Source of the DNA: Natrinema versiforme
GTDB lineage: Archaea > Halobacteriota > Halobacteria > Halobacteriales > Natrialbaceae
DNA length: 64,000 bases
Reading direction: 5' to 3'
Assembly: GCF_005576615.1 (NCBI RefSeq)
Contig: NZ_CP040330.1
Span: 1,922,001-1,986,000 of the forward strand
In this document: in pieces, positions 1 through 64,000 of the stretch
How the letters are laid out: the number at the start of each line of letters is the position of its first letter
Numbering within the stretch: position 1 is the first letter of the stretch
Position numbers and translations under genes: made by a program
Notes under the pieces: model-generated
What the model was told of the DNA's origin: nothing
The model's database searches: none
Seen by the model: the letters and a program-made list of their open reading frames with translations, nothing else

Positions 1-621
1 AGCGAAGACGAGTTCGGCAACGCCGACCTCGCGCGGGAACTCACCGAGAAGATCGCCTATCGCGAGGGGATCGGCGACCGCCTCGCGGAGGGCGTCGACC
101 GCTGTCACGACGACCTCGGCGTCGACAACTACACCGTCAAGGGCACCGAGTTCGCCGCCCACGACGGGCGCGTCCTCCACGGGCAGGGGCTCTCCTATGC
201 CGTCGCGAACCGCGGTGCGGACCACATGTACGCCGGCATGCTGACTCCCGAGTACAGCGGCGAACTCGATCCGGAGGGCACCCTCGGGAAGGCCGAGCGA
301 CTCGTCCACGAGGAAAACGCCTCGGCGTTCCGGGACACCGGCATCGTCTGTGCGTTCGGCAGCGACTACGTCACCCCGGATCGGCTCGAGACGCTGTTCG
401 ACGCCGACTACGCCGCCCTCATGGAAATCGGCGCGCGGACCGTTCGCCGCGAGCGCCACTTCAACAACCAGCGGGGGTTCGACCGGAGCGACGACGGCCT
501 CCCCTACGAGATCCCCGACCTCGAGGCGGCGATCGACGAGTACTACGCGGCGCGGGGCTGGACCGAGGACGGCGTCGTTCCGGATAGGGCCCTCGAGCCG
601 ATCGCACCGTCGGCGGACTGA
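1..621 (+). CDS. Aldehyde:ferredoxin oxidoreductase, C-terminal part (5' end outside window)
   Basis: The open frame enters from the window edge and gives the last 206 residues of a tungsten-pterin aldehyde:ferredoxin oxidoreductase. Members oxidise aldehydes to acids and pass electrons to ferredoxin in the cytoplasm. Family hallmarks are the block VKGTEFAAHDGR followed by a GLSYAVANRGADH stretch, which in the family lines the active site and cofactor pocket, and a late ERHFNNQRGFDRSDDGLP segment. The N-terminal half, which would carry the pterin and [4Fe-4S] ligands, lies upstream, so substrate class cannot be judged. The convergent MoaD/SAMP-like gene just after it could serve pterin synthesis; that link is inferred from position only. 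Confidence 0.88.
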   Translation, partial: SEDEFGNADLARELTEKIAYREGIGDRLAEGVDRCHDDLGVDNYTVKGTEFAAHDGRVLHGQGLSYAVANRGADHMYAGMLTPEYSGELDPEGTLGKAERLVHEENASAFRDTGIVCAFGSDYVTPDRLETLFDADYAALMEIGARTVRRERHFNNQRGFDRSDDGLPYEIPDLEAAIDEYYAARGWTEDGVVPDRALEPIAPSAD

Positions 622-653
622 GCCGGAGAAACAACGGGAACGGAACTGCCCGC

Positions 654-965
654 TCATCCGCCGTACACCGACGGCACCAGCCGGATCACGGCACCGTCTT
701 CGAGGGCCGTCTCGAGGCCGTCGATGTGGACGACGTGCTTCGCGTCCTTCGTGACGACCGTGTCCCCCGCCAGCCCGTCGTCCTCGGCCGCGAGTTCGCC
801 CTCGAGGCCCGGATACGCCGCCTCGAGTTCGCCCTCGAGGCCCGGATACGCCGCCTCGAGTTCGTCCAAGAGGTCGCCGACGGTGTCGGCGTCCGTCTCG
901 TACCTGACCGTCTTCTCGCCGACGGCGTCGCGAAACGGGCCGAAGAAGACGCACTCGAGTTGCAC
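654..965 (-). CDS. MoaD/SAMP-like ubiquitin-fold protein with internal 11-residue duplication
   Basis: A 103-residue beta-grasp protein ending in the diglycine tail VYGG. That ending is expected of molybdopterin synthase small subunits and of haloarchaeal small archaeal modifier proteins (SAMPs). The tail is adenylated by an E1-like enzyme, then either receives sulfur for pterin synthesis or is joined to protein lysines. I start at the internal GTG where homology-like sequence begins (VQLECVFFGPF). A GTG at 1052, overlapping the hydrolase stop, would add 29 residues untypical of the family. Residues around 36-57 hold two identical copies of ELEAAYPGLEG, encoded by a perfect 33-base tandem repeat. 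Sulfur-carrier, modifier, or both: not decidable from sequence. Confidence 0.8.
   Translation of the reverse strand: MQLECVFFGPFRDAVGEKTVRYETDADTVGDLLDELEAAYPGLEGELEAAYPGLEGELAAEDDGLAGDTVVTKDAKHVVHIDGLETALEDGAVIRLVPSVYGG
791..856. repeat. 33-base perfect tandem duplication inside a gene
   Basis: Two adjacent identical 33-base units (791-823 and 824-856) that keep the reading frame of the MoaD/SAMP-like gene and double the peptide ELEAAYPGLEG. The first 8 bases recur once more after the second unit. Complete identity suggests a recent slippage or unequal exchange. Confidence 0.9.
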
Positions 966-1048
966 ACCGTCTCGTTCGACGCGGCGTCCCTTGTAATCGA
1001 GGGAGGCGAGGAGGCGAGCGACTAGCGGCGGGTCGGCGAATCGGCGGC

Positions 1049-1870
1049 TCACCGCTCGAGAAACGAGCGAACTCGCGAGTCGAACGTCAGTTTTCGCTCG
1101 TGGAAGGCGGCGTGTTTCGATCCGGGCGCGAGCGTCACGGTGCCGTCGGGAATTCGGACCGCGATCTCTCTCGTGAGCGGCGGCGGGAAAATCGGGTCGC
1201 GGCCGCCGCCGAAAACGAGTGTCGGTCGATCGATCTCCTCGAGCCGGTCCCGGCTATCGAACTCGTGCGCGAACTCGAGCGAGCGCCAGACGTCGGCGGG
1301 CTCCGCGGGTCGCGGTTGAAGGAATCGGCCGACGGTCTGGATGGTCGGCGGGTAGGTGATCGCTCGAGCGTCGGAAAACATCACGGCGGCGAGCCCCGAG
1401 CGGATCGACGCCCAGTCGTGCTCGCGGGCGTGGCGTTCGAACTCCCGAACCGTCGACTCCGCGTCGTCAGCGATGCGGGCGGTGCTGTTCGCGAGGACGA
1501 GGCGGTCGACGAGATCCGGCCGCCGGCGGGCCAGTTCCTGCGCGATCAGTCCGCCCATCGAGACGCCGATCACGTCGACCGCCTCGTTCCCGTCCGCGAT
1601 CTCCGCGAACGCCCGTTCGTGCGAGTCGACGGCGTCGTCCGGATCGTACCCCGCCGGGAGCCCGCGCGGCCGGCTGAGGACGTAGACCGTATACTCGTCG
1701 AGGTATCGCGCGAAGTACGGCGCGAGTCCCCAGCCCGAAAACGACGGATAGGTCCCCGAAAACATCGCGTCGCCGATGCCCGGGAGGACGACGAGCGCTC
1801 GCGAACTGCGCCCGGTCCCGGTACGCACGTAGGGGTGAGACCCGGGGAGTTCCCCGGTATCGCTTCGCAT
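1049..1870 (-). CDS. Alpha/beta hydrolase
   Basis: 273-residue alpha/beta hydrolase-fold protein. The nucleophile elbow GVSMGG places the serine near residue 104. The acid is likely in GGGRDPIFPP and the histidine in GSKHAAFHE near the C terminus, giving a complete Ser-Asp-His triad. An N-terminal GIGDAMFSGTY segment could form the oxyanion hole. There is no signal peptide, so it should act in the cytoplasm on an unknown ester or similar substrate. Adjacent ATG (1870) and GTG (1873) codons leave the exact first residue open. It lies 10 bases after the ferritin-like gene on the same strand, so the two may share a transcript. Confidence 0.82.
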   Translation of the reverse strand: MRSDTGELPGSHPYVRTGTGRSSRALVVLPGIGDAMFSGTYPSFSGWGLAPYFARYLDEYTVYVLSRPRGLPAGYDPDDAVDSHERAFAEIADGNEAVDVIGVSMGGLIAQELARRRPDLVDRLVLANSTARIADDAESTVREFERHAREHDWASIRSGLAAVMFSDARAITYPPTIQTVGRFLQPRPAEPADVWRSLEFAHEFDSRDRLEEIDRPTLVFGGGRDPIFPPPLTREIAVRIPDGTVTLAPGSKHAAFHERKLTFDSRVRSFLER

Positions 1871-1880
1871 CACGCTCGGT

Positions 1881-2390
1881 TCACGACGGGGTCAGGCGAT
1901 CCCACAGCGACTTCATGTCCTTCGCCGTCGCCATCGTCTCGAGTTCGCGGAAGGCGGACTTCTCCTCGTCGTAGTTCGACTCGAGGGGCTGTTGCACGTT
2001 GTTGCCGAGTTCGAGCTGCTCCCCGATCGTCGTCAGCCCCTCGTAGGCCGTCATCTCGACGCGCTCGGTCATCATCCCCGCGTTCAGGTAGACCATGTTC
2101 AGCAGTTCGTCGTCTTCGATTTCAGCCTCGAGTTCGCGCCGGTCCTCCTCGAGACCGTCGAGGATGGCGCAGTCCCGCGCCTCCGCGGGTCGGTCGAGCG
2201 CCGCGAAGACGTCCTCGATGCGCTGGACCTGCGTCTGGGTCTCGTCGCGGTGATCGGCGAACCCCTGACTCATCCGGTCGTTGGTCGTGTTGCGGGCCAT
2301 CTCGTCTAACGTCTCGACGAGTTCCTGTTCGATGTAGTACTGTTGGGCGAGCTTGTGGACGAACAGCTCGTGGAGATCGTTCATTGCCAT
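1881..2390 (-). CDS. Ferritin-like DUF892 (YciE/YciF) family protein
   Basis: 169-residue all-helical protein of the DUF892 family, built as a ferritin-like four-helix bundle. It starts MNDLHELFVHKLAQQYYIEQEL and carries a second half-repeat around HRDETQTQVQRIEDVFAAL, with conserved acidic and histidine residues in each half that could form a di-iron site. YciE/YciF relatives are linked to stress responses. The C-terminal part repeats the bundle pattern (TAYEGLTTIGEQLE). No export signal. Its actual substrate is unknown, and the metal site is an inference from the fold. Confidence 0.8.
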   Translation of the reverse strand: MAMNDLHELFVHKLAQQYYIEQELVETLDEMARNTTNDRMSQGFADHRDETQTQVQRIEDVFAALDRPAEARDCAILDGLEEDRRELEAEIEDDELLNMVYLNAGMMTERVEMTAYEGLTTIGEQLELGNNVQQPLESNYDEEKSAFRELETMATAKDMKSLWDRLTPS

Positions 2391-2523
2391 ACGGGTGAAC
2401 TACCACTGACCAGCCGCTTAGTCGTGGGCCACGAACACGCAGGCGCGTCGCTGACCAGTGATTTTCCGACCGAACATCGACGAAACCGCATATCCTGTTC
2501 CACGCGTCTCCGTTCGACTCCGA

Positions 2524-3123
2524 TCAGGCCACGTCGTCCGGCACGTCGAAGTCGTGGAAGTGCTCGCCTTTCTCCTTGCTCAGAATGTCAAGCGCCGCCG
2601 ACGCACCGTCGCCCGCCGCGATCACGGCCTGCCACTCCTCGTCCCGGACCATCGCGCCCGTCGCGTACAGGTCCTCGATGCTCGTCTCCGTGTCGAGGTC
2701 CACGTCGACAGTGCCGTCGTCGGCGAACTCGACCTCGAGGTCCTCGGCCATCGAACGGTCGGCACCGGTCGCGAGTACCACGTAGTCCGCTTCGTACTCG
2801 CCGTCGTCGACGGCTTCGCCGTCTGCTCGTTGCGTCTCCGACGCAACGCTGGTCTCGACCCGGAACCCGTCGTCGCCCGGTTCGACGTCGGTGACCTCCT
2901 CGCCGACGCGGATGTCCGCCCCGCGGTCGCTGACCTGTCCGCGGGTCAGTTCCATGAACTCGCTGCCGCTGATGCTCCGGATTCCCGGATAGTTGAACAG
3001 GTGAGCCTTGTGCATCCACGTCTCGTCGGTGTCGAAGACGACGGTCTCGAGGTCGTTTTTCGCGGTGAAAAGGGCCGCGCTCAGTCCGGCTGCGCCGCCG
3101 CCGACGATTACGACATCTGGCAT
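2524..3123 (-). CDS. Short FAD-dependent oxidoreductase, thioredoxin-reductase-like
   Basis: 199 residues beginning with the dinucleotide-binding motif VVIVGGGAAGLSAA and ending with a thioredoxin-reductase-style ATG-motif region (DLYATGAMV) and an AAGDGASAALDIL helix. Ordinary thioredoxin reductases have about 310 residues, with an NAD(P)H domain and a CxxC disulfide inserted in the middle. Both are missing here, so the protein is essentially an FAD-binding domain alone. A flavin-linked redox role is likely; the electron donor is unknown. ATG 3123 is preferred over an upstream GTG at 3138 because the Rossmann strand starts immediately after it. Confidence 0.75.
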   Translation of the reverse strand: MPDVVIVGGGAAGLSAALFTAKNDLETVVFDTDETWMHKAHLFNYPGIRSISGSEFMELTRGQVSDRGADIRVGEEVTDVEPGDDGFRVETSVASETQRADGEAVDDGEYEADYVVLATGADRSMAEDLEVEFADDGTVDVDLDTETSIEDLYATGAMVRDEEWQAVIAAGDGASAALDILSKEKGEHFHDFDVPDDVA

Positions 3124-3204
3124 ACTCGCAGCGACCACGGACGACGGGATAAAAAATTCCGACAGCGATCGAGACTGTCTTAAGTCGCTGCTCGTCGGCC
3201 GTCG

Positions 3205-3996
3205 TTATGTCAGGTCGCCCGTGCCGGTCGACCCGTCGCCCGGTCGCTCGTCGTCGGCTGCACCGGAAGCGGCGTCGGAGTCGCTGCCGTCCGGCACGTC
3301 GGCCTCCATGTGAGAGGTGTCTTCCGACGGACTCCGATCCGGTTCGGTGTCCTCGACTTGGGCGGGCTCGGCCTGCTCGGGAGTGGGACCGGTCGCCTCG
3401 CTCGCCTCGTCGGCCAGCGCGGACTCGGAGAGGTCGATCTCGACGCCGTCGTCTCCCGCGTCGGTATTCCGCGGATCAGTCGATGCCTCGTCCTCGAGGG
3501 ACGGTTTCGGGCGCAGTTCATCGCCCGTCGCCGTGAACCGGACGTCGCCGTCGTCGGCTTCCGTCACCGTCTCCACGTCCGGCTCACCCGAGACGCCGCG
3601 GGGATTCGTCTCGGGCTGGCTCGTGACGTCGTTTCGTTCGCGTGCGGTGTGGGCATCGTCGGCGACCGTCTTCGAATCGCCGGTCCGTTCGGAGCGTTCG
3701 CCGTCGTCGCGAGCGAGTATCTCGCCGGCAGTGGGGCCGCCGTCCGCCTGCTGCTGTCGGAACCCGACGGCAAACAACGCCCCTCCGAGTAGAGCCTGTC
3801 CCGCTCGAGTCCCGGTACCGGTCGACGACCGGGCGGCGCGTACGAGCAGCGCACAGCCGGCGAGGACGGCGATCGATCCGTTCCGTCCGTATCGGGCGAG
3901 CGCCGATCCGGCTCGCTTCGCGCGGGACGATACGTTCGTCTCGACAGCGCTACCGTGTCCGTTTCGTGCGGATGTGTCGGGTTTCTGAGTTCCCAT
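3205..3996 (-). CDS. Hypothetical protein with two hydrophobic segments and a long acidic tail
   Basis: 263 residues, not recognised. Residues 1-40 are basic and polar. Two short hydrophobic stretches follow (about 42-54 and 70-81), joined by a Gly/Thr/Arg linker that contains TGTGTRAGQALLGGALFAVG. The remaining two thirds is a low-complexity tail rich in Asp, Glu, Ser and Thr. The pattern suggests a small membrane-associated hairpin with a disordered acidic cytoplasmic or external tail. It stands alone between oppositely spaced genes. Confidence 0.55.
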   Translation of the reverse strand: MGTQKPDTSARNGHGSAVETNVSSRAKRAGSALARYGRNGSIAVLAGCALLVRAARSSTGTGTRAGQALLGGALFAVGFRQQQADGGPTAGEILARDDGERSERTGDSKTVADDAHTARERNDVTSQPETNPRGVSGEPDVETVTEADDGDVRFTATGDELRPKPSLEDEASTDPRNTDAGDDGVEIDLSESALADEASEATGPTPEQAEPAQVEDTEPDRSPSEDTSHMEADVPDGSDSDAASGAADDERPGDGSTGTGDLT

Positions 3997-4148
3997 CGTC
4001 TTCAGTTACGGCCGATCGTTCGATCGTCCTGTGCCGGATTCGCCGAGTCGTCCCGTCGGAGTTCGAGGTGACAGCGACGAACTGCGTCGCGTCTCGACTG
4101 TACCGCCATCTCTCGAGCCTCGTCACGGCGTCCACCCCGCGGCGGTCG

Positions 4149-4583
4149 TCAGTTGCTTCGTTCCATTTCCTCCTCGAACGCTTCGTCGACGCCGACGAGT
4201 TCGAACAACTGCTCGAAGTCGTCGTCCGGGACGTTCGCCCGCACCTCCTCGAACTCGCTTCCCGGGACGATCTCCGCGAGGAGCGCGACGATCGCCTGTG
4301 CGTAGTAGACGGCCTCCGGCCGGCCGTCCTCGTCGTCCTCGAGTCCCGCGCGCTCGGCGACGCGGCCGACGAACTCGTCGAAATCGAACTGCTGGCCCGA
4401 CTCCGCCTCGAGCAGGAACCGGTCGATTTCCATCGGGAGCGGCCCCGCGAGATCGGACGCTTCGCCCGCCTGTATCCGCTCGCCGAGCGTCAGCAGGACG
4501 GCACGAATCACCCGCACCGCTTCGCCCATCCCGGGGAGCTCGAGCCGGTGTTGTACCTCGCCGACGAATTCGTGGTAGTCCAT
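4149..4583 (-). CDS. DUF2267 family protein
   Basis: 144-residue helical protein with the start pattern MDYHEFVGEVQHRLELPGMG and a second repeat FDFDEFVGRVAERAGL, the duplicated motif typical of DUF2267. Function in this family is unknown. The start is the ATG at 4583; longer upstream readings pass through sequence without family character. It is divergent from the FAD-Rieske gene at 4767, with about 180 bases in between holding both promoters. Confidence 0.72.
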   Translation of the reverse strand: MDYHEFVGEVQHRLELPGMGEAVRVIRAVLLTLGERIQAGEASDLAGPLPMEIDRFLLEAESGQQFDFDEFVGRVAERAGLEDDEDGRPEAVYYAQAIVALLAEIVPGSEFEEVRANVPDDDFEQLFELVGVDEAFEEEMERSN

Positions 4584-4766
4584 AGGCGGTGGACCACGCG
4601 ACCGCCGAAAAAACCGGTCCATGATAGTCGATCGGCCCGACCGTTCAGCGAGGCGACGGGCGCGGAAGACGCGATCGGTCGGTGATCGGTACGGGTCGCT
4701 CGAGCGAGCGATTTCACCCCCGACCCCTTTTGGGCCGAGTGTGGATAGCTCGACGCGTTGATTCCA

Positions 4767-6353
4767 ATGTCGGACGATACCGCACCTGCACCCGCAACCG
4801 AGTCCCCGGACCCGGAGTCGCTGTGGCTGGCCACGACGCCGACGACCGACTACGACCCCTTCGAGGACGGGCTCGAGGTCGACGCGGCGGTCATCGGCGG
4901 CGGCATCACCGGGCTGACCGCGGCGATCGAACTCAAAGAAGCCGGTCAGTCCGTTGCAGTCCTCGAGTCGGATCGGATCGTCGAGAGCACGACCGGACAC
5001 ACGACGGCCAAGCTCACCTCCCAGCACGGGCTGGTCTACGACACCCTCGTCTCCGAGTTTGGCGAGGAGAAGGCGAGCCAGTACGCCGAAGCCAACGAGG
5101 CGGCGATCGACGCCGTCGAGCGGCGCGTCGAGGAGTCGGACATCGACTGTGACTTCCGGCGCACCGAGGCCTACACCTACGCCGCCTCGCCCGACGACGT
5201 TTCGCAGGTCCGCGACGAGGTCGACGCGGCCCAACGGCTCGGGCTCCCCGCCTCGTACGTCGAGGAGACACCCCTTCCGTACGAGGTCGACGGTGCGGTT
5301 CGCTTCGACGAGCAAGCGGCGTTCCACCCGCGGAAGTACCTGCTCGCGATCGCAGACGAGATCCACGGCGAGGACAGCTACGTCTTCGAGGAGACCCGCG
5401 CGCTCGAGATCGAACCCGGCTCACCGTGTCGCGTCGAAACGGAGCGGGGAGATGTCGTCGCCGACGACGTGGTCGTCGCGACGCACTTCCCGTTCTTCGA
5501 TCGAGCCGGCTACTTCGCGCGGATGCACCCCCATCGAGCCTATCTGCTCGCCGTCCGCATCGACGGCTCGCCGCCGGCGGGCATGTACTACAACACCGCC
5601 TCGCCGCCGGCAACGATACGGCGGTATCCGGTGACGGAGTCGGTGGGTTCGGACGAGGAGGGAAAAGCCGAGGAACTCCTGATCGTCGGCGGCCAGAGCC
5701 ACAAGCCGAGCGTCGACGGAGTGCCGACCTCCGAACGCTACCGGCGCTGCGAGGCGTTCGCCCGCGAGCACTTTGACGTCGAATCGATCGCGTACCGATG
5801 GTCGACCATGGACTACTCGCCGGTCGACGACGTGCCCTTTATCGGTCAGATCGACCCGCTCTCCGAGCACGTCTACGTCGGCACCGGGTTCAAGGGCTGG
5901 GGGATGACCGGCGGCACCGCCGCGGGGATGATCCTCGCCGACCTCATTACCGAGGGGGAGAACCCGTGGGCCGACGTGTTCGACCCCCAGCGGTTCACAC
6001 CGAAGGCCTCCGCGAAGCGCTTCCTCGAGGAGAACGCCAAGGTCGGCGGGAGTTTCGTCGGCGACCGGATCAAGTCGCTGCTGGCGTCGCTCGAGGCGCG
6101 TGGTTCGGACGGCCTCCCCGACCCCGGGGACGCTCGCGTCGTTCGGCGAACGGACCAGCCGCTGGGAGTCTACCGCGACGAGGAGGGGACGACCCACGCC
6201 GTGTCGGCGACCTGTCCGCACATGGGCTGTCTCGTTCGGTGGAACGACGCCGAACGGACGTGGGACTGCCCCTGTCACGGCTCGCGGTTCACCCACGACG
6301 GCGAGGTGCTGTCGGGACCCGCCGTCGAGGGACTGCTGTATCGAGAACTGTAG
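4767..6353 (+). CDS. FAD-dependent oxidoreductase with C-terminal Rieske [2Fe-2S] domain
   Basis: 528 residues. An N-terminal DAO-type FAD domain has its dinucleotide motif GGGITG at about 44-49 and closes with GTGFKGWGMTGGTAAGM. A linker then leads to a Rieske domain whose iron ligands are visible as CPHMGC (Cys483, His485) and CPCHGS (Cys501, His504). Electrons probably pass between a flavin-bound substrate and the [2Fe-2S] centre. Such fusions are known in bacteria and haloarchaea, but the substrate (amine, amino acid or other) is unknown. The ATG at 4767 is chosen over an in-frame TTG three codons earlier. Confidence 0.87.
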   Translation: MSDDTAPAPATESPDPESLWLATTPTTDYDPFEDGLEVDAAVIGGGITGLTAAIELKEAGQSVAVLESDRIVESTTGHTTAKLTSQHGLVYDTLVSEFGEEKASQYAEANEAAIDAVERRVEESDIDCDFRRTEAYTYAASPDDVSQVRDEVDAAQRLGLPASYVEETPLPYEVDGAVRFDEQAAFHPRKYLLAIADEIHGEDSYVFEETRALEIEPGSPCRVETERGDVVADDVVVATHFPFFDRAGYFARMHPHRAYLLAVRIDGSPPAGMYYNTASPPATIRRYPVTESVGSDEEGKAEELLIVGGQSHKPSVDGVPTSERYRRCEAFAREHFDVESIAYRWSTMDYSPVDDVPFIGQIDPLSEHVYVGTGFKGWGMTGGTAAGMILADLITEGENPWADVFDPQRFTPKASAKRFLEENAKVGGSFVGDRIKSLLASLEARGSDGLPDPGDARVVRRTDQPLGVYRDEEGTTHAVSATCPHMGCLVRWNDAERTWDCPCHGSRFTHDGEVLSGPAVEGLLYREL

Positions 6354-6378
6354 TCGAGACCTCGAGAACCGGTCGACG

Positions 6379-7128
6379 CTACGGAAGCGACACCGACTCG
6401 AGGTCGATCCGGTTCGGTTCGGGCACGGACTCGACTCCCTCGCTCGAGACGGCGTAGGTTCCGCGTTCGCCGTCGCTCTCGTCCTCGTCGCCCGAAAGCA
6501 CGATCACGCCCTTGGCGAGCAGCGGTGCGATCACGCCGGCCGCGACGGTTCGGGGGTCCGACAGCGGCGCGCGAACGACCACGCGGTCGTCCGCCTCGAG
6601 GCCGGCGGCTTCGACGACGCCGCGCGCGGCCTCGAGGACCTGCCCGTGTGTGACCGTTCGCTCGCCGTCGGTCAGCACGGCGGTCTCCGGATCGATCGCC
6701 AGCGGCGGGAACGACGGGTTCTCGCTCCAGAGGCCGGCGTCGAAGTGGTGGACATCCGGCGCGTCTGGTTCGTCCCCGTAGCCGACGCGCTGTGCGCCTC
6801 GGGGCAGGTCGTAGTCCGCGAGCGACTCGACCGGTGCGACGAGGGTCCGAAAGTCCGCCGCGTCCGCGAGGTCAGTCGGCGGATCGAAACGGGTCGTCCC
6901 CTCGAGCAGCGTCGTCCCGAAACAGGCGAGCAGTGCGAGGGGGCCGTCGCCGACGACGCCGACGGTGACGCCCTCGCGGACGCCCGAATGGCGCAGGAAG
7001 TTGCCGGCCTTCCACGAGGTCGTACAGAGCCAGTGGTAGTCGTACTCCCGGCCCGTCGCGTCGACGAGCCCGATCCGATCGTCCCGCAGCTCCCGGGTGA
7101 GCAGGTCGTCGACCGTCCCAGCGTTCAT
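6379..7128 (-). CDS. AMP-binding (acyl-CoA synthetase)-like protein, short form
   Basis: 249 residues resembling the N-terminal half of adenylate-forming enzymes. It has an early YDYHWLCTTSWKAGNFLRHSGV helix, a GVTVGVVGDGPLALLACFG strand-helix unit, and a later block ETAVLTDGERTVTHGQVLEAARG like the start of the AMP-binding domain. The phosphate-binding loop rich in Ser, Thr and Gly and the C-terminal lid domain of true ligases are not visible, so adenylation activity is doubtful. It may be a regulatory or degenerate relative. It converges with the FAD-Rieske gene, leaving only 25 bases between the two stops. Confidence 0.6.
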   Translation of the reverse strand: MNAGTVDDLLTRELRDDRIGLVDATGREYDYHWLCTTSWKAGNFLRHSGVREGVTVGVVGDGPLALLACFGTTLLEGTTRFDPPTDLADAADFRTLVAPVESLADYDLPRGAQRVGYGDEPDAPDVHHFDAGLWSENPSFPPLAIDPETAVLTDGERTVTHGQVLEAARGVVEAAGLEADDRVVVRAPLSDPRTVAAGVIAPLLAKGVIVLSGDEDESDGERGTYAVSSEGVESVPEPNRIDLESVSLP

Positions 7129-7231
7129 ACGCGAGACTGCGTCCTGGGGAAGAAAAAGGACGCCGACTCGCGTCGCCCGTCTCGCTTTCGATCCCCGCTA
7201 TACGGCGAGGTTCGGTCCCCGTCGCTCGCGA

Positions 7232-7825
7232 TCAGTCGTCCGCGGCCGCCGGCTCGGCGTGATCGACATCGGTTCCGAGGACCTCGAGGAACTGCGCGAG
7301 CCAGTCGGGATGGTCCGGCCACGCCTGCCCGGTCACGAGGGTGCCGTCCCGCGTGACGCCGTCTTCCCACTCGCCGCCGGAGATCCGGACATCTGCCTCG
7401 AGCGCCGGATAGCCGGTACAGGTTCGGCCCTCGAGGACGTCCGCGGCCGCGAGGAGCTGGACGCCGTGACACAGCGCCGCGACGGGTTTGTCCTCCGCGA
7501 AGAAGTGCCGGGTGATCTCGAGGATCTCGTCGTAGGTCCGGAGGTATTCGGGCGCGCGGCCGCCGGGGACGACCAGCGCGTCGTAGTCCGCGGGGTCGAC
7601 GGCCTCGAAGTCGTGATTCAGTTCGAAGTTGTGCCCCGGCTTCTCGGTGTAGGTCTGGTCGCCCTCGAAGTCGTGAATCGCGGTCGGACAGGTGTCTCCG
7701 GCCTCCTTTTCGGGACAGACGGCGTGGACCTCGTGGCCGACCATCTGGAGCGCCTGAAACGGGACCATTATCTCGTAGTCCTCGACGTAATCGCCGGCGA
7801 GGAGCAGGATCTGTTGTGCTGGCAT
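7232..7825 (-). CDS. DJ-1/PfpI family protein
   Basis: 197-residue class I glutamine amidotransferase-like fold. The nucleophile elbow [10 protein letters not shown] gives Cys119 followed by His120, and a conserved glutamate lies in the first helix (residues 15-18, EDYE). The strand [15 protein letters not shown] is typical of the family. Members act as glyoxalases, deglycases, chaperones or proteases; the exact role cannot be read from sequence. A longer insert around residues 40-65 resembles the 'PfpI with [10 protein letters not shown]' subgroup. It is a single gene with a start at ATG 7825. Confidence 0.85.
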
Positions 7826-7930
7826 GGGTATTCCCGTCCGTCCGTTCGGGTGCAGCGGGCATAACCATGTTGAATGGTATCACGACTGTCAGAGGAGAAG
7901 CGACGAGTCGCTCGCGCGGCGTCGGTCGCC

Positions 7931-9112
7931 TCAGATGACGCCGTGTTCGCGGTAGAACCGCCGCGTCCGATCGTCGGCCAGCAGCGGCCGGTGGACCTGG
8001 AGCGAGGCGACGCCCGGATAGCTGTTGGCCTCGATGATCCGGAACTCGCCCTCGTCGGTGACGACCAGATCCCAGCCGACGTAGGGGACGTGTGAGAGCG
8101 TCTCCGCGATCTCGAGCAGGCGCTCGCGGATCTCGTCCCAGCCCGGAACCGTCGTCCCTTCGATACGAGCGCCGGTTCCGGGGTGGGTCTCGTGCCAGTC
8201 GACGACGCCGTCGTGGGGATATTCAGCCCCCGCACCGAGACGGCCCGTCTCGCGGTCGATATGAGCGCTCAGTCCGCCGTTCGAGAAGTTGTCCACGGGG
8301 ACCGAATCCGCGGTCCCGATCCGGTGGATCGCGATCGGGACGAACGCCTCTCCAGCCCGCTCGTCGTACATCGTCAGGACCCGAAGCGTGTTCGCCGTCT
8401 CGGAGAACAACTCGGCCGCGTAGTCGGCCTGTTCGACGAACTCGCAGACGAGGTAGTGCTCGAGGTCCGCGAGTTTCTCGGCGAGGGCGGCTTCGCCCGT
8501 CGGCTCGCCGTCGAAGCGGTACTCGCCGTCCGCCCGCTCGAGGAAGTGAACGTTGTTCCCGCCGCCGCCGCTGAACCACTTCAGGACGAGGCGCTCCCCC
8601 TCCGAGAGGTGGTCGTCGAGCCACTCGAGTGGGTCCGGTGTCGGTCCCGCGGTCGCCGACTCGTCCGGGTGCTCGAGTTCGATGCCGCCGTCGGAGGGGA
8701 CCTCCGACGAGGATCGCGAACCGACGGTTCGCTCACCGCCGTCGGTCACGGTCACCCGCTCGGAGGCCGGGTCGAACGTGTGAAACCGTCCGTCGGCGAG
8801 CAATCCGTACACCGCCGGGCGATGCTCTGGGAACTCCCCGAGGACGCGGTGAAAGGCGAGCTTGTTGTCGATCAGCGCGTTCCAGTGGCCGTTGATCCGC
8901 TTCGTTCCGACGAACCGCTGGAAGTCGGTGAGATACGCGGCCGGATCGTGCGACTCGAAGTCGTAGATGACGCCGGACTTGCTCAGAAAGCCGCGTCGGT
9001 AGAGCCGGAGCCGGCGACGGGGCGAGAGGTCGAACGACGAGCCAGTCCGCCGTTCCGCGCGGAGTAGCTTGCGTCCCTGATCCGCCGTCCGATAGAGTCG
9101 AGCGATGTCCAT
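7931..9112 (-). CDS. ATP-grasp protein, sugar-transfer-associated type
   Basis: 393 residues. The C-terminal part has ATP-grasp features: a lysine region in ERLVLKWFSGGGGNN, an acidic metal-binding pattern, and the closing block VGWDLVVTDEGEFRIIEANS with the Glu-x-Asn metal ligand pair. The N-terminal 130 residues (LYRRGFLSKSGVIYDFESHDPAAYL and KRINGHWNALIDNKLAFHRVL) match the pattern of ATP-grasp enzymes linked to sugar transfer and capsule loci. The product is unknown; ligation of an amino or carboxyl group onto a glycan or small molecule is plausible. It is not clustered with glycosyltransferases here, but such genes occur at the other end of the window. Confidence 0.75.
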   Translation of the reverse strand: MDIARLYRTADQGRKLLRAERRTGSSFDLSPRRRLRLYRRGFLSKSGVIYDFESHDPAAYLTDFQRFVGTKRINGHWNALIDNKLAFHRVLGEFPEHRPAVYGLLADGRFHTFDPASERVTVTDGGERTVGSRSSSEVPSDGGIELEHPDESATAGPTPDPLEWLDDHLSEGERLVLKWFSGGGGNNVHFLERADGEYRFDGEPTGEAALAEKLADLEHYLVCEFVEQADYAAELFSETANTLRVLTMYDERAGEAFVPIAIHRIGTADSVPVDNFSNGGLSAHIDRETGRLGAGAEYPHDGVVDWHETHPGTGARIEGTTVPGWDEIRERLLEIAETLSHVPYVGWDLVVTDEGEFRIIEANSYPGVASLQVHRPLLADDRTRRFYREHGVI

Positions 9113-9190
9113 CGACGACGACTTCGGGGGCGTGGCCCATACTTATCGGCGAGATAACGATCCGCCCGCCAGCGAGAACTGTTTCGCTCG

Positions 9191-10375
9191 TTAAAACGCC
9201 CGCTTGATCTTCTCGAAGAAGCCTTCCTTCACTTCGATTTCGTCACCGCCGGCTTCGGCGAACTCCTCGAGCGCGTCGCGCTGTTCCTCGTTCAGGCTCT
9301 CGGGGGTGACGACCTGGACCTGCACGTAGAGATCGCCCTGTCCGCGCCCGCGCAGCCGCGGCATGCCCTTGCCCTCGAGGCGGAACGTCTCGCCGCTCTG
9401 GGTCCCGTCGGGGATCTCGAACTCGGCGGCCCCCTCGAGCGTCGGGACTTCGACGGTGTCGCCGAAGGTGGCCTGCGGGAACGAGATCGGCAGCCGGTAC
9501 TGGAGGTCGTCGCCGTCGCGTTCGAACTCCTCGTGCTCGCGAATCGAGACGTCGATCAGCAGGTCGCCGTGGCGACCGCCCTCGGGGCTGGGCGCGCCTT
9601 CGCCTTCCATGCGGAGCGTTTGCCCCTCCTGAATGCCGGCCGGGACTTCGACGGTCAGCGACGCCTCGTTCCGGACGTAGCCCTCGCCGCGACACTCGCC
9701 GCAGGTTTCCGAGTACAGCGTCCCCTCGCCCTCACAGCGGGGACAGGCCGTCGTCTGCTGGACCCGACCGAGCGGCGTCTGCTGGACCTGGGTCACCTGC
9801 CCGCGGCCCTGACACTGCGGGCAGGTTTCGGCGTCGGCTTCCGGCGGGTGTCCCTCGCCTTCGCAGACATCGCACTCCTCGGGTCGCTCGACGGTGAACT
9901 GCTTTTCGGCGCCCTCGTAGGCCTCCTCCAAGTCGATCTCGAGTTCGGTTCGGAGGTCTCGCCCTTTGCGGGGTCGACGGCGACCGCGACCGCCGCCACC
10001 ACCGCCACCGAAGACCTGCTCGAAGAGATCGCCGAGACCGCCGCCACCCATGCCACCGCCGCCCATTCCGCCACCACCCATGCCGCCGAACGGGCCGCCG
10101 CCCATCCCGCCGGCACCGCCGGCGTCGCTGGCGTCGAAGCCGTGTTTCTCGGCCTGCTCGTAGCGGTCGTGACCCATCTGGTCGTAGGCCTCGCGTTTCT
10201 CCTCGTCGGTCAGCACCTGCTTCGCTTTCTGGATCTTCTTGAACTTCTCCTCGGCGTCGGGGTCGTCGCTGACGTCCGGATGGTACTCGGTGGCCTTCGA
10301 CCGATACGCCTGTTTTATCTCCTCGGTAGACGCGTCGGGGCTCACGCCGAGAACGTCATAGAAGTCCTCGCTCAT
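9191..10375 (-). CDS. dnaJ: Chaperone DnaJ (Hsp40)
   Basis: 394-residue type I J-protein that stimulates DnaK ATPase and delivers unfolded substrates. The J domain at 1-70 carries His-Pro-Asp at 32-34. A glycine/methionine-rich linker (many GGMGGG units) follows. Four zinc-binding repeats come next: CDVCEGEG, CPQCQGRG, CPRCEGEG and CGECRGEG. Two C-terminal substrate-binding domains complete the protein. I start at ATG 10375 because MSEDFYDVLGV is the canonical beginning; the frame stays open upstream but without family character. It lies downstream of dnaK on the same strand with a 250-base gap. Confidence 0.96.
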   Translation of the reverse strand: MSEDFYDVLGVSPDASTEEIKQAYRSKATEYHPDVSDDPDAEEKFKKIQKAKQVLTDEEKREAYDQMGHDRYEQAEKHGFDASDAGGAGGMGGGPFGGMGGGGMGGGGMGGGGLGDLFEQVFGGGGGGGRGRRRPRKGRDLRTELEIDLEEAYEGAEKQFTVERPEECDVCEGEGHPPEADAETCPQCQGRGQVTQVQQTPLGRVQQTTACPRCEGEGTLYSETCGECRGEGYVRNEASLTVEVPAGIQEGQTLRMEGEGAPSPEGGRHGDLLIDVSIREHEEFERDGDDLQYRLPISFPQATFGDTVEVPTLEGAAEFEIPDGTQSGETFRLEGKGMPRLRGRGQGDLYVQVQVVTPESLNEEQRDALEEFAEAGGDEIEVKEGFFEKIKRAF

Positions 10376-10627
10376 TCGTTGTGCCACCGATACTCGGTTG
10401 AGACACTTGAAACGACCGTTCCGAACTTTTTCCGCCTCGGGTTCGCCACGGGCGAACCACTCGGCGCAAAAACTTCGATGAAAAAGACCGCCTCCGCGGA
10501 CTCCGTCCGCTTCGGCGGGGAACCGCTCGCTGTGCTCGCGGATGCTCACCGCGGAACTACCCTCACGTTGACGCGTGGAATCCAATATCCGAGCGGCGAA
10601 TCGAGGGCAGGTGGCGAGTTATCGGCG

Positions 10628-12559
10628 TTACTCCTCGTCTTCGTCGTCCTCGAAGTCGACGTCCTCGAAGTCGGCGTCGACGAATTCCTCGCCCTCGCCG
10701 TCGGCAGCGCCGGCGTCAGGGCCAGGGTTGGGGCCGCCGCCCATGCCGGCACCGCCGGCGCCCGCTGCGCCGCCGGCCGCACCGCCAGCGGCACCGCCGG
10801 CAGCGCCCGCACCGGCTTCCTGCTGGTAGACCTGCTTGCCGATCTCTTGGAGTTCCTCGCTCAGGGCCTCGGTCGCGGACTCGATGGCCTCGGCGTCGGC
10901 CTCGTCGTCGTCGATCGTCGCCTCGAGGTCCTCGATCGCGCCCTCGATGTCGGCGCGTAGGTCGTCGTCGACCTGTTCGTCGTTTTCCTCGAGCAGCGTT
11001 TCGGCGCGCTGGATCGTGGCCTCGGCGGTGTTGCGGGCCTCGATGCGCTGGCGCTTTTGCTGATCCTCTTCGGCGTGTTTCTCGGCCTCGCGCTGCATCT
11101 CCTCGATCTGGGAGTCCGAGAGGCCGGCACCGCCCTCGATGGTGATCTCCTCGGTGGTGCCGCTGCCCTTGTCCTCCGCGCTCACGTTGACGATGCCGTT
11201 CTCGTCGATCGAGAACGTGACCTCGATCTGCGGGGTGCCGGCGGGGGCCGGCGGGATGCCGGTCAGGTGGAACTCGCCGAGCATTTCGTTTTCTTCGGCG
11301 AGTTCGCGCTCACCCTGGAAGACCCGGACCTGCACCGTGGTCTGGTTGTCCGCCGCCGTGGTGAAGATCTTGGACTCCTCGGTCGGAATCGTCGTGTTCT
11401 TCTCGATGAGTCGCTCGAAGAGGCCGCCCTTGACCTCGATACCCAGCGAGAGCGGCGTCACGTCGAGCAGGACGATGTCGTCGACCTCGCCGCCCAGCAC
11501 GCCGCCCTGAATCGCCGCGCCCAGCGAGACGGCCTCGTCGGGGTTGACGTTCTTCTGGGGCTCCTTGCCGGTCAGCTCTTCGACCTTCTCGGTGACCTGT
11601 GGCATCCGAGTCGAGCCGCCGACGAGGAGGACTTCGTCGATCTCGTCCTCGCTATAGCCCGCGTCCTCGAGGGCCTGCTCGGTCGGTTCGACGGTCCGGT
11701 CGATCAGGTCCTGTGTGAGCGACTCGAACTTGGCGCGCGTCATCGACTCCTCGAGGTGGATCGGGCCGTCGTCGGTCGCCGTGATGAACGGGAGGTTGAT
11801 CTCGGTCTCCTTGCGCGAGGAGAGTTCGATCTTGGCCTCCTCGGCGGCATCCTTGAGCCGCTGGAGGGCCTGTCGGTCGTCCCGGAGGTCGATCCCGTGT
11901 TCGTCCTCGAACTCGTCGGCGAGCCAGTCGATGATGGCCTCGTCCCAGTCGTCGCCGCCGAGATCGTTGTCGCCGTTGGTCGCGACGACCTCGTAGACGC
12001 CGCCGCCGAGATCGAGAATAGAGACGTCGAAGGTGCCGCCACCGAGGTCGTAGACGAGGACGGTCTGGTCCTGATCGTCCTCGAGGCCGTAGGCCATCGA
12101 GGCGGCCGTCGGCTCGTTGATGATGCGCTCGACCTCGAACCCGGCGATCTCGCCGGCATCTTTGGTCGCTTGGCGCTGTCGGTCGGAGAAGTACGCGGGG
12201 ACCGTGATGACGGCCTTTTCGACCTCGTCGCCGAGGTAGTCCTCGGCGTCGCGTTTGATCTTCTGGAGGATCATCGCCGAGATCTCTTCGGGCGTGTACT
12301 CCTCGCCCTCGATTTCGACGGTGTAGTCCTCTTCGCCGATGTGGCGCTTGATCGAGGCGATCGTCTTTTCGGGGTTCTGAATCGCCTGGTTCTTCGCCGG
12401 TTTCCCGACGAGTCGCTCGTCGTCGGTAAAGGCGACGACGGAGGGCGTCGTCCGTTCGCCTTCGGCGTTGACGATGATCTCCGGATCGCCGCCTTCCATC
12501 ACCGCGAACGCGCTGTTCGTCGTCCCGAGGTCGATTCCGAGAATCTTGTTGCTCGCCAT
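10628..12559 (-). CDS. dnaK: Chaperone DnaK (Hsp70)
   Basis: 643-residue Hsp70. The nucleotide-binding domain has the phosphate loop [17 protein letters not shown] and the second phosphate motif [14 protein letters not shown], followed by the adenosine motif [12 protein letters not shown]. The linker region [15 protein letters not shown] leads into the substrate-binding domain. A helical lid and a tail of Gly/Ala repeats with an acidic end ([19 protein letters not shown]) close the protein; the acidity is typical of halophiles. It folds proteins in the cytoplasm with DnaJ and GrpE. A TATA box at 12586-12593 sits 27-34 bases before the ATG, so it probably has its own leaderless transcript. Confidence 0.98.
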
Positions 12560-12580
12560 TGTGGAGGGGTATTGTGCGCA

Positions 12581-12596
12581 CTTTGTTTTAAAGGTT
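12581..12596 (-). promoter_or_regulatory. dnaK promoter (TATA box)
   Basis: On the minus strand this reads AACCTTTAAAACAAAG. The AT-rich core lies 27-34 bases before the dnaK ATG, the spacing expected for a leaderless archaeal gene. A heat-shock operator is not recognisable. Confidence 0.6.
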
Positions 12597-12748
12597 ACTA
12601 GCCAGACAGCACGACCGAATAAAATCCGGAAACGGCGCGTTACAGCCGCTCTCGCGGCAGTTGGATTGTAGTAAAAACGCGGTAAAATCCGGGGTGACTC
12701 GGTCGGTCAGGCGCTCGGCGTCGTGGTCGCGGGTGGTCTCCACTCGCG

Positions 12749-13957
12749 TTACTCGTCCTCGTCCGCGGGAGCGTCCTCGCCGTCGGCGGCGACTTCGCCG
12801 CCGAGTTCGATCGCCTCGCCGTCGTCGTCTCCCCCCTCGGCAGCAGCCGACGAATCGTCTCCTTCGGTCGAATCGTCGTCTGCGTCGGCGTCGACTGCTG
12901 TGTCCTCGCTGCCGTCGGATTCGGCCGTCTCGTCTGCCGCCTCACCGTCGGCATCATCGGCTTGTTCGCCGCCCTGTTCGTCGGCTTCTGCGTCCACATC
13001 GTCACCCTCCGCATCGGCGAGTTCGCCGTTGGAAACGGTCACCTGTGCGTTCTGGATGACCTTATCGCCCATCTCGTAGCCGGGCGTGTAGACATCGGCG
13101 ACGGTCCCCTCGGGCTGATCGCTGTCGACCTGCATCATGACCTCGTGGCGCTGCGGGTCGGTCTCGGCACCCGGTTCAGGGTCGATCTCGGAGACGTTCT
13201 CGTCCTCGAGGATGCGGTCGAACTCCCGGAGCGTCATCTCGACGCCGTCCTGGAGGCTCTCGGCGTCGCCGCTCTCCTCCTCGAGTGCGCGTTTGAGGTT
13301 GTCGCGGACGCCGATGAGCCGTTCGACGAGGTCCTCGGTGGCGCGGTCTTTAATCTGTTGCTGGCGCTTCTTGGCGCGTTTCTTGTAGTTCTGGAAGTCG
13401 GCCTGTTTGCGCTTGAGTCGGCTCTTGAGGTCCTCGACTTCCGCCTCGTACTCCGCCAGCTGCTCGTCGCGCTCGTCGATCGCCTGTTCGTACTCGTCGA
13501 GTTCGTCCTGCAGTTCGCCGATGGTCTCGGCCTGGGACTCGATGCGTTCCGTGAGATCCTCGAGTTCCTCGCGCTGGTGGGAGACGGTGCCGTTGAGATC
13601 GCGGGCCTCCTCGACGATCGAGTTGACCTTGCGGGCGAGTTCGTCGTCGTACTCGGTGACCCGGTCGAGGACCCGCTGGACGTCCTCGCTCGTTTCCGGC
13701 GCGTCCCCGGATGCGTCGTCCGCATCCGCGGCCGGCTCGGTTTCCGACGGCGCGTCGGCGTCCCCGTCGGTCGCGTCGCGACTCGAGTCGGCGTCCGCGC
13801 TCGCGGAGTCCGATGTCGCGTCGCTCGAGTCGGGAGTCGGTTCCGATTCCCCGTCCGTCGACGCCCCGGGATCCGCGTCGGCCGTCTCGCCGTCGTCGGA
13901 TTCCTCCTCGGACGGGACACCCTGGGCGGACGTGTTCGTGCCCTCGTCTTCGCTCAT
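12749..13957 (-). CDS. grpE: Nucleotide exchange factor GrpE with long acidic extensions
   Basis: 402 residues, about twice the usual GrpE length. The core lies near residues 150-310: a long coiled coil (ERIESQAETIGELQDELDEY onward), the FQNYKKRAKKRQQQIKDRATEDLVERLIGVRDNLKRAL region and the beta domain ending TPGYEMGDKVIQNAQVTVS. The first 100 and last 90 residues are low-complexity Asp/Glu/Ser/Ala runs. GrpE releases ADP from DnaK. A TATA-like stretch lies 20-30 bases before the ATG. The acidic arms are probably a halophilic solubility feature; any further role is unknown. Confidence 0.93.
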   Translation of the reverse strand: MSEDEGTNTSAQGVPSEEESDDGETADADPGASTDGESEPTPDSSDATSDSASADADSSRDATDGDADAPSETEPAADADDASGDAPETSEDVQRVLDRVTEYDDELARKVNSIVEEARDLNGTVSHQREELEDLTERIESQAETIGELQDELDEYEQAIDERDEQLAEYEAEVEDLKSRLKRKQADFQNYKKRAKKRQQQIKDRATEDLVERLIGVRDNLKRALEEESGDAESLQDGVEMTLREFDRILEDENVSEIDPEPGAETDPQRHEVMMQVDSDQPEGTVADVYTPGYEMGDKVIQNAQVTVSNGELADAEGDDVDAEADEQGGEQADDADGEAADETAESDGSEDTAVDADADDDSTEGDDSSAAAEGGDDDGEAIELGGEVAADGEDAPADEDE

Positions 13958-13976
13958 GTGCCAGTCAACGAACAGC

Positions 13977-13990
13977 GGTAATAAAAGGGT
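13977..13990 (-). promoter_or_regulatory. grpE promoter (TATA box)
   Basis: Minus-strand reading ACCCTTTTATTACC, centred about 26 bases before the grpE ATG. It fits a leaderless start for the chaperone group. Confidence 0.55.
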
Positions 13991-14070
13991 TGAGGTAGCC
14001 GGATCGGCGCGTGCGAGTCCCTTACAGTTCGTGGAGAACCGTTATGGCGCTGCTGGGAACGGGTTTCCCT

Positions 14071-14373
14071 ATGGACTGTCTCTTCTGTGGGTCGCAGGTG
14101 CGGTTCGACCAGCACAAGATGGCCCATCGGATCTTCGAGGTCTCGGACACCGAAAACAAGTGGTGGCTCTGTCGGGACTGCGCCGAGATACGCGACCGCG
14201 GCGACAAGACTAAGGGACTCTCCGGCGCGGGCGGAACGTGCATCGACTGTGAGGAGGAGGCGGCCTACGCCATCACGCTGCTGAAGAAAACGCCCCGCGG
14301 AGACGTCGAATCCGACGGTACCGTCTTTCACGTGCTCTGTGAAACGCACTTCGACGAACGGAAGGGCGAGTGA
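14071..14373 (+). CDS. Small zinc-binding protein (multiple CxxC)
   Basis: 100-residue protein with four paired metal-ligand sites: CLFC at the N terminus, CRDC near 34-37, CIDC in the middle, and a late Cys-x-x-His (LCETH). This suggests two structural zinc sites. It is not recognised as a named family. It overlaps nothing but ends just before the helicase gene region, and may be expressed separately. ATG 14071 (MDCLFCG) is preferred because the metal motif begins at once; an ATG at 14044 would add nine residues. Confidence 0.65.
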   Translation: MDCLFCGSQVRFDQHKMAHRIFEVSDTENKWWLCRDCAEIRDRGDKTKGLSGAGGTCIDCEEEAAYAITLLKKTPRGDVESDGTVFHVLCETHFDERKGE

Positions 14374-14454
14374 CGAGGCGAGAGGGCCCCGGCTCCGCGT
14401 CGGGCAGCGCACCACGCGAGGACCGACGGCGGTGGACGAAGGGGAACACCCGAC

Positions 14455-14464
14455 AGTATTTGTA
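14455..14464 (+). promoter_or_regulatory. Promoter (TATA box) of the XPB-like helicase gene
   Basis: AGTATTTGTA lies 23-32 bases before the GTG at 14487. This supports a leaderless transcript from that GTG rather than the longer upstream reading. Confidence 0.55.
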
Positions 14465-14486
14465 CGTCCTGCCCCGACTGTGGCCC

Positions 14487-15923
14487 GTGACGCGGACATC
14501 GAGCGACGGCGCGACGCCGATCGAACTCCGATACGAGGACGGCACGATCCGGATCGACGGCCTCGAGGGAGCGTCGGTCTCGCCGTCGTCGCTCCGCGCG
14601 TCGGTTCCCGATCTCGAGGCGGATCCGCGGACCGACGGCTGGCGCGTTCCGGCCGGCGGCTACGCCGCCCTGCGGGCAGCACTGACCGACGCCGACGCCG
14701 CGATCGACGACCGGGTCCTCGATCTCGAGTCCGTCTCCGATCTCCACTCGGCGTACGAACTCCGCGACTATCAGGAAACGGCCCTCGAGGCGTGGCTCGA
14801 GACCGACCGCTGGGCCGATGCGCCGTCCCTCGATTCGGTCCCGCGAGCGCCCGCCGGCGTCCTCGAACTGCCGACCGGCAGCGGCAAGACGGTCATCGCG
14901 CTGGCGGCGATCGAGCGGCTCTCGGTGCCGACGCTCGTCGTCGTGCCGACGATCGACCTGCTCGAGCAGTGGGTCGGGGAACTCGAGCGCGAGTTCGGAC
15001 CCCCGATCGGGCGCTTCGGCGGCGGCGAACAGCGCCTCGAGCCGATCACGGTCTCGACGTACGACTCGGCGTACCTCAAAGCTGACTCGGTGGGCGACCG
15101 GTTCGGTCTCGTCGTCTTCGACGAGGTCCACCACCTCGGCGGCGAGGGCTACCGCGAAATCGCGCGGCTGCTCGCCGCGCCCGCCCGGGTGGGACTGACC
15201 GCGACCTTCGAGCGCCCCGACGGCGCACACGAGGTCATCGAGGAGATCGTTGGGCCGCTGGTCCACCGCGTCGACGTGGACGAACTCGCCGGCGACCACC
15301 TCGCGAACTACGATGTCAAGCGACTCGAGGTCTCGCTGACCCCCGACGAGCGCGAGGAGTACGAGCGGGCACAGGGCGTTTTCACGGACTACCTCGCGAA
15401 ATCGAACATCGAGATGCGAAGCGGCTCGGACTATCGGGAACTCGTCAAGCGGTCCGGTTCCGACCCCGAAGCCCGCGAGGCGCTGCTCGCGCGCCAGCGC
15501 GCACGGGAGATCATGCTCGGCAGCGAGAACAAGCTCGCGACGCTCGCGGACGTCCTCGACGACCACCGCGGCGAGCGGACCATCGTCTTCACGGCGCACA
15601 ACGACCTCGCGTACGATGTCAGCGAGCGGTTCCTGCTGCCGACGATCACCCACCAGACCGGGGCCGCGGAGCGACGGGAGATCCTCGAGCGCTTCCGCGA
15701 GGGCACCTACACCCGGATCGCGACCTCGAACGTGCTCGACGAGGGGGTCGATGTCCCCGACGCGAACGTCGCGGTCGTGCTCTCGGGCAGCGGCAGCGAA
15801 CGCGAGTTCACGCAGCGGTTGGGACGGATTCTGCGGCCGACGGCCGACGGCAGTCGCGCGCTGCTCTACGAAGTGGTGAGCGAGGACACCGGGGAGGAAC
15901 GCGTCGCCAGTCGGCGGCGGTAG
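14487..15923 (+). CDS. XPB/Rad25-like superfamily 2 DNA helicase
   Basis: 478-residue SF2 helicase. An N-terminal damage-recognition-like region leads to the Q-motif-like ELRDYQETALEAW. Walker A follows as LPTGSGKT (Lys134), then Walker B LVVFDEVHHL, motif III VGLTATFERPD, and the C-terminal RecA domain with TIVFTAHN, the TSNVLDEGVDVPDANVAVVLSG block and the arginine-finger motif QRLGRILRP. XPB proteins unwind DNA at damaged sites and promoters and in archaea work with the nuclease Bax1, encoded 0.7 kb downstream. The frame is open further upstream, but the family-like N terminus and the TATA box favour GTG 14487. Confidence 0.88.
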   Translation: MTRTSSDGATPIELRYEDGTIRIDGLEGASVSPSSLRASVPDLEADPRTDGWRVPAGGYAALRAALTDADAAIDDRVLDLESVSDLHSAYELRDYQETALEAWLETDRWADAPSLDSVPRAPAGVLELPTGSGKTVIALAAIERLSVPTLVVVPTIDLLEQWVGELEREFGPPIGRFGGGEQRLEPITVSTYDSAYLKADSVGDRFGLVVFDEVHHLGGEGYREIARLLAAPARVGLTATFERPDGAHEVIEEIVGPLVHRVDVDELAGDHLANYDVKRLEVSLTPDEREEYERAQGVFTDYLAKSNIEMRSGSDYRELVKRSGSDPEAREALLARQRAREIMLGSENKLATLADVLDDHRGERTIVFTAHNDLAYDVSERFLLPTITHQTGAAERREILERFREGTYTRIATSNVLDEGVDVPDANVAVVLSGSGSEREFTQRLGRILRPTADGSRALLYEVVSEDTGEERVASRRR

Positions 15924-15971
15924 CCGTTTACGAGCGGGAGAGACCGATGAGAGCGACGAATCACAGTCACG

Positions 15972-16547
15972 TCACTCGTAGCCGTCCACGTTCCACTGTC
16001 CGCCGAGTTCGGAGCGCTCGAACGTCTGGAAGGAGCCGCGCTGGAAGATCGTCACGCGGCCGGTCTCCTCGCTGAGCGTGACCGTCGAGATCACGTTCGG
16101 CCGTCGTGAGGTGTCCAGCGCGCTCATGTGGCGCGATCCCATCCAGTCCTCGTACTCGCTGTCGGTCTCCTCGGCGGCCTCGAGGGCGCCGGGAACGATG
16201 TCCCGAAATCGGACCATCTGATTTTGCACGACGCCGTCGACGCTGACGACGAGCGCGCCGTCCCGCGTCATCGCCACCTCCCGCGCCGCCTCGAAAAAGG
16301 TGTCCAGATCCAGACAAACGTCGCGACAGCGGTCCGTCGGCCACGTGTTGTCCCCCATCGGATCCGCGAAGTCCGCGACCGAGGGGCCGGTGACGACGGC
16401 GACGTACATGCCGGGCCCCTTGACGTACTGCTCGTCCCACCGGTCGAAGTCGAGGCTGATCCCTTCGAACGAGTGGACGAGACAGTCGACCAGCTCCCGG
16501 ACGCCGTCGTGGGTCTCGTACTCGATCCGGAGCGCCGAGCGATCCAT
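15972..16547 (-). CDS. dacZ: Diadenylate cyclase DacZ (c-di-AMP synthase)
   Basis: 191 residues containing a DisA-N (DAC) domain, which joins two ATP into the second messenger cyclic di-AMP. The catalytic DGA motif is at 96-98 (TRDGALVVSVDGVV). The second nucleotide motif, usually RHRxA in bacteria, reads GSRHMSA here at 137-143, followed by the strand GRVTIFQRG. The N-terminal 85 residues match no bacterial DAC partner domain I recognise. Haloferax volcanii has one DacZ and its level is tightly controlled; that is established knowledge. The gene lies antisense between XPB and Bax1. ATG 16547 is chosen; the upstream reading is Ser/Arg-rich and not protein-like. Confidence 0.82.
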   Translation of the reverse strand: MDRSALRIEYETHDGVRELVDCLVHSFEGISLDFDRWDEQYVKGPGMYVAVVTGPSVADFADPMGDNTWPTDRCRDVCLDLDTFFEAAREVAMTRDGALVVSVDGVVQNQMVRFRDIVPGALEAAEETDSEYEDWMGSRHMSALDTSRRPNVISTVTLSEETGRVTIFQRGSFQTFERSELGGQWNVDGYE

Positions 16548-16668
16548 ACGACTGAGTTGGGACGGGATCGCCGTAATGTCGCTGCCTGAACGGTCGCGAG
16601 AGGAGGAAGACGGCTCGAGCGGGTGCCGTCCGGGCCACTTTTGGCGACGCCGCGCCGACACGAGATAG

Positions 16669-18204
16669 ATGCTGACGAAGGACCTGCTGCGCGTCTCGCG
16701 GGCCGGCGGTGGCTACCACCCGCAGTTCGCCGACCGGAGCCATCGGCCACTGGCCGCCCGCGTCATCGGCACGTATCAGGGCCACGTCGGGCAGCCCCGT
16801 GCCGATCTCGAGAGCGCACTGACGGACCTCGAGCGCGACGCGGACGATTTCAAACTCGTCCGCGGATTTTCGGCGCTGCTCGAGCGCGAAGCGACCTTCG
16901 AGACGGACGCGGAAATCGACCCCGAGCGCGCCCGCAAAGCCGCGTTCGAAGCCGCGGAAGCGGTCGGCGTCGTCACCGAAGACGAGCGCGCGATGGCGCT
17001 CATCCGCGCGAGCGAGTCCCTCGACGTGTCGGCGGACGCCCTCGAGACCGCGCTCTACGCCGACCTCGAGACGCGACAGGTCCTCACCGCGGTCGACGCG
17101 CGTTGGGACCCGGACGAACTGCTCAGTCGGTACAATCTCTCGCTCTGTCAGACCGCGCTGTTCGACGCGACCGAGGTGCGCGTCCGCTCGAGCGAGCCGA
17201 AAGCGCTGATCTCGGCGATCAAGCGATTGCGACTGATGTACGAGATCCGGCGGCTCGAGGGCGAGTCGACGGACGGCAGCGAGGGCCTGTCCGATCGCGA
17301 AGTCGTCGTCACGGGCCCGACCCGCCTCTTCCGTGCGACGCGGCGCTACGGCACTCGATTCGCGCGACTCCTCCGAACCGTCGCGAAGAGCGAGGCGTGG
17401 TCGCTCGAGGCGACGATCGACGACCGGGGCACCGAACGGACGCTCGCGCTCAGCCACGAGGACCCGATTCGAGTGCCCGACGCGGAGCCCATCGCGGACG
17501 TGACCTTCGACAGCGGCGTCGAAGCCGATTTTGCCGCTCGCTTCTCGAATCTGGATCTCGACTGGGAACTCGTCCGCGAACCGGAGCCGCTCGCGACGGG
17601 GACCCGGGTGATGATTCCAGACTTCGCGTTCGAGTACGAGTACGGCGACTTCCGCCTCTACTTCGAGATCATGGGGTTCTGGACACCCGAGTACGTCGAG
17701 AAGAAGCTCTCGCAGCTCTCTGACCTCGAGGACGTGGACATGTTGGTCGCGGTCGACGAATCGCTGGGCGTCGGCGAGGAGATCGCCGCCCGCGACCACC
17801 GGGCGATCCCGTACTCGGGGACGGTGCGGGTCAAAGACGTCGCCGACGTCCTCCGGGAGTACGAACGCCAGTTGGTCGCCGAGAGCGCGGCCGGACTGCC
17901 CGACGAACTGCGGCCCGAGGAAGACGCGATCGCACTCGAGACGCTGGCCGAACGCCGGAGCGTGAGCGCGGACGCGCTCGCGGACGTCGACTTCCCCGAG
18001 CACGACCGCGTCGGGCGGACGCTGATTCGCCCCGCTGTCCTCGAGTCGCTCGCGGACGCGATCGAGTCGGACATGGCCCTTTCGGACGCCGAAGCGGAAC
18101 TCGAGGCCCGCGGCATCTCGGACTCGAGCGCGGTCCTCTCGCGGCTCGGTTACCGGGTCGAGTGGGACGGGCTGGCCGGCGGAACGATCGTCGAACGGAA
18201 GTGA
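16669..18204 (+). CDS. Bax1 (DUF790) nuclease, XPB partner
   Basis: 511 residues of the DUF790 family, the archaeal XPB-binding nuclease. It begins LTKDLLRVSRAGGGYHPQF, typical of the family. The C-terminal nuclease-like core contains PDFAFEYEYGDFRLYFEIMG (Asp318, Glu333) and FWTPEYVEKKLSQL, a PD-(D/E)xK-like arrangement. In the studied archaeal proteins Bax1 cuts DNA bubbles opened by XPB, a likely route of nucleotide excision repair. Here it follows the XPB-like gene on the same strand, separated only by the antisense dacZ. Confidence 0.88.
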   Translation: MLTKDLLRVSRAGGGYHPQFADRSHRPLAARVIGTYQGHVGQPRADLESALTDLERDADDFKLVRGFSALLEREATFETDAEIDPERARKAAFEAAEAVGVVTEDERAMALIRASESLDVSADALETALYADLETRQVLTAVDARWDPDELLSRYNLSLCQTALFDATEVRVRSSEPKALISAIKRLRLMYEIRRLEGESTDGSEGLSDREVVVTGPTRLFRATRRYGTRFARLLRTVAKSEAWSLEATIDDRGTERTLALSHEDPIRVPDAEPIADVTFDSGVEADFAARFSNLDLDWELVREPEPLATGTRVMIPDFAFEYEYGDFRLYFEIMGFWTPEYVEKKLSQLSDLEDVDMLVAVDESLGVGEEIAARDHRAIPYSGTVRVKDVADVLREYERQLVAESAAGLPDELRPEEDAIALETLAERRSVSADALADVDFPEHDRVGRTLIRPAVLESLADAIESDMALSDAEAELEARGISDSSAVLSRLGYRVEWDGLAGGTIVERK

Positions 18205-18325
18205 GCGGTAGGTATCACCGATAGAGAAGACGATAGCCGAGCGACGGCGACTGGTCCGGCGGCGAAATCGACACCCAACGTACTTTGTAATCAGCCTTAA
18301 CCGGATAAGATCCTAGTTGTACATA

Positions 18326-18778
18326 GTGTCCCAGGCTCCCTCCAGCGACCCCGTCTCTATTTTGCTCGTCGAGGACAATCCCGGCGACGTCCGGCTCATA
18401 GAGGAGGCGTTCAAATCGGCGGGGTTCGCGACGACGTTTCATACCGTTACCGACGGCAGCGCCGCGATCGAGTTCCTGCAAGACCGCGCCGCGGTCGAGG
18501 CCGGCCCCGATCTAGATCTGATGTTGCTGGATCTGAACCTCCCGCGAACGGACGGGTTCGAAGTGCTCGAGACGATCAAGGACGATCCCGCGCTTTCCTC
18601 GCTGCCGGTGCTCGTCCTCACGAGTTCGGAGGCGACCGAAGACATCGTCAAGAGTTACGAACTGTGTGCGAACGCCTACCTCACCAAGCCGACCGATCCC
18701 GACGAGTTCGCCGACATCGGCCGCGCGGTCGAATCGTTCTGGATCGACGAGGCGACGCTGCCGCCGGTTCCCTCGTAA
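18326..18778 (+). CDS. Single-domain response regulator (receiver)
   Basis: 150-residue stand-alone CheY-type receiver. Acidic pocket Glu16-Asp17 (LLVEDNPGD), phospho-acceptor Asp69 (LMLLDLNLPRTDGFEVL), switch Thr99 (LVLTSSE) and Lys121 (YLTKPTD) are all present, so it should accept phosphate from a histidine kinase. There is no output domain. The family is common in haloarchaea and usually signals by protein contact. The cognate kinase is not nearby. The GTG at 18326 is chosen; a TTG three codons earlier is less likely. Confidence 0.88.
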   Translation: MSQAPSSDPVSILLVEDNPGDVRLIEEAFKSAGFATTFHTVTDGSAAIEFLQDRAAVEAGPDLDLMLLDLNLPRTDGFEVLETIKDDPALSSLPVLVLTSSEATEDIVKSYELCANAYLTKPTDPDEFADIGRAVESFWIDEATLPPVPS

Positions 18779-18779
18779 G

Positions 18780-19295
18780 TTACGACTCGAGGTCGCGCTG
18801 TCTCCCCTTCGGGACCATCGAACGGAGCTCCCCGTGGACGTAGAGGCCGACGCCGATCGGTTCGCGCTTCCCCGCAACGCTGTGGGCGGCGATGAGATAC
18901 CCCCAGTCGCCGTCCCATCGCTCGAGGTCCTGATCTTCGCCGCTCGCGAACCGTCGAGCCTGCTCGCGGTCGAGTTCGATCACGCAGTCGGTCGCGTGGA
19001 CCCCGAACCGCTGGACGAAGTCCGTCGTGGGCTTCCAGTGTTCCTGTCGCGTCCGGAGACAGGTCATCCCGATCGCCTCGATCTCGATGGGGGTCGGCGC
19101 GTCGCCGCCGTAGATCCAGATCTTGCCCGCGCCCTTCTCCCAGACGGAGTAGTCCTCGAACGTCTCCGGCGGAATGCCGAACCGATCCGCGAAGAAGTCG
19201 ACGACTTCCTCGCGCGTCGCCCGCCCCTCAACGGTTCGCTCGGCCTCGGTTGCCGGCAGCCGGTCGAACCGCTGGCCGTCGTTTCGGTCGGCCAT
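18780..19295 (-). CDS. Small protein overlapping the RNA methyltransferase gene (PUA-like partner?)
   Basis: 171 residues. The N-terminal half has a helical TREEVVDFFADRFGIPPETF segment; the C-terminal half has short strands (KIWIYGGDAPTPIEIEAIGM, EPIGVGLYVHGELRSMVPKGRQRDL) resembling the NusB/PUA-like RNA-binding part attached to many NOL1/NOP2/Sun methyltransferases. The ATG shares its first base with the last base of the methyltransferase stop, indicating translational coupling. I infer that it supplies RNA binding in trans to that enzyme; the fold assignment is tentative. Confidence 0.7.
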   Translation of the reverse strand: MADRNDGQRFDRLPATEAERTVEGRATREEVVDFFADRFGIPPETFEDYSVWEKGAGKIWIYGGDAPTPIEIEAIGMTCLRTRQEHWKPTTDFVQRFGVHATDCVIELDREQARRFASGEDQDLERWDGDWGYLIAAHSVAGKREPIGVGLYVHGELRSMVPKGRQRDLES

Positions 19296-20203
19296 CAGGC
19301 GGTCACCTCCAGTTTCGCGACGAAGAAGCCGCCGGTATCGTTCTGGTGGGGATAGATTCGGGCCGCCTTCTCGAGACTCGAGTCGAACTCGTCGTCCTCC
19401 CACTCGGTCAGCCCCGGGGAGTGCTCGAGGCCGAGGTCGAAGTCGACGACGCGACAGGACTCGGTGTCCAGCGCGTGCTGGACGATGGCCTCGTTCTCCT
19501 CTGGCGCGAAGGTACACGTCGAGTAGACGACGGTGCCGCCCTCGCGGGTAGCCTGAATCGCCCGGCGGATGATTCCCTTCTGGATGCCCGCGACCGAGGA
19601 GATGTGGCCTTCGGACCAGTTGTCCAGCGCGTCGGGGTTCTTCCGGATCGTCCCCTCGCAGGAACAGGGGGCGTCGACGAGGGCGCGGTCGAACTCGTCG
19701 AAATCGAAGCGGGACAGCGAGTAATTGCGCGCGTCGGCGTTGGTCACCGCGAGGCTGGTCGCGCCGAGTCGCTCGGCGTTAAAGCGCAGCGCCGAGATCC
19801 GGCCGAGGTTGTTGTCGTTCGCGACGACCGTCCCGCGGTCGTCCATCAGCGCCGCGATCTGGGTCGCCTTCCCGCCGGGGGCCGCACAGCAGTCCCAGAC
19901 CCGCTCGCCGGGCTCGGGCTCGAGGACGACCGGCGGCACCGCCGAAACCTCCTCCTGCCCGTGCGTAAAGCCGTGAAAGGAGGTCCACGTCGATCCCGGC
20001 GAATCGGTCTCGAGGTCCACGACGCGGGGGTTCCAGTCGGCCTGCTCGTAGCCGACGCCCTCCCGGTCGAGGGCCTCGAGCGTGCGCTCGACGGTCGCCT
20101 TGATCGTGTTCACGCGGACGGCGTTGCCGAGCGGCCGCTCGCAGGCCGCCAGAAAGGCGTCGAAATCGTCGATGATCGGTCGATACCGCTCGAGTGGCTC
20201 CAT
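19295..20203 (-). CDS. RsmB/NOP2/Sun family RNA cytosine-C5 methyltransferase
   Basis: 302-residue AdoMet-dependent methyltransferase. Motif I is DCCAAPGGKATQIA (104-117), motif IV DAPCSCEGTIRKNPD with Cys180, and motif VI VVYSTCTFAPEENEAIV with the catalytic Cys230. The two-cysteine mechanism identifies an m5C RNA methylase acting on tRNA or rRNA. It lacks an attached PUA domain; the overlapping downstream gene may provide it. Start ATG 20203. Confidence 0.88.
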   Translation of the reverse strand: MEPLERYRPIIDDFDAFLAACERPLGNAVRVNTIKATVERTLEALDREGVGYEQADWNPRVVDLETDSPGSTWTSFHGFTHGQEEVSAVPPVVLEPEPGERVWDCCAAPGGKATQIAALMDDRGTVVANDNNLGRISALRFNAERLGATSLAVTNADARNYSLSRFDFDEFDRALVDAPCSCEGTIRKNPDALDNWSEGHISSVAGIQKGIIRRAIQATREGGTVVYSTCTFAPEENEAIVQHALDTESCRVVDFDLGLEHSPGLTEWEDDEFDSSLEKAARIYPHQNDTGGFFVAKLEVTA

Positions 20204-20290
20204 TTGCTCTGGGTTCGAGCGACTGGCGTTTGTGGGTTTCGAAGCGTTCGGCAGTGGCTGTACTGACGAGGAACCACCCCGTCAGACGGA

Positions 20291-20318
20291 CAAATATATA
20301 CAATATAGTATATACTTG
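20291..20318 (+). promoter_or_regulatory. AT-rich promoter with two TATA-like boxes
   Basis: A 28-base stretch of alternating A and T in a GC-rich genome. ATATATAC (20295-20302) lies 23-30 bases before the ATG at 20325, and a second TATATAC-like box sits immediately downstream. It is also upstream of the divergent methyltransferase gene at 20203. Confidence 0.6.
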
Positions 20319-20324
20319 TACGCC

Positions 20325-21023
20325 ATGGGCGAACCGACGACGTTCGAGGTGACCGACTGTGCCGTCATCGGACGGACGTTCGAGGAGTACGTGGCGATGT
20401 TCGACCTCGAGCCAACCGAACTCGAGGGGCGACGGGTGCTCGACTGTCCCTCGGGCGTCGCGTCGTTCGTCGCGACTGCGACCGAACGAGGGATCGACGC
20501 CGTCGGGGCCGACGTCGTCTACGATCGATCGGTCACGGAACTCGAACGGCGATGTCGCGAGGATCGCGAATCGGTCGGGGAACAGCTCCCGGAGAAACGG
20601 GCGCTGTTCGAGTGGTCGTTCTACGGTTCGCCGGCCGAGCGCCGCCGCTATCTCCGGCGGGCCGCCGACCGATTTCTCGAGGACTACGCGAACGACGGGA
20701 CGGGAGAGCGGTACGTCGCTGCGGCGCTGCCGTCGCTACCGTTCGATCGCGATTCGTTCTCGCTCGTCCTCTCGTCGCACTTCCTGTTCCTGTACGGCGA
20801 TCGGTTCGGCGAGGCGTTCCACCGCGAGTCGCTCCGGGAATTGGCTCGCGTCGCGACCGACGAGGTCCGCGTCTATCCGCTCCAAGGGCTCGACGCGGAA
20901 CCGTCCGTCCACCTCGAGTCCGCCGTCTCGATGCTCGCGGACGAGGGGTACGAGCCGACCCTCGAGACGGTCCCCTTCGAGTTTCAGTCGGGATCGACGG
21001 AGATGCTCGTCTACTCGCCGTGA
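20325..21023 (+). CDS. SAM-dependent methyltransferase-like protein
   Basis: 232 residues. The strand-loop RRVLDCPSGVASFVATATERG looks like a variant AdoMet motif I, and DSFSLVLSSHFLFLYGDRF sits where motif IV would be, followed by the helix ESLRELARVATDEVRVYPL. The usual Gly-x-Gly of motif I is reduced, so cofactor binding is not certain. The substrate is unknown. It is divergent from the RNA methyltransferase gene across a 121-base promoter region. Confidence 0.65.
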   Translation: MGEPTTFEVTDCAVIGRTFEEYVAMFDLEPTELEGRRVLDCPSGVASFVATATERGIDAVGADVVYDRSVTELERRCREDRESVGEQLPEKRALFEWSFYGSPAERRRYLRRAADRFLEDYANDGTGERYVAAALPSLPFDRDSFSLVLSSHFLFLYGDRFGEAFHRESLRELARVATDEVRVYPLQGLDAEPSVHLESAVSMLADEGYEPTLETVPFEFQSGSTEMLVYSP

Positions 21024-21094
21024 GAGCGGGCACAGCTGAGATACCGGGATCATCCGCCCTCGATTTTATGGCGCTGACGCGCATCGGTCCGACC

Positions 21095-21841
21095 ATGGCA
21101 GCAATCCGCCTGCAGGGACCGGACGCGGACCTCGAGAACCCCACGCTCGTCGAAGGGTTCCCGGGCGTCGGCCTCGTCGGCAAGATCGCGACCGATCACC
21201 TCGTCGAGCAACTCGACATGCGCTACTACGCGAGCGTGCACTGCGAGGGGCTCCCCCGAATCGGCGTCTACCGCGGCGGCGACCGAACCGCTCGCCCGCC
21301 GGTCCGTCTCTACGTCAGCGAGGAACACGATGTCATCGCGCTCCAGAGCGACGCGCCAATCGCCTCGCAGGCCGTCGAGAGCGTCGCCGACTGTCTCACC
21401 GGGTGGATCGTCGAGCAGGACGCGACGCCGATCTATCTCAGCGGGCTCCCCGCCGAGCGCGACGGCGAGGACCGACCCGACATCTACGGCATCGCGACCG
21501 GCGACGGCGGCGAGGCGCTCGAGGCGACCGACATCCCGGTCCCGCCGGAAGACGGCGTCATCACCGGACCGACGGGGGCGCTCATCAACCGCGCGGCACA
21601 GGAGGGCTACGGCAGCCTCGGGCTGGTCGTCGAGTGCGATCCGCAGTTCCCCGATCCGGAGTCCGCGAGCGTCTTGCTCGAGGACGGTATCGGCCCGATC
21701 ACGGATCTCGACGTCGACGTGGGGGAACTCGTCGACCGCGCCGAGGAGATCCGAGCGAAACGGGAGGAACTGGCCCAGCAGATGCAGGCGATCGGGCAAG
21801 ACGAGAGTTCGCAGGCCCAACCGTTGCGGATGTACCAGTAG
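21095..21841 (+). CDS. PAC2 family (proteasome assembly chaperone-like) protein
   Basis: 248 residues with the PAC2 signature LVEGFPGVGLVGKIATDHLVEQL at the start, the middle block APIASQAVESVADCLTGWIVEQ and GVITGPTGALINRAAQEGYGSLGLVVECDPQFPDPESA. It ends in a coiled-coil tail (EIRAKREELAQQMQAI). Eukaryotic PAC2 proteins help assemble proteasomes; archaeal members are often named so, but their role is unproven. The start is set at ATG 21095 because MAAIRLQGPDADLENPTLVEG is typical; an ATG at 21068 is also possible. Confidence 0.82.
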   Translation: MAAIRLQGPDADLENPTLVEGFPGVGLVGKIATDHLVEQLDMRYYASVHCEGLPRIGVYRGGDRTARPPVRLYVSEEHDVIALQSDAPIASQAVESVADCLTGWIVEQDATPIYLSGLPAERDGEDRPDIYGIATGDGGEALEATDIPVPPEDGVITGPTGALINRAAQEGYGSLGLVVECDPQFPDPESASVLLEDGIGPITDLDVDVGELVDRAEEIRAKREELAQQMQAIGQDESSQAQPLRMYQ

Positions 21842-22035
21842 GCTCGCTCGCGGCCGATATCTGAGCGTTTCCAACACGAACCCGAGGAGGCCCCGCCTCG
21901 AGTCGGATTCGCTCTCGATGGGAGAGATCGATTTCGCGGCGAGCGCACCGTCTCGGTACCGAATCTCACACATCCTTTGCGGAAGACGCTACTGCAAACG
22001 CAACCCCTTTTCTCGTCGTCTCCCACCGTTCGACT

Positions 22036-22866
22036 ATGACTGAACAAATCGATCCAGAGACGTGTCCAACTGCGAACGGCATGCCGATGCTCGGCCTCGG
22101 GACGTGGCAGAACGACGACCCCGAACAGTGTGCCGAAAGCGTTCAGACGGCCCTCGAGACGGGGTATCGACATATCGACACCGCCCAAGCCTACGACAAC
22201 GAGGACGCCGTCGGCGAGGGGATCGCCGCCGCGGATGTCGATCGCGACGATATCTTCCTCGCGACGAAGATCTGGACCTCGAACCTCGCACACGACGACG
22301 TCCTCGAGACGGCTCGGGCCAGCCTCGACCGACTCGGCGTCGACTCCCTCGATCTGCTGTACATCCACTGGCCGGCCGACGAGTACGACGCCAAGGAGAC
22401 GCTCTCGGCCTTTTCGGAACTCTACGACGAGGGGCTGATCGAGAACGTCGGCGTGAGCAACTTCCAGCCCGAACAGCTCGAGGAGGCCGTCGACGTCTGT
22501 GACGCACCGATCTTCGCGAATCAGGTCGAACTCCATCCGCTGCTCCCACAGGAGGAGATCCGAGAGGCCTGCGACGACTACGATATCGAGGTGGTCGGCT
22601 ACTCGCCGCTGGCGCGCGGACAGGTATTCGACCAGCCCGAGATTCGGGAGATCGCGGAGAAACACGACGCCAGCGAAGCGCAGGTCAGTCTCGCGTGGGC
22701 ACGCGAGAAGGGCGTTACCGCGATCCCGAAAGCGACCGGCGAGGACCACATCGGCGACAACTGGGAGTCCGTGACGGTCGAACTCGATCGCGAAGACATC
22801 AATGCGATCGATGCGATCGACGAGACGAGCCGCGAAGTCGATCCCGGCTTCGCGCCCTGGAACTGA
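22036..22866 (+). CDS. Aldo/keto reductase
   Basis: 276-residue (beta/alpha)8 NADPH-dependent reductase. The catalytic tetrad is complete: Asp48 and Tyr53 (HIDTAQAYDNE), Lys78 (LATKIW) and His111 (YIHWPADEYD). The cofactor loop near the end reads TAIPKATGEDHIGDN. It reduces an aldehyde or ketone such as a sugar aldehyde or 2,5-diketo acid; the natural substrate is unknown. It stands alone, with a 194-base upstream region and start ATG 22036. Confidence 0.9.
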   Translation: MTEQIDPETCPTANGMPMLGLGTWQNDDPEQCAESVQTALETGYRHIDTAQAYDNEDAVGEGIAAADVDRDDIFLATKIWTSNLAHDDVLETARASLDRLGVDSLDLLYIHWPADEYDAKETLSAFSELYDEGLIENVGVSNFQPEQLEEAVDVCDAPIFANQVELHPLLPQEEIREACDDYDIEVVGYSPLARGQVFDQPEIREIAEKHDASEAQVSLAWAREKGVTAIPKATGEDHIGDNWESVTVELDREDINAIDAIDETSREVDPGFAPWN

Positions 22867-23018
22867 CCGGCGACGGCGTTCGCTGCGATAGCTCGTCACA
22901 GGGTTCCCTGAAACCGTCTGCACACCGTTTTTCGCGGACGGGAGGCCGGTTTCGGAGACGTGTCGCGGGAGAAGAAAAAGCAGGAAAGTTTACGGTACAC
23001 CGGCTTTTTGGCTCGCGT

Positions 23019-23789
23019 ATGTCTACCCGCTCGAAAAGCGGTGGTGGTGGGGGGCTCGTCGGCGCGGTCAGAGCCGACATTCAGCGGTTACACGGAGCCT
23101 GGATGGAGATCGTCTTCCCCCGGCAACGTGGCCGCGGCCACTCCGTCATGGGCAAGTGGAAGCCCGAGACGCTCCCGCAGAAGATCGGCTATCACGGCTG
23201 GAGCGTCCTCGGCGTCATCGGCTTGCTCGTCCTCTATCCGCTTACCGTCCTCGGCCTCGGAACCCGCTACTACGCGGCGAAACTCGACTCGACACGAACC
23301 CGCCTCGGCATCGTCGGCGTCACGGGCATCGCGCTGCTCGGCTGGGGGCTGTTGACGATCGCTTGGGGTGCGATGTCGTACATGAATCAGGTCGACATCC
23401 CCCTCGACGCGGTCATCGCGGTCGCAGCGGCAAGCGGCGTCGCAACCGTCGCGACCGCGCTCGCAGCGACGTCCGCGAAGGTCGGCGGCCGGGGGCTCAC
23501 GGTCGTCTTCGCCTACCCGTTCGCGATGACGGCGCTGTTCCTCCCGCCGGTCGTCGCCGCCCTCGTGACACCGTCGCTGCATCCCTACGTCCTCGACCCC
23601 AGCTACGACTTCGCCGTCTGGGTGCTCGACAACGTCCTGTTCGTCGGCGGGATCAGCGAGTTCCTGCGGGGCAACTACACGCTCGAGGGGGCGGCCTACG
23701 CCGGGATGTGGGTCGGCATCTCCTTCCCGCTGGGCTGGTTCCTCGGCAGCGTCGTCGCGCTGGCGAATCTGGTTCGACCCTCGCAGTAA
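23019..23789 (+). CDS. Multi-pass membrane protein, unknown function
   Basis: 256 residues. A basic, glycine-rich N terminus (STRSKSGGGGGLVGAV) precedes about six hydrophobic helices, among them SVLGVIGLLVLYPLTVLGLG, LGIVGVTGIALLGWGLLTIA, AVIAVAAASGVATVATALAA and TVVFAYPFAMTALFLPPVVA. The end is ISFPLGWFLGSVVALANLV. No transport or enzyme motif is recognised. The insertion element begins 24 bases after the stop, so its terminator region may have been altered by the insertion. Confidence 0.68.
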   Translation: MSTRSKSGGGGGLVGAVRADIQRLHGAWMEIVFPRQRGRGHSVMGKWKPETLPQKIGYHGWSVLGVIGLLVLYPLTVLGLGTRYYAAKLDSTRTRLGIVGVTGIALLGWGLLTIAWGAMSYMNQVDIPLDAVIAVAAASGVATVATALAATSAKVGGRGLTVVFAYPFAMTALFLPPVVAALVTPSLHPYVLDPSYDFAVWVLDNVLFVGGISEFLRGNYTLEGAAYAGMWVGISFPLGWFLGSVVALANLVRPSQ

Positions 23790-23822
23790 TCCGCGCGGTT
23801 TATGGAAGTTATAAGGCTAAAA

Positions 23823-23842
23823 CCCCGCCCTTCAGGGCGGGG
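23823..23842 (+). repeat. Left-end hairpin of the IS1341-type element
   Basis: Perfect 8-base stem CCCCGCCC/GGGCGGGG with loop TTCA, near the presumed left end. Hairpins of this kind are the subterminal recognition structures of IS200/IS605 elements. Confidence 0.8.
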
Positions 23843-23913
23843 ATACAGCCGACAAGTCCCTACCAATCCACAGTCGACGGCACGGCGGGATATTCCACGC
23901 CCCGCTCGTTACC

Positions 23914-23930
23914 TTTAATATACTAATTTC
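23914..23930 (+). promoter_or_regulatory. Probable tnpB promoter
   Basis: TTTAATATACTAATTTC is a strongly AT-rich block 26-42 bases before the tnpB ATG at 23956, the best TATA candidate in the element. Confidence 0.45.
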
Positions 23931-23955
23931 CATAAGTACTTATGAACACAGGACG

Positions 23956-25224
23956 ATGCTGGAGACAACTCGCACATATCGGGCAAAAATCGTCAACCAC
24001 CAACAGGTGCGCGGCGACCTCGATGACTGCGGACACTCAGCATCCAAACTGTGGAACGTCGCCCGCTACCACTCCCAACAAGAATGGGACGGAACCGGCG
24101 AGATTCCGTCTGAAGCCGACCTCAAGCGCGAATTAAAAGACCACGAACGCTATAGTGACCTACATTCTCAGTCAAGTCAGCGCGTTCTCGAAGAACTCGC
24201 TGAAGCGTTCAACGGCTGGTTCAAAAAGCGCAAGAACGGCGACACGGACGCGAATCCCCCCGGATACCGGAAGCGAGGCGACAACCACCCACGCTCCACC
24301 GTGACGTGGAAGCAGAACGGCATCAAGCACGATTCCAAGCACAACCAACTCCGTCTGAGCAAAGGCTTCAACCTGAAGAGCCACCGCTCGGACTTCATTC
24401 TCGCAGAGTACGAAACCCGCCCAGATGTGACTGTGGAACACATCCAGCAAGTGCGAGCCGTGTGGAACGGCGACCGCTGGGAACTCCACCTCGTCTGCAA
24501 AGTCGAAATCCCCGTCGAGGACGCACCCGGCGACAACACTGCTGGAATCGACCTCGGCATCAGCAATTACCTCGCCATCGCCTACGATGACGGGGACGCC
24601 GAGTTGTATCCGGGGAACGTGCTGAAGCAGGACAAGCACTACTTCACCCACGACGAGTACGACACCGAGGGTGAGAACGGCCCGTCTCGGCGTGCGCTTC
24701 GTGCCCGTCAGAAACTCTCTCGGCGGAAGGACCACTTCCTGCACGCTCTCTCCAAGCACATCGTTGAGCGGTGTATCGACCATGAGGTCGGTCGCCTCGC
24801 CATCGGTGACTTGAGCAAGATTCGAGAAGACGAGAACGGCGAGTCTCGGAACTGGGGCAAACGCGGGAACAAGAAACTCCACGGATGGGAGTTTGACCGT
24901 TTCACGACGCTCCTGGAATACAAGGCTGAGGAACACGGTATTCTCGTTGACCGGAAGAGCGAGCGGGACACGAGCAAGACGTGTTCGTGTTGTGGGCGGA
25001 AGTGCGATGCGAATCGTGTAGAGCGTGGTTTGTACGTCTGTGAGTCGTGTGGTGCGACGATGAACGCAGACGTGAATGGTGCGGTAAACATTCGCAGAAA
25101 GATAACTCAGAATCCTCCGACTGGGGATATGAGTACCGGTCGTTTGGCACGGCCAGTAGCCTACCTGTTCAATCAAACCTCGGGGCGTTTCGTACCAAGC
25201 GAACAGGTGGGTTGCGAACCGTAA
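23956..25224 (+). CDS. tnpB: TnpB-family RNA-guided endonuclease homologue (OrfB), variant active site
   Basis: 422 residues, of the family ancestral to Cas12. An N-terminal helix-turn-helix/wedge region (1-190) precedes the split RuvC nuclease. RuvC-I has Asp199 in GIDLGISN and RuvC-III has Asp372 in MNADVNGAVNI. The zinc finger is CSCCGRKC (343-350) with CESCG (362-366). At RuvC-II the usual glutamate before Asp-Leu is glycine (LAIGDLSKIRED, Gly284). The segment HGWEFDRFTTLLEYKAEEHGI is typical of haloarchaeal members. The protein would use a guide RNA from the element's right end, which starts one base after the stop. Activity is uncertain because of the Glu-to-Gly change. Confidence 0.92.
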   Translation: MLETTRTYRAKIVNHQQVRGDLDDCGHSASKLWNVARYHSQQEWDGTGEIPSEADLKRELKDHERYSDLHSQSSQRVLEELAEAFNGWFKKRKNGDTDANPPGYRKRGDNHPRSTVTWKQNGIKHDSKHNQLRLSKGFNLKSHRSDFILAEYETRPDVTVEHIQQVRAVWNGDRWELHLVCKVEIPVEDAPGDNTAGIDLGISNYLAIAYDDGDAELYPGNVLKQDKHYFTHDEYDTEGENGPSRRALRARQKLSRRKDHFLHALSKHIVERCIDHEVGRLAIGDLSKIREDENGESRNWGKRGNKKLHGWEFDRFTTLLEYKAEEHGILVDRKSERDTSKTCSCCGRKCDANRVERGLYVCESCGATMNADVNGAVNIRRKITQNPPTGDMSTGRLARPVAYLFNQTSGRFVPSEQVGCEP

Positions 25225-25276
25225 TATCCCAACGCTCGGGAATCCTCGCCCTTCAGGGCGGGGAGGATGTCAATTT
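25225..25276 (+). ncRNA. Right end of the element, likely 3' scaffold of the TnpB guide RNA (omega/reRNA)
   Basis: 52 bases from the tnpB stop to the element boundary, containing the right-end hairpin (25244-25251 pairing with 25256-25263, loop TTCA). In studied TnpB systems the guide RNA covers the end of tnpB and the right end, and the guide is whatever host DNA follows. By that rule the guide here would begin at 25277. Transcription is inferred, not shown. Confidence 0.6.
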
Positions 25277-25345
25277 CCGACCAACGGTCGTGAACGGACT
25301 GCCGATTCCCGATACCATTAGGTGTGGGATTCCCAACGGTTGCAC

Positions 25346-25546
25346 ATGGAATTCGATCTTCCCAAGACGGCAGCCGTGTTCGTCGTCGTGATCGCGCTCG
25401 GCGTCGGTGGCCTGATCGGTATGGACATGATGCCGACGGATACGATTATGATGATGGTCGCACCGTCGATGATCGCGTTCGGGCTGCTCATGCTCGCCCT
25501 CGGCGTCAAACACGGGGAGTACCGCGCGACTGCTCGGGGTCGGTAA
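25346..25546 (+). CDS. Small two-helix membrane protein
   Basis: 66 residues: a short polar start, a first membrane helix (AAVFVVVIALGVGGLIG), a methionine-rich turn (MDMMPTDTIMMMV), a second helix (SMIAFGLLMLALGVKHG) and a basic end. The function is unknown. The ATG is 69 bases past the insertion element. Small membrane proteins of this layout are common in haloarchaea. Confidence 0.65.
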   Translation: MEFDLPKTAAVFVVVIALGVGGLIGMDMMPTDTIMMMVAPSMIAFGLLMLALGVKHGEYRATARGR

Positions 25547-25686
25547 CGACTTCTCGTCGCGTCTATCGTTCTCGCTGTCGGCACAATGTGACTGCGCTCG
25601 ATTGCGACACAGCAGCGGCAGCGCTCGAGCGATCGAAACCGGGGAAAGCGGTGTGAAACGTCAGTCAGCGGTCGACTGCGAGCGGC

Positions 25687-26658
25687 CTACATGTAGCCGA
25701 GGTCGCGCAGGCGCTCCATCAGGTCTTCCTTGTCCTGGGCGCGGCCCGCGCGCTCGGTGGTTCCCTCGAGGTCCTGCAGCCACGCGGGGTCCTCGGTGTT
25801 CTTTTCGGTGCTGATCTCACTGCCGAGCGAGCGGAAGCCGGCGAAGTACTTCGGCGAGATCGGGACGTCGTCCTGCTCGACGCCCTCGGGGAGGTCGTCG
25901 TCGGCCTCGGGGACGTAGCCCTCCTCGGGGAAGTTCTCGACCGTGTCCGGCACCACGAAGTTCCAGAAGGCGTCCCAGACCGCGGCCTCGTCGAACTGCA
26001 GGATGGGTTGGATGCGGTCGTGGGGCGGGTAGATGTCGGGGTCGTGACGCGGCGAGAAGAACGTCTCGTCGGCGCGGGCCTCCTGTTCGTCCCAGCGCAC
26101 ACCGGAGATGACGCCGTCGATGTCGTACTCCTCGAGCGCGTCGTTGAGCGCGACCGTCTTCAGCAGGTGGTTGCCGACGTAGGTGTCCAGCAGGAACGGG
26201 AACGTGTCCTCCTCGTACTCGAGGATGTCCTCGACGTGGTGCTGGTTGTGTTCGGAGAGCTCCGAGATGTCGATGTCGTCGCCGGGCTCGAGGCCGTGTT
26301 CGTCGACGTACTCGCCGACGTCCTCGTTGCGCGCGTAGATTACCTCGAGATCCCACTCGTCGGCCCAGTGGTCGACGAAGTCGTGGATCTCATCGAAGTG
26401 CTGGTAGTGGTCGATGAAGACCGCGGGGGGTACCTCGAGATCGAAGCGGTCGGCGACCTCCTTAATGAAGTACAGCGTGAGCGTCGAGTCCTTACCGCCG
26501 GTCCACATGACCGCCGGGTTCTCGTACTCCTCTAGGCCCTCGCGGGTGACTTCGATCGCCTTCTCGATCTTGTCCTGAATGTGGGGGTACTCCTCGGGAT
26601 CTTCACCCTCGCCGTCGCTATAGTCGACGTCGACGTAGTCGGGAAAGTTCTCGGCCAT
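25687..26658 (-). CDS. PAPS-reductase-family (PP-loop) protein
   Basis: 323 residues of the phosphoadenosine phosphosulfate reductase/ATP pyrophosphatase fold. The PP-loop is MWTGGKDSTLTLYF (Gly54-Ser58 region), followed by FIDHYQHFDEIHDF and a late SGVRWDEQEARADETFFSPR block typical of the family. The C-terminal Cys of true PAPS reductases is absent; no cysteine is present in the last 60 residues. So sulfate reduction is not assured; thiolation or another adenylation chemistry is possible. It is acidic throughout. Start ATG 26658. Confidence 0.8.
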   Translation of the reverse strand: MAENFPDYVDVDYSDGEGEDPEEYPHIQDKIEKAIEVTREGLEEYENPAVMWTGGKDSTLTLYFIKEVADRFDLEVPPAVFIDHYQHFDEIHDFVDHWADEWDLEVIYARNEDVGEYVDEHGLEPGDDIDISELSEHNQHHVEDILEYEEDTFPFLLDTYVGNHLLKTVALNDALEEYDIDGVISGVRWDEQEARADETFFSPRHDPDIYPPHDRIQPILQFDEAAVWDAFWNFVVPDTVENFPEEGYVPEADDDLPEGVEQDDVPISPKYFAGFRSLGSEISTEKNTEDPAWLQDLEGTTERAGRAQDKEDLMERLRDLGYM

Positions 26659-27116
26659 CTCGTAATTAGATATAATTAGCAGGTGTAAATCCTTTGGGTC
26701 GGCGGAAAGCTCTGACGGGATTACGGAGGGGCACACAGTGTGTCGGACCGGTCGCCGAATCGCTACGAGCCCCGTTCTCCCGCGAGCGGTCACGGGTGAT
26801 CGACTCGGTTTCGGAACGCTCGAACGAGCAGCTCGGCATCGAGGATAGCGGTAAATGTTGCAGGCCGGGGCGACCGAGATGAAACTCAAACGATCGCCAA
26901 CGAGACGGAGGGAGAAACAGTCACGGGTGCGTCTGTGGGGGCAGTCGGTCGCGCTCGAGGTCGAGAGCGGCTGGATCACCATCACCGCGATCGATCCCGG
27001 CGGGAGGTCACGACGCGGCGATGGGAGCACCTGCCCGCGAGGTCACCGGCGAGTCGATGTGCGCGAGGAGTGAGGACGGAGTCGAGTGAGACATCGGTCC
27101 GGGGTCGATCGGACCG
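26659..27116. other. Intergenic stretch, no supported gene
   Basis: 458 bases between a gene leaving leftward and one arriving from the right. It begins with an AT-rich block (26664-26680) that probably holds the promoter of the PP-loop gene. The short frames here (for example one starting at 26879) have Arg-rich, uneven composition and no recognisable motif, so I do not call them. Confidence 0.5.
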
Positions 27117-27443
27117 TCAGGACGAGCGAATGCGGCCCTGACAGTCGCGACAGAACGAGACGCCCGCCCGGTTGGGCGTCCCACACGACGGACAGCGAAC
27201 GCTCGACGAATCCGCGGCCTCGAGCTCCATCTCCGTGGCCAGTACGGCGAGCACGTCGTCGTCCGGTGCGATATCGTGTGCGCCGTCCGTCCCTCGCGTC
27301 CGCGCCCACGCGTCGATTAACTCGTCGTCCCGCAGCCGCTCGAGGCCCCGGACCAGTCCCAGAAAGCAAAGCGTCGGGGCGATCATCACGAACGCCGCGA
27401 CGGCGAGGCGACCGAGGAGCGCGTACGGGCCCGGATCGTCCAT
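27117..27443 (-). CDS. Membrane-anchored zinc-ribbon protein
   Basis: 108 residues: one N-terminal membrane helix (LLGRLAVAAFVMIAPTLCFL), a central polar region and a C-terminal zinc ribbon CPSCGTPNRAGVSFCRDCQG with four cysteines. Proteins of this design are frequent in haloarchaea and their role is unknown. The start ATG at 27443 gives a short polar N terminus before the helix. Confidence 0.7.
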   Translation of the reverse strand: MDDPGPYALLGRLAVAAFVMIAPTLCFLGLVRGLERLRDDELIDAWARTRGTDGAHDIAPDDDVLAVLATEMELEAADSSSVRCPSCGTPNRAGVSFCRDCQGRIRSS

Positions 27444-27563
27444 ACTCGCCGTTCGCCATCGGGGGTACAAACGTCTATCGCCGGTGCTCGCGGCGGGTGG
27501 AGACTCGAGTGGAAAACGAACGGCTATTCGGTTCAGCGGGATACCGACGAGAAGACCGGGCGC

Positions 27564-28148
27564 TTAGTCCGTGATGAACTTGTTGTCCCGCCAGTTGACA
27601 CCGCCCTGTCCCGAGCCGTGATCGCGCGGCCCCTCGACGACTTCGATGTCGGCGGGTCGCGGCTCGCCGTCGACGATTCGGGTCGCCTCGAGGTCGCCGT
27701 CACGTTCCGAAATCGCCGTCAGAGTTCCCTTCTCGGCGGCTTCGGCGATTCCACAGAGGACGAGGAACATCTGGTACTGCAACAGCGAGTTCTGGAGGAC
27801 GGTCTCGCGGTCGCCCTTGAACGCGGCGAACTCGACGAGTTCCGATTCGATCTCCTCCTCTTCTTCCTCGTCCCAACTGAACGACTTCTGGCGTCGCTCG
27901 TCCGGATCCTCCTCGTAGACCCGGTTCTCCGTGACGCTCGCCTTGAGCTGTGCCGTGGGAGTGTACTTGCTGACGGACTGGTCCTCGGCGACGGCCTTGA
28001 GGATCAGCGTGTTATTGCGCCGGGTGATCTCGACGTCCGTGACTCCCTCCGGGAACGTCGCGTCGTCGATGTGGTCGTGGAGATCTTCGAGGGGCAGTTC
28101 GAGCGTCGAATGCAGCCGATAAACGTGTCTGGATTCCTCTGTTGACAT
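27564..28148 (-). CDS. Conserved-looking hypothetical protein, acidic
   Basis: 194 residues, no recognised domain. An alternating strand pattern at the start (HVYRLHSTLELPLEDLHDHI, VTDVEITRRNNTLILKAVAE) is followed by a strongly acidic central segment (SFSWDEEEEEEIESELVEF), a helix with LLQYQMFLVLCGIAEAAEKG and a C-terminal tail ending NWRDNKFITD. No signal peptide or membrane helix, so cytoplasmic. The upstream region 28149-28267 is AT-rich and may carry its promoter. Confidence 0.65.
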   Translation of the reverse strand: MSTEESRHVYRLHSTLELPLEDLHDHIDDATFPEGVTDVEITRRNNTLILKAVAEDQSVSKYTPTAQLKASVTENRVYEEDPDERRQKSFSWDEEEEEEIESELVEFAAFKGDRETVLQNSLLQYQMFLVLCGIAEAAEKGTLTAISERDGDLEATRIVDGEPRPADIEVVEGPRDHGSGQGGVNWRDNKFITD

Positions 28149-28267
28149 TGTGGGAAGGTGTGTACGGCGATACTCGTGATCCGTTAGTACGAGCGCGTGA
28201 CTTATATGACCTGCTATTAAATCCGTGAAATATCAGGATATATAAATTACTCTCGGCGTCGCGACAG

Positions 28268-28612
28268 TTATGCGCCGGTCAGCGTCTCCTCGAGTTCGCC
28301 GCGTTCATCGAGTTCCTCGAGAATGTCGGAACCGCCGACGAACTCGCCGTCGACGAACGTCTGCGGGATAGTCTCCCAGCCGCTCTCCTCGTTGAGCGCC
28401 GCGCGGTACTCGTCGAGGGACTCGAGGACGTCGATCGTTTCGAACTCGTCGCGGTACTGGTCGATCAGGCCGAGCGCCTTGCGGGAGTAGCCACACTGGG
28501 GCATGAGCTCGGTCCCCTTCATGAAGAGGACGACCTCGTTCTCCGCGATGGCGTCGGCGACCTGCTCGTTGACCTCCTCCTGATCGAGACCCTGATTCGG
28601 TGGGAACTCCAT
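28268..28612 (-). CDS. Monothiol glutaredoxin
   Basis: 114-residue glutaredoxin of the Grx4-like monothiol type. The active site is MPQCGYSRKA (Cys40, CGYS in place of the classical CGFS). It has the preceding lysine (VVLFMKG), the cis-proline segment WETIPQTFVDGEFVGGSDIL and the glycine pair GG. Monothiol glutaredoxins carry and transfer [2Fe-2S] clusters. Haloarchaea use gamma-glutamylcysteine as their thiol, and its synthetase is encoded at 45025, so that thiol is the likely cluster ligand here; this is inferred. Confidence 0.88.
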   Translation of the reverse strand: MEFPPNQGLDQEEVNEQVADAIAENEVVLFMKGTELMPQCGYSRKALGLIDQYRDEFETIDVLESLDEYRAALNEESGWETIPQTFVDGEFVGGSDILEELDERGELEETLTGA

Positions 28613-28761
28613 ACCCGCAGCTACGGCCGTGACGGGGATATGCTTTGCGTCATCGGCACTCACGATCGGACCCGAATCGCACTCGATCTGCAACACAGGG
28701 GCTGCTGGATAAGAACGGAAACCAACGGCGACAACGGTAAATCGGCGAGAGAATCGATTCG

Positions 28762-29559
28762 TCAGTCCGCCGCAGTCGGCGTCTCGAGGACCTCGAGTTT
28801 CTCCGCGGCGTAGCCGAAGACGTTCCGGTAGCCGTTCGGAGACATGAGAACCGGGTAGAACGGCTCGGCGGCGACCTGTTCGTCGCCGTCGGCCGCGGCG
28901 AAGGAATCCCCCGCCTCGACTTCGGTGAAGTTCTCGACGAAGACCTCGTAGGTGTCGGCCTGTCCTTTGCGAATAACGTCGGTGAGCCGGTAGACCGGGA
29001 GGTCGCGCCGGACGGTGTCGCCGGGCAGTGCGCCGACCGCGGTGAGGAAGGCACGAGTCAGTCGGTCGGCGTTCTGGGCGGCCGTCTCCGAGCCCTGCAG
29101 TCCGCACTCGACTTCGACGGTGTCGACGGCCGAGAAGAGCCGCCCCTCCGCGAAGTTGCTCGTCTCGACCATCGCCGAGACGGGCAGTTGGGGAACGATC
29201 TCCCGCGCCGTCTCGCTGACCCCGTTGACGATGGCGAATGGATCGGCGTGGCTCTGCGTGGAGTGCATCGAGAAGGTCAGACAGCCCTCGAGTTCCTCGA
29301 CGAGTCGATGGGCGAGCTGTCCTTCGTGGGTCTTCGCGTCCGGATCGCCCGGGAACGCGCGGTTGAGATCCTCGTCGACGAAGCGAACCTGCCGCTCGAG
29401 GGCGTCCTCGTTGGCGACGATGAGTTTGACCGGCCGTTTGACGGTCGGGCGTTCGTCGAGCAAGCGCTCGACGGCTCGGACGCCACAGGGTTCGTCCCCG
29501 TGAACGCCCGCGACGACTGCGATCTCCGGCGTTCCCGACCCGAGCTGTGCGACTCTCAT
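28762..29559 (-). CDS. Succinylglutamate desuccinylase/aspartoacylase family (M14-like) protein
   Basis: 265 residues of the zinc-dependent deacylase family. Zinc ligands are His20 and Glu23 in [11 protein letters not shown] and the histidine in FSMHSTQSH; the arginine and asparagine of [11 protein letters not shown] are also typical. It has an N-terminal catalytic and a C-terminal beta domain ([14 protein letters not shown]). Members remove acyl groups from amino acids or similar amides; the substrate here is unknown. Start ATG 29559. Confidence 0.83.
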
Positions 29560-29778
29560 TACGTGATAGTTGGGCCGAAACGGGAAAGGCGATTCGGTCT
29601 TTCACAGCGCGGACGGGTCAGCCGTCGGGCTCGAACCGCCGGTACCGTGCCAACAGATCCCACTGAGAGGGGAATCGGTGGACCGAGCACCGCCGACCTG
29701 TCACGCTCGGTGAACCGCGACGAGATCGTCCGTCGCCGGGATTTCGTCGACGTATTCCGTGCACGGGAGAGTGACTCA

Positions 29779-29827
29779 CGGGATATAAACGTCCGTTACG
29801 GAATCCACCCGTCCGACGCGGTTACGT
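29779..29827 (+). promoter_or_regulatory. Promoter/leader element, copy 1 (GGGATATAAAC family)
   Basis: The block CGGGATATAAAC followed 22 bases later by CCGACGCGGTTA recurs, with a one-base shift, at 31134-31182. It lies 24-72 bases before the DUF309 start. The TATAAA is probably the TATA box and the second conserved block part of the 5' leader. Confidence 0.5.
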
Positions 29828-29850
29828 GGGTGGGGCGAAAAGGAACGGCC

Positions 29851-30345
29851 ATGGACGACCACACCCGCGACGACTCCGTCGGGCCGCCGATCTCCGACGC
29901 GCCGGCCGGGTGGGACGCCGACCGCGGGCCGTCGAACGGGTGGGAGCACGGAACGCTCCGGCGAGCCGTGATTCACGGCGTCCGGCTGTACAACGCCGGC
30001 GAGTTCCACGAGTCACACGACTGTTTCGAAGCGGAGTGGTACAACTACGGCAACGGGACCACGGAGAGCGCGTTTCTCCACGGGATGGTGCAGGTGGCCG
30101 CCGGGGCGTACAAACACTTCGACTTCGAGGACGACGCCGGGATGCGGTCGCTCTTCGAAACCGCGCTCGAATACCTCCGCGGCGTGCCCCGGGACTACTA
30201 CGGCGTCGCCCTTCTCGACGTGCGGACCACGCTCACGAACGCGCTCGAGGACCCGTCGGTACTCCACGGGTGGCGGATCGAACTCGACGGGGAGTACCCG
30301 GTGGCGAGGGAGGCAGACCGCGAGTACGCGGCGCGACTCGAGTGA
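29851..30345 (+). CDS. DUF309 family protein
   Basis: 164 residues. The DUF309 core is clear: a helix [19 protein letters not shown] with the characteristic His-Glu-x-His and a second conserved helix [19 protein letters not shown]. The two histidine/acidic helices could form a metal site, but no activity is known for the family. It has an unusually long upstream leader for a haloarchaeon because its TATA box lies about 65 bases before the ATG. Confidence 0.8.
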
Positions 30346-30438
30346 GCGGGGTGAGGTATCGACACCGCCGTCGAGCACGCCGCTCGGCGCATGTGTAAGC
30401 GCCGTCTTTATCTCGATCCGGTCCCCCACACCGAATAG

Positions 30439-30567
30439 ATGCCTCAACCCTACGGCCGGTGTCAGCACTGCGGGGAGCGGCTCTACGCCCATATCGAGGG
30501 CGGCTACCAGTGCCTGAACTGCGGTCGCCGGTACACCGAGGCGGACCTCGAGACGCGGGCGACGTGA
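30439..30567 (+). CDS. Micro zinc-ribbon protein (42 residues)
   Basis: A 42-residue protein starting MPQPYGRCQHCGERLY, with a second pair in YQCLNCGRRYTEADLE. The two CxxCG knuckles 14 residues apart make one zinc ribbon with almost nothing else. Single-ribbon microproteins are common in haloarchaea and some affect motility, biofilm or stress responses; no role can be assigned here. The gene is shorter than most gene-finding cut-offs. The frame, ATG and TGA are clean and the composition is protein-like. Confidence 0.72.
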   Translation: MPQPYGRCQHCGERLYAHIEGGYQCLNCGRRYTEADLETRAT

Positions 30568-30741
30568 TCGCGTCGGGTCCGTCTCCGCCGACGTGTTCTC
30601 GGCGGTCCTCGAGCGGGTCGTAGCGCAGTCCCCTCCCGGAGGCCGGTTTGCAGCACGCTCTCGGCGAGCGTTGACACCGGCGAATCCTTGAGCGGGAATC
30701 GGACGATTTAACCCCTGCGACGGCCTCAGAGCGAACTGCGT

Positions 30742-30824
30742 GCGAGGGTAGCCAAGCGGTCAACGGCGGCGGACTCAAGATCCGCTCTCGTAGGAGTTCG
30801 TGGGTTCGATCCCCTCCCCTCGCA
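30742..30824 (+). tRNA. tRNA-Leu (anticodon CAA)
   Basis: Full cloverleaf: acceptor stem GCGAGGG/CCCTCGC with discriminator A, D arm GCC...GGC, anticodon stem GCGGA/TCCGC with loop CTCAAGA (anticodon CAA, reads UUG), long class II variable arm TCTCGTAGGAG and T arm GTGGG-TTCGATC-CCCTC. The second T-stem pair would be T-T as written, a mismatch worth checking. No intron. CCA is not encoded. It stands alone. Confidence 0.93.
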
Positions 30825-30839
30825 CTCACCATAGTGCGC

Positions 30840-30860
30840 GGCAAGACGGAGCGTCTTGCC
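30840..30860 (+). terminator. Hairpin after tRNA-Leu, possible terminator
   Basis: Perfect 8-base stem GGCAAGAC/GTCTTGCC with 5-base loop, 15 bases after the tRNA. A smaller hairpin (CGCACT/AGTGCG, 30821-30838) overlaps the tRNA end. There is no long T run, so termination is a guess; it may also be a processing signal. Confidence 0.4.
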
Positions 30861-31217
30861 CTCGCAAACCTTCTGCCGACACTCGCCTCCTAGTGACTTG
30901 ACCGTCGATACGTACCGCCTCAGCCGTCAGGAGTCCGACCTTGCGCTCGAGCGACCGGACTCTCTTTCATTCTATTTGCAGTAGATATAAGGCACAACAA
31001 TTCAACTGACAAACTGGAAGCCACACGCCGAAATCAGGGGCAGCACACGAATGCCCCGGGTGAAGAGAGCACCCGAGACGTGGTTTCCAAATCCCATACC
31101 GGGATTCAGTTACCATGTTTCCGTTACTGGTTCCGGGATATAAACATCCCGCACGGCGATCGAATCGCCCGACGCGATTAGTGTCGACTCCCCGCAGTCC
31201 ATCGAGAGGCGGTCGGG
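30861..31217. other. Intergenic stretch with hairpins and promoter
   Basis: No gene supported in the first 270 bases. Two small hairpins are visible: CGGGTG/CACCCG (31057-31075) and AATCCC/GGGATT (31090-31106). The AT-rich block near 30970-31010 could be a promoter. The end holds the promoter/leader element of the next small gene. Confidence 0.45.
31134..31182 (+). promoter_or_regulatory. Promoter/leader element, copy 2 (GGGATATAAAC family)
   Basis: CGGGATATAAAC followed 23 bases later by CCGACGCGATTA, matching the element at 29779. It ends 35 bases before the ATG of the 57-residue protein at 31218, giving that gene a leadered transcript. Confidence 0.5.
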
Positions 31218-31391
31218 ATGCGTAGCGAGTCCGACGAGCGTGACGACGGCGGTGACGACACGTCACCGCTGCCCGACTGTCCGCGGTGTGGCGAACCGGT
31301 CGGATTCGTCACCGCGACCGGTCCCCTGACGGCCTCGGCCAGCCCCTGTGGCTGTTCGGTGCCGCCCGGACTGGGCAACTGCGATGACTGA
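31218..31391 (+). CDS. Small cysteine-rich, probably zinc-binding protein (57 residues)
   Basis: 57 residues. An acidic N terminus (ESDERDDGGDDTSPL) precedes a knuckle DCPRCGEPVGF, and 20 residues later SPCGCSVPPG gives the second Cys pair (CGC). One further Cys lies near the end. The arrangement suggests a single metal site. Not recognised. Codon positions are GC3-rich like the neighbours, and the promoter/leader element supports expression. Confidence 0.65.
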   Translation: MRSESDERDDGGDDTSPLPDCPRCGEPVGFVTATGPLTASASPCGCSVPPGLGNCDD

Positions 31392-31714
31392 CTCGGGGTA
31401 CCGGCTCGAGCCCCGACGATCAGCCGGCCGGTCGACGGTATCGTTCGAAATCACCACACCACCCCGTCGGGCGGCCGGGTCGGAAGCGGGCCCTCGAGTC
31501 GCCGCCTCGAAGGCTGTCGTTTGCCGATCTTTGGATGTCTGTGAGCGACATGAGCAGTCTCGGTATGAATAGCACGGCCGAATTCAGCAGGGACTGACGA
31601 TGAGGACACCTGTCCTGCTCTCGTGGCGGCAGGGAATCGCCACGCCCTCCCCAGCCGATTCGCTCACGCCGACCGGCGTTCGCTCAGCCATTGTCAGAGC
31701 GGGCACTGACACGC

Positions 31715-31736
31715 CTTCGCTCACACGTTCGCGAAG
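31715..31736 (-). repeat. Hairpin of the GAACGnnGTGA-loop family
   Basis: Read on the minus strand, stem CTTCGC/GCGAAG encloses loop GAACGTGTGA, one base shorter than the loop GAACGGAGTGA or GAACGAAGTGA in the three hairpins at 57498-57619. Confidence 0.5.
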
Positions 31737-31755
31737 ACCTCGCACGGCATTGTAT

Positions 31756-31780
31756 CGCGGTTCGTCGCTGGCGAACCGCG
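31756..31780. repeat. 9-base-stem hairpin
   Basis: Perfect inverted repeat CGCGGTTCG/CGAACCGCG with a 7-base loop TCGCTGG in non-coding DNA between two genes. Confidence 0.6.
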
Positions 31781-31958
31781 CCACGGCGCGCGCCACCGCA
31801 CGGTGATTGACCGGGTCGGAGTACCGACGAACCGAGAACGGAGTCGGTGACTCGAACGAAAATCGACCGGTCATCGAGCCCGATCGCTCACCGCGGTTTG
31901 ATCTGCGACTGGATCGCCGACTCGTCTGTGGGAGCGTCCGACGAGCCCCACGCAGCGA

Positions 31959-34900
31959 TCAGGGGCGACTCCACGCGCGGGCAACGAGCCCGGTCGCGAT
32001 GGCTGCGATCGCGGCGCCGACGCCGAATCCGGGCACGGTATCGGACTGAGAATTCGGCTCGTCGACCGCTGACCCGTCGGCTCCGGATCCGTCGGTCACC
32101 GTCACGTCGCCGATCGCCGACCCGTCGACGGTGATCGTCGCCGAGGACTCGAGGGTCGCCTCGAACGAGATCGTCCGTCGGTCGCCGGGAGCCAGATCGA
32201 CCCGTTCGGTCGCGAGCACCGCGCCGTCCGCGGCGACGGTGACCGTCTCGGTGCCGGCCCCGTCGCCGACGTTCTCGATCGTTGCGTCGATCCGGATCGG
32301 GTCGCCGGCCCGCGTTTCGGTCGGCTCGATGCTCGAGTCGACGACCTCGAGCGCCGGTTCGACGCTGGCGGACCGGTGGCGATTCTCCTGTGGATCCGCG
32401 CTGATCGCGATCGCGGGGAGCCCGGAGACGGTCGCGGCGTGCGTCTCGGTTCCGGCGTCGTAGCTCGTCTCGACGGACTGCCACTCGCCGTTTCGGTACT
32501 GTGAGACGACGACATCCTCGGGCATCGCGCCGTCCGGAAGCGCCGCCTCGGCGACCGCGAACTCGAGGGTCAGCGAGTCGATCGCGTCGCCCGCGTCGTG
32601 GTCGAAGTCCGCGGACGCGAACGCGCCGTCGCGGGGAGCGGCGGCCCCGAGGTTGCCGGCGCGCAGCGCGAACGCGTAGCTCGCTCGGTCCGTCGCCGAC
32701 ACGACCCCGACGCGTCGGAACGAGACGCCGTCCGCACCGACGCCGTCGAGCGCTGTCGTCGCCGACCGGCCTGCCCCCGATCCGTCGACCTCGAGCAGTG
32801 CGCGGCCGTCGCTCACTGTCGTCGCTGTGATGTTCATCGCGTCGCCGGCGGTCTCGTTGCCGTCACGAACGCCGCCCGGCTGCCCGCCGATGGGGGCACC
32901 GCCACTGCCGCCACCGCCGTTGCCGCCACCGCCACTGCCGCCGCTGCTACCACCATCGCCGCTCTCGCGGGAGCGCTCCGCGAACTCGAACGTCGCGGTC
33001 GTGTCCTCGTCGACGGTGAGCGTTCGGACGACGGTCTCGTCGACGAGTCCGGCGCCGTCGGGCGGCGTCACGGTGATCGTCACCGGGCCGTCGACCGACG
33101 CGCCCGATCCGTCGCCGTTCGGACCGGTCCACAGCCCCGATTCGTCGGTCGTCGTCTCGCGCGTGACGACGGCGTCGTCGGTCTCGCCGGCGTCGATCGG
33201 CATGACCGAGACCGTCGCGTTCGGAACGCCGACGCCGTTCTCGTCCGTGACCGCGACCTCGAGTTCGTGGCCCGCGGCGAGTTCGACGGCGACCGTTTCG
33301 CCGTCACTGACCGCGCGGTCGAGGATAGTCCGATAGAGCGGGTACGCGCCCGATGTCTCGAGGAAGACGCCGTGCGTGCTCACGTTCCCCTCGGTCGCGG
33401 CTTCGAACGCCCCGTTCTCGACCGGGCGCTCGTCGATCCAGTTGCCGTGGGCCGGCGTGACGAAAACGGAGCCGCCGACGCCGCTCTCGGCCGTCCCGTC
33501 GGTTCCCGACCCGGACGCGGGAAGGCTAATGGTTCCGTTGACCGTCGCCGGCGAGCCGTCGATCACCAGCACGCGCGTCGAGACCGTTCGGGTCTCGCCG
33601 GCCAGATCCGTGAGTTCCATGCCGGCCGAAACGACGCCCTCGTCCTCGGAGCCGTACGTGTGCGTCGCGTTCCACCGGTTCCGCGGCTCGGTCTCGTACC
33701 CCTCGAGCCACGCGCGATCGGTGACGTACTGCGCCGCGCCGCCGTCGAATGCGACCGCGATCCCGATCTCGTCGCCGGCCGCCGTCCACCGCGGGGCGGT
33801 GACGGTTGCCGCGTCGAAGGGGTCGTCGTAGGAGACTGCGAGATCCGTTCGCGACTCCTCGCCCGCGGTCCACGTCGGCGACGCGTCCAGCGCGGCGTTC
33901 TCGAGCGAGATGGTCAGCGTCGCGTTTTCGGGAACGTCGGCGGCGTTGACCTCGAGTACCCCACTGCCGCCGTCTCCAATCGGAACGCCGAACCGGCCGT
34001 CGGCGGTCGTCGTTTCCGCGACGACAGTTCCGTCGTACGTAGCCCGAACGGCGAGGCCGTCCCGGGCCGGCTTGCCGTTGACCGCGACGGTGCCGGCGTA
34101 TCGCGCGGGCGGCTCGCCCTCGAAGCGGATCGCCGATGTCGTCACGCGGTCGGACTCGAAGGTGGCCGCGAGTCGGACGGTTTCGCCGTCGATGCCGTCG
34201 GCGACCGAGACGTCGACCGCGAGCCCCCGCTTGACGGTCGCGTCGTCGACCGAGACTTCCTCGCCCGGCGCGATTTCGGTCCCGTTGACCGCGAGGGTGA
34301 CGTTTGCCGGATCGACCGTCGTCCCTTCGGCGAACTCGATCGCGACGGAGCCGGTCTCGGGGACGCCGACCGTCGCCGTTTCCGCGGCGCCGCCACTGAC
34401 GCCGTACGCGTCGAAATCCTCGGTCACGTGGAATCGCCCCGCGCCGAGATACTCGACGGCGCTGGTTACGATCGATCGCCCGTCGTCGGTCAGCGGTCCG
34501 GACCGCGGCGTCGCTCCCAGGACGATCCGGTTCGCCGACCGATCGATCGACACGGCCGTCCCGTCCGCGAGCACGCCGTCGTCGGTCGACGACGCGAGTG
34601 TTTGCGCGCCCTTCGCATCGAACCACGTCCGGGTCGTCGCGTTCTCGCGGAGCGTCACGGCCTCCCGCTCGGTGCCGACGCCGGCGAAGAGCGGGTGCGT
34701 CTCGTCGATAACGACCTCGAGCGGCCCGTCGTGGCTCGCGGTCTCGAGCCCCCCGACCGCGGACGTGTCCCGTGCGAGTCGACCAAGCGCGTCGTCACTG
34801 GAGCCGTTGCCGAGGGAGAGCACGCCGGTCCGGTTGGCCGCCGTCGCGTCGACGAACGCTGCGGTCGGATTCCCATCGCCGTCGGTCGTGGGCGCGGGCA

Positions 34901-37184
34901 ACTCGAGTGCGACGAAGACATCGTACGCGCCCGATTCGGCGGCGGACACGGCATCAGTGGTGTTGACGTGGCTCGTCCGGTAGGCGATCGGGAGGCTGTC
35001 GGCCAACTCGGTTCGCAGTCGCGCTGCGGCGGGGTCGTCGGGGCCGGCAACGACGCCGACGTCGTAGATTTCCGGGACGACCCGCACCGGGCCCGCGCGT
35101 ATCGTCTGGGTCTCGTTCCCGCGGGCGAACTCGTAGTCGAGTTCGAGCGTGCCGTTCAGGTCGGCCGGGAGCTGCGTCGTGACGGCAAACTGGTCGTCGG
35201 TGACCGCCGAGTCGAACGCGATGGTCTCGTTCGGTCCGAAACTGCGGCCGTCGACCGAGAACTCGAGTCCGGTCTCCTCGAGCGTCGCGTTCTCGGTCGG
35301 CGTGACCGTGAGCGACTCGAGCGCCTCCACGTCGAACGCGGTCGTCACCGTTCCGTTCGCCTCGATCGGGTCCGGCAACGCCTCGTCGGCAGGGCGATCG
35401 ACGAAGTCCAGCGTCACATCGTAGGTCACCGTCTCGCCCGCCGGGAGCTCGAGGGTCGCGGTATCGGACTTGTGGCCGGGTGCGTCAACGACGACCGTCC
35501 GATCGCCGGGGACGACCCGCAGTTCGTACGCCCCGTGCTCGTCGGTCGTCGCGGTCCATCGGCCGCCGTCGACCGCGACGGTCGCATCAGCGATCGGCTC
35601 CCCTGCCCGATCGGTCACGGTTCCCGACACCGTCGTCAGCGAGGTCGCGTCGGCCGCCGCTTTCACGTCGACGATCCCGTAGCCGTACCGGGTGTCCTGT
35701 CCCGGGTCGGCACCGCTCGGTTTCCACGCCGTCTTCTCGAGCGCGGCCATGATTTCGTCGGGCCGGAGCGCCGGATTGACCGAGCGCAGGAGTGCGATGG
35801 AACCGGTGACGTGGGGTGCGGCCATGCTGGTTCCCGACTTGAACTGATAGCCGCCGCCGGGTTCCGCGCTCTCGACCCACGAACCGGGGGCCGCGACGTC
35901 GGGAACCGTATACTCGGCCGGCCAGTCCGCCGGCGGCGAGTCCCAGGCGTCGTCGGTCACGACGGTCTCGCCGCTCGAGAAGTCGGTGATCTCGCCGGAG
36001 TCGGTCGCGGCACCGACCGCGAACGTCTCGTAGATGTTCGCCGGCGATCCGCTGGTCCCGTCACCGTTGTTACCGGCCGAGGAGACGACGATCGTTCCCG
36101 ACGACTGCGCGTTCCGAACCGGGTCGACGAACTTCTCCTCGTAGGCCTGCACGCCGAGGCTCATACTCACCACGTCGGCGTCCCGTTCGATCGCCCACTG
36201 CATCCCCTCGATGACCTGCGAGTACGACCCGCTACAGGTGTCGTCGCAGTTCGTCAGGACGGCCCCGTGGAGCAGGTCGACGCCGGGTGCGACGCCGATG
36301 TGGGTGCCGCTCGCGTCGCCGCCCGCGACCGTGCCGCTGACGTGGGTCCCGTGGTCGCCGAAGTCCCGCGGCGTCGACTCGGCCACTCTGTTCCCGTTTC
36401 TGTCGAACTCCGCCCAGCCGCCCGGATAGGTCGGGTGCGACGGATCGGCGGTGTAGAGGTCGATGTCGGGGTGGGACACGTCGACGCCGGTGTCGAGCAC
36501 GGCGACCGTCGCGCCGGAGCCGTTCGCCCCGTACTCGGACCAGACCGCGGGCGCGTTGATCCCTGCGAGTCCGTCCGTCGCGTCCGCTCCGTCAGTCGAT
36601 ACCGACTCGGTCGACGCCGTCGTCGCCGTCGCGTCACCGGTCGATCCCGCCGACGCGCCCGCGGCGGCCGCGCCGTCGAGTTCCACCTCGAAATTCGTGT
36701 GGAGCGTCGAGATGTCCTCGAACCGGCCGAACGACTCGAGGTCGACGCGACTCGTGTCGACTTCTAGCAACACGGCGTTGGTCACCCAGAACCGGTTGCG
36801 GATCGCCACGCCGTCGGTCGAGCGCGCGTACGAAACGACCTCGCTCTGCGTCCGCTCCGCGTGCCGCTTGAACGCCTCCGCGGCCTGCACCGGAGTCGCA
36901 CCGGGAGACGGGTCCGCTTCCGATAACCGGACGATCACCTCGACCGTCTCCGCATCGGCGTCGCTCTCGAGCGCTCGATCGATCGTCAGCCCGCTCGAGC
37001 CGTCGGTGTCGTCGACGCGGATCGCGGTGTCCTCGGCGTTTGGCGAGTCTTCGACGGTGATGGGGGCAACAGTCGCGCCGCTCGAGACGGGCGTCGCGAC
37101 GAGACCGCAGACGACGAGCAGGAGCAGGCCGAGAGCGAGGCCGGACCGCAGTCGCCGTCCGGTCCCGGACGGGCGGGGAGACAT
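31959..37184 (-). CDS. Giant secreted subtilisin-like (S8) protease with PGF-CTERM anchor
   Basis: 1741 residues. Signal peptide about 1-36 (LALGLLLLVVCGLVATP). A propeptide-like domain (80-170) precedes the catalytic domain: Asp231 (AVLDTGVDVSHPD), His278 (FGDHGTHVSGTVAGG), oxyanion Asn372 (SSAGNNGDG) and Ser453 (KSGTSMAAPHVTGSIALL). Then come a carboxypeptidase-regulatory-like beta domain (TVSGTVTDRAGEPIADATVA), several further beta domains, a Gly/Ser linker with GGSGGGGNGGGGSGG, a PGF-pre-PGF domain and a CARDB-like domain. The tail has the PGF motif (TVPGFGVGAAIAAIATGLV) plus a basic end, the signal cut by archaeosortase ArtA and exchanged for a lipid anchor. Start ATG 37184 begins the signal peptide; a TATA-like box lies 25-33 bases before it. 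Confidence 0.93.
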   Translation of the reverse strand: MSPRPSGTGRRLRSGLALGLLLLVVCGLVATPVSSGATVAPITVEDSPNAEDTAIRVDDTDGSSGLTIDRALESDADAETVEVIVRLSEADPSPGATPVQAAEAFKRHAERTQSEVVSYARSTDGVAIRNRFWVTNAVLLEVDTSRVDLESFGRFEDISTLHTNFEVELDGAAAAGASAGSTGDATATTASTESVSTDGADATDGLAGINAPAVWSEYGANGSGATVAVLDTGVDVSHPDIDLYTADPSHPTYPGGWAEFDRNGNRVAESTPRDFGDHGTHVSGTVAGGDASGTHIGVAPGVDLLHGAVLTNCDDTCSGSYSQVIEGMQWAIERDADVVSMSLGVQAYEEKFVDPVRNAQSSGTIVVSSAGNNGDGTSGSPANIYETFAVGAATDSGEITDFSSGETVVTDDAWDSPPADWPAEYTVPDVAAPGSWVESAEPGGGYQFKSGTSMAAPHVTGSIALLRSVNPALRPDEIMAALEKTAWKPSGADPGQDTRYGYGIVDVKAAADATSLTTVSGTVTDRAGEPIADATVAVDGGRWTATTDEHGAYELRVVPGDRTVVVDAPGHKSDTATLELPAGETVTYDVTLDFVDRPADEALPDPIEANGTVTTAFDVEALESLTVTPTENATLEETGLEFSVDGRSFGPNETIAFDSAVTDDQFAVTTQLPADLNGTLELDYEFARGNETQTIRAGPVRVVPEIYDVGVVAGPDDPAAARLRTELADSLPIAYRTSHVNTTDAVSAAESGAYDVFVALELPAPTTDGDGNPTAAFVDATAANRTGVLSLGNGSSDDALGRLARDTSAVGGLETASHDGPLEVVIDETHPLFAGVGTEREAVTLRENATTRTWFDAKGAQTLASSTDDGVLADGTAVSIDRSANRIVLGATPRSGPLTDDGRSIVTSAVEYLGAGRFHVTEDFDAYGVSGGAAETATVGVPETGSVAIEFAEGTTVDPANVTLAVNGTEIAPGEEVSVDDATVKRGLAVDVSVADGIDGETVRLAATFESDRVTTSAIRFEGEPPARYAGTVAVNGKPARDGLAVRATYDGTVVAETTTADGRFGVPIGDGGSGVLEVNAADVPENATLTISLENAALDASPTWTAGEESRTDLAVSYDDPFDAATVTAPRWTAAGDEIGIAVAFDGGAAQYVTDRAWLEGYETEPRNRWNATHTYGSEDEGVVSAGMELTDLAGETRTVSTRVLVIDGSPATVNGTISLPASGSGTDGTAESGVGGSVFVTPAHGNWIDERPVENGAFEAATEGNVSTHGVFLETSGAYPLYRTILDRAVSDGETVAVELAAGHELEVAVTDENGVGVPNATVSVMPIDAGETDDAVVTRETTTDESGLWTGPNGDGSGASVDGPVTITVTPPDGAGLVDETVVRTLTVDEDTTATFEFAERSRESGDGGSSGGSGGGGNGGGGSGGAPIGGQPGGVRDGNETAGDAMNITATTVSDGRALLEVDGSGAGRSATTALDGVGADGVSFRRVGVVSATDRASYAFALRAGNLGAAAPRDGAFASADFDHDAGDAIDSLTLEFAVAEAALPDGAMPEDVVVSQYRNGEWQSVETSYDAGTETHAATVSGLPAIAISADPQENRHRSASVEPALEVVDSSIEPTETRAGDPIRIDATIENVGDGAGTETVTVAADGAVLATERVDLAPGDRRTISFEATLESSATITVDGSAIGDVTVTDGSGADGSAVDEPNSQSDTVPGFGVGAAIAAIATGLVARAWSRP

Positions 37185-37208
37185 ACAGCCGAGGTGGAGA
37201 GTACGGTG

Positions 37209-37218
37209 GTAAATACAT
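37209..37218 (-). promoter_or_regulatory. Promoter (TATA-like) of the S8 protease gene
   Basis: Minus-strand AATGTATTTA lies 25-34 bases before the ATG at 37184. It fits a leaderless start. Confidence 0.45.
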
Positions 37219-37377
37219 TGTGGCAGTTTTATCTCTATCGATGACTGAATGAACAATTATAGAGACATAATTCAGTTCTGATTGTATGTTGTTGGATAGT
37301 TATCCGAATCGGAGCGGAAACCGGCCAATAGATCGTCAGCACAACCACTTTTCAGCCCGGCCCACCGAGAACGGACA

Positions 37378-38181
37378 ATGAGCGAAGCCGAACGGGATCC
37401 CGAGCGTGCGGCCGTCGCAGTTCGCGCCGCGAGTGCGGGTGCCGCCGTCGCAGCCGACTCGTTTCGAACCGATCTCACCATCGAGGAGAAAGACGGGAAG
37501 ACCGACGTCGTGACGCAGATCGATCGCGACGCACAGGAGACCGTCATCGAGACCGTCCGCGAGTCGTTCCCGGACGACCCGATCGTCGGCGAGGAGGAGG
37601 GCGCGCTGAAGGCCGTCCCCGAGGACGGGCCGGCGTGGATCGTCGACCCGATCGACGGGACGAGCAACTACGTCGACGGCGCGCAGACGTTCGGAACCGC
37701 CGTCGCCGCCGTCGTCGACGGCGAGCCGGTCGGCGCCGCCTTCGACTGCCCCGCGCTGGGTGACGTCTACCGCGTCGGGCCGGACGGCGCGTTTCGCAAC
37801 GACGAACCGCTGTCGGTCAGCGACTGTACCGACCCCGAAGCGGCCACCGTCTGTCCGACCTTCTGGTGGGACTTCGACCAGCGCGACCAGTACGCCGCGG
37901 CCACCCGTGCCACCGTCGAGCGATTCGGCGACATGCGCCGCTTTGGCTGCGCCCAACTCGAGCTCGCGATGGTCGCCTCGGGCGCGCTCGAGGGGACCAT
38001 GACCAATCTGCGGGCGAACTCGTGGGACACCGTCGCGGGCGTCGGACTGATCCGCGAGGCCGGCGGCGTCGTGACCGACCTCGAGGGCGACCGCTGGCGA
38101 CACGATAGCCGGGGACTGGTCGCCTCGAACGGCGAGATTCACGACGAGGTGCTCGCGGCCGCCCGCGAGATCGAGGACTGA
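37378..38181 (+). CDS. Inositol monophosphatase family phosphatase
   Basis: 267-residue Mg2+-dependent, lithium-sensitive-type phosphatase fold. Metal ligands are in IVGEEEGAL (Glu72/73), WIVDPIDGTSNYVDG (Asp90, Asp93) and the C-terminal WDTVAGVGLIREAGG aspartate. Archaeal members often act as both inositol monophosphatase and fructose-1,6-bisphosphatase; which applies here is unclear. It is divergent from the S8 protease gene. Confidence 0.9.
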   Translation: MSEAERDPERAAVAVRAASAGAAVAADSFRTDLTIEEKDGKTDVVTQIDRDAQETVIETVRESFPDDPIVGEEEGALKAVPEDGPAWIVDPIDGTSNYVDGAQTFGTAVAAVVDGEPVGAAFDCPALGDVYRVGPDGAFRNDEPLSVSDCTDPEAATVCPTFWWDFDQRDQYAAATRATVERFGDMRRFGCAQLELAMVASGALEGTMTNLRANSWDTVAGVGLIREAGGVVTDLEGDRWRHDSRGLVASNGEIHDEVLAAAREIED

Positions 38182-38267
38182 GCCGACCGGTGCCCACGGT
38201 CGGACGAGCGGATAGTCACGCGTATTGAAACCGGAAACGGTAAGCGCTCCCCCCAACGGGATTCGGT

Positions 38268-39395
38268 ATGGACGACTTCATCGACCGGTACGGGGCCGAG
38301 CGGGTCTGGGCCGCGACCGTCGCGAGTCTCGTCGCCGTCGTGGTCCTCGGCGCGGTCCTGTTCTACCAGCAGGTGTACGTCGAAATCATCTGGCAGTACT
38401 TCTGGGGGCCGGTCGTCGCCGACGCCCACAGTTGGAACTGCGTCGCGTGGGCCGGCGGGCAGCAGATACCCTGCAGCGAGGCCGGTGCCAACGCGGGTCC
38501 GACCGCCGAACCCGGCTACACCTTCGTCTCGTATGCCGGCTACATCCCGACGTTAGTCCTGTTGCTACTCGGCGTGATCTTCCTCGTCCGCCGCCTCGAG
38601 ATCGAACGCTACCGCGCGGGTTTCTTCGCGCTGTTCCCGTTCATGCTCTTCGGCGGGGCGCTGCGGGTCGTCGAAGACGCCAACGCCGCCGCCTTCGAAG
38701 CGACCGGCGAGATGGCGATCCAGCTCCCGTGGTCCGGGTTCATCATCAGCCCGCTGATCTACTTTACCGTCTTCTTCATCGCCCTCTTCGCGGTCGTCAC
38801 CTCCGTCTGGCTCGATCGCAACGACCACGTCTCGGGCTACGAGTACCCGCTGGCCGGGATCGGCACGGCCGCGCTGGCGATCACGATCGCCTATCTGGCC
38901 TACGTCGCGGCGACGGAACCCTACGCCGAGTTCTATCCGCTCATTCCGGTCGTGGTCCTCGTCGGCGCGACCCTGACCACGGCGATCACGTGGGTCGCAC
39001 TCGAGCGGTACGCGCCGGAACTCAACCGCGGGACGCAGTCGATGGGCATCGTCGTCATCTGGGCCCACGCGGTCGACGGGGTCGCGAACGTCATCGGCCT
39101 CGACTGGGCGACGACCCTCGGCCTGCCGGCCAACCTCGTCCCGAAGCACCCGATCAATCGGGCAATCGCGGACACGACGGCGGACGTGCTCCCCGCTGAT
39201 GTCGTCGCTGCCACCGGGTCGGCGTGGCCGTTCCTGCTCGTGAAAGTCGTCGCCGCCGTCTTCGTCATCTGGATCTTCGACGAGACGGTCTTCGAGGACA
39301 GCCCGCGCTACGCGATCCTCCTCATGATCACCGTCGTCGCCGTCGGCCTCGGTCCCGGCACCCGAGACATGCTGCGGGCGACGTTCGGCGTCTGA
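38268..39395 (+). CDS. DUF63 family membrane protein
   Basis: 375 residues with roughly 8-9 membrane helices, for example [20 protein letters not shown] near the start and [16 protein letters not shown]. An external loop contains two cysteines ([15 protein letters not shown]) that could form a disulfide. The segment [19 protein letters not shown] is typical of the archaeal DUF63 family. Function unknown. Start ATG 38268 follows a TATA-poor GC-rich leader. Confidence 0.82.
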
Positions 39396-39515
39396 GACGG
39401 CTCTTTTTGCGTTTCGTTCGGCTTCGCCTCCCCGCTCGAGAGCCGCCGCTACCGGCCTTGCTCACCGGAATCCGTGAACGGGGCCTTTAATCGCCCGCGG
39501 CGGGAACGAGCGTAC

Positions 39516-40385
39516 ATGAGTAATACGGACGGGTGGTTCGCGGCCGGGGACCGCGACGATCCCGATGCGACGATCACCGCGGTTCGCGAGGGGAGCGCCG
39601 ACGAACCGCGCGACTGGCCCGCCCTCGCGCTCGAGGCCGGATTCGCGAGCGACGAAGACGAGTACTACGACGCCCTCCGCGAGGCGACGACGGCGGCGAC
39701 GCGGGCCGCGGTGACCGAGCGCGAGCGGGCCGACGACCGCCAACTCGTCCACGCGGTGCGCGCGATGGACGACTGCGATCGGACGGCGAACGAACTCGCC
39801 GAGCGGCTGGCGGAGTGGGCCGGCACCGTCGACCCCGAGGCGGGAACCGGCGTCGACTACGCTCGAGCGCTGGCGAGCGGCGACTCGGACGACGGCCTCG
39901 AGGAACCCGCGATCCGCTCGCTCGCCGAACGGGTCGCCGACCTCGCGGACGAGGCGGACGATCTCCGGGAGTTCGTCCAGCGCCAGACGCCCGCCGTCGC
40001 GCCGAACCTCGCGACGCTGGCCGAGCCCGTGCTGGCGGCCCGGCTGATCTCGCTGGCCGGCGGCCTCGAGGAACTCGCGAAGAAACCCAGTGGGACGATC
40101 CAGGTGCTCGGCGCCGAGGACGCCCTGTTCGCCCACCTGCGGGGCCACGCGCCCTCGCCCAAACACGGCATCATCTACACGCACGACGCGGTTCGGGGCA
40201 CACACCCCGAAAATCGGGGCTCCGCGGCGCGTGCCGTGGCGGGAAAACTCGCCATCGCGGCCCGGGTCGACCACTACTCCGGCGAGTCGAAACCCGAACT
40301 CGAGGCGGAACTGGCCGAGCGGATCGAGACGATTCAGGCGCGGACGATAGACGACGACAGCGACGGAGGTGCCGGCGATGAGTAA
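39516..40385 (+). CDS. Nop5 (NOP56/58 family) C/D box RNP core protein
   Basis: 289 residues. It has the NOP domain with the signature region PNLATLAEPVLAARLISLAG, KPSGTIQVLGAEDALFAHLR and the helix APSPKHGIIYTHDAVRGTHP. It is shorter at the N terminus than eukaryotic Nop56/58, as usual in archaea, and has a coiled-coil in the middle. With L7Ae and fibrillarin it forms the box C/D particle that directs 2'-O-methylation of rRNA and tRNA. Its stop overlaps the fibrillarin start. Confidence 0.93.
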   Translation: MSNTDGWFAAGDRDDPDATITAVREGSADEPRDWPALALEAGFASDEDEYYDALREATTAATRAAVTERERADDRQLVHAVRAMDDCDRTANELAERLAEWAGTVDPEAGTGVDYARALASGDSDDGLEEPAIRSLAERVADLADEADDLREFVQRQTPAVAPNLATLAEPVLAARLISLAGGLEELAKKPSGTIQVLGAEDALFAHLRGHAPSPKHGIIYTHDAVRGTHPENRGSAARAVAGKLAIAARVDHYSGESKPELEAELAERIETIQARTIDDDSDGGAGDE

Positions 40386-41013
40386 CGAGCTTCCGGCGGG
40401 AGTCGAGCGCCGCGAATTCGACGGGGCCGAGCGACTCGCGACACGAGGCGAACCGGTCTACGGCGAGCCGACGGATGGAGCGTGGCGCGCGTGGAACCCG
40501 AACCGGTCGAAGTTGGGAGCCATGCTCGAGTTGGGGATGGACACCGGCCTCGCGGGCGGTGAAACCGTGCTCTATCTGGGTGCCGCGAGCGGGACCACCG
40601 TGAGCCACGTCGCCGATTTCGCCGGCCCGACCTACGCCGTCGAGTTCGCCGCGCGACCGGTCCGGGACCTGCTCGAGACCGCCGAGAGCCGGGAGCGGCT
40701 CTTTCCGCTGCTGAAAGACGCCCGCAAGCCCGAGACCTACGCCCACGTCGTCGAGTCGGATGTCGACGTGATCGTCCAAGACGTGGCGACGAGAGGACAG
40801 GCCCGCGTGGCGCTCGAGAACCGGCAGTTCCTGGCCGACGACGGGCGACTCCTGTTGGCCGTGAAGGCCCGGAGTGAGGACGTGACTCGAGAGCCGGCGG
40901 CCGTGTTCGAGGACGTTCGCGAGGAGCTTTCGGGGGGGTACGAGATCGTGGAGACGCGGCGGCTCGAGAGCTATCACGCGGACCATCTCGGAATCGTCGC
41001 GCGGCCGCTCTGA
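40378..41013 (+). CDS. Fibrillarin-like rRNA/tRNA 2'-O-methyltransferase
   Basis: 211-residue fibrillarin. The AdoMet-binding motif is VLYLGAASGTTVSHVADF; WNPNRSKLGAMLELGM and YAVEFAARPVRDLLE are typical of the family, as is the catalytic lysine region LLLAVKARSEDV. It methylates the 2'-hydroxyl of RNA riboses chosen by C/D box guide RNAs, with Nop5 as scaffold. The ATG lies within the last eight bases of nop5, so the two are translationally coupled. Confidence 0.94.
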   Translation: MSNELPAGVERREFDGAERLATRGEPVYGEPTDGAWRAWNPNRSKLGAMLELGMDTGLAGGETVLYLGAASGTTVSHVADFAGPTYAVEFAARPVRDLLETAESRERLFPLLKDARKPETYAHVVESDVDVIVQDVATRGQARVALENRQFLADDGRLLLAVKARSEDVTREPAAVFEDVREELSGGYEIVETRRLESYHADHLGIVARPL

Positions 41014-41126
41014 TCGAGGTCCACCACATTTGATCCGGGAGCGCTGGGCCGACGGCTGTAGTAGTTGCAACAAGTATCGACACTATCGGACGCAGTCTGT
41101 GGTGTCCCTACAGGGGCGGGGAAATT

Positions 41127-41153
41127 GCGCGGTGCGTACTCTGCGTACCGCGC
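41127..41153 (+). terminator. Imperfect palindrome after fibrillarin
   Basis: GCGCGGTGCGTA and TGCGTACCGCGC form a near-perfect inverted repeat around CTC, 114 bases past the fibrillarin stop. It could be a terminator, a regulator site for the downstream dehydrogenase, or a remnant. Confidence 0.4.
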
Positions 41154-41267
41154 TAGTAGAAAGAGGAGCTGGCCGATATGAGACGCTTGCACCGTCGAGT
41201 GTTCGCGAATCCGGCAAAACGCTCACCGGACCGAAGAGTCAACCCCTTCACGTTCTTTCGGTTCGTT

Positions 41268-42290
41268 GTGAAAGCCTACGAAGTTCAGGAGTCCTCGAGT
41301 GACTACTCAGGAATCGTCGAAGTCGAACGCGACCGTCCCGAACCGGCGGCTGACGAAGCGCTCGTCGAGATTCGAGCGGCCTCTCTTAACTACCGGGACC
41401 TATCGATTGCTAATTCGGACCTCACGTACCCCGGTGCCGAACTGCCGGTCATCCCACTTTCTGACGGGGCCGGCGAGGTTACTGCAGTCGGCGAGGACGT
41501 ACAGCGCCTCTCGGAGGGCGACCGCGTTGCAACGCCCTTTGCGCCCGACTGGGTTGACGGCCCGGTCGCACCTGAGAAGATCGGACGGACGACCGGCGGC
41601 AACAGTGATGGAGCCTTAGCGGAGTACGTGACGTTCCCGGCCGACAGTCTCGCAGTCCTTCCTGACACCCTCTCGTACGAACAGGGAGCAACGCTGTCCT
41701 GCGCTGGATTGACTGCGTGGCGTGAACTCCATGAAGAGGTCGACCTCACTGCCGATGACACAGTCTTAGTGCTGGGTACCGGCGGCGTCTCCATGTTCGC
41801 GCTGCAGTTCGCGACGATGCGAGGCGCCGACGTTTTTGTCACCTCCTCGAGCGACGAGAAATTAGAACGCGCCCGCGAGCTTGGCGCGACGTGGACACTC
41901 AATTACGAGGAGACACCCGAGTGGGGCGAGGCCGTTCGAGAAGAGACCGGCGGCGTCGACCACGTCATTGAGGTCGGTGGCCCCGGAACCCTCGAGAGGT
42001 CGGTGGAAGCCGCCGATTTCGACGGCCACGTCCACCTGATTGGCGTCCTCTCTGGCCAAGACGGGCAGGTCCATCCCGGCCCGATTCTGGTGAAAGGGCT
42101 CACCGTCAAGGGCTCGATGGGCGTTGGTAGTCGCGCAATGTTCGACCGGATGAACAGCGCGATTGAAGCCGCGGCTATCGAGCCGGTTATCGACCGTACG
42201 TTCGGCTTCGAGCCAGAAGACATCCGCGAGGCCTATCGCTACGTTGAAGACGGGAGCCACCAGGGCAAGGTCGTCATTTCGCTCGAGTGA
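41268..42290 (+). CDS. Zinc-independent medium-chain dehydrogenase/reductase (quinone oxidoreductase-like)
   Basis: 340 residues, MDR superfamily. The N-terminal GroES-like half has ASLNYRDLSIANSDLTYPGA, with Asn-Tyr-Arg-Asp instead of the catalytic zinc cysteine; the structural zinc cysteines are also missing. The nucleotide-binding motif LVLGTGGVSMFALQFA is followed by VIEVGGPGTLERSV. It probably uses NADPH to reduce a quinone, enoyl or aldehyde substrate. Third-position GC and overall GC are lower than in neighbours, and the gene is bounded by a palindrome upstream and an insertion-sequence end 3 bases after its stop, so it may have been acquired. GTG 41268 is the likely start. Confidence 0.85.
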   Translation: MKAYEVQESSSDYSGIVEVERDRPEPAADEALVEIRAASLNYRDLSIANSDLTYPGAELPVIPLSDGAGEVTAVGEDVQRLSEGDRVATPFAPDWVDGPVAPEKIGRTTGGNSDGALAEYVTFPADSLAVLPDTLSYEQGATLSCAGLTAWRELHEEVDLTADDTVLVLGTGGVSMFALQFATMRGADVFVTSSSDEKLERARELGATWTLNYEETPEWGEAVREETGGVDHVIEVGGPGTLERSVEAADFDGHVHLIGVLSGQDGQVHPGPILVKGLTVKGSMGVGSRAMFDRMNSAIEAAAIEPVIDRTFGFEPEDIREAYRYVEDGSHQGKVVISLE

Positions 42291-42293
42291 GCT

Positions 42294-42345
42294 AAATTGA
42301 CATCCTCCCCGCCCTGAAGGGCGAGGATTCCCGAGCGTTGGGATA
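42294..42345 (-). mobile_element. Solitary right end of the IS1341-type element
   Basis: The reverse complement of these 52 bases is identical to 25225-25276, the right end of the complete element, including its hairpin. Identity stops at both sides, and no tnpB or left end adjoins it. It sits between the stop codons of two converging genes. It is either a deletion remnant or a very short derivative. Confidence 0.85.
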
Positions 42346-42365
42346 AAGAGCGTGCCGACACTCGG

Positions 42366-42995
42366 TCACTCGGCCGTCTCGTTCTGGTCCTCCTCGAGCG
42401 TGATCATCGCGTCGTCGGTGACCGGTTCCTCGTCAGTGACGTAGGGATCGTCGGCCTCGGGGAAGTCATAGGTCTGATTGTCGTTGGTGTCCTGATGGGC
42501 CATCGCGATCAGGACTTGGCTCTCCTCGAGGGATTCGTTGAGTTCGATGGTCACGTTTTCGTGATCGCCGGACTCCAAGTGAGTGGAGTTACCCAGGACG
42601 TCTCCGGGCTCGTACTCCTCGGACAGGTTCGTGACCGTCTCGTTCTCGTCCGCCGTCGCGTTGTCGCCGTTCTCGTCGTCGGTGGCGTTGTCGCCGTTCT
42701 CGTCGTCGGTGGCGTTGTCGCCGTTCTCGTCGTCGGTGGCGTTGTCCCCGTCGACGGGCGCGGCCGCGTGGATGACGGCGAAGCCGCCCTCGGGTAGCGT
42801 CGTGTTATTGACCGCGACTGCCGTCCCGTTCGACGTCTGGTTCTCGAAGGTCACCGTCGCCGTTTCGTTCTCCGTCTCGTTGTCTTGGACCGTGCCGGCG
42901 TCGGTCGCGGCCAACGCGATGCTCGCCCCCGAGAGGAGGACGAGCGCCGCGATCACTGCGATACCGACGGTTCTTGTACGTGGCATCATATCCAT
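42366..42995 (-). CDS. Exported DUF7282-like surface protein with 9-residue repeats
   Basis: About 209 residues. A signal peptide or anchor (TVGIAVIAALVLLSGASIAL) precedes a domain with VTFENQTSNGTAVAVNNTTL and PEGGFAVIHAAAPVDG. Three and a half tandem GDNATDDEN repeats follow, then EPGDVLGNSTHLESGDHENVTIELNE and AMAHQDTNDNQTYDF, the sequence style of haloarchaeal DUF7282 proteins. It has many Asn-x-Thr/Ser sites that could be N-glycosylated on the cell surface. Function unknown. Several in-frame start codons (42986-42995) make the first residue uncertain. Confidence 0.75.
   Translation of the reverse strand: MDMMPRTRTVGIAVIAALVLLSGASIALAATDAGTVQDNETENETATVTFENQTSNGTAVAVNNTTLPEGGFAVIHAAAPVDGDNATDDENGDNATDDENGDNATDDENGDNATADENETVTNLSEEYEPGDVLGNSTHLESGDHENVTIELNESLEESQVLIAMAHQDTNDNQTYDFPEADDPYVTDEEPVTDDAMITLEEDQNETAE
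42660..42743 (-). repeat. 27-base tandem repeats encoding GDNATDDEN
   Basis: Three nearly identical 27-base units plus partial flanking units inside the surface-protein gene. Each unit adds one Asn-Ala-Thr glycosylation sequon and four acidic residues. The third base is conserved as well as the first two, so copy number may vary by slippage. Confidence 0.85.
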
Positions 42996-43404
42996 CGACG
43001 GTACCGTCACAGGTCGACAAAAACCGGCGGTTTCGTTCGAGCGTTCCAGGAGTAGAAATATCCGAATTCGCCGGAACGAGGGCTCAGGGTAAGAGACCTA
43101 TTCCGACCCCGCTCAGTGGTGTAATGTCGTTGTTCTGAGGAGATATCTCGAGGGAGCACCGAACCCACAGTAGCGTTCGAGATGGTATCGGAGTGCGAGG
43201 TATCCGTCAGTGGAACGCTCGAGAGCGTCGATCGGCCCCGTGAGGGCTGAGAGACCGCGGTGTCAGGACCCCGGGCCGGGGACTCGTACAACGGGGGTCG
43301 AGCAGACTGTCCCGTCCGGGAACGAGGAATCGCGGCGACGTAGCTCAAGTGCGTCTTTCACCTACTGGAAGAACTTTACAAAATCCCACCGTAGGGAGGA
43401 ACAG
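42996..43404. other. Divergent intergenic region, no gene supported
   Basis: About 400 bases between the surface-protein gene (leftward) and the lipoprotein pair (rightward). No protein-like frame stands out. It ends with GGGAGGAACAG just before ATG 43405, a good ribosome binding site, unusual in a window where most genes look leaderless. Confidence 0.5.
43394..43399 (+). promoter_or_regulatory. Strong ribosome binding site
   Basis: GGGAGG six bases before the ATG at 43405 matches the 3' end of 16S rRNA. It fixes the start of the first lipoprotein gene. Confidence 0.6.
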
Positions 43405-44109
43405 ATGACACTGGATCGACGGCGGTTCCTCGCCGGAACCGCCCTTGCGACGGTCGCGTCGGCCGGCTGTCTACAGGCCGACGACCGTAGCGGGAACGGC
43501 GACGGAAACGGCGGAACGGAACCGACGAGCGCGATTCCGGAAGACCCTCGCGTCGACGAACCGCCCTACGAAATTGAGGCACAACCTAACGACCGCGACG
43601 AGTGGAACCAACTGTCTCTCTGTTCAAACATGTCGGGGGACTCCGACCTCGAGTTCCAGACGGTACCGGCTCCCCGCGCCGACCTGCTGTTATCGACGGC
43701 CGACATCGAGGACGAGGTGTACGCCGTTCGAGCCCTCACGAGTGCGGACGAGGTCCGTGAGGTATTCGAACTCGATGCCGACAGCGACAACGGCAGCGGC
43801 GAGGACACCCAAGAACCCATCGACGAGATCGACTTCGCGGAGAATATCCTGCTGGTCGTCGAGTCCGGCTTCGGCTCGGGATCGATCGCCCACCACTGGA
43901 AGCGCGCCGAGCGGACAGACCGCGGCCTCCGTCTCCACGGGTGTCAGACGACGCCGTACGAACGGACGGACGACCTGACCTCGCGGCACTCGGTCGTTCG
44001 CGTCGAACGCCCCGAGAACGTCGAACTCGCCCGCGTGAGCCTCACCGTCGGCCGGGAGCGACGCGTCCACTTCAACTCCACTGAGGGCGTGGTCTCAGTA
44101 ACGACATGA
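43405..44109 (+). CDS. Tat-exported lipoprotein, unknown function
   Basis: 234 residues. The N terminus LDRRRFLAGTALATVASAGC is a twin-arginine signal with a lipobox, so Cys22 should be lipid-modified after export of the folded protein. The mature part begins with a Gly/Asp/Ser linker and then a single beta-rich domain with two further cysteines (QLSLCSNMSG, LRLHGCQTT) that could form a disulfide. No family recognised. Its last four bases overlap the next gene, forming a two-gene lipoprotein operon. Confidence 0.78.
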   Translation: MTLDRRRFLAGTALATVASAGCLQADDRSGNGDGNGGTEPTSAIPEDPRVDEPPYEIEAQPNDRDEWNQLSLCSNMSGDSDLEFQTVPAPRADLLLSTADIEDEVYAVRALTSADEVREVFELDADSDNGSGEDTQEPIDEIDFAENILLVVESGFGSGSIAHHWKRAERTDRGLRLHGCQTTPYERTDDLTSRHSVVRVERPENVELARVSLTVGRERRVHFNSTEGVVSVTT

Positions 44110-44840
44110 ATCGACGCTCGATTCTCGCGACGGGAGGGGCATCCCTCAGTCTCGGCCTCGGTCTCGGCGGCTGCCTCGAGATGGATCGGACGACCGAACC
44201 GGGGTCGAAGTCCACTGATGACGGAGACAATGCGACCGAAAACGGCAGCCCGAAGTCGACGACGGAGGGGGAGTTCGAACAGTGTCACCTCGTGTCGATC
44301 GACTACGAGTCGTTGCCCGACGCGATTCGGGCAGAGGTCGACGCCGCACTCGAGGACGGACGGTACGAGACGGACGATCTCCTGTTCGACGACGCCGTCG
44401 ATCCCGACAGGTCGTTCGTGGTGGTCGATGGCACACCCTACGATCCACGCGTCGAAATGGATGGCGAGACACGGACGCTCGAACTCGAGGCGACCGACAC
44501 GGTCAGACTGCCGGAGCCAGCGGTCGTCTCCGTCACCAATAGCGCCGACCGCGATCACGAGGTCCACGTCGAACTGACCGCTGCTGACGGAGAGCGAGTC
44601 GTCGACGAGACGGTCTCGCTCGAACCGGGCAAGGAACGCGACCTCGAGGCGACCGACGAGTTCGGTCGCTACGAGTTGACCGCTCGAGCGCGAACGGGGC
44701 ACGAAGCGACGGATGCGTTCGATGCGCGAATCAGTGATTCGCGCTCCGACGGAACGGTCGCAGTCACCGACGACGGGATCGTGGCTACCCAGTCGGTCGC
44801 CGATATGCTCCCGTGTCCGTGGGACGCCCGGGACGACTGA
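44106..44840 (+). CDS. Second putative lipoprotein, unknown function
   Basis: 244 residues. Signal MNRRSILATGGASLSLGLGL ends in the lipobox-like GLGGC with Cys23. The mature part has an acidic Thr/Ser/Asn linker, then a segment FEQCHLVSIDYESLPDAIRAEVDAAL and an immunoglobulin-like beta domain (PAVVSVTNSADRDHEVHVEL). The C terminus contains PCPWDARDD. The ATG overlaps the previous stop (ATGA), so the pair is co-translated. No recognised family. Confidence 0.75.
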   Translation: MNRRSILATGGASLSLGLGLGGCLEMDRTTEPGSKSTDDGDNATENGSPKSTTEGEFEQCHLVSIDYESLPDAIRAEVDAALEDGRYETDDLLFDDAVDPDRSFVVVDGTPYDPRVEMDGETRTLELEATDTVRLPEPAVVSVTNSADRDHEVHVELTAADGERVVDETVSLEPGKERDLEATDEFGRYELTARARTGHEATDAFDARISDSRSDGTVAVTDDGIVATQSVADMLPCPWDARDD

Positions 44841-45024
44841 CGACTATCCTCTCCCGTGGAACCGCTCGACTGTGGCGTGATCTCGGGGTAGAACATCGCT
44901 GACTGCTCTACGGCGATCGCTGAGGAGATAGCGTACTGCTTTCTGGCCGTCTGAAGTCGGCCGTCTCGGCCGAGCGGTTCCGAGTCCAAACCGTATTTAT
45001 CGCCGCGGGCAAAACGTGGCAACG

Positions 45025-46107
45025 ATGGAACGCGGGTCCCGGGAATCGTTTACGCGCATGGGTACGCTGGGGATCGAAGAGGAGTGTTTCGTCGTCGACG
45101 AGGACGGCCGTCCCACCAGCGGGACCGACGAACTCGTCTACGAACACGAACCCCCCGAGATCCTCGAGGGCCGACTGGACCACGAACTGTTCAAGTTCGT
45201 CATCGAGACCCAGACGCCGCTGATCGAGGACCCCGACGATGCCCGCGACTCACTGCTCGCGATCCGGCAGGCGCTCGTCGACCACGCGGAGGCCCACGGC
45301 TACCAGATCGCCGCCGCCGGCCTCCACCCGCTCGCGAAGTGGCGCGAACTCGAGCATGCGGAAAAGCCCCGCTATCGCTCGCAACTCGACCGGATTCAGT
45401 ACCCACAACACCGGAACACGACCGCGGGGGTCCACGTCCACGTCGGCGTCGACGACGCGGACAAGGCGGTCTGGATCGCCAACGAACTGCGGTGGTACGT
45501 GCCGATCATGCTCGCGCTGTCGGCGAACTCGCCGTACTGGAACGGGTTCGACACCGGCCTCCAATCGGCCCGCGCGAAGATTTTCGAGGCGCTTCCCAAC
45601 ACCGGGATGCCGACCTACTTCGAGGACTTCGAGGCGTTCGACCGGTTCGAACGCCGGATGCTCGAGACCGACTCGATCAACGACCGCGGCGAACTCTGGT
45701 ACGACGTGCGCCCCCACACGGCCCACGGGAGCGTCGAAGTGCGCACCCCGGACGGGCAGGCCGATCCCGACGTCGTGCTCGCGTTCGTCGAGTACACCCA
45801 CGCGCTCGTCGAGGCGCTGTCCGAGGCCTACGAGGACGGGACGAGCGGCCACCGCCATCGCCGGGAACTGCTCGACGAGAACAAGTGGCGGGCCATCCGC
45901 TACGGGCAGGACGCCTCCTTTATTGACCGCGACCTCGAGGGCACCGTCGGACTGGGCGAACTCGTCGACCGCGAGTGCGAGCGGTTGGGGATCGACGGCA
46001 TCAAGGACGTCTACGAACGCGAAAGCGGCGCGGATCGACAACGTCGCCTGCTCGAGGACGAGGGCCCCGACGCGCTGTGTGATTCCCTCCGTTTGCAGAC
46101 CCAGTAG
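45025..46107 (+). CDS. gshA: Glutamate-cysteine ligase (gamma-glutamylcysteine synthetase)
   Basis: 360 residues of the carboxylate-amine ligase/GCS2 family. The opening [11 protein letters not shown] carries the metal-binding glutamates. [20 protein letters not shown] and [20 protein letters not shown] form the nucleotide and substrate site, and [21 protein letters not shown] completes it. It joins Glu to Cys using ATP. Haloarchaea accumulate gamma-glutamylcysteine instead of glutathione, and a Halobacterium homologue has been shown to be this enzyme. No glutathione synthetase is nearby. Start ATG 45025. Confidence 0.9.
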
Positions 46108-46255
46108 GTCCGCGGTAGTCGTTTCCTCGAGAAAACGCCCGCTTCGAGCCGCTCGATCGACCGATACGCGGTCGCTATGGCGGCGCGACGATCGCGTTGA
46201 CACCCCGCAAAGGTTTAACTCCGCTCGAAGCCTCGTCCTGTACGAGAAGCCACAG

Positions 46256-46963
46256 ATGAGTTCCGACGACACTGACGAGCGCCCGGGCGACGGCGCGGAC
46301 GACGGAGACGAATCGCTCGAGGGGGCGGACGAATTCGTCGAGCACGATGGGGGCGACTTCGGCCGGAGCCCGACCGTCGAGGAGTTCGACCAGCGGATCG
46401 TCGACCTGCTCTCGTGGATTCTGGACACGGAGACCCGCGCGAAGATCTACGTGTACCTGCTGGCGAACCCCGGAAGCACCTCCGAGGAGGTCGCGAAGGG
46501 GACCGGCCTCTATCCCAGCACCGTCCGCGAAGCGCTCGCGGAGCTCCACGAGGAAGACCGCGTGACGCGAGAGAAACGCGCCAACGAGGGTGCCGGGAAC
46601 AACCCCTACGAGTACACGGCGATCCAGCCGAGCGAACTCGTCGGCGGCGTCGTCGATCAGGTCCAACACGAACTGAACACCATCTTCACGCTCGATCGCG
46701 TCCTCGACCGCGAGGACGAACGCGAGTCCAGACCCGAACTCGAGGAGGACGTCGAACCGGTGAAGATCACCGTCGACGATACGGCACCGCCGCCGGCCGA
46801 CGAGGTCGAATCGGACGCCGACCCAGACCCCGAGACCGATGCCGACGCCGATGTCATCGAGTTCGAAGACGACATGGAGATCGACACCGTCGACACGGAG
46901 TCGGACGAGACCGGCGACGCCACAGAGGGTGACGATGCCGACGGTCGCGATATCGACGACTAG
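46256..46963 (+). CDS. Winged-helix transcriptional regulator with acidic tails
   Basis: 235 residues. Residues 45-125 hold a winged helix-turn-helix: ILDTETRAKIYVYLLANPGS, then the recognition region STSEEVAKGTGLYPSTVREAL and the wing DRVTREKRANEGAGNNPYEY. The N-terminal 40 and C-terminal 90 residues are Asp/Glu-rich and probably disordered. The layout resembles TrmB/ArsR-like haloarchaeal regulators without an effector domain. The target is unknown; it follows gshA by 149 bases on the same strand. Confidence 0.8.
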   Translation: MSSDDTDERPGDGADDGDESLEGADEFVEHDGGDFGRSPTVEEFDQRIVDLLSWILDTETRAKIYVYLLANPGSTSEEVAKGTGLYPSTVREALAELHEEDRVTREKRANEGAGNNPYEYTAIQPSELVGGVVDQVQHELNTIFTLDRVLDREDERESRPELEEDVEPVKITVDDTAPPPADEVESDADPDPETDADADVIEFEDDMEIDTVDTESDETGDATEGDDADGRDIDD

Positions 46964-47004
46964 TCCGTTCCGGCCCAAAACCCGTCGTCTCGTCGGCTCC
47001 GTCG

Positions 47005-48108
47005 CTACGCCTCGAGGTCGAGGATTCCGTGTCGCTCGAGTTCGAGTTCCCGATCGACCGCCTCGACGGTCGTCGTCGGCCACCGATCCGTCGCCGTCAG
47101 CACCTCGATCTCGTCGTCGGTGACGAGTGCGGTGTCTTCGCTTTTCGCGCCCTGGACGGTCGGATTCCACGCGTAGGCCATCGGTACGTTGACGGATGCG
47201 TCGTGGTCCGGTGTGGCGATCCACTCCCGGCCCGCGAAGCCGGCGGCCCCGCCCTGATGGTGGTGCTCCCACTCGCCCGCGTGGCCGACCGCGTCGTAGG
47301 CGTCCTGCACGGCGGCGAAGACGTCGCCCGCGTCGCCACCGTCTTCGGCCGCCGCCTGCGTCGCCGCCAGCGCCGTCGTCTCGACGCGCGCGGCGGCCTC
47401 GTGTCGGTCCTCGAGCCACGACGGGGGATCGAAGGCGACGGTCCGGGTACAACTGGCGTGAAGGCCGGCCCGCTCGGCGGTGACGGAGACCAGCGCGTAG
47501 TCGCCGAGCTCGGCCTCGGTCGGCGTGTAGTGGCGGTACTGCTGGGCGCGTTCGGAGCCGCCGACGAGTACGACGGGCGCTTCGATGTCCCGCGCCGAGA
47601 GGGCGATCCGCAGCGCCGACGCCACCTCGTGTTCCGTGTCCCCGGGCTGGAGCTCCCGACAGACCGATTCGACGGCCGAGGCCGTCTGCCCGCCGAGTTC
47701 GCGGTATCGCTCGCGGTCGCGCTCGGTCAGCGGCTGGCGCACCGTCGTCGGATCGACGCGCTCGAGGCCGGGGATATCGATATCCGCGGCGGCCCGCTCG
47801 TCGCTGCCGACGCGTTCGGCGACGGCTTCGGACAGCGACGACGCGTGCCACGGGAACCGCTCGATCGACACCTCGCTCGCCTCGAGATCGGGCAGTTCCT
47901 CCGCCGCGATGCGGTCGGCTTCGATATTGTTCGTCACGAGGCGAACATCGGTGCCGTCGTAGCCGATCGCGGCGACGCCGGTGTCGCTCTCGCGGTCGAT
48001 CACGCTGTTCCCGCCGGTGAGCCACGCAAACGAGTTCGGCCGGGCGAACCAGACCGAATCGAGGTCGTGGGACTCGAGGACGGCCTCGAGTCGCTCGCGT
48101 TTGTCCAT
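47005..48108 (-). CDS. M24 (Xaa-Pro peptidase-like) protein with a degenerate metal site
   Basis: 367 residues with the creatinase/aminopeptidase P layout: N-terminal domain (WFARPNSFAWLTGG) and C-terminal pita-bread domain. The five usual metal ligands (Asp, Asp, His, Glu, Glu) are mostly gone. The first Asp region reads YALVSVTAERAG, the second ASCTRTVAF, and the Glu position is AWNPT. The His region (HHHQGGAAGFAG) and final Glu324 (KSEDTALVT) remain. A two-metal peptidase is therefore unlikely; it may be a metal-independent creatinase-like hydrolase or a binding protein. Start ATG 48108. Confidence 0.8.
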   Translation of the reverse strand: MDKRERLEAVLESHDLDSVWFARPNSFAWLTGGNSVIDRESDTGVAAIGYDGTDVRLVTNNIEADRIAAEELPDLEASEVSIERFPWHASSLSEAVAERVGSDERAAADIDIPGLERVDPTTVRQPLTERDRERYRELGGQTASAVESVCRELQPGDTEHEVASALRIALSARDIEAPVVLVGGSERAQQYRHYTPTEAELGDYALVSVTAERAGLHASCTRTVAFDPPSWLEDRHEAAARVETTALAATQAAAEDGGDAGDVFAAVQDAYDAVGHAGEWEHHHQGGAAGFAGREWIATPDHDASVNVPMAYAWNPTVQGAKSEDTALVTDDEIEVLTATDRWPTTTVEAVDRELELERHGILDLEA

Positions 48109-48258
48109 GTCGTGTGCTGGCGTGGGGTGTTCTTGAATGCGGCGAACGCCGGGTCGTCGCCGAACGGTCGGGTACGGGCCGCCGAAACGCTCACTGCGTG
48201 GCGACCGGGTGACTCGGTCAACATAAGTACGGCCCGTCCTAACTGCCGCTGAACGCCC

Positions 48259-49137
48259 GTGTCGTACGATAATCACGCGCCCGACTCGAGACTGCGATCG
48301 TTGATCGATCGGTTCGGCTTTCGGCATCTGCTGACCGTTACGCTCGTCATGGTCGCGGCGACGATCCTGCTGGGTATCGCCGCGAAGGCGACGGGTTCAG
48401 GGCTGGCCTGCGAGGCCAACTGGCCCCAGTGCGACGCCGGGCCCTACAACCTGTTCCCGGGGAGCCTGCCGAGTTTCTACGAGTGGTTCCACCGCTTCGT
48501 CGCGATGTTCGCCGGCTTCGCCATCATCGGCTCCGCGCTCGCGGCGTGGCGACTCCCCGACATCGACCGGCGGGTGACCGCACTGGTCGTCCTCGGGATG
48601 GTCCTGACGCCGGTACAGGTCGCGCTCGGCCGCGAGACCGTCACGCAGTACACGATGGACATCCTCTCCCTGCACTTCTGGACGGCGGTTCTCATCTTCA
48701 CCTTGTTCCTCGTCGCCACCGTCCTAGTCTGGGCCCACCGACTGACCGGCTCTCACGTCACCGGCGCGCTCGCTGTCGGCATCGTCGCGCTGCCCGCACA
48801 CGTCGCGCTCAGTCCCGTCGTCGGCTCCGAACTCTCGAGCTATTCGCCCACCATGCAGATGGCACAGTACGGCGTGACCCTCACGCTCTTGGGCGCGGCG
48901 ATCGTCGCGACGATGATCGGCCGCCGTCGCTTTGCGGGCCGCGCCGTGGCCCCGCTGCTCGCGGCACCGCCGATCGTGATCGCCGTCCTCTTTTTCGGCC
49001 GGCAGGCCGTCGACCCCGCGCTCGAGGTGCCCTATCTCGTCGCCGCGGTCGCGCTCTTCGTGACGTTCGTCGCCGGAATCCTCCTCACTCGCGGAGCGGG
49101 CGACTCGAGCGGAACGGCCGACGCGCTCTCGCCGTAG
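48259..49137 (+). CDS. ctaA: Heme A synthase (CtaA/COX15)
   Basis: 292 residues with about eight membrane helices. The first half has the Cys pair CEANWPQC (Cys51, Cys58) and Glu75-x-x-His78 (YEWFHRF), then His139 (LHFWTAVLIF), matching the catalytic half of the Bacillus enzyme, where the glutamate and cysteines matter for oxidation of heme O. The second half has no histidine after His181, so the second heme-binding pair is missing. It would make heme A for a terminal oxidase. The GTG at 48259 is the most likely start. Confidence 0.88.
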   Translation: MSYDNHAPDSRLRSLIDRFGFRHLLTVTLVMVAATILLGIAAKATGSGLACEANWPQCDAGPYNLFPGSLPSFYEWFHRFVAMFAGFAIIGSALAAWRLPDIDRRVTALVVLGMVLTPVQVALGRETVTQYTMDILSLHFWTAVLIFTLFLVATVLVWAHRLTGSHVTGALAVGIVALPAHVALSPVVGSELSSYSPTMQMAQYGVTLTLLGAAIVATMIGRRRFAGRAVAPLLAAPPIVIAVLFFGRQAVDPALEVPYLVAAVALFVTFVAGILLTRGAGDSSGTADALSP

Positions 49138-49170
49138 GCCCGCCGAATCGTCCCAATTCTCGGATCGAAC

Positions 49171-49662
49171 TCAGCCGAGCGTGACGACGATGAGGGTCCC
49201 GACGAGGACGGCCCCGACGCCGAGTCCGAACAGCCCGTAGTTGGCGAGGGGGTTCGCCGCCGTCGTCAGATCGACGGAGTAGCGCCGCCGTGAGAGCGGC
49301 CAGAACGGTCGGATGCCCATCGGCGTCAGCGCGTCGACAACGAGGTGCGAACCGATCGAGACGAGACCGATAAGAAAAGCGAAGGTGACGAATCCAGCGT
49401 CGGCAAAGGCCGAGGACGCATCGACGAGGACGGTGGCCAGGGCGGCGAGGCCGGCACCGACGAGTAACGCGAACGGAACCGTGTGGGTCGGGCCGCGGTG
49501 CTCGATCAGCGGGAGTCGGTGATCGAAGTCAGGAAGCGTCGACAGCCCCACGCAGACGAGGCCGCCGACGATCGCGACCGGCGCGTGTCCCCACAGGGAG
49601 ACGACGGTGCCAACGGGCGCGTACGCCAGAAGCGCACCGCCGTAGTGCCCCTCCTGATACAT
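49171..49662 (-). CDS. Membrane-bound metal-dependent hydrolase (YdjM/DUF457 family)
   Basis: 163 residues with four hydrophobic helices. Metal-binding family motifs are present: the first His in EGHYGGALL, DFDHRLPLIEHRGPTHTV in the first loop and GSHLVVDALTPMGI near the end. The family is named for metal-dependent hydrolase activity; its substrate (possibly a lipid) is unclear. The ATG at 49662 is supported by a TATA box (49685-49694) 24-32 bases upstream; the upstream in-frame ATG at 49671 would be too close. Confidence 0.82.
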   Translation of the reverse strand: MYQEGHYGGALLAYAPVGTVVSLWGHAPVAIVGGLVCVGLSTLPDFDHRLPLIEHRGPTHTVPFALLVGAGLAALATVLVDASSAFADAGFVTFAFLIGLVSIGSHLVVDALTPMGIRPFWPLSRRRYSVDLTTAANPLANYGLFGLGVGAVLVGTLIVVTLG

Positions 49663-49684
49663 ATAAACCATTATCTATACGACT

Positions 49685-49694
49685 GAATATAAAC
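49685..49694 (-). promoter_or_regulatory. Promoter (TATA box) of the DUF457-type gene
   Basis: Minus-strand GTTTATATTC 24-32 bases before ATG 49662. Confidence 0.5.
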
Positions 49695-49808
49695 CCACCG
49701 TCATCGGATCGGCCGTCGAGACCGGCCGAGAGGCGGGAAACGGCGACTCCGCCGGAGCAGTCCGCCGCGACCGCTAGGGTTTTGACCGCCGCTCGCTATC
49801 TCCCGTGC

Positions 49809-50441
49809 GTGCAAAACGTCACCGACAGGACGAGCAACCCGTTCGGACTGCGACCGCCGTTCGATCGCTCCGATTCCGGCGACCGGCCGGCCGCGTTCGG
49901 CTACGGTGACGCCAACGCCGACTTCCACGTCATCGGCGACTTCCCCGGCGTCCACGGCGGCGAAACCACCGGCGTTCCCTTCACCGAAACCGAAGCCGGA
50001 GCCGCCGTCCAAGACATCCTCCGCGAGACCGGTTTCGCAAGCGGGCCGCAAGACGAACCCGTCCTCGAGAACTGTTTCTGGAGCTACGTCCACATGTGTA
50101 GCCTCCCGGACGGGGAGCGCCCGACCGACGAGGACTACGCCGACCTCGAGCGCTTTTTCGACGCCGAACTCCGCGCGATCAACGCCCACATCCTCCTCCC
50201 GGTCGGGGCTCGCGCGACCGATCACGTCCTCCGGGAGTACACGACCCAGCGCCGACGGTTCGACCTCGACATGCCGTCGCTTCACGCCCGCGACATCCGC
50301 GGCCGCGGGTTCATGGTCGTTCCCGTCGCGGACCCGGTCGAGTGGACCGACAGCGACCGCGAGGCGATCGTCTCGAAACTCGAGGCGATACTCGCGAGCG
50401 ATTACCGGCAGACGAAAGGCGTCGCGACGTTGGTCGGCTGA
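49809..50441 (+). CDS. Uracil-DNA glycosylase family protein
   Basis: 210 residues with the UDG-fold water-activating region GDANADFHVIGDFPGVHGG, a central acidic ETEAGAAVQDILRETGF helix and ENCFWSYVHMCSLPDGERP, all typical of a haloarchaeal UDG-like group. The leucine-loop HPS motif of classical UDGs is not seen; FMVVPVADPVEW stands there instead. It may excise uracil or another damaged base, or bind DNA without cutting. GTG 49809 is chosen because MQNVTDRTSNPFG begins the group consensus. Confidence 0.68.
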   Translation: MQNVTDRTSNPFGLRPPFDRSDSGDRPAAFGYGDANADFHVIGDFPGVHGGETTGVPFTETEAGAAVQDILRETGFASGPQDEPVLENCFWSYVHMCSLPDGERPTDEDYADLERFFDAELRAINAHILLPVGARATDHVLREYTTQRRRFDLDMPSLHARDIRGRGFMVVPVADPVEWTDSDREAIVSKLEAILASDYRQTKGVATLVG

Positions 50442-50451
50442 CGGCGGGCCG

Positions 50452-50757
50452 TTACGACTCCGTTTTCGGCGCGAAAACCACGAGCGCCGTACTCTCCTCG
50501 ACCGCGTAAGGTGACACGTCCTGATCGCCGTCGAACCGGACGACATCGCCCGGCTCGAGGTCGTAGACCGCCTCGCCGAGCGTGAGTTCGACGGCACCGG
50601 TTATGACGTGGATGACGACGTTCGACTCCGGATGGCGGTGTTTCGGGACCCGCTCGTCCGCGTGGAGTCGCAGTCGCACGGTCCGCGGGATGCGGTCCTC
50701 GAATACCTCGGCGTGGGGCGCTTCCTCGAGCGTCTCCAGCGACGTGACTTCGGGCAT
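50452..50757 (-). CDS. Small cupin-domain protein
   Basis: 101-residue single cupin barrel. Metal-binding histidines are in PKHRHPESNVVIHVITGAVE and the second motif DLEPGDVVRFDGDQDVSPYA. Stand-alone cupins can be isomerases, dioxygenases or sugar-binding proteins; the role is unknown. It converges tightly with the UDG-family gene (10 bases between stops). Start ATG 50757. Confidence 0.8.
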   Translation of the reverse strand: MPEVTSLETLEEAPHAEVFEDRIPRTVRLRLHADERVPKHRHPESNVVIHVITGAVELTLGEAVYDLEPGDVVRFDGDQDVSPYAVEESTALVVFAPKTES

Positions 50758-50913
50758 ACGCGAACGGTGGGGGTACGCGGGCATGTAACTTGGAACGAAC
50801 AGGTTCGGCCGACGGTGATCGGGAGCGGATGCGAGTTACTCGAGCGGGCAGTACCAAATCGTCCTCAGGACAGAAATACGAGGTCAGTTCGAACTGAGTT
50901 ACAACTATTCGGG

Positions 50914-50928
50914 AAAAGTTAAACAAGG
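50914..50928 (+). promoter_or_regulatory. Promoter (TATA box) of the aldehyde dehydrogenase gene
   Basis: AAAGTTAAACAAGGT, 22-36 bases before ATG 50950, with another AT-rich block immediately after it. Confidence 0.45.
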
Positions 50929-50949
50929 TATAACGAATAACGAGTATGC

Positions 50950-52311
50950 ATGGAGGTCGTCAATCCGGCCACCGGCGAACGAGAGGAGACGATCGAGGAA
51001 CACACCGAGGCAGACGTCGAGGCGGCCCTCGAGCAGGCGACCGACGCCTTCGCGGAGTGGCGCGAGCGACCGATTCGCGAACGCGAGGAGTTGCTCGCGG
51101 CGGCGGGGGACGTGCTCCGGGAGAACAAACGCGAGTACGCCGAGACGATGACCCGAGAGATGGGGAAACCGATCTCGCAGGCCATCGGCGAGGTCGAGAA
51201 GTGCGCGTGGGTCTGTGACCACTACGCCGAACACGGCAGCGCCTACCTCGAGGCCGACGCCCATCCGAGTCCGCCCGGAACGGACGTGAAGACGGTCTAC
51301 GACCCGCTCGGACCCGTTCTTGCGGTGATGCCGTGGAACTTTCCGTTCTGGCAGGTATTCCGGTTCGCCGCGCCGCATCTCACCGCGGGGAACGTCGGGC
51401 TGCTCAAACACGCCTCGAACGTCCCCGGCTGCGCGCAGGCGATCGAGGACGTGTTCCGGAAAGCCGGCTATCCCGAGGACGTCTTCCAGTCGCTGCTGAT
51501 CCCGTCGGATCTGGTCGCCGACCTCATCGAGGACGACCGCGTCGAGGCCGCAACCGTTACCGGGAGCGGCCCGGCGGGCCGTGCGGTCGCCTCGACGGCG
51601 GGCGAGCAACTCAAGAAATCGGTCCTCGAACTCGGCGGGAGCGATCCGTTCGTGGTCCTCGACGACGCCGACGTCGCGGACGCGGCCGAGACGGGCGCGT
51701 GGGCGCGCAATCAGAACGGCGGGCAGTCCTGTATCGCCGGCAAGCGGTTCCTCGTCCACACCGACGTCTACGACGAATTCCTCGAGGAGTTCGTCGCGGA
51801 GGTCGAATCGCTCACCGTCGGCGACCCGATGGACGAGGCGACCGATATCGGCCCGCAGGCGCGCGCGGACCTCATGGCGGACCTCCACGAACAGGTCGAC
51901 GCGAGCGTCGAGGCCGGTGCGGCGGTACTCACCGGCGGGGAACCGCTGGATCGCGAGGGTGCGTTCTACCCGCCGACCGTGCTCGCGGACGTGCCGGCGG
52001 ACTGTCCGGCGGCCACCGAAGAACTGTTCGGGCCGGTCGCCGCCGTCTTCGAAGTCGATGACGAAGACGAGGCCGTCGCGAAAGCGAACGACACCCGGTT
52101 CGGCCTCGGCGCGAGCGTCTGGACGACCGACCGCGAGCGCGGCCGGCGTCTCGCGCGGGACATCGACGCCGGCTGCGTCTACATCAACCAACTCGTCAAG
52201 TCCGACCCGCGAGTCCCCTTCGGCGGCGTCAACGACTCGGGGTACGGCCGCGAGCTCGCACGGGAGGGAATGCTCGAGTTCGTCAATCGAAAGACGGTCT
52301 GGGTCGAGTAA
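50950..52311 (+). CDS. NAD(P)-dependent aldehyde dehydrogenase (succinate-semialdehyde type)
   Basis: 453-residue ALDH. Cofactor site Asn130 in VMPWNFPFWQV, general base Glu227 (VLELGGSDPF) and nucleophile Cys261 (NGGQSCIAGKR). The motif TVTGSGPAGRAVAS and the C-terminal NDSGYGRELAREGMLEF are typical of succinate-semialdehyde dehydrogenases and related enzymes. It oxidises an aldehyde to the acid in the cytoplasm. Start ATG 50950 with a TATA-like block just upstream. Confidence 0.9.
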   Translation: MEVVNPATGEREETIEEHTEADVEAALEQATDAFAEWRERPIREREELLAAAGDVLRENKREYAETMTREMGKPISQAIGEVEKCAWVCDHYAEHGSAYLEADAHPSPPGTDVKTVYDPLGPVLAVMPWNFPFWQVFRFAAPHLTAGNVGLLKHASNVPGCAQAIEDVFRKAGYPEDVFQSLLIPSDLVADLIEDDRVEAATVTGSGPAGRAVASTAGEQLKKSVLELGGSDPFVVLDDADVADAAETGAWARNQNGGQSCIAGKRFLVHTDVYDEFLEEFVAEVESLTVGDPMDEATDIGPQARADLMADLHEQVDASVEAGAAVLTGGEPLDREGAFYPPTVLADVPADCPAATEELFGPVAAVFEVDDEDEAVAKANDTRFGLGASVWTTDRERGRRLARDIDAGCVYINQLVKSDPRVPFGGVNDSGYGRELAREGMLEFVNRKTVWVE

Positions 52312-52488
52312 CGATCCGCCGACCCGGCTTCGGGTCCCGAATTCGGGATACGTCGCGGACATCTTTCTGGCGCTCGAGGCGCAGCGTCCGTCGTTTAAGT
52401 AGTATCGGTGAACATGTTCTCGGGACTTCCCGATTCCTAAGAACCTGCTCTACCCGTTATACACGGGGCCTTCTTAGGACCAGTTGTC

Positions 52489-53646
52489 ATGAGTGATCGT
52501 ATCGGCGCACCCGGACTGGGGCTATCGCGACGCGAATTCGTTGCTGCGACCGGCGGCGTAGCGGCACTGACCGGACTGGCCGGCTGTACGAGTCAGGGGG
52601 CCGAGCAGGGTTCCCAGCCGGAGGAATCCGACGAGGGGTCGACGGAGTCGTCGGACTCCGACCTCCCGTGGACGAGTTCGCCGGAGGTCGTCCAAGTCGA
52701 CGAACAGGGCGGCAGCGTGACGCTACAGTCGGTGACGTCCCGACACGCCGTCCACCCGATGGACTCGATGGGCGGCCCGGTGGAACTCCCGCAGGTCTGG
52801 GCGTTCAAGGCCGACGACGGTAAGCCGAGCGTTCCGGGGCCGATCCTCCGGACGACCGAAGGCAACGACATCGAGGTGACGCTGGACAACACGGGGAACC
52901 CGCACCCGCACACGCTACACTTCCACGGCGCGAAGAAGACCTGGGAGAACGACGGCGTCCCCACGACGACCGGTATTCGGGTCGACGGCGGCGAGAAACA
53001 CACGTACACGATTCCCGCAAACGTCCCGGGTACGCACCTCTACCACTGCCACTACCAGACCCATCGCCACATCGACATGGGGATGTACGGCATCTTCCGC
53101 GTCGATCCGAAGGGGTACGAGCCCGCGGACAAGGAGTACTTCTTCACGCTGAAAGACTGGGATTCGCGGGTGAACCGTCAGATGGCCGGCAAGGACGTTG
53201 ACTACAGTCCCCGCAACCGGAACCCCGACGTGTTCACCATCAACGGGAAGAGCCTCCCACGGACGCTCCACCCCGAGGAGGGGTCGCCGATCATCGTCGA
53301 CCACGGCGACACCGTCCGTCTGCACATGGTCAATGCGGGCTACATGTCCCACCCGATGCACACGCACAACCACCGGTTCCGGCTCATCGAGAAAGACGGC
53401 GGGCAGATCCCCGAGGCGGCCCAGTACGAACAGGACGTTACCAACATCGCGCCCGCGGAACGCCACACTGTCGAGTTCGAGGCCGACGCCGACCCCGGCA
53501 TCTACCTGATGCACTGTCACAAGGTCGACCACGCGATGAACGGCAACTCCTACCCCGGCGGCATGGTCAACGGCATCGTCTACCGCGACGCGATGGACAC
53601 CGACATCTTCGCCAACCTCATGGAGTACGCGGGCTACGAGGGCTGA
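52489..53646 (+). CDS. Tat-exported two-domain multicopper oxidase
   Basis: 385 residues. The signal LSRREFVAATGGVAALTGLAGC is a twin-arginine lipoprotein signal with Cys33 in the lipobox. Two cupredoxin domains follow, with copper-site histidines in HPHTLHFHG, HLYHCHYQTHRH, HPMHTHNHRF and YLMHCHKVDH. Both HCH motifs lie at the ends of their domains, as in trinuclear-cluster multicopper oxidases. Two-domain forms usually assemble as trimers. It should oxidise metals or phenolics at the outer cell surface. The N-terminal linker after Cys33 is Ser/Glu-rich. Confidence 0.87.
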   Translation: MSDRIGAPGLGLSRREFVAATGGVAALTGLAGCTSQGAEQGSQPEESDEGSTESSDSDLPWTSSPEVVQVDEQGGSVTLQSVTSRHAVHPMDSMGGPVELPQVWAFKADDGKPSVPGPILRTTEGNDIEVTLDNTGNPHPHTLHFHGAKKTWENDGVPTTTGIRVDGGEKHTYTIPANVPGTHLYHCHYQTHRHIDMGMYGIFRVDPKGYEPADKEYFFTLKDWDSRVNRQMAGKDVDYSPRNRNPDVFTINGKSLPRTLHPEEGSPIIVDHGDTVRLHMVNAGYMSHPMHTHNHRFRLIEKDGGQIPEAAQYEQDVTNIAPAERHTVEFEADADPGIYLMHCHKVDHAMNGNSYPGGMVNGIVYRDAMDTDIFANLMEYAGYEG

Positions 53647-53679
53647 TCGCAGAAAACACCGACGCGTCACCGACCGCGG

Positions 53680-53943
53680 TTACGACCGACTTTCCGTTTC
53701 CGTCGAGACGGCCGACTCGCCGGTCGCCGGTTGCGCGTCATCGACCCGCCGACGCCCGACCGCAGTGATCTCGTACCGACGACAGCCGACCGAACGGACG
53801 TTCTCACCGTCGCGAAGGCGGTCACAGGCCTGTTCGACGGTTATCGGATGTTCGTCGATCGCCGCGGCGAGATCCACCACGTAGCGAGGCGACTCGTCCG
53901 CGAGCGCGTCGAGGACGGTCCGCTCGAGTCGTTGTCGAGACAT
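53680..53943 (-). CDS. Small winged-helix protein directly after a TFB gene
   Basis: 87 residues. RQRLERTVLDALADESPRYV, then a helix-turn-helix-like VDLAAAIDEHPITVEQACDRL and a wing NVRSVGCRRYEITAVGRRRV form a short MarR/PadR-like DNA-binding fold with a disordered tail. The ATG follows the TFB stop with no gap, so the two share a transcript. It may bind DNA together with, or to regulate, that basal factor. No family recognised. Confidence 0.72.
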   Translation of the reverse strand: MSRQRLERTVLDALADESPRYVVDLAAAIDEHPITVEQACDRLRDGENVRSVGCRRYEITAVGRRRVDDAQPATGESAVSTETESRS

Positions 53944-54918
53944 CTATCGATCGTGAACCTCGCCGTAAGCGTCCAGTAACTCTCGGTATCGGTTTCGGAC
54001 TGTGACCCGACTCACGCCGGTCTCTTCGCCGATCCGTTCCTGCGTGAGTCGTTCGTTCGTGAGCCGCGCCGCCCCGTAGATCGCCGCCGCCGCGAGCCCG
54101 GCCGGGCTCCGCCCGCTGTGGAGGCTCTGTGCTTTCGCCGCCTCGAGGATCTCCCGAGCCAGCCGCTCGGCGTCGTCGCTGATCTCGAGTTCCGAGGCGT
54201 ACTGCGGGAGGTAGTGGATCGGATCGGCGGGTTCGATCTGGAGCCCGAGTTCGCTCGAGAGATAGCGATAGGCTCGCTGAATGGGGAGTTTCTCGACGCG
54301 ACTCACCGATGTGAACGCGACCAGCGTCCGCGGCGTGCCGTGTTGTCTGGCGGCCGCGTACAGGCAGGCGGTCGACATCGCCTCGATCGAGCGGCCGGGT
54401 AACAGTCCTTCGTCGACGGCGCGGCGGTACAGGACGCCGGCCGTTTCGCGACACGGCTCCGGCAGCCCGAGCGCCGACGCCATGCGTTCGATCTCACCGA
54501 AGGCCTGTTTCAGGTTCCGTTCGGCGGCGTCTTTCGAGGTGAACCGTTCGTTCCACGTCCGCAACCGCCGGAGCTGTTCGCGCTTTCGGCCCGAGATCTG
54601 ATTGCCGTAGGCGTCCTCGTCTCGCCAGCCGATCGTCGTACTGAGTCCCTTGTCGTGTCGGAGTTTCGATACCGGTGCGCCGACCCGCCGTCGGTCGTCG
54701 GCGCCGTCGTCGAGGTTCCGCCACTCGGGACCGTAATCGATCGCGTCCGCGTCGAGGACGAGCCCGCACTCCGTACACGTCCGCTCGCCGTGCTCTTCGT
54801 CGCGGTGGACCGACCCGGCGCACTCCGGACACTCCGCCCCCCGCCGTTCAGGAGCGATCTCGCGCTCTCCGTTCCGGGCCGATTCCTCAGTAGCCGTACC
54901 GACGATCGTCTGAGTCAT
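53944..54918 (-). CDS. Transcription initiation factor IIB (TFB)
   Basis: 324 residues. The N-terminal zinc ribbon (AECPECAGSVHRDEEHGERT, CTECGLVLD) precedes the B-finger region (GPEWRNLDD, VSKLRHDKGLSTTIGW) and two cyclin repeats (SIEAMSTACLYAAARQHGTP; SPAGLAAAAIYGAARLTNER with the C-terminal helix-turn-helix TGVSRVTVRNRYRELLDAYG). It recruits RNA polymerase to TATA-bound TBP and reads the BRE. Haloarchaea carry several TFBs with different promoter preferences; which one this is cannot be told. Start ATG 54918. Confidence 0.95.
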   Translation of the reverse strand: MTQTIVGTATEESARNGEREIAPERRGAECPECAGSVHRDEEHGERTCTECGLVLDADAIDYGPEWRNLDDGADDRRRVGAPVSKLRHDKGLSTTIGWRDEDAYGNQISGRKREQLRRLRTWNERFTSKDAAERNLKQAFGEIERMASALGLPEPCRETAGVLYRRAVDEGLLPGRSIEAMSTACLYAAARQHGTPRTLVAFTSVSRVEKLPIQRAYRYLSSELGLQIEPADPIHYLPQYASELEISDDAERLAREILEAAKAQSLHSGRSPAGLAAAAIYGAARLTNERLTQERIGEETGVSRVTVRNRYRELLDAYGEVHDR

Positions 54919-55112
54919 TGGTTCTGTCTCCGCCGGGGTGCGACCCCGGCCGCGTGTGATTGCTTCGCTTGGATTGGAGGGAAGCACGGGTATCAACGAA
55001 CGGCGGATTCCCAGCGCGTGGGAACGGACGACGCGCGGCGACGACCCCGGAGCGGTGGCAAGCGGATTCGGGAGGAGCAACGTTTATTCGCCCCGAGACG
55101 ACAGCACAGACA

Positions 55113-55535
55113 ATGACTCGCGACGGGGACCGGACCGAAAGCGAACGCGAATCCGGCGTCGACACGGACCTCGAGGCCGACGACGACCGCGTCGAGCTTG
55201 GTCTGGCGCTGCTCGCCCGCCTCGAGCACGAATCGCTCTCGCTCGCCGACGCCGTCGACCGGATCGAGACGGTCACGGCCGATCCGACGGTAACTCGAAC
55301 GATCCTCGATCAGGCGGAACTCCGCGGGATCATCGAACGCGAGGACGGCATCGTCCGCCCGAAGAGTTCCCAGTACGTCCGCTTCGAACGTGACGTCATC
55401 ACGAAAGAGGGAGAGTTCTCCTGTCGGCGCTGTGGCTCCGGGCTATCGACCGGCTACTTCATCGACCTCGAGGCAGGGGAACTCGGCCCCTTTGGCTCCT
55501 CGTGTATCCGAAAAGTGACGGGACGGGACGGGTAG
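55113..55535 (+). CDS. DUF5830 family protein
   Basis: 140 residues. An acidic N terminus is followed by an all-helical winged-helix-like region (LALLARLEHESLSLADAVDR, VTRTILDQAELRGIIE) and a C-terminal zinc-binding segment CRRCGSGLSTGYFI with a third Cys in GSSCIRK. The arrangement fits DUF5830, known from haloarchaea without assigned function. It could be a DNA-binding regulator. Start ATG 55113 follows an AT-rich GTTTATTCG block. Confidence 0.75.
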   Translation: MTRDGDRTESERESGVDTDLEADDDRVELGLALLARLEHESLSLADAVDRIETVTADPTVTRTILDQAELRGIIEREDGIVRPKSSQYVRFERDVITKEGEFSCRRCGSGLSTGYFIDLEAGELGPFGSSCIRKVTGRDG

Positions 55536-55566
55536 AACGGGCTCGACTCGAGTTGCGATCCCGTCA

Positions 55567-55580
55567 TTTTTATAACTATA
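55567..55580 (+). promoter_or_regulatory. Promoter (TATA box) of the small membrane-protein gene
   Basis: TTTTATAACTATAT lies 18-31 bases before ATG 55598, the clearest TATA box in this section. Confidence 0.6.
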
Positions 55581-55597
55581 TCAACACATTCTGCGGT

Positions 55598-55879
55598 ATG
55601 GAGACGGATACCGACGGAGACGCCGATCCCGGTGACGCCCACGGGCTCACGCAAGGCGAACTCTACACGGTACTTCGAACCGCGATCACGGACGCGTTGC
55701 TTGACGTGCTCGGAACCGTCTTTCTGCTCGCGATTGCCTTACTCTTCGTGGTCACAGGCGTGTACGGACTGCTCGTGGGACCGTCTCGGACTGGCGTCGT
55801 CGTCGGCACCGTGTTCGTCGCTCTCGGCGCCGCGATCGCTGCGGTCGCACTCGACTACGTCCCGCCGTTCAGCGAGTGA
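55598..55879 (+). CDS. Small two-helix membrane protein
   Basis: 93 residues: an acidic N terminus (about 25), an amphipathic segment, and two membrane helices (VLGTVFLLAIALLFVVTGVY and VVVGTVFVALGAAIAAVALD). No recognised domain. It is followed, converging, by the coiled-coil protein at 55978, and preceded by a strong TATA box. Confidence 0.68.
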   Translation: METDTDGDADPGDAHGLTQGELYTVLRTAITDALLDVLGTVFLLAIALLFVVTGVYGLLVGPSRTGVVVGTVFVALGAAIAAVALDYVPPFSE

Positions 55880-55977
55880 CCACCAGGAGTCTGCGGAGAT
55901 CGACGGTCCACCGAGCCGACAATCGTGCGTTCGAATCCGAAGAGAGAAAGACACGGACTCCGCCGCTCCCGTGATCG

Positions 55978-57138
55978 TTATCGGCCCTGCCGGAGTTCCG
56001 CGATCAGCTGATCGATCGTCTGTTGCTGTTGCTCGATGATCTCGCTTTGCCGTTCGACCGCGTCCTCGAGCGAATCGAGTCGCTCCAGCAGTTCGGGGTC
56101 GGTCTCGGCCGCGGGTGCCGACTCGGGAGTCGCCGCTGGCGTCGAACCGGCGTCGGCAGGGGCCGACGGCTCCGTCTCAGCGACCTCCTCGAAGACGGAC
56201 CCGGTCTCCGCTTCCGTACTCCCCGCTACGGTATCGGGCTCTGTGGCGTGCTCGTCCGTTTCCGCGGCCGCTCGAGCCGACGACTGGGCCGACTGCCCGT
56301 CGCCCGCCGTCGCCGCTTCGGTGGTCGCGACATCGTCCGTCGCGCCGCCGGCGAGCGGATCGGTCGATCCGGCGTCCGCCGTCTCGGTCGTCTGTTCGGC
56401 GGTCACGTCGCGATCGTCGGGTTCAGGCGGGTCGGCATCGAGCGGGTCGACGCCGCCGCCGAAGTCGACCGATCCGCCGCTACTGGTCGGCTCGTCGTCG
56501 ACGCCGATCTGCTCGTTGAGTTCCTCGAGCGAGCCGACGTCGTGGTAGTCGAACAGCGCCCGCTGGAGCCGTTCCCGGAGATCGTTCGCTTCCTCGTTGG
56601 GGGCCTTGATCCGCTGGGGCCGGCCGTTGGCCGTGAGGACGATCTGGGTGGCGACGCTGCCGTCCTCGAACGAGAGGCTGGTCACGTCGTCGAAGTGGTA
56701 CTCCTCGAAGTCCTCGTCCCAGACCGCACCGCCGATGTGTTTGACGAGCCGATCGCTCGTGATGATCAGCGTCAGTTCGCTGAATCGGTAGGGCTTGATG
56801 ACCGTCTCGCCGGGCCCGGTGATCTCGTTGCCGTTCAACACGCCGGCGAGGACGGGATGTAATACGTCGTCGGTTTTCCCCGCGGGCACGGCAAAGGATC
56901 GCTCGCCCTCGAGTGCGTACTCGAGGGTGAATTTCGTCTTGCGCCGCCCCTCGGAGAGGGTCAACCGATCGGCGTCGTGGGGGTATTCGTCGGCCGATTC
57001 GTCGCTCAGGAGACCGTCGGCACGGTAGACGATCGTCCTCGTGGGAGTGATGAAGAGTTCGTCGTCGCTGCCGAGAGAGACCCGCGCGGCGATCTCCTCG
57101 CCATCGAGAGTAGAGTGGACGATGCCGGGAACGCTCAT
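55978..57138 (-). CDS. Two-domain protein with PH-like repeats and disordered acidic tail
   Basis: 386 residues. Residues 1-200 contain two similar beta-rich halves (ELFITPTRTIVYRADGLLSD and LTLIITSDRLVKHIGGAVWD) that resemble bPH/PH-like domains. Then comes a Pro/Ala/Thr/Glu-rich disordered region and a terminal coiled coil (LLERLDSLEDAVERQSEIIE with QQQQTIDQLIAELRQ). No membrane segment. The coiled coil suggests it oligomerises. The exact family is not recognised; the role is unknown. Confidence 0.65.
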   Translation of the reverse strand: MSVPGIVHSTLDGEEIAARVSLGSDDELFITPTRTIVYRADGLLSDESADEYPHDADRLTLSEGRRKTKFTLEYALEGERSFAVPAGKTDDVLHPVLAGVLNGNEITGPGETVIKPYRFSELTLIITSDRLVKHIGGAVWDEDFEEYHFDDVTSLSFEDGSVATQIVLTANGRPQRIKAPNEEANDLRERLQRALFDYHDVGSLEELNEQIGVDDEPTSSGGSVDFGGGVDPLDADPPEPDDRDVTAEQTTETADAGSTDPLAGGATDDVATTEAATAGDGQSAQSSARAAAETDEHATEPDTVAGSTEAETGSVFEEVAETEPSAPADAGSTPAATPESAPAAETDPELLERLDSLEDAVERQSEIIEQQQQTIDQLIAELRQGR

Positions 57139-57330
57139 GGGGCGCTGTTCGTAACACCGTTTGATAAAGATTGCTAGCCCACACCCGCAGTTCCGTGCGA
57201 CTCACGCGAGCACACCGGTCCTGTCACTGAGTCCGACCCCGTAGCGGCGGGCGATCGCTCCGTGGGTCCGCGTTGCACGGCGGATCCGAATACAAAGGTT
57301 AAAGAAACGGACCGCACTACTCGTAACCGA

Positions 57331-57481
57331 GCCCGGGTGGCTTAGCTGGACATAGCGCCGCACTCATAGGGTTCAGAGATTCGGTGCGGTTTCGCCTTGG
57401 AAGCCTCCGTGTCCCTCGAGGACTGCCGAGCCTCGGACCTGGGACATGCGGAGATCGAGGGTTCGGAGCCCTCCCCGGGCA
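57331..57481 (+). tRNA. tRNA-Met (elongator, anticodon CAU) with a 77-base intron
   Basis: Exon 1 is 57331-57368 and exon 2 is 57446-57481. Acceptor GCCCGGG/CCCGGGC with discriminator A, D arm GCTT...TAGC, anticodon stem CCGCA/TGCGG with loop CTCATAA (anticodon CAU after splicing), T arm GAGGG-TTCGGAG-CCCTC. The intron sits between positions 37 and 38, the usual place for archaeal splicing endonuclease and the same place as in the known haloarchaeal elongator tRNA-Met. CCA not encoded. The intron and boundaries are inferred from base pairing. Confidence 0.9.
57369..57445 (+). other. Intron of tRNA-Met
   Basis: 77 bases inserted after position 37 of the anticodon loop. The ends can pair to form the bulge-helix-bulge that the splicing endonuclease recognises. 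Within it, CCGAG and similar runs allow an internal stem. Confidence 0.8.
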
Positions 57482-57535
57482 CTGGCTTTCTACGCAACGT
57501 CACGAACGGAGTGAGTGACGAGTCTGAAAGCCAGT
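57481..57535 (+). repeat. Nested hairpin 1 of the GAACGnnGTGA family
   Basis: Outer stem ACTGGCTTTC/GAAAGCCAGT (57481-57490, 57526-57535) encloses an inner hairpin CGTCAC-GAACGGAGTGA-GTGACG (57498-57520). The first base is the tRNA discriminator. Confidence 0.75.
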
Positions 57536-57564
57536 GCCCGAGATGGGGCGACGAACCCGTAGGT

Positions 57565-57589
57565 CTTGTGCGAACGAAGTGAGCGCAAG
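57565..57589 (+). repeat. Hairpin 2 of the GAACGnnGTGA family
   Basis: Stem CTTGTGC/GCGCAAG (one G-T pair) around loop GAACGAAGTGA. Same loop as its neighbours with one changed base, different stem. Confidence 0.75.
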
Positions 57590-57592
57590 GCA

Positions 57593-57619
57593 GGAAAGAC
57601 GAACGGAGTGAGTCTTTCC
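57593..57619 (+). repeat. Hairpin 3 of the GAACGnnGTGA family
   Basis: Perfect 8-base stem GGAAAGAC/GTCTTTCC around loop GAACGGAGTGA. Stems differ between copies while the loop is conserved, a pattern expected if the loop is recognised. Confidence 0.8.
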
Positions 57620-57621
57620 GT

Positions 57622-57637
57622 GGTTCGGAGCCCTCCC
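57622..57637 (+). repeat. Copy of the tRNA-Met T arm (16 bases)
   Basis: GGTTCGGAGCCCTCCC is identical to 57460-57475 inside the tRNA-Met gene, 162 bases upstream. Duplication of a tRNA 3' end is what integrase-type elements leave behind (attL/attR), but it may also come from duplication of the tRNA end itself. Confidence 0.6.
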
Positions 57638-57806
57638 TGAACATGTTTCCTATAATCATCATCGGTCGAAGACGAGTGGCACCATCGAGATGCTCGAAGA
57701 GAGTGCCGAACCGGTGTCTCACGCCCACTGGGGACTCTATAGCATGCACTCGTAGAGCGAACGGACCGTCACAATCGCCCTCTCGCTCGAGAGACCCTAA
57801 ATACGA

Positions 57807-58115
57807 TCAGGAGCCGTCGGCGACAGCATCCCAATCGGTCCTGCAGTCCTCCGGTCGGACCTCTCGAATCGCCTCCATCCCCTCGCTGGGAATGTGCTTG
57901 AAACAGCGCGGTTCGCCCTCTGTTTCCGCGATCCACGCCGCTTCGTCGCCACAGACCGCACAGCGAGGCGCGCCGGCGACTCGCAGTGCGTACCACCAGC
58001 GAAGCCGCTCGAGCCGATCCGTGACTCCTGTCCTCACTCGAGTTCGAAGGCGTGACAGGCGGCTTCCGGTCCCGGTCACGGTCTCTCCCTCGAGTCGATC
58101 GTCGTCGGCAGCCAT
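57807..58115 (-). CDS. Small cysteine-containing protein
   Basis: 102 residues. A basic helical N-terminal half (RLSRLRTRVRTGVTDRLERL) precedes a Cys/His cluster: CAVCGDEAAWIAE, then a Cys and His 20 residues later in RCFKHIPSEG, and a last Cys in PEDCRTDW. This looks like a treble-clef or similar zinc site. Not recognised. Start ATG 58115. Confidence 0.65.
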   Translation of the reverse strand: MAADDDRLEGETVTGTGSRLSRLRTRVRTGVTDRLERLRWWYALRVAGAPRCAVCGDEAAWIAETEGEPRCFKHIPSEGMEAIREVRPEDCRTDWDAVADGS

Positions 58116-58233
58116 GGGGTGACAATCGTGTCGCGTGCGGGTTACGTCTTCGCATGCGATCACGGGTGGGCGGCCGCGGCCGATCGGTCGAACCAAAAAG
58201 CGTATTCCACCGCTCGCGAAGCAGTGGGGCAGA

Positions 58234-58545
58234 GTGAGTCGAGCGAAACTCGATCGAGCCGCCACGGCCGTCGAGAGCGGGACCGAGACCGACGGCGACA
58301 ACCGCCCGGTCCTCGAGTCGCGGCGCCGCCGGTTGCTCGCCTACTGCCGACACAACGGGGAGCGAATCTGTCGCGATACGGCGGTGCTCGTCGCGTGGGC
58401 GCTCGTGATGACGATCTGGATACAGGGCTTTGGCGTCCCGCGGTGGCTGTGCTACGTCGTCACGTTCGTCGGCGTCGTGGGCTACACACAGGCGACGACG
58501 CAGTGGTCGCGGCCGTATCGGAGTCCCGACGATCTGGAGCACTGA
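58234..58545 (+). CDS. Small membrane protein, two helices
   Basis: 103 residues: a charged N-terminal region with RRRRLLAYCRHNGERICRDT, a first helix (AVLVAWALVMTIWIQGFGV), a short loop and a second helix (WLCYVVTFVGVVGYTQATT), ending WSRPYRSPDDLEH. Unknown function. GTG 58234 is preferred; the frame is open earlier but the composition there is not protein-like. It converges with the next gene (3 bases between stops). Confidence 0.62.
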   Translation: MSRAKLDRAATAVESGTETDGDNRPVLESRRRRLLAYCRHNGERICRDTAVLVAWALVMTIWIQGFGVPRWLCYVVTFVGVVGYTQATTQWSRPYRSPDDLEH

Positions 58546-58548
58546 CCG

Positions 58549-59805
58549 TTACAGAAATCGGAGCAGCGGCACGAGGAGCGTCACGACCCAGAGGAGCGCC
58601 CCCATTCGCACGAAGCCGTGGTCCTCGGGGTCGATCCGTTCCGCGTGTGACGCGCCGACGGCGATGAAGCCGAGCGCGATCGCCGTCGAGAACCGATGGA
58701 CGAACACGTTGACCGGGAGTCGCGTCACCCCGAGCAGGGTGTAATCGAGCAGGATCGCCGTCGCGAACCCGACCGAGGCGGCGGCGAATGCTGTCGACCG
58801 ATCCAGCGGGCGCGCGAAGGCGTACGTACAGACCGGCAGTCCGACCGCGAGCAGCGGGTAGAACGCGCCCGCAATGACTCGGGGATCGAGATCGCCGAGT
58901 CGCGCCTCGAGGCCGACCGCGCCGAATCTGACGAAGAGGTAGAGCCCGATCAGCGACCCGGCCAACAGGAACGCGTGGCGAACGCGCGGGGCGACCAGTT
59001 CTCGAGGCGCGGTCCGCGAGGCGACGCGGCCGACGAGCATCGCACCCGAGAGGACGGCGACCGTCCCCATGGGGACCGGCGGGTCGTCGCCCCCGGTCTC
59101 GAGGTCGACGATCGCCACCCAGCCGTCGGAGTCGAAGCCGCGGCCGTTGCCCAGATGCTCGCGCGAGACGGTCGAGACGGACCGGCGGTCCATGAACTCG
59201 CGTTCGACGTATCGCTGTGAGTTCTCGGCGCTGGTGACCGTGTGGCTGAGCCGGAACCAGTCCCAGTGTTCCTGATGGGCCTGCATCGCCGTCCACTCGT
59301 CGCCGTCGTGGGGAGACTCGTAGGCCCGAATGTGGTGGCGCGAGCCGAGGTAGTCGCCGTCGTGTAACTGGTAGCTCTCGTCGAGCCACACGCCGTCGGT
59401 CGGGTCGTCTTCGGCGGCGACGTAGACGTATCGGGTCGAGCCGTCGGCGTGCCCCCACGACGTCGCCGTGCCGGCGGGTTCCTCGGCTACCGCAGTTTCG
59501 TTTTCCGTCGCGGTCGTGTCCTCGCTCGCCGTACCGACGTCCGCCTGATCGGGTCTGGTCTCGTTCCAGTCGCCGCGGCTCCGTTCCTCCAAGTGACGGC
59601 GCGTCTCCGCGGGATCGCCGGCGGCAATGACGTTGATCGCGAGCGTCCGCTGCTCGAACGTCGTCGCGCTGCTCGTGTACGGCCACAGCGACGAGTTTCC
59701 GTCGACGGTGACCAGTTGTTCCTGCCGGTCGACTGCCGGGTCAGCCGGCGGAGCGGAGGTACTCGCGGTCGACCCGAGGACCAGCACGACGAGAACAAGG
59801 GCCAA
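58549..59805 (-). CDS. Membrane protein with large external N-terminal domain
   Basis: 418 residues from a TTG at 59805; no ATG or GTG is available upstream in frame, so the true start may be a little inside. A first membrane helix or signal (ALVLVVLVLGSTASTS) precedes an external domain (about 20-245) with WPYTSSATTFEQRTLAINV and many acidic residues. Six membrane helices follow, for example VAVLSGAMLVGRVASR, FLLAGSLIGLYLFVRF and GALLWVVTLLVPLLRFL. No family recognised. Confidence 0.7.
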   Translation of the reverse strand: MALVLVVLVLGSTASTSAPPADPAVDRQEQLVTVDGNSSLWPYTSSATTFEQRTLAINVIAAGDPAETRRHLEERSRGDWNETRPDQADVGTASEDTTATENETAVAEEPAGTATSWGHADGSTRYVYVAAEDDPTDGVWLDESYQLHDGDYLGSRHHIRAYESPHDGDEWTAMQAHQEHWDWFRLSHTVTSAENSQRYVEREFMDRRSVSTVSREHLGNGRGFDSDGWVAIVDLETGGDDPPVPMGTVAVLSGAMLVGRVASRTAPRELVAPRVRHAFLLAGSLIGLYLFVRFGAVGLEARLGDLDPRVIAGAFYPLLAVGLPVCTYAFARPLDRSTAFAAASVGFATAILLDYTLLGVTRLPVNVFVHRFSTAIALGFIAVGASHAERIDPEDHGFVRMGALLWVVTLLVPLLRFL

Positions 59806-60082
59806 CGCCCCGAGCGCGATCAGCGTCCGCCGATCGATAGCCGGTCACCTCCGTCGGTGCGTGTTCGAGATAGCATGGTGGCGAACGGCGGGTCCGGTCC
59901 CGTCCGTTGGGTTACGTGGCAGGCTAGACGGTTCGCATATAGGTCTTCTCCTCGGCCGCGTCAGACCCTCTGTCCGTGAAATTCTTGATAGTATAGCAGT
60001 CAATCAGACAGAACGGTACTGCCGCTTCTGATCCGATTCGCTCGAGCGTACCGAGAGAACAATGCGACCGCCGAGTATCACC
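59806..60082. other. Intergenic, promoter region only
   Basis: 277 bases between the membrane-protein start and the end of the glycosyltransferase gene. Short AT-rich blocks near 59930-60000 probably carry the promoter of the membrane-protein gene. No coding frame supported. Confidence 0.45.
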
Positions 60083-61180
60083 TCAGCTCCGCTCTTCCTC
60101 GGGGAGTCCCCACGGACTCTCGACGACCGTCGCGGCCTCGTCTTTCGAGAGCGGCACGTTGTGATACAGCTGCTCGAGGTTGGTCATCGTGTACTCGACG
60201 GAATAGCGTTCGACGGCCACTCTGGTCTCGTAGTCGGTCGCCAGCGACGTTTCGATCGCCTCGACCATCGAGTCGAGATCGCCGTACTCGAAGCGCTCGC
60301 CGTTGTCGGAACCGATCGTTCGGTCGAACGGCGGCGCGTCGGTAGCCGCGACGGGGGTCCCGCAGGCGTTGGCCTCGAGCGTCGAGAGCCCGAGGGTGTC
60401 CGCGGTCGAGGCGGTGACGAAGGTATCGATCGAGGAGTAGAAGGCGGGTAACTCCTCGCGGGGGAGGAACTCCCGGATGTCGACGTTGTCGGGCGCGTTT
60501 CGCTCGAGGGAGTCGCGATAGGGGCCCTCGCCGACGATGACGAAGTCGTATTCAGGGAGTTCCTCGGCGGCCCGGAGGATCTCGTTGACGTTTTTCTCCA
60601 TGCTGAGCCGCCCGCTGTAGCCGATCACTGTCCGGTCGGGATACCAGTCTTCCTCGGTCGGCTGGAAGAAATCCATATCGATCCCGACCGGAAGCTGGAC
60701 GTGTTCGACGTCGCGGTCGATCCGTTCCGTCGACGCGGTCACGATATCGAAACTGCCGAGGAAGCTGTTCTCGACGGGAACGTACAGGCTCGAGAGGAGG
60801 TTCGCGACCGACTCGAGTTTGATGCTCTGGTGGAAGTACTCCTCGAGCGGCGTGTGGTGGGTGTAGATCGTGGGCAGGTCGTGTTTCCACGCGTAGTAGC
60901 GTCCGAGGATGCCGATCGGCGCGGGGCCGTGACAGTGGACGATGTCGAGGTCGGGCAGCGTCGAGGTGCGTTTGGTAAGCGGGATCCGGTAGCCGGCGTA
61001 GAACGGGTTCGGGAGCGATGTGACCGGAATTTCGCGTTCGCCCGGTTCGTAGTCGCCGTCCGGGTAGATGACGTACACCTCGTGGCCGTTCCGTTCGAGC
61101 ACTTCGCGCCAGAGTTTGATCGTGTACGTTACGCCGTCGATCTCGGGGAAATAACTGTCAGTGAAGAATCCGATTTTCAT
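60083..61180 (-). CDS. GT4-family glycosyltransferase (1)
   Basis: 365 residues, GT-B fold. The start KIGFFTDSYFPEIDGVTYTI is typical of lipid-glycosylating GT4 enzymes; YAGYRIPLTKR and PTIYTHHTPLEEYFHQ form the acceptor half. The donor half has GYSGRLSMEKNVNEILRAAE, FVIVGEGPYRDSLE and the closing TLGLSTLEANACGTPVAATDA with the E-x7-E donor site. It likely transfers a sugar from a nucleotide donor to a lipid or glycan. The stop of the neighbouring gene directly abuts its start, so the two form an operon. Confidence 0.9.
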   Translation of the reverse strand: MKIGFFTDSYFPEIDGVTYTIKLWREVLERNGHEVYVIYPDGDYEPGEREIPVTSLPNPFYAGYRIPLTKRTSTLPDLDIVHCHGPAPIGILGRYYAWKHDLPTIYTHHTPLEEYFHQSIKLESVANLLSSLYVPVENSFLGSFDIVTASTERIDRDVEHVQLPVGIDMDFFQPTEEDWYPDRTVIGYSGRLSMEKNVNEILRAAEELPEYDFVIVGEGPYRDSLERNAPDNVDIREFLPREELPAFYSSIDTFVTASTADTLGLSTLEANACGTPVAATDAPPFDRTIGSDNGERFEYGDLDSMVEAIETSLATDYETRVAVERYSVEYTMTNLEQLYHNVPLSKDEAATVVESPWGLPEEERS

Positions 61181-62164
61181 TCAGGCCACCTCCTCGTACA
61201 GCGACTGATACTGGTTCGCGACCGACGACAGCGAGAACGCCTCACTGCGGTCGGCCGCGTTCGCTCCGAGCCGATCCCGGAGCGCGGGGTCGTCGAGCCG
61301 TTCCAGCGCGTCGACGAACCCGTCCGCGCCCGAATCGGCAACCTTCAGACAGTCTTCGCCGTCCTCGAGCCACGAGAACGTCTCGATGTCCCGGACGACC
61401 AGTGGCTTCCCGGCGGTCATCGCCTCCAAGAGCGCGATCCCCTCGTTTTCCTCGTGCGTCGGGAAACAGAAGATGTCGCCGGCCGCGTACGCGCCGCGGA
61501 TGTCGTCGACGTAGCCGGTGAACGTGCAGTTGTCCGGCGACTCCTCGATCAGTCTCGTCGTTTCCCGCCCCTTCAGGGAGAGATCGAGCGGGCCGAACCA
61601 CGCGAAGTCGAACTCGGGCAGTCGGCGAGCCAGTTCGACGAACATCTCGAGGCCCTTGCGCTTGATCACGTGGCCGACGAGGAAGACGGTGGGCGACTCG
61701 AGGTCGTAGTGCTCGCGGTACTCGGCCTCGAGCGACTCGAACCCCTCGAGTTTCTCGCGGTCGACGCCGTTCGAGATCACGGTCGTCGGTACGTCCGCGT
61801 AGGTGTCGATCAGCCGGCGGTTGTACGCGGAGGGACAGACCAGCGCGTCGGCCAGCCCGTAGGCCCGCTCGAGGTACGGTCGCAGCGGTTTGGCAAGCGC
61901 GTTCGTAAATCGGAAGCTATCCCCGAAGTCCTCGGCGGTGACGTGGGTGTTCGCGACGACGGGAACGCCGCGAGAGCGAGCGCGTTTGGCGTACCAAACG
62001 GATCGGGGGCCCATGAGGTTGCAGTGAAAAACGTCGGCCTCGAGCGTCGGTGCCGTCGTGTACCGAAGGTCCAGTTGATCCAGCATCTTCCGCTGGTGGA
62101 CGACGGACTCGCGGATCCCGCCGGTGACGTGGTCCTCGAACTCGAAGTAGTGGCTGATCTTCAT
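61181..62164 (-). CDS. GT4-family glycosyltransferase (2)
   Basis: 327 residues, GT-B fold. FEDHVTGGIRESVVHQRKML at the start and ADALVCPSAYNRRLIDTYAD with VISNGVDREKLEGF in the middle; FLVGHVIKRKGLEMFVELAR and the donor-site EGIALLEAMTAGKPLVVRDI end it. It shares little beyond the fold with its neighbour and probably acts on a different acceptor in the same pathway. It begins 75 bases or more after the downstream phosphatase-like gene. Confidence 0.9.
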   Translation of the reverse strand: MKISHYFEFEDHVTGGIRESVVHQRKMLDQLDLRYTTAPTLEADVFHCNLMGPRSVWYAKRARSRGVPVVANTHVTAEDFGDSFRFTNALAKPLRPYLERAYGLADALVCPSAYNRRLIDTYADVPTTVISNGVDREKLEGFESLEAEYREHYDLESPTVFLVGHVIKRKGLEMFVELARRLPEFDFAWFGPLDLSLKGRETTRLIEESPDNCTFTGYVDDIRGAYAAGDIFCFPTHEENEGIALLEAMTAGKPLVVRDIETFSWLEDGEDCLKVADSGADGFVDALERLDDPALRDRLGANAADRSEAFSLSSVANQYQSLYEEVA

Positions 62165-62250
62165 ACCGGACTACACCAACCGTAACGACCGTCTGACACT
62201 CGCGGATCCGGGACCGAATCGAGGCTCGCGACGGTCGGTCGACTGCGACG

Positions 62251-63111
62251 TTACTCGACTTCGAGCCACGGTACCTCCATTAGCGGCGGGATGTGCGTCT
62301 CGATGTGGTGTTCCCAGACGCCCTCCTCGCCGAAGGCTTCCCCGTGGTCGGCCGTCACGACGACTCGACCGTCGAGTTCGTCGACCAACTCCGAGACGGA
62401 CTCGAGTGCGATCCGCAGGTTCTCTTCGTACAGCTCCAGGGCCGCCTCTCGAGTCCCGTTCTTGACGAGGTCCGCGGGGTCGAGCTCGAGCCAGAGCCCC
62501 GCTTTCTGGGCGAGTTCGCTGCCCTCGAGTTTGTCTTCGACTTTCGGGCGAATCGTATCGCCGAGCGACGAGAGTGCGCCGCCGCCATCGGTTTCGGCCT
62601 TTTCGGCCTCCTCCTGTTTGCGGATTCCCTTCTGGATCTGCTTGAGCTTCTGGCCCTTTCCGCGGGAGAGGTAGGGCGCGTGTGGCTGCATGTAGTGGAG
62701 CACCGTCCGGTCGGCCTGCTCGACGGCCTCGGTATTGTTCCGGAACGCCTCCGCGATACTCTCCGGTGGCACCGTCCCCAGATCGTCGTCCCAGCCGGTC
62801 TTCCAGACGTCGAAGACGTCGCTGATGTGCTCGGTTGCCGACCACTCGTAGTCGCAACTGGCCCCCCATTTGAGTTCGTTCAGTGGGATACCGAGATCGT
62901 TAATAAACGGGTTCCCTGAAAAGTATGCGATATCGTGATCGCCGGTAAACGTCCGGTAGGCCCACTCCGGGGTCGACGATCCCACGCTCCAGCGTTTTTC
63001 CAGCGTCCCGTCGAGATACTCGTCATAGACCTCGCTGAACACGTCGTACCGACACGCATCCAGCACGAGACAGTAGTCCCACTCCGACTCGAGGAAGTGC
63101 TGGTCCTCCAT
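62251..63111 (-). CDS. Sulfatase/alkaline-phosphatase-fold protein (1)
   Basis: About 286 residues. The metal-binding aspartate region is WDYCLVLDACRYDVF, and the C-terminal VVVTADHGEAFGE supplies Asp and His ligands. In the middle, VLHYMQPHAPYLS is typical of sulfatase-like enzymes. No signal peptide, so it may work on a cytoplasmic lipid-linked glycan intermediate or act as a phosphatase/transferase. The formylglycine Cys/Ser motif CxPxR is absent. The start is uncertain: ATG 63111 is favoured by an AATAAGAATA block at 63143-63152; a GTG at 63201 would add 30 residues. Confidence 0.78.
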   Translation of the reverse strand: MEDQHFLESEWDYCLVLDACRYDVFSEVYDEYLDGTLEKRWSVGSSTPEWAYRTFTGDHDIAYFSGNPFINDLGIPLNELKWGASCDYEWSATEHISDVFDVWKTGWDDDLGTVPPESIAEAFRNNTEAVEQADRTVLHYMQPHAPYLSRGKGQKLKQIQKGIRKQEEAEKAETDGGGALSSLGDTIRPKVEDKLEGSELAQKAGLWLELDPADLVKNGTREAALELYEENLRIALESVSELVDELDGRVVVTADHGEAFGEEGVWEHHIETHIPPLMEVPWLEVE

Positions 63112-63240
63112 TAGTTGCGGTACCTTTCGAGTCGACCACTGTATTCTTATTGGTTCCTGAAAGTCACCGGAACCGACTCGCTCGATCCGACGGATCGCCA
63201 CGCTTGCCCAGGGTTTCGCCAGCCGGATCGAGGACGACGT

Positions 63241-64000
63241 TCACTCCAGATAGCCGAGTTCGCGGAGCCGATCCTGCGTCGCTTCGTCGGCCTCCTCGAG
63301 CGCGTCCCCAGCATCGGCGTCGGTCTCGGTCGGATCGTCCCACGCGCCGCCGACGGCGTCTTCGAACCGGGCGAGCGCCCGTTCGGTGGCCGCGACGCGG
63401 TCGTCGTCCGCGGGATCGACCGGCGACTCCTCGCTCGGATCGTCGTCGAGCCGGTAGCCCTCGTCCGGAACGAGGTCCGCGCGAACGTACTTCCGGTCAG
63501 TGCCCCGCGCGGCGCGGAGCCGCGAGTAGGCCCGGTGATCCGCCGGCAGCGTGACGCCGGCCTCGCTCGCCTTCTGCTCCAAGTGGTGGAGTTCGATGAC
63601 CGGCTGGGCGTACTCGATGAACGCGTAGTCGGCGTTGCCGTCGGCCTCGAGGACGGCTCGCTGGCCGGGGTCCGGATCCGAGACGCCGTCGAACGCTCGG
63701 TACTCGCTCGAGAGCAGCGACCGCGTCGGGTCGAGGGCGACGGGGACGTCGTCCCCGCCCGTGCCGACCGCGGCGTCGGGATCGACGGCCAGCGCGTCGA
63801 GCGTCGTGTGATAGCAGTCGAGCAGTTCGACGAGATCGTCGCGCCGCTCGGCCTCGAGGGAGGGGTGTTTCACCAGCAGCGGAACGTTGACGAGTTCGTC
63901 GTAGAGCGCGAACTCGTGGCCGTAGAGGTCGTGTTCGCCGTGGAGTTCGCCGTGGTCGGCCGCAACGACGACGGTCGTCTCCTCCCACTGGCCGGTCGCG
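63241..64000 (-). CDS. Sulfatase-family protein, C-terminal part (continues beyond window)
   Basis: The frame runs off the right edge, so only the last 253 residues are present. Just inside the edge, VVVAADHGELHGEHDLYGHE with ALYDELVNVPLLVKHP is the classic C-terminal metal and substrate region of sulfatases. The rest is an acidic tail-like domain ending EATQDRLRELGYLE. The catalytic N-terminal region lies outside the window. It is on the same strand as the glycosyltransferases, 40 bases from the first sulfatase-fold gene under a 63201 start. Confidence 0.85.
   Translation of the reverse strand, partial: ATGQWEETTVVVAADHGELHGEHDLYGHEFALYDELVNVPLLVKHPSLEAERRDDLVELLDCYHTTLDALAVDPDAAVGTGGDDVPVALDPTRSLLSSEYRAFDGVSDPDPGQRAVLEADGNADYAFIEYAQPVIELHHLEQKASEAGVTLPADHRAYSRLRAARGTDRKYVRADLVPDEGYRLDDDPSEESPVDPADDDRVAATERALARFEDAVGGAWDDPTETDADAGDALEEADEATQDRLRELGYLE

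Follow-up and report, generated by a model that had tools for sequence, protein, structure and literature searches.

The locus considered here poses a simple question: what are the 52 nucleotides that lie between two converging genes of Natrinema versiforme and repeat, in reverse complement, the right end (RE) of a TnpB element 17 kb away? The original prediction left the choice among a guide-RNA gene acting in trans, a small derivative element, and a shared terminator hairpin. The window that we analyzed is a stretch of 64,000 nucleotides (contig NZ_CP040330.1, positions 1,922,001 to 1,986,000), and all coordinates are positions in this window.

Extent and setting of the solitary right end

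Comparison of sequences in the window confirmed that the minus strand of 42294 to 42345 is identical to 25225 to 25276 over 52 nt, as had been claimed, and the core 30-mer has two matches in the window versus none in 100 shuffles. It had also been claimed that the match stops at both limits of these 52 bases. The copy is indeed solitary, but its outer limit lies 3 nt too far out. The alignment of the two closest full copies runs from the left-end (LE) hairpin to GTCAA at 25273, other full elements cease to match at the same position, and most related right ends likewise end at GTCAA in an alignment of relatives, which places the true tip of the solitary copy at GTCAA, at 42297. By these alignments, the TTT/AAA at 25274 to 25276 and 42294 to 42296 is a chance match beyond the tip. 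On the inner side, the solitary copy reads TTTAT/CCCAACG (slashes mark junctions), and the complete element of the window reads GTAATAT/CCCAACG, with TAATAT being general in full elements. Because target and element both have TAT, only 46 nt (42297 to 42342) certainly derive from the element, and the exact cut is not placeable within three bases. On its own strand, the locus reads ...CGGCACGCTCTTTAT/CCCAACGCTCGGGAATCCTCGCCCTTCAGGGCGGGGAGGATGTCAA/TTTAGCTCACTCG....

The RE hairpin of this 46-nt stretch folds as single-stranded DNA with -10.7 kcal/mol (z of -2.6). No LE motif was found in its flank, and a profile search of 1.6 kb to each side, on both strands, returned no TnpB match. The locus thus has neither the LE hairpin nor the tnpA or tnpB between two ends that make up a complete IS605/IS1341 element. 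The features are collected in Table 1.

Table 1. Features of the solitary right end, its neighbors, and the complete element in the window
Feature	Position	Strand	Basis
TTTAT target/TAM of the complete element	23799..23803	+	TTAT spacing before LE hairpin in full elements
Complete tnpB-only IS605/IS1341-type element	23804..25273	+	Alignment to second full copy in genome; LE/RE layout
LE hairpin of the complete element	23823-23842	+	LE/RE layout
tnpB, 422 aa, OrfB_IS605 and Cas12f1-like_TNB domains	23956..25224	+	Pfam PF01385, PF07282
Predicted omega-RNA helices H1 to H4, within the tnpB ORF; not retained in the solitary copy	25106..25214	+	Consensus fold of 64 full elements, compensatory changes
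Predicted omega-RNA helices H5 and H6, after the stop codon; sole helices in the solitary copy	25227..25264	+	Same consensus fold
RE hairpin of the complete element	25244-25263	+	LE/RE layout
TCAA tip of the complete element	25270-25273	+	LE/RE layout
Zinc-type alcohol dehydrogenase gene, ending 6 nt from the remnant tip	41178..42290	+	Pfam PF08240, PF00107
Guide-position sequence TTTAGCTCACTCGAGCGAAATGAC, antisense to the 3' end of the dehydrogenase gene	42273..42296	-	Position only
Solitary RE remnant, 46 nt, CCCAACGCTCGGGAATCCTCGCCCTTCAGGGCGGGGAGGATGTCAA	42297..42342	-	Identical to 25228-25273; tip from other full elements ending GTCAA
TCAA tip of the remnant	42297-42300	-	IS608-like layout
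RE subterminal hairpin region CCTCGCCC-TTCA-GGGCGGGG	42304..42323	-	DNA fold; layout as IS608 GR/CR
GAAT foot, immediately 5' of the RE hairpin	42324-42327	-	IS608-like layout
TTTAT, presumably the target/TAM at which the lost element had inserted, joined directly to CCCAACG	42343..42347	-	Same pentamer at 23799-23803; TTAT before CCCAACG at 6/6 exact-junction solitary loci
Converging gene, DUF7282 protein	42366..43010	-	Pfam PF23951

Other genomes of the genus lack the dehydrogenase gene at this position, relatives keeping the fibrillarin and DUF7282 genes without it, and none of the strains or relatives available shows a filled or empty version of the site at 42297. The gene forms part of an extra block between fibrillarin and DUF7282 (window positions 41014 to 42360). 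Other genomes hold other DNA in the same gap: a small zinc-ribbon-like ORF fills it in G027, and in G014 the fibrillarin gene is followed by an unrelated IS605-like non-coding element of about 530 bp with LE- and RE-like hairpins (L032, about 725 to 1270).

The complete element and its relatives

The genome of N. versiforme (4.67 Mb, five contigs) contains four tnpB genes of the element's family (L010 to L013), and beyond the right ends of these it carries several shorter or degraded right ends. The exact 46-mer was found in 14 records, from ten other named haloarchaeal genera and a MAG, with tnpB just upstream in every case. Direct descent of the solitary copy from the element 17 kb away is unsupported, the exact 46-mer being common elsewhere.

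A hairpin search yielded 16 full elements with a readable LE. Ten of these have TTAT 19 nt before the LE hairpin and an LE foot that is AAAA or close to it; in the other six, TTAC precedes the hairpin by 17 to 18 nt and the foot is AAAG. This covariation of target and foot follows the guide/cleavage pairing rule of IS608. At the RE, full elements have the foot GAAT and the tip TCAA.

The position of the canonical RuvC-II catalytic Glu is occupied by Gly (AIGDL) in all 48 TnpBs compared (the window copy and 47 related full-length proteins); the canonical motif in Cas12f/TnpB structures is MEDL. Asp199 of RuvC-I and Asp372 of RuvC-III are invariant in the same family, as is Glu336 (SERDTSKTC). 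TnpBs with rearranged catalytic sites are on record; in this family, the Glu would have moved to another position of a working active site, or else the nuclease would be inactive.

Recurrence of the junction in other haloarchaea

The junction TTAT/CCCAACG without tnpB on either side was found at six unrelated loci (the solitary copy here, L162, L163, L301, L302, and L303), which span four families of one order. The LE spacer is kept in none of the six flanks. A seventh solitary case, shared by L182 and L184, has two extra bases (TTTAT/AT/CCC).

In 125 genomes of the family, TTATCCCAACG...GGGAATCC occurs at three places, all without tnpB, and CCCAACG...GGGAATCC with no condition on the preceding bases occurs at 112, in 91 of which AATAT stands in front; the search pattern requires CCCAACG...GGGAATCC, and the counts cover only products with that right end-point. 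We inspected 88 distinct copies, including loci fetched from outside the 125 genomes. Those that are intact and without tnpB are the solitary copy here, L162, L163, and the L182/L184 pair; the remainder are made up of elements (some of them degraded), copies truncated by a contig end, and chance matches in coding sequence. Wherever AATAT precedes CCC, the copy belongs to a tnpB element, intact or degraded, or is truncated by a contig end. The pattern BTATCCCAACGNNNGGGAATCC has six matches in 392 genomes of the order. Five are tnpB-free (the copy here, L163, L301, L302, and L303), and in all five the non-A base before TATCCCAACG is T, for which the chance is about 5 in 10,000 at an estimated base composition of about 18% T and 32% each of G and C; the sixth, with C at this position, is a degraded tnpB element. 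A search of the 392 genomes with VCCCAACGNNNGGGAATCCTC gave no matches, and thus no copy with a non-T base before CCCAACG.

The flanks of several of these loci are informative. In L163 (G069), the remnant lies between two genes that are adjacent to each other across the family, with 99 nt between the alignable parts versus 52 nt in the closest relative, G066, where the intergenic sequence has diverged. This amounts to an addition of about the remnant's length with no flank lost. Comparison of L162 with relatives showed conservation in the right flank only. L182 and L184 come from two species with different flanks around a shared block of about 0.8 kb, near the border of which the solitary right end hitchhikes. 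Vertical conservation of this pair was ruled out, as the shared sequence breaks off about 30 bp beyond the right side of the remnant, so that the remnant travelled inside a larger unit. In L301 (about 1445 to 1504), the solitary right end apparently lies shortly downstream of a tRNA-like 3' end (GGTTCAAATCC...GCA). Three matches on viral contigs were discarded as chance; they represent one phage coding stretch without the hairpin.

The sharing of one fixed junction by six unrelated loci of the order speaks for a specific step and not for random decay. From a literature search that covered few subscription papers, we know of no description of a remnant in which the TAM is joined to the inner edge of the RE.

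Origin of the solitary right end

On balance, we think it probable that the solitary copy is a terminal-only remnant, or scar, of an IS200/IS605 element of the IS1341 type carrying tnpB, whose core was lost after insertion by a join of the TAM to the RE. The prediction of a small derivative element is upheld in spirit, the derivative being a truncated TnpB element with the target TTTAT at its inner edge. The sequences themselves show the end-points, a junction that recurs exactly at independent loci, and flanks devoid of LE and tnpB. For the sequence of events and the cause of the join, we infer the following. A complete element would have entered the interval between the dehydrogenase and DUF7282 genes on the 3' side of TTTAT, at a site that would have read ...GGCACGCTCTTTAT/TTTAGCTCACTCGAG... 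beforehand. Some 1.42 kb, from the left end through tnpB and its stop codon, would then have been lost through the joining of the target TTAT to the ATAT on the right end's inner margin (AATAT/CCCAACG), leaving TTTAT, the 46-nt right end, and an undisturbed right flank. Three agents may be envisaged. TnpA might have excised the element incorrectly, the LE guide AAAA accepting ATAT, which differs from TTAT by one base and could thus be taken as a near-cognate left cleavage site. The deletion might instead have run through the 3-bp TAT microhomology, a route open to any repair pathway, or it might reflect the repair of a TnpB cut. Mis-excision and microhomology deletion would both yield the same product, and sequence alone cannot separate them; TTAT/CCCAACG offers a simple junction with which to assay aberrant TnpA excision or TnpB-driven repair. 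The remnant is probably without function, and it may keep the site insensitive to the element's own TnpB because the TAM and the guide-matching DNA are now separated.

A less likely explanation is that the 46 nt form a miniature mobile element in their own right, an RE-only PATE moved in trans by TnpA into TTAT targets. Every copy does lie 3' of TTAT, the normal target, intact Y1 transposase genes are present in the same genome, and the authors who described a 52-bp terminal-only version of ISHwa23 in Haloquadratum suggested that it is possibly mobile (PMC3119063). Such an element would, however, have neither an LE nor the AAAA foot, which is the target selector in IS608 and belongs to the LE; the remnant's own foot, GAAT, pairs with TCAA and would select that sequence, so that TTAT most simply dates from the insertion of a full element. 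Moreover, there is one remnant per genome and no amplified set of near-identical copies in the 392 genomes, and each remnant matches a different RE variant, which fits independent losses.

Somewhat further down in probability, we place a scar of unfinished TnpB homing, in which an empty site is cut by TnpB, the right end is copied from a filled copy, and the copying switches template from ATAT to the TTAT of the TAM. Such an event would be expected to leave the junction observed, to spare the guide flank, and to make the site resistant to further cutting, and the cutting of vacated donor sites is a proposed role of TnpB (PMC8612924). Against it, all of its steps are hypothetical, the TAM-side end would have to shed protruding guide bases, and the cutting activity of this family is putative given the Gly at RuvC-II. 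If homing that stopped early were the true source, these small immune scars, in which the TAM is separated from its target, would form a countable fossil record of natural TnpB activity.

We regard it as very unlikely that the locus is an orphan guide-RNA gene, whose minus-strand transcript would serve as an omega RNA guiding a resident TnpB in trans with a guide ending in TTTAGCTCACTCGAGC. The RE hairpin and tip are intact, a guide-position sequence follows, and read-through of the DUF7282 mRNA could supply the RNA. The scaffold argues otherwise. An alignment of 64 full elements over their last ~210 nt gave a consensus fold with six helices, H1 to H6. The pairing of H1, H2, H4, and H6 beats all 500 shuffles and that of H3 beats 494, and H5 is invariant and uninformative for this comparison; these values lend support rather than proof, since the ORF also encodes protein and the sequences are related. 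A fold with helices inside the ORF agrees with the TnpB-bound RNA of ISDra2, which is about 150 nt long and extends into the 3' end of tnpB (PMC8612924), and with the omega RNAs of Halobacterium, which have a pseudoknot and a right-end hairpin (PMC12558985). The view that the right end carries the guide-RNA scaffold therefore stands for H5 and H6 and fails for H1 to H4, which lie in the tnpB ORF; with these four of the six conserved helices missing and the two 3'-most left, an orphan guide working in trans finds no support. No promoter-like match to the bacterial consensus, which does not cover archaeal promoters, was found near the solitary copy, and Rfam gave no omega-RNA match in the window. 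The case cautions annotators against taking a solitary right end, on its own, for an orphan guide-RNA gene.

That the hairpin is maintained as a bidirectional terminator for the two converging genes is hardly credible: the position is suitable and the sequence folds as DNA, but a scan found no T-run after the hairpin on either strand, the other solitary copies have different neighbors that are not always convergent, and the sequence is absent at the corresponding site in relatives, which leaves the shared terminator of the original prediction unsupported.

Comparison with known systems

The right-end hairpin of the remnant corresponds to the 3' part of archaeal omega RNAs or sotRNAs as described from Halobacterium (PMC12558985). 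Unlike those RNAs, it is missing the ORF-encoded part of the scaffold, and it is known here as a DNA sequence.

The guide and cleavage sequences of IS608 are GL AAAG with CL TTAC and GR GAAT with CR TCAA (PMC5934647), and the feet, targets, and tips of the full elements here either equal these or covary with them as expected. The remnant has the right end of such IS200/IS605 elements, with hairpin, GAAT foot, and TCAA tip at 42297 to 42327 on the minus strand, and, as in IS608 and ISDra2, the target is TTAT or TTAC and is paired by an LE foot of AAAA or AAAG; the feet are those of the full elements, and the remnant contributes TTTAT at its inner edge. Unlike IS608 and ISDra2, the remnant consists of an RE without any gene, and the complete elements here carry tnpB only.

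In the same literature search, the nearest precedent for a solitary right end, or for an orphan omega RNA acting in trans, is the set of terminal-only PATEs of Haloquadratum walsbyi, whose 52-bp IS605-type versions arose by deletion from palindrome to palindrome (Dyall-Smith et al. 2011, PMC3119063). Remnants of this palindrome-fusion kind are fairly common in the genus (L127, L133, L151, L159, L161, and L061 [140]); they measure about 50 bp, consist of an LE spacer, a single hairpin, and an RE tip preceded by TTAC or TTAT, and resemble the Haloquadratum PATEs. Like the terminal-only PATEs, the solitary copy is a very short non-coding IS1341/IS605-type remnant (46 nt) that has lost the core, retains a palindrome near its tip (the RE hairpin), and shows no target duplication. 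The PATEs, however, keep the LE spacer and LE foot beside a single palindrome and the RE tip, whereas the remnant here is without any LE base, its inner side being the RE-internal CCCAACGCTCGGGAAT joined to TTTAT. The solitary copy is thus a sibling product of the terminal-only PATEs with a different junction.
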